The translations under genes and the position numbers were made by a program. This document shows positions 1-10,099 of a stretch of DNA of 10,099 nucleotides, one piece after another. The stretch lies in the NCBI GenBank assembly GCA_905236615.1, contig CAJORC010000018.1, positions 1-10,099 on the forward strand, written 5' to 3'. Position 1 is the stretch's first letter. Each line of letters opens with the position of its first letter. Source of the stretch: an uncultured Lachnospiraceae bacterium (GTDB lineage: Bacteria > Bacillota > Clostridia > Lachnospirales > Lachnospiraceae). The notes beneath the pieces are model-generated. The model made no database searches and was not told the DNA's origin. It saw only the letters and a list, made by a program, of their open reading frames with translations.

Positions 1-16
1 GTGAATGACTTTATGA

Positions 17-108
17 CCCGCCCCAATATGAGTGTGAAGTGGGGATTATCCCCACGAAAACACGAATATTGGGTGGGATTGTGGGAGTGCGAGGCACGGA
101 ACAATCCC
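17..108. other. Nested hairpin element upstream of etfA
   Basis: This non-coding stretch contains two adjacent structured units. The first is a long helix, 17-29 pairing with 66-77 (CCCGCCCCAATAT against ATATTGGGTGGG, one bulged C and one G-U), enclosing a perfect inner hairpin GTGGGGA-TTA-TCCCCAC at 39-55. The second is GGGATTGT (75-82) with ACAATCCC (101-108), with GTGC-GAG-GCAC (87-97) at its tip and a purine-rich internal loop (GGGA/GGA). The two share G75-G77. No T-run follows on either strand, so it is not a standard intrinsic terminator. It may be an mRNA-stabilising or processing structure between etfB and etfA, a palindromic intergenic repeat, or an unrecognised structured RNA. I do not recognise a family. 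Confidence 0.55.
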
Positions 109-119
109 TGACATCACTT

Positions 120-149
120 TTGACACCAACATCATTTAATAACTTTATA
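120..149 (+). promoter_or_regulatory. Possible promoter for etfA
   Basis: A perfect -35 hexamer TTGACA (120-125) is followed after 18 bp by TTTATA (144-149), a weak -10. The predicted start would lie near 156, giving a leader of about 22 nt that still contains the whole ribosome binding site. The -10 is poor, so this is only a candidate. etfA may instead be read through from an etfB lying upstream of the window. Confidence 0.3.
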
Positions 150-162
150 GACTATAATTTTT

Positions 163-167
163 GGAGG
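163..167 (+). promoter_or_regulatory. Ribosome binding site of etfA
   Basis: GGAGG sits 10 bases before the ATG at 178 and fixes that start. No other in-frame ATG or GTG with a comparable site lies nearby. Confidence 0.85.
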
Positions 168-177
168 ATAATACGAA

Positions 178-1236
178 ATGAGTTTAGAAGAATATAAGGG
201 TGTATTTATCTTTGCTCAGCAGGTAGACGGCAAATTAAGCCAGATTGCTCTTGAATTGCTCGGCAAGGCAAGAGAGCTCAGCAATGATATCGATACAAAG
301 ACAGTAACCGCAGTACTCATTGGCTCAGGCATCAAGAGTCTTGCTGATGAGCTTGCGGAGTACGGCGCAGACAGGGTTATCGTTGTTGATGATCCTGAGC
401 TTAAGGACTACAGGACAGAGCCTTATGCACATGCTCTTACCTCTGTTATAAATGAGTTCAAGCCGGAAATCATGCTTGTTGGCGCAACTGCTATCGGACG
501 TGATTTAGGTCCACGCGTATCAGCTCGTGTTCACACAGGTCTTACAGCAGACTGCACAAAGCTTGATATCGGTGATTTCCCGCTTCAGCCCGTACCGGGA
601 CATGAGGACGAGCAGCTTCACAAGCAGCTTCTTATGACACGTCCTGCATTCGGCGGAAATACAATCGCAACAATCGCATGTCCCGAGCACCGTCCTCAGA
701 TGGCTACAGTACGTCCCGGCGTTATGCAGAAGATCACTCCCAACAAGGGTGCAAAGGCAGAGGTTGTTGATTACAATCCCGGATTCACAGCAGATGACAA
801 GTATGTAACTATCGAGAAGATCGTTAAGGAAGTTTCAACTGTTGCTGATATCTCTGCTGCAAAGATCCTTGTATCAGGCGGACGTGGAGTTGGTTCACCC
901 GAGAACTTCAAGCTTCTTGAAGATCTTGCTGAGGCAGTTCACGGAACAGTTTCCTGCTCAAGAGCTGTTGTAGATTCAGGCTGGAAGCCGAAGGAAATGC
1001 AGGTTGGTCAGACAGGTAAGACTGTAAGACCTCATGTTTATTTCGCAATCGGTATTTCAGGTGCTATTCAGCACGTTGCAGGTATGGAAGAGTCAGACAT
1101 CATCATTGCTATCAACAAGGATGAGAATGCTCCGATCTTTGAAGTTGCAGACTACGGTGTAGTTGGAGACCTTAACAAGGTTGTTCCGGAGCTTACAAAG
1201 AAGATCATCGCTGCAAACGAAGCAAAAGAAGCGTAA
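178..1236 (+). CDS. etfA: Electron transfer flavoprotein alpha subunit
   Basis: EtfA pairs with EtfB and, in butyrate-forming clostridia, with butyryl-CoA dehydrogenase (Bcd). The complex reduces crotonyl-CoA with NADH and can bifurcate electrons to ferredoxin in the cytoplasm. The 352-residue product has the N-terminal alpha/beta domain followed by the C-terminal FAD-binding domain. RPAFGGN begins at residue 155, SGGRGVGS at 233, SRAVVDSGW near 261, and HVYFAIGISGAIQH from 286, with NAPIFEVADYGVVGD close to the C-terminus; these are typical FAD-contact segments. Length is normal for clostridial EtfA, somewhat longer than mitochondrial-type domains. Codon use is strongly biased (ATC for Ile, CGT for Arg), suggesting high expression. 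etfB and bcd would be expected just upstream, but at least 177 bp of non-coding DNA precedes etfA here. The pathway role is inferred from the ptb-buk pair facing it. Confidence 0.96.
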   Translation: MSLEEYKGVFIFAQQVDGKLSQIALELLGKARELSNDIDTKTVTAVLIGSGIKSLADELAEYGADRVIVVDDPELKDYRTEPYAHALTSVINEFKPEIMLVGATAIGRDLGPRVSARVHTGLTADCTKLDIGDFPLQPVPGHEDEQLHKQLLMTRPAFGGNTIATIACPEHRPQMATVRPGVMQKITPNKGAKAEVVDYNPGFTADDKYVTIEKIVKEVSTVADISAAKILVSGGRGVGSPENFKLLEDLAEAVHGTVSCSRAVVDSGWKPKEMQVGQTGKTVRPHVYFAIGISGAIQHVAGMEESDIIIAINKDENAPIFEVADYGVVGDLNKVVPELTKKIIAANEAKEA

Positions 1237-1246
1237 GACAATAGAC

Positions 1247-1275
1247 TTGTCTTGAATATTAGATTGTAGTATAAT
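1247..1275 (+). promoter_or_regulatory. Promoter of the candidate small RNA
   Basis: A perfect -10 TATAAT (1270-1275) lies 17 bp after TTGTCT (1247-1252), a 4-of-6 match to the -35. It starts 11 bp after the etfA stop codon and reads away from any protein gene on its strand. The predicted start near 1282 falls 2 bases before the first of three consecutive hairpins. The -35 is also the right arm of a 7-bp dyad, AAGACAA (1235-1241) with TTGTCTT (1247-1253), which overlaps the etfA stop. Confidence 0.55.
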
Positions 1276-1281
1276 ATCGAA

Positions 1282-1380
1282 ATGTATGGGCTTTGTGCCT
1301 ATGCCGCTGAGGAGACCCCCTCGGCGTGGTGCCCTGTTTCGAAATGGAGTGTGCCCTCCGGCTCGAAACAGGGCACTTTT
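1282..1380 (+). ncRNA. Candidate structured small RNA, about 100 nt
   Basis: No family is recognised. Three hairpins follow each other almost without linkers. H1 is 1284-1291 with 1297-1304 (8 pairs including two G-U). H2 is 1305-1312 with 1319-1326 (8 pairs, one G-U, loop AGACCC). H3 is 1329-1342 with 1363-1376 (14 perfect pairs, GTGCCCTGTTTCGA), with an inner GGAG/CTCC stem at 1346-1359 and TTTT after it. With the promoter at 1247-1275 this makes a self-contained transcription unit. The H2 loop (CCCCC) and H3 apex (GCCCTCC) are C-rich and could pair with G-rich Shine-Dalgarno sequences, as in several Firmicute small RNAs; that role is inference. The alternative is a complex terminator for etfA with a fortuitous promoter-like sequence. 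SRP and 6S RNA signatures are absent. Confidence 0.5.
1329..1380 (+). terminator. Intrinsic terminator for etfA and the candidate small RNA
   Basis: A perfect 14-bp stem (1329-1342 with 1363-1376) with a 20-nt apex that can fold further is followed by TTTT and then GTATATTT. Read on +, it would end transcription from etfA and from the promoter at 1247-1275. Confidence 0.75.
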
Positions 1381-1410
1381 GTATATTTGAACAGCTCCAT
1401 AGAGGGATAA

Positions 1411-1445
1411 TAAAAACGGCAGACCGCTATTCAAATGGTCTGCCG
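1411..1445 (-). terminator. Intrinsic terminator of ptb-buk
   Basis: CGGCAGACC (1417-1425) pairs perfectly with GGTCTGCCG (1437-1445) around an 11-nt loop. On the minus strand the stem is followed by TTTTTA (complement of 1411-1416), 24 bp after the buk stop. On the plus strand the following TAGTTTTAT is a weaker T-run, so it may also work as a backup for etfA. Confidence 0.85.
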
Positions 1446-1469
1446 TAGTTTTATCTTCTTAAATAAAGA

Positions 1470-2540
1470 TTATTCGTAGATCTTAGCTTCCTCTTCGCCG
1501 TTAAGAACACGAAGACCGCCCTGTGCAAGAGCAAGGAGTTCGTCTTCTCCCTTGTAAACGGTAACGGGAGCTATAAATTCAACTCTTTCTTTTATTCCGT
1601 CTGTGATGTAGCTTTCATAAGCGATTCCGCCGGTAAGGATGATCTGGTCAACCTTGCCCTTAAGAACTGTTGCCATTGAACCGATATTCTTTGCTATCTG
1701 GTAAATGAAAGCGTTAACAACGGTTTCAGCTTTCTTGTCGCCGTCGTTCATCATCTTTTCGCATTCCTGCATGCTGTTGTTGTGAAGGTATGCATTTAAG
1801 CCGCCTTCTCCGACAAACATCTTTCTTACCTGTGCCTCGGAGTATTTACCTGAGAAGCAGAGCTTGATGAGTCCGCCGACCGGAACGCCGCCGGCTCTCT
1901 CAGGAGAAAATGCACCGTCTCCGTCAAGGGCATTGAATATATCTATCATTTTGCCGTGATCGTGAGCTGCACAGGAAACACCGCCGCCCATGTGAACGAT
2001 GACAAGATTAAGGTCTTCGTATTTTTTGCCGATCTCTTTGGCGTACTTACGTCCCATTGCTTTCTGGTTTAAGGGATGACCTATAGCTGTTCTCGGGATT
2101 TCCGGACATCCGGAAATTCTCGCAACGTCCTGCATCTCATCAACAACAACGGGGTCAACGATGTATGAAGGGATTCCGAGAGGATCGCCTATCTCACGGG
2201 CAAGGAGACCGCCGAGGTTTGAAGCATGCTCACCCTGAACACCCTGCTTCAGAGCATCTGCAAGAGCTTCGTTAACAGTGTAAGTACCACCCGGAATAGG
2301 CTTAACGAGTCCGCCTCGTCCTACGCAGACATTGAGGGATTTAAGGTCGAAATTCTGCTCCTTAAGGAAGTCAAGAATGATATTCTTTCTGAAATCCATC
2401 TGGTCGATTATATGGTCGAACTGAGCAATCTCTTCGTTGGTATGGCGGAGAGTCTTGTCAAAAAGCATTGTCTCATCTTCGAAAACCGCGATTTTTGTAG
2501 AAGTTGATCCCGGATTAATGATAAGTGATTTAATAGACAT
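1470..2540 (-). CDS. buk: Butyrate kinase
   Basis: Butyrate kinase converts butyryl phosphate and ADP to butyrate and ATP, the energy-yielding last step of the Ptb-Buk route, in the cytoplasm. The 356-residue product matches the usual length of about 355. It has the acetokinase/ASKHA fold signatures: the N-terminal phosphate-binding [10 protein letters not shown] (residues 9-18), [14 protein letters not shown], the [18 protein letters not shown] phosphate-2-type segment near the middle, a [15 protein letters not shown] segment and a C-terminal LTGGIAYE adenosine motif. The CVGRGG and PERAG segments favour butyrate (or branched-chain) kinase over acetate kinase. A perfect AGGAGG (complement of 2549-2554) precedes the ATG. 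It follows ptb by 17 bp and ends at the terminator 1411-1445, so the two form one operon. Substrate could include isobutyrate or valerate. Confidence 0.96.
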
Positions 2541-2548
2541 TCTTTTAG

Positions 2549-2554
2549 CCTCCT
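2549..2554 (-). promoter_or_regulatory. Ribosome binding site of buk
   Basis: Minus-strand AGGAGG lies 8 bases before the buk ATG, within the 17-bp gap after ptb. It gives buk its own strong initiation site rather than relying on coupling alone. Confidence 0.85.
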
Positions 2555-2557
2555 AGA

Positions 2558-3475
2558 TTATTTATTTTTAAGGTGTTCTGCAACAACTGAGGCAAGAGCG
2601 ATAGAGTTGAGCTTTGTCTCTGTACTGTCTGAACGTGATGTGAGGATAGCGGGAGCACTTGTACCGGTAAGGATGCAGCCGTTAAGGAATTCTGTCGTGT
2701 GAACGATGAACTTGTAAGCTATATTTCCTGCATGGATATCAGGGAAAAGGAAGATATCGGCATCGCCGGTGATCTTTCTGTCAAGGGCATTTTTATGAAC
2801 ACATGCTTCATGTGAAAGTGCCATATCTACTGAAAGAGGTCCGTCAACGATGCAGCCCTTGATCTTGCCTTCCTCGTTCATTTTTACGAGTTCTGCAGCT
2901 TCAACTGTTGCAGGCATCTTGGGATTAACTACTTCTACTGCAGCAAGCGGAGCAACCTTTGGCATATCGATACCGCAGGCATTTGCAACTTCAACGGTAT
3001 TGGCGATGATATCTACCTTGTCTTCAAGTGTGGGATAAGGAAGAAATGCGACATCAGTGAGGAAAAGAAGCCTGTCGATGCCTTTTATTTCGAATACACA
3101 TACGTGAGAAAGCTTTTTCTCTGTTCTTAAGCCTACTTCTTTATCGAGGATGCTCTTTAAGAAGTCTTTTGTGGAAAGAAGACCCTTCATGTACATCTCA
3201 GCACCGCCGTCGTGTACCAGTTTTACAGCCTCGTGAGCGGCTTCTATCGGATCTGTGTAATTGCGGATCTCAAACTGTGATACGTCCATTCCGAGTTCTG
3301 CAGCGACCTCTTTGATCTTTGCCTCGTCACCGAAAAGAACTGCGTCTGCGATACCTCTCTCTTTAGCTTCTTTTACTGCTGAAAGAACATTTGAGTCTGC
3401 TGCAGCAGCAACTGAGAGCTTTTTCATAGGATACTTTTTTACCTGAGCTATCAGGTTTTCAAAATGCTTGCCCAT
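2558..3475 (-). CDS. ptb: Phosphate butyryltransferase
   Basis: Phosphotransbutyrylase swaps CoA for phosphate on butyryl-CoA, giving butyryl phosphate for Buk. The 305-residue protein has the normal length and the PTA/PTB family layout: an N-terminal region with AAAADSNVLSAVKEAKERGIAD-like helix (split by family consensus AVKEA), MYMKGLLSTKDFLKSIL near the middle, then DGPLSVDMALS and FPDIHAGNIAYKF toward the C-terminus. All are characteristic of phosphate acetyl/butyryl transferases. Its place immediately before buk supports butyryl rather than acetyl specificity. AGGAGG on the minus strand (complement of 3481-3486) precedes the ATG by 5 bases. The promoter region (3514-3560) carries a cre-like site, suggesting carbon catabolite control. 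Codon use resembles that of etfA, as expected of a highly expressed fermentation enzyme. Confidence 0.95.
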   Translation of the reverse strand: MGKHFENLIAQVKKYPMKKLSVAAAADSNVLSAVKEAKERGIADAVLFGDEAKIKEVAAELGMDVSQFEIRNYTDPIEAAHEAVKLVHDGGAEMYMKGLLSTKDFLKSILDKEVGLRTEKKLSHVCVFEIKGIDRLLFLTDVAFLPYPTLEDKVDIIANTVEVANACGIDMPKVAPLAAVEVVNPKMPATVEAAELVKMNEEGKIKGCIVDGPLSVDMALSHEACVHKNALDRKITGDADIFLFPDIHAGNIAYKFIVHTTEFLNGCILTGTSAPAILTSRSDSTETKLNSIALASVVAEHLKNK

Positions 3476-3480
3476 TATTG

Positions 3481-3486
3481 CCTCCT
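3481..3486 (-). promoter_or_regulatory. Ribosome binding site of ptb
   Basis: Minus-strand AGGAGG sits 5 bases before the ptb ATG at 3475 and supports that start. Confidence 0.85.
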
Positions 3487-3513
3487 GAATTATAATATAA
3501 AACTCGTTTTGCG

Positions 3514-3527
3514 TGAAAACGCTTTGT
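3514..3527. promoter_or_regulatory. cre-like CcpA operator at the ptb start point
   Basis: TGAAAACGCTTTGT matches 13 of 14 positions of the Bacillus catabolite-responsive element consensus TGWAARCGYTWNCW; only the penultimate C is G. It spans the predicted ptb transcription start (about 3525). Part of it also forms a dyad, CGTTTT (3505-3510) with AAAACG (3516-3521). A CcpA complex here would most likely repress ptb-buk. This is inference from position and sequence. Confidence 0.55.
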
Positions 3528-3541
3528 TAAAAATATATCAT
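3524..3541. promoter_or_regulatory. Weak Rex-like site over the ptb -10
   Basis: TTGTTAA-AAAT-ATATCAT has a perfect left half of the clostridial Rex operator TTGTTAANNNNTTAACAA and 4 of 7 matches in the right half. It covers the -10 and start point of ptb-buk. Rex controls NADH-linked fermentation genes in clostridia, so a site here makes sense, but AT-rich promoters give such matches by chance. Confidence 0.25.
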
Positions 3542-3560
3542 TATTACGGTCAAATGGCAA
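3532..3560 (-). promoter_or_regulatory. Promoter of ptb-buk
   Basis: On the minus strand TTGCCA (complement of 3555-3560) is separated by exactly 17 bp from TATATT (complement of 3532-3537), which is preceded by TGA, an extended -10. The predicted start is near 3525, giving a leader of about 50 nt that begins with the cre-like dyad. Confidence 0.65.
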
Positions 3561-3580
3561 GTTATTATACTTGTTAACAA
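3558..3580. repeat. Overlapping dyads between divergent promoters
   Basis: CAAGT-N6-ACTTG (3558-3573) overlaps the perfect 10-bp palindrome TTGTTAACAA (3571-3580). The pair lies against the ptb -35 and just before the -10 of the divergent gene, a suitable place for a shared operator. The palindrome fuses the two half sites of a Rex operator without the normal 4-bp spacer, so it is not a canonical Rex site. Confidence 0.35.
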
Positions 3581-3585
3581 AATGA

Positions 3586-3594
3586 TGTTATAAT
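3586..3594 (+). promoter_or_regulatory. Extended -10 promoter of the CotH-family gene
   Basis: TGTTATAAT is a perfect extended -10 (TGN plus TATAAT at 3589-3594). No good -35 exists at 16-18 bp, which is common for extended -10 promoters. The start would be near 3601, giving a leader of about 31 nt that includes GAGGAG (3615-3620), 11 bases before the ATG at 3632. Confidence 0.6.
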
Positions 3595-3631
3595 AGGTGC
3601 ATTATGACTTTATAGAGGAGCTTATCAGCTG

Positions 3632-5503
3632 ATGAAGACGTTAAAGAAAAACTTTCTGCTAGTAGTTACCCTGTTTATTCTGATAGGTATAGCTGTATTC
3701 ACGCTGAAAACAGCAACTGCTGAAAAAGGGACATTTCTTTCTCTGCCGGAAAGCTTTTGCGTGAACATAAACGGAAGCGGGAATTATGTAAGGCTTTATT
3801 ATGATGAAAATCACAGTTCTGATACATGGTATCTTTTTTTACCGTCAAATACTGACAGAAACAGGTCATCGGTAGAATTTACAGGCTGCGAGAAAATAAT
3901 ATTTGAAGATATCAACGGAAATAAATACAGTCAGGAAAACGGGAAAAGTCTGGCTGAGGGAATTGAGCCGTTTGAAAGTTATTATATGGAATTCTGCGAC
4001 AAGGACGGGAATGAGATCGAAAGGCGGATATTCCAGTATATGAAGTCTGAAAATGTTGCCTCATTATTTGTAGAGACCGAATCGGGTACTATGGAAGCCA
4101 TAAACTCAGATAAGGCGAACGACGAAAGAGGGAGCATAAGTCTTTTTGGAGAAGACGGGGAATTAGAATACCGAGGCGATCTGGAAAGCTTCAAGGGACG
4201 TGGAAATACAAGCTGGGATCTTGACAAGAAGCCTTACAGATTTAAGCTTAATGAGAATATTTCTCTTTTTGGATTAAAGAGTTCGAGGATATGGGTTCTG
4301 CTTGCAAACTGTCTGGATAAAACCAATATAAGAAATAAGACTGCAAACGGTTTTGCCCGGGCAATGGGCCTTAATGGGACAACGTCTTCTAAGTATGTTG
4401 ATCTTTATCTTAACGGTAATTACAACGGACTTTACGAATTATCGGAAAAAATACAGCTGTCTTCGGGAAGTGTTGATCTGGAAGACCTTGATTATAAGAA
4501 CGAGAAACTAAATTCAAGGGCAGCTTCATCATACCCGAAAGCTGTGGTAAATGAGGATGGAAGCGGGGAAAGAGTCGGATTCAAGCTCGACAGGAATCCT
4601 GAGGATATCAGCGGAGGCTATCTGATAGAGAAGAATTATCTGGAACGCTATGATGCATCACCGTCCAGATTTACTACTGCTTCAGGGGAAAAATACTGTG
4701 TAAGGAGCCCTGAAATTGCATCTGTTAAGGAGGTCGAATATATAGCCGGTCTCATGGATGAGATAGAGAAAAGGGCGAAGACAGGGGGAAATGTGGCAGA
4801 GCTTATCGACCTGAAAAGCTTTGCGGATAAATATCTGCTTGAAGAATTTGTCGATAATGAGGCATCGGGTGCAACGAGTTCATTTTTTTACAAGAATTCC
4901 GATAAGAAAGACCCGTATCTTTATGCCGGACCGCCATGGGATTATGATAAGTCTTTAGGATACCTTCTTCCGGGAGAAAAGGATGACAAGACGAGACTTA
5001 CTTATCTTACGAATCATGGCAATGGGACAAGACTCTTTTATAACCTGTTCATGAACTGCAGTGATTTCAGGGAAATGGTTTATAAAGAGTATAAAGAGCT
5101 GATGGAGCCTGTACTCAGTGAATATATTGCAAATGAAGGCTGGAAAAATAACGAATACTCCGGTATAGATGACAGGATGGATATGATGCGCTGGACTTCG
5201 ACGCCTGAATCAACTGCGGAAGAAATAGAGAAGATAGGAGAGTTCGTAAAGCTGAGAAAAGAGCTCTTTGACAGAATCTTTAAGAAGGGTGAAAAACTCT
5301 GTACAGTGCATTTTGTGGGTGATTTTGCAAACAGGGATCCCTATTACGGATATGTGTCGGGCTCGGCTCTGGGAGAATTGCCCGATATTAAGCAGAAAGA
5401 CGGTAAGACAGCAATATGGGTGAACTCTGAGACAGGAGAAGAGCTCTCGGAAACAACTCTTGTCACTGAGGAATATATCGAGGCAGTGGTGAAATACAAG
5501 TGA
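3632..5503 (+). CDS. CotH-family kinase, exported or membrane-anchored
   Basis: CotH proteins are atypical kinases, first known from spore coat protein phosphorylation; many bacterial members are exported and of unknown substrate. Residues 8-25 are one hydrophobic segment after a Lys-rich start, a signal peptide or anchor, with TATA-EKG a possible cleavage site. Residues 35-180 form an all-beta-looking N-terminal region. The CotH domain follows: GRGNTSWD near 189-196, DKTNIRNKTA near 228-237, YVDLYLNGNYNGLYEL near 256-271, GGYLIEKN near 328, and the signature GPPWDYDKS at 433-441, where D437 and D439 are candidate metal or catalytic acids. Residues 555-623 look like one InlB B-type repeat (VHFVGDF, G..LGELPDIKQKDGK, W..SETGEEL, TEEYIEAVVKY). 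It is the first of three plus-strand envelope genes. AGG, AGA and ATA codons are more frequent than in etfA or ptb, suggesting modest expression. Confidence 0.88.
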   Translation: MKTLKKNFLLVVTLFILIGIAVFTLKTATAEKGTFLSLPESFCVNINGSGNYVRLYYDENHSSDTWYLFLPSNTDRNRSSVEFTGCEKIIFEDINGNKYSQENGKSLAEGIEPFESYYMEFCDKDGNEIERRIFQYMKSENVASLFVETESGTMEAINSDKANDERGSISLFGEDGELEYRGDLESFKGRGNTSWDLDKKPYRFKLNENISLFGLKSSRIWVLLANCLDKTNIRNKTANGFARAMGLNGTTSSKYVDLYLNGNYNGLYELSEKIQLSSGSVDLEDLDYKNEKLNSRAASSYPKAVVNEDGSGERVGFKLDRNPEDISGGYLIEKNYLERYDASPSRFTTASGEKYCVRSPEIASVKEVEYIAGLMDEIEKRAKTGGNVAELIDLKSFADKYLLEEFVDNEASGATSSFFYKNSDKKDPYLYAGPPWDYDKSLGYLLPGEKDDKTRLTYLTNHGNGTRLFYNLFMNCSDFREMVYKEYKELMEPVLSEYIANEGWKNNEYSGIDDRMDMMRWTSTPESTAEEIEKIGEFVKLRKELFDRIFKKGEKLCTVHFVGDFANRDPYYGYVSGSALGELPDIKQKDGKTAIWVNSETGEELSETTLVTEEYIEAVVKYK

Positions 5504-5524
5504 CTTAGTCTGATGTTTTCGTAT

Positions 5525-5553
5525 TTGACATGAAATTTGATAGGTGCTAATAT
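5525..5553 (+). promoter_or_regulatory. Internal promoter of the LTA synthase-like gene
   Basis: A perfect -35 TTGACA (5525-5530) and a 17-bp spacer ending in TGC lead to TAATAT (5548-5553), with the start near 5560. The ribosome binding site AAAGGA (5584-5589) is 8 bases before the ATG at 5598. There is no terminator hairpin in the 94-bp gap after the CotH-family gene, so read-through from it is also likely. Confidence 0.6.
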
Positions 5554-5597
5554 TTTTTGACGGATATTGATTTGACCAGTTTGAAAGGAAATTATTT

Positions 5598-7400
5598 ATG
5601 AAAGAAAGAATAAAACAGATCAAGGATTGGATTATTTTTCTGATGATCCCGGTAGCATTGTTTTATTTGAGTCTGAATACACTTACAAGGATACGAAGTC
5701 TGCTCAATCAGAGGAAGCAGTTCATGAATATAGTTTTCCTCTTCCTTGTATTACTGTTTGTATCTGCTTTAATAAAAAAGGTTAAGATTTCATCAAGGAT
5801 ACTGACGGTGTTTGTATGGGTCTGGAGTATAATTAACGGATATGTATATGAATTCAGAGGAGCGTATATATTACCGTGGGATCTTTACTCGGCGGGGACT
5901 GCATTGGGAGTGGCCGGAAATTTCAGCTACGTCCCCACGAAACGTATGGTAGTTGCGACAGTACTTTTTATAGTGCTTTTTATTATAGAAGGATTCTGTG
6001 AACTTGATTTTGGTAAATTTATCAAAAAGATAAGATATCAGATCGTTCTTGCGATAGTAGCTGCGGTAGGAATCGTCTCGTTTGCAAAGTTTGTACAGAC
6101 CGATACGGCTGTAGATATCTTGAATATATCCCGCCGCCAGTTTGACCCTGCAGGGCTTATATACAAGAACGGGCCTTATCTTGGCTTTTTATATCAGCTT
6201 AAATATCTGACGGTTGAAAAGGTTGATGGTTATAAGGCGTCCGAGCAGAAAAAGATACTTGATGCTATCGAGCCCGATACTGTTTCATCGGATATGACAC
6301 CTGACATAATTGTCATAATGGATGAAACATTCGCTGATCCGGCTGTCAATGGTGAAATTGCTACAAATGAAGATTATATGCCCTTTGTTCATTCATTGCA
6401 GAAGGGGGCTGAAAACACACAGACAGGCTATCTGAATATGTCGGTTTTGGGCGGTGGTACGGCTAACTCTGAGTTTGAATTTCTTACAGGTGATTCAATG
6501 GCATTCCTGCCTCAGTCCAGTATAGCCTACCAGCAGTTTATACAAAGAAAAAACGATACAATTGTAAGCTATCTGAAATCACTGGGATACAGCTCCTTGG
6601 TCATGCATCCGTATGATTCTTCAGGATGGAACAGAACCAGTGTTTATCCAAAACTCGGATTTGATGAAATGTATTTCCTTGATGGATATTTTGACCAGCT
6701 TTCGGATATAGAATATGTAAGGGATTACGTTTCCGATAAATCTCATTTCAACCAGATTATAAAAGAGGTGGATAAACGTTCTGAAAACGGCCCCGTATTC
6801 TCGTTTAACATCACGATGCAGAACCATTGCGGATATGAAGATAAATATGATAATCTGCCTTGGACGATAAGAGCTGAAGATACGGAGGATGACGAAAAGT
6901 ATTCGATCAGACTTAATAATTACCTGAATCTTATTAAGCTTTCGGATTCTGACTTTGAGAGTTTTATTGAACACTATAAAAATGTTGAAAGACCTACTCT
7001 GATCGTTTTCTTCGGAGATCATCAGCCGACAAACAATACCTTGACGATACTCTGGGACAGAAACGGCATTGACCAGAAAAATATGTCTCAGGAGGAGACC
7101 TTCAATAATTACAGGGTTCCGTTCGTTATATGGGCTAATTATGACATAGAGGAGAAGACAGGTATAGAGATGTCTGCAAATTATCTTGGCAATCTCGTGC
7201 TTAAAGATGCCGGGATACCTCTCAACAGATACAGACAGTTCACAGATGATTATTCTAAGAAGTATCCTGTGATCAGTGCAATACGCACGGTTGATGCAGA
7301 GGGCAATTCTTTCTCGACGGAAGATGTTGTGGGAGATCTGTCAGAATATTCCGCAATGCAGTATTATCAAATGTTTGATGATAAGGATGACTATAAATGA
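5598..7400 (+). CDS. LTA synthase family phosphoglycerol transferase
   Basis: LtaS-type enzymes move glycerol-1-phosphate from phosphatidylglycerol to a lipid-anchored or other surface acceptor outside the membrane. The 600-residue protein has about five N-terminal hydrophobic segments (around 12-28, 41-60, 67-84, 117-133, 150-166), then an extracellular sulfatase-fold domain. Key residues line up with Staphylococcus aureus LtaS as I recall it: E243 (LtaS E255), T288 in GGGTANSE (T300), D474-H475 in FFGDHQP (D475-H476) as Mn ligands and nucleophile; H337, W344 and R346 in HPYDSSGWNR (H347, W354, R356) and H410 in QNHCGY (H416) as substrate contacts. E-to-T spacing of 45 is identical. All catalytic residues are kept, so it should be active. 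Acceptor and product (LTA or a phosphoglycerol-decorated glycan) cannot be told. The next gene overlaps it by 4 bp. Confidence 0.9.
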   Translation: MKERIKQIKDWIIFLMIPVALFYLSLNTLTRIRSLLNQRKQFMNIVFLFLVLLFVSALIKKVKISSRILTVFVWVWSIINGYVYEFRGAYILPWDLYSAGTALGVAGNFSYVPTKRMVVATVLFIVLFIIEGFCELDFGKFIKKIRYQIVLAIVAAVGIVSFAKFVQTDTAVDILNISRRQFDPAGLIYKNGPYLGFLYQLKYLTVEKVDGYKASEQKKILDAIEPDTVSSDMTPDIIVIMDETFADPAVNGEIATNEDYMPFVHSLQKGAENTQTGYLNMSVLGGGTANSEFEFLTGDSMAFLPQSSIAYQQFIQRKNDTIVSYLKSLGYSSLVMHPYDSSGWNRTSVYPKLGFDEMYFLDGYFDQLSDIEYVRDYVSDKSHFNQIIKEVDKRSENGPVFSFNITMQNHCGYEDKYDNLPWTIRAEDTEDDEKYSIRLNNYLNLIKLSDSDFESFIEHYKNVERPTLIVFFGDHQPTNNTLTILWDRNGIDQKNMSQEETFNNYRVPFVIWANYDIEEKTGIEMSANYLGNLVLKDAGIPLNRYRQFTDDYSKKYPVISAIRTVDAEGNSFSTEDVVGDLSEYSAMQYYQMFDDKDDYK

Positions 7401-8266
7401 GATTAACAAAACTATTCTTGATCCGGATCGCTGCGTTGCTGGCTGTTATTCTGCTGACAGGCTGTGCTGCAGATGATTCCGGATACAGTTATGATTGGAC
7501 GAAGCAGGGCAGATACATTTGTCATGCACTCGGCAAGATCGATGATTATGCTTATACTAATTCAAAGGAAGCTTTTCTGGAAAACTATAAAAAGGGTTAT
7601 CGGGTTTTCGAGATTGACATTGAATTTACAAGTGATGATAAACTTGTAATGATACATGGCTGGAAAAACAGAGACTTAAAAAAACTTCTTGGAATAGTCA
7701 GAGACAAATCCGAAAACAAGAAGCCTTTGAGTTATGAAGAGTTTATGAGTCATAAGATATATGGCAGTTATACATCGCTGTCTTTTGAAGATTTTGCAAA
7801 GCTGCTTAAAGATTATCCTGATGTGTATATCGTGCTTGACGGAAAATATGACAGTGAGGAAAAAGAAAAGCTGGAGACTGAATATCGTATGATCTATGAT
7901 ACGATCAGCGGGAACTGTCCGGATATGCTGGAACGCTTTATTCCTCAGATATATGATGAAGAGATGCTTGCGACCATTAATGATATTTATCAGTGGAAGT
8001 CCGTGATCTACACATTGTATCATTTTAATGATAAGGCTGATTTTGATGCAGAAAAAGAAATTGATTTTGCAGTCAGGAACGGTATAAAGGTTATAACAAT
8101 GGATGAGGACAGAGAATTAGATCTTGTTGGATCGGGTGTCTTTAAGAATAAGCTTCTGAAAAATCGCCTGATGGCATATGTCCATACGATAAATGATGCT
8201 GAACAGGCTGAAAAGCTAAAGGCAGATGGTGTTTATGGTTTTTATACCGATGAATTATGGAACTGA
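7397..8266 (+). CDS. GDPD/PI-PLC-like lipoprotein
   Basis: This 289-residue protein belongs to the glycerophosphodiester phosphodiesterase/PI-PLC TIM-barrel superfamily, which hydrolyses phosphodiesters such as glycerophosphodiesters or polyglycerolphosphate. It starts with a lipoprotein signal peptide whose lipobox LTGC puts the lipidated cysteine at residue 23, so it should sit on the outer face of the membrane. Catalytic residues are recognisable: H43 (in HALG), TNSKEAF near 54, E72 and D74 in FEIDIEFTSDDK, H87 in IHGW, and a C-terminal AYVHTINDAEQAEKLKADG segment typical of GDPD barrels. The usual HRG is HALG and HD is HGW, so substrate handling probably differs from GlpQ. ATGA overlap with the upstream transferase (start 7397, stop 7398-7400) implies translational coupling and related function. 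Broad family is fairly sure; substrate is unknown. Confidence 0.82.
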   Translation: MRLTKLFLIRIAALLAVILLTGCAADDSGYSYDWTKQGRYICHALGKIDDYAYTNSKEAFLENYKKGYRVFEIDIEFTSDDKLVMIHGWKNRDLKKLLGIVRDKSENKKPLSYEEFMSHKIYGSYTSLSFEDFAKLLKDYPDVYIVLDGKYDSEEKEKLETEYRMIYDTISGNCPDMLERFIPQIYDEEMLATINDIYQWKSVIYTLYHFNDKADFDAEKEIDFAVRNGIKVITMDEDRELDLVGSGVFKNKLLKNRLMAYVHTINDAEQAEKLKADGVYGFYTDELWN

Positions 8267-8273
8267 ATAATGC

Positions 8274-8301
8274 AAAAAGAAAAGGGGATCTCAGGATCCC
8301 C
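8274..8301 (-). terminator. Terminator of feoB, possibly bidirectional
   Basis: GGGGATC (8284-8290) pairs with GATCCCC (8295-8301) around TCAG. On the minus strand the stem is followed by TTTTCTTTTT (complement of 8274-8283), a strong tract 5 bp after the feoB stop. On plus it is followed only by TAAATTTAT, so termination of the upstream lipoprotein gene would be weaker. Confidence 0.8.
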
Positions 8302-8306
8302 TAAAT

Positions 8307-10099
8307 TTATATCATCATTCCGATCATTCTGACAATTAATGCTGCGAACCACGCAACCATGCACTGCCATATTACAACGCAGACGGCCCATTTGACACCG
8401 AGCTCTCGCCTGATTGATGCGATAGCAGCTACGCAGGGCGTGTAGAGAAGCGAAAATACAAGCAATGATGCTGCGGTAAGAGGTGAAACTATGCCGGCTA
8501 CGTTATTGGCGAAAAGTATCTCCATAGTCGATACCACGCTTTCCTTTGCCATGAAGCCGGAGATAAGTGACGTGCAGATACGCCAGTCACCTAAACCTAC
8601 AGGTTTCATAATCGGTACGAGCAGTCCCGAGATCATCGCAAGGATGCTGTCTTTTGAATCTGTTACACGGTTAAGCTGCAGGTCAAAACTCTTCATGAGC
8701 CAGACGATTATTGTGGCGAGAAGAATTATCGAGAAAGCTCTCTGCAGGAAGTCCTTAGCCTTCTCCCAGAGAAGCTGGGTTACATTCTTAAAGCCCGGTA
8801 TCCTGTAATTCGGAAGCTCCATTACAAAGGGAACTGCCTCACCCTTGAACATCGTTGCCCTATAGAGGATAGCGACGATTATGCCTGTGATTATTCCCAG
8901 AAGATAGAGAAGCGTCATTATCAGACCGCCGTGCTTCGGGAAAAAGGCGTTTACGAAGAAGGCATATATCGGAAGCTTTGCAGTACAGCTCATAAAGGGT
9001 GTCAGAAGTATCGTCATCCTTCGGTCGCGCTCACTTGGGAGCGTCCTTGTTGCCATAACGGCAGGAACGGTACAGCCAAATCCTATAAGCATCGGTACGA
9101 TACTTCTTCCGGAAAGTCCGATCTTTCGGAGCATCTTATCCATAACAAAGGCGACTCTTGCAATATATCCACTGTCTTCCAGCATGGAGAGGAAGAAGAA
9201 AAGTGTTACAATGATGGGCAGGAAACTGAGTACGCTTCCCACGCCTTCGAAGATTCCTTCGATAATGAGTCCGTGCAGGGCTTCGTTTACATTTGCTTCA
9301 GTCAGCGCGCTGTCAACTATTCCTGACAGGATGCCGACCCCGTTTTCAAGTATTCCCTGAAGCCATGCGCCTATAACGTTAAAGGTAAGATGGAAGACCA
9401 GTCCCATGATTATGATGAAAAGCAGGATTGCCGTATATTTTCCGGTCAGTACCCGGTCAATCCTCTCACTTCTTATTCTTTCCTTACTTTCTGTCGGCTT
9501 CTTAACTGATGCATCGCAGACCTTTTTTATATAGGCAAATCTCATGTCTGCCATAGCTGCACTTCTGTCAAGCCCGCGCTCCTTTTCCATCTGGAGTACG
9601 ATATGCTCTATGGTCTCTTTTTCGTTTACGTCGATCTTCAGGTTCTCGGTGAGCATCGGGTCACCTTCTATGACCTTGCCGGCTGCAAATCTTACCGGGA
9701 TATGATTATCCTTCGCATGATCGCCTATAAGATGGGAAACTGCATGAATACTTCTGTGAACGGCACCGCCGCTTTCGTTTTCATCACAGAAATCCTGTCG
9801 TTTCGGCGACTCCTGAAAACGGGCCACATGAATCGCATGGCTGATCAATTCTTCAATCCCCTGATTCTTGGATGCAGAGATAGGAACTACCGGAACTCCC
9901 AGTAATTCTTCCATTTTGTTGACATCCACTGCGCCGCCGTTTGCAGTCAGCTCGTCCATCATATTCAATGCCACGACCATGGGCATATCCATTTCCAAAA
10001 GCTGCATGGTCAGATACAAATTTCTCTCAATATTGGTTGCATCCACGATATTGATAATGGCATGAGGCTTCTCCTCAAGCACAAATTGTCGGGAAACCA
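8307..10099 (-). CDS. feoB: Ferrous iron transport protein B (N-terminus outside the window)
   Basis: FeoB is the inner-membrane Fe(II) transporter with an N-terminal G domain. The frame stays open to the window edge; codons before the apparent MLEE start (really GTG at 10080-10082) read SRQFVLEEKPHAIINIVDAT, the conserved FeoB stretch after the G3 motif, so the gene continues beyond 10099. Missing are the P-loop, G2 and DxPG. Visible are G4 NMMD (9954-9965), G5 SAS (9870-9878), the helical GDI-like region, then a polytopic membrane part with two Gate-type modules, including GFGC (9072-9083) in the GFGCTVPAVMATR motif that carries the conserved cysteine, and PFMSCTAKLPIYAFF just after. About 597 residues are present; perhaps 85 are missing, inferred from family length. 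feoA would be expected upstream, outside the window. It is convergent with the envelope block. Confidence 0.95.
   Translation of the reverse strand, partial: VSRQFVLEEKPHAIINIVDATNIERNLYLTMQLLEMDMPMVVALNMMDELTANGGAVDVNKMEELLGVPVVPISASKNQGIEELISHAIHVARFQESPKRQDFCDENESGGAVHRSIHAVSHLIGDHAKDNHIPVRFAAGKVIEGDPMLTENLKIDVNEKETIEHIVLQMEKERGLDRSAAMADMRFAYIKKVCDASVKKPTESKERIRSERIDRVLTGKYTAILLFIIIMGLVFHLTFNVIGAWLQGILENGVGILSGIVDSALTEANVNEALHGLIIEGIFEGVGSVLSFLPIIVTLFFFLSMLEDSGYIARVAFVMDKMLRKIGLSGRSIVPMLIGFGCTVPAVMATRTLPSERDRRMTILLTPFMSCTAKLPIYAFFVNAFFPKHGGLIMTLLYLLGIITGIIVAILYRATMFKGEAVPFVMELPNYRIPGFKNVTQLLWEKAKDFLQRAFSIILLATIIVWLMKSFDLQLNRVTDSKDSILAMISGLLVPIMKPVGLGDWRICTSLISGFMAKESVVSTMEILFANNVAGIVSPLTAASLLVFSLLYTPCVAAIASIRRELGVKWAVCVVIWQCMVAWFAALIVRMIGMMI

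Follow-up and report, generated by a model that had tools for sequence, protein, structure and literature searches.

Small RNAs of the RoxS/RsaE type are near 100 nt in size and have little need of Hfq; RsaE has an Rfam model. RoxS is described as carrying C-rich regions that pair with G-rich sequences, with Shine-Dalgarno binding on two targets, and as acting in central metabolism (PMC5419742). The sdh-suc operon yields SdhX from its 3' end, and SdhX represses ackA (PMC9438474): it is cut out by RNase E and is Hfq-dependent (PMC9438474, PMC6393394). A Gram-positive small RNA read from the 3' end of a gene is a parallel of kind only, judged by its description in the same source (PMC9438474). 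Clostridiales-1 (RF01699) is a candidate from a 2010 screen (PMC2864571).

The sequence studied here is a 10,099-nt stretch of DNA (the window) from an uncultured Lachnospiraceae bacterium (contig CAJORC010000018.1, GCA_905236615.1), whose genome is referred to as G000. To our knowledge, small RNAs of butyrate-forming Lachnospiraceae are little described. On the + strand of its etfA-buk gap the window carries a unit that, very probably, is a genuine small RNA of ordinary kind, new and restricted to one lineage; searches of open-access literature turned up no report of such an RNA in Lachnospiraceae. It resembles RoxS/RsaE in its exposed C-rich regions (the hexaloops AGACCC and UGUGCC(C)), and differs from RoxS in that two invariant hexaloops stand against the four C-rich regions described for the latter (PMC5419742). 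Nor is RoxS/RsaE among the four matches returned by Rfam at E up to 10. Unlike RoxS/RsaE, the RNA has a promoter without a Rex-like site: the best sites between positions -150 and +30 have 4-5 mismatches in 14 (seven carriers of the RNA), and one site with three mismatches lies elsewhere in the window, at 3524-3541 (0.69 expected). At gathering score none of the families in Rfam 15 matches the RNA, whether in the window or in the other six carriers, which agrees with the first-pass annotation: it had recognised no known family and had proposed this search. Of the four matches at E up to 10, the best to the region, Srn266, lies on the opposite strand and scores 26.9 bits where the cut-off is 63 (E 0.019); it was dismissed as chance.

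Like SdhX, the RNA is found where a metabolic operon ends, beside an acyl-kinase operon (PMC9438474); unlike SdhX, which needs RNase E and Hfq (PMC9438474, PMC6393394), it has a conserved promoter of its own and no Hfq was detected in the genomes searched (below), and a targeting of buk like that of ackA is unsupported (below). Clostridiales-1 adjoins the same gene – it lies upstream of etfA in the window – but does not match 1247-1380 and behaves as a many-copy dispersed repeat in the genus. These comparisons place the RNA with none of RoxS/RsaE, SdhX and Clostridiales-1, and that it works like RoxS can at most be inferred. The features of the locus are given in Table 1.

Table 1. Features of the RNA unit and of its neighbours in the window.
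Feature	Position	Strand	Remarks
etfA, electron transfer flavoprotein alpha	178..1236	+	next gene 5' of the RNA in 7/7 carriers
Promoter: TTGTCT (1247-1252), 17 bases, TATAAT (1270-1275)	1247..1275	+	from pattern scan
Predicted transcription start	1282	+	inferred from spacing to the -10
Hairpin H1	1284..1304	+	8 pairs; loop varies in length and sequence; both-side changes at 2 pairs
Hairpin H2	1305..1326	+	8 pairs; invariant hexaloop AGACCC (1313-1318); both-side changes at 4 pairs
Hairpin H3, terminator stem	1328..1377	+	apex GGAG-UGUGCC-CUCC; invariant hexaloop (1350-1355)
T-run of the intrinsic terminator	1377..1380	+	TTTT in the window; 4-8 T across the 7 carriers
buk (acetokinase family)	1470..2540	-	convergent to the RNA
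ptb (phosphate acetyl/butyryl transferase)	2558..3475	-	
cotH1, CotH kinase family	3632..5503	+	

The gap had been read at first pass as a complete small transcription unit, composed of a TTGTCT-N17-TATAAT promoter, three abutting hairpins with C-rich single-stranded segments, and a terminator made of a 14-bp stem and TTTT. All of this holds: the promoter is present and its -10 conserved, the computed fold puts H1, H2 and H3 where they had been drawn, the C-rich loops of H2 and H3 are invariant, the stem and TTTT are found as described, and the structure covaries. The promoter scores 10/12, a match that by itself proves little because the same scan returns 30 promoter-type sites in the window against 20.4 expected. 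The -10 region (TGTAGTATAAT, 1265-1275) is invariant in all seven carriers (11/11 columns), while none of the six columns between the -10 and the following AUG is. The -35 is not conserved across the seven: a -35-like TTGT(C/T)T at 17-base spacing occurs in the window, G038, G033 and G047 (3-4 of 6 positions shared with TTGACA), G043 has TGGAAA (4/6), and G037 and G039 have only CTGGCG at 18-base spacing (3/6). In every carrier the predicted start, the seventh base past the -10, coincides with the A of an AUG, so that six bases separate AUG and -10. In relatives without the RNA (L046, L051, L053 and L055) a cotH-like gene 3' of etfA starts 6 bases past a TATAAT (by eye), which suggests that the cotH-like mRNA is leaderless there; the AUG of the RNA is equally spaced from its -10.

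The fold predicted for 1282-1384 has an energy of -60.3 kcal/mol, where shuffled sequences average -32.1 (z -7.4), and none of 200 shuffles is as low. This signal is not just that of the terminator, because H1 and H2 alone (1282-1327) reach z -5.6. H3 comprises 14 Watson-Crick pairs (1329-1342/1363-1376) plus one G-U pair, and the base following its UGUGCC hexaloop is C. The intrinsic terminator formed by H3 and the T-run is found in 7/7 carriers.

Covariation was assessed in alignments of all seven carriers, two of which (G033 and G047) are near-identical. In alignment A3 (seven rows, fitted to a model derived from five of these sequences) 97.2% of cells are paired and both-side changes occur at 18 of 32 pairs; the covariation score is 0.555, against 0.285 for shuffled alignments and at most 0.167 when the partner is slid, and on each of five measures all 500 shuffles fall short. 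Pairing drops to 38-55% once the partner is shifted by 1-3 columns. Alignment A4, made with MAFFT, is an unfitted alignment of the same number of rows, paired by the window's own fold. Here 89.8% of cells are paired and both-side changes occur at 13 of 36 pairs (3/500 shuffles as high), with a covariation score of 0.362, where shuffling gives 0.225 and sliding at most 0.156; pair types are unexceptional in number (63/500 shuffles as high). A first alignment of five rows gave thin support: both-side changes at only 5 of 32 pairs and an unfavourable covariation term from RNAalifold (+1.65). Within H3, both-side changes occur at 10 of the 11 pairs of the lower stem in A3, where that of G043 is poorly aligned, and at 7 of the 20 pairs of the whole hairpin in A4. 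By comparison, both hexaloops are invariant in all 12 columns (6/6 each) against 1 of 22 columns of the H3 lower stem. The conservation of promoter, loops and pairing follows the pattern expected under selection; at fourfold sites of ptb the window is 43-55% identical to the other six carriers.

A blastn search of 99 genomes (the window's own and relatives) returned four strong homologues, all from the same genus. With a covariance model built from five sequences, the RNA was found in 7 of 48 genomes of the genus, the window's included (G000, G038, G047, G033, G039, G043 and G037; E 1.4e-37 to 5.5e-19): the -10 and the hairpins are kept in close relatives, as the first-pass annotation had asked of a genuine unit, though within one clade only. 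The remaining covariance matches were weak (E at least 0.0041), two of them being the same places on the opposite strand. A degenerate pattern run over a collection of 84,980 species recovered five stretches, all from Lachnospiraceae and including the isolates KH1T2 and MA2020; we take these to be G038, G039, G037, G047 and G043 (G033 was not recovered, and the scan may have omitted the window's own record). A conserved two-loop unit in named isolates offers a directly testable entry into Hfq-free RNA regulation in the family.

Further afield, a strict pattern matched the window alone among 397 genomes of the family, and a search of 248 genomes from other genera of the family with model R2 gave no good match (its filters were stricter, and weak matches are lost). 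Viral contigs gave no matches. When every position was scored with model R1 at 25 etfA loci, the best reached at most 14.8 bits. Model R2 was also run on 40 of the 41 non-carrier genomes of the genus, G046 being left out (it had no match in the earlier covariance search). Several candidates were examined and set aside. Two came from model R2 over 250 family genomes, where about 2.5 such matches are expected by chance, and were discarded for that reason: G138 (E 0.006), in which neither loop is kept, and G229 (E 0.01), which has the letters GAGUGUGC at the H3 apex and several broken pairs elsewhere. G011 (model R2, E 0.019) has neither loop. In G001 (L071 1236-1310, E 0.0034) a -10-like stretch is followed by an H3-like hairpin with the apex GGGG-UCUGCC-CCCC, without H1 and H2; this element is possibly a remnant of the RNA, or chance.

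The gene trees differ. In the ptb tree all seven carriers form one clade (99/99) and a single change suffices (21 of 30 loci used, nine dropped by a start-site rule; ptb was matched in 37 of 48 genomes). The rpoB tree likewise needs one change: the four placeable carriers of the seven form one clade (100/100), 17 of 20 genomes being matched and G000, G038 and G047 not. The etfA tree (32 rows from the 40 matches listed) needs at least three changes, against one each for ptb and rpoB, and etfA was dropped as the unit of inheritance. G037 holds two etfB-etfA loci of different lineages (G037:C6 and G037:C58), only one of which has the RNA; contamination of the assembly is possible. Provided that the G037 assembly is not a mixture, the single clades of ptb and rpoB, the changes in etfA and the two copies in G037 make the RNA look like a trait of the clade that persisted while the etfA next to it was swapped or duplicated.

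In all seven carriers ptb-buk is convergent and lies about 0.1-2.2 kb past the RNA. What stands between varies: a second cotH gene (cotH2), missing from the window, lies between RNA and buk on the strand of the RNA in five other carriers (G033, G047, G038, G037 and G039), a convergent STAS/APH-domain gene separates RNA from buk in G043, and the window has no separating gene. The direct etfA-buk adjacency from which the locus had originally been described is thus peculiar to the window genome. In G033, G047 and G038 the terminator directly precedes cotH2; in the window and G043 the next gene on the same strand does not follow immediately, and the RNA is intact in both. Because the window groups inside carriers having cotH2 (its closest, G038, G033 and G047, all do), it most likely lost this gene yet kept the RNA. 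For G043 a loss is not established, because the trees disagree: rpoB places it inside the carriers (88/91), ptb outside the other six (95/95). In G014, which is without the RNA, the order is etfB-etfA-cotH-cotH-ptb-buk, all in one direction. At 1415-1445 the window has an inverted repeat (CGGCAGACC...GGTCTGCCG) that is followed on the - strand by a T-run, by eye the likely terminator of buk and distinct from H3.

The reading best supported by these data, and in our judgement probably the right one, is a stand-alone gene for a small RNA that acts in trans by pairing. An RNA of about 84-101 nt would start from a promoter of its own just 3' of etfA and stop at a terminator of its own. Protection of the 5' end would fall to H1, and H3 would both terminate transcription and display the second loop. 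Contacts would most naturally be made by the two invariant C-rich hexaloops: GAGACCCC (H2) and GUGUGCCC (H3) may pair with G-rich segments of other mRNAs, ribosome-binding sites being the likeliest places, much as the C-rich regions of RoxS do. The RNA presumably acts without Hfq, which was detected in none of 10 genomes (all seven carriers included, some of the genomes incomplete; the control detected it in 5 of 14 reference genomes).

The position of cotH2 invites a different reading, in which the RNA is a cis-acting leader or attenuator: its promoter would drive cotH2, with H3 terminating or reading through on a signal. cotH2 is the next gene on the same strand in five of the seven carriers, and in G033, G047 and G038 its ribosome-binding site lies within ~10 bases of the T-run, with no other promoter noticed by eye before it; moreover, with G043 outside the other six carriers, as in the ptb tree, cotH2 may have joined later. 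Such a leader is nonetheless unlikely, because the RNA is intact without cotH2 in two carriers: the window and G043 keep promoter, loops and pairing, and the window groups inside carriers having the gene. In G037 and G039, besides, about 125-190 bases and a possible separate TATAAT intervene between terminator and cotH2, and the cotH of G014, with no RNA before it, begins right after a TATAAT. A constant place 3' of etfA (7/7), a distance of ~25-45 bases from stop codon to predicted start (window, G038, G037 and G039) and a strong terminator-like hairpin would also be expected if the unit were only the terminator or 3' end stabiliser of the etfA mRNA, the promoter having arisen by chance. However, an 11-base -10 region is invariant where the following 6 bases are not, and termination needs neither H1, H2 nor the loops. 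By eye, no other terminator was noticed between etfA and the RNA in the window, G038, G037 and G039; G043 has a separate hairpin and T-run there, and relatives lacking the RNA often have a plain hairpin in this place. In G039 and G037, moreover, the etfA next to the RNA comes from different lineages (subject to the possible contamination of G037), and we hold the terminator reading to be quite improbable.

The loops themselves could be the target of a protein. They are of equal size, both have G at position 2 and CC at positions 5-6 and are closed by G-C, and they are invariant while the stems vary: an RNA-binding or regulatory protein recognising them might be titrated or modulated by the RNA. 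Against this, no protein candidate was found, and neither hairpin has GGA, a motif suggestive of CsrA, in all copies (it is absent from H2 of G039 and from H3 of G043, with at least one per copy), so that protein binding also appears rather unlikely. Least credible, and very improbable indeed, is a leaderless small open reading frame from the AUG at the predicted +1. That AUG stands 6 bases past the -10 in all seven, the peptide begins MY(G/E)(L/F) in all seven, and the H2 loop is in frame 0 in five; but the frames run for 15, 15, 15, 40, 42, 47 and 54 codons, the copies read through the H3 apex in different frames, and the sequence changes follow the pairing of the stems.

For the pairing small RNA, four local start regions were ranked against 285 background start regions (drawn from the loci studied, with unverified ATGs and orthologues of the four genes among them; folding is ignored in the duplexes). 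C-rich loops pair to some degree with any Shine-Dalgarno sequence. Duplexes of the loops with buk rank 0.37 or worse among the 285 in six of seven genomes, the exception being G043 (H2 0.04, H3 0.19), and etfA and cotH1 never rank better than 0.20 (the best being cotH1 of the window with the 5' end of the RNA). The duplex of ptb with the H3 apex has -12.4 or -12.5 kcal/mol in all seven and ranks 0.12-0.18, and would need the apex stem to be opened: ptb is the only local candidate target, and a weak one. Its start reads ATGGGC in 7/7 carriers, and among 14 non-carrier starts ATGAGC or ATGAGT in 13 and ATGGGT in G015, an association confounded by descent because the ptb of the carriers forms one clade.

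Of the role in butyrate metabolism suggested at first pass, base-pairing with buk finds no support, while the position of the RNA between the etf and the convergent ptb-buk operons, the same in all seven carriers, leaves a link possible on that ground only. A bolder version would have a family of two-loop, Hfq-free regulators, arisen once in a clade of Lachnospiraceae, tie etf to ptb-buk through binding of the H3 loop to the ptb start. We regard it as speculative and improbable; if true, an RNA whose gene lies between these operons would set the flux into butyrate.

A separate observation concerns Clostridiales-1, which Rfam files as an sRNA gene. At E<=0.001 it has from 1 to 86 matches per genome in 11/11 genomes of the genus (G014 86, G000 2, G037 1), among them window 1-116, L092 11016-11172 and places in L145-L157. 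When 13 copies from G014 were compared, 11 differed from the first to an equal degree (131 of 157). They share the same ends, except for one base in one copy, and their left flanks are unrelated; the ends (TGATGTCA...TGACATCA) form inverted repeats, and 8-9 of the 13 have in common another hairpin-like stretch downstream. Tandem pairs lie directly upstream of etfA in G031 and G040 (L052 2597-2914; G040:C5:139785-140098), a single copy lies between etfB and etfA in G014, and the copy upstream of etfA in the window is at the contig end. In this genus Clostridiales-1 appears to be a mobile repeat scattered over intergenic regions, and not a single sRNA gene.
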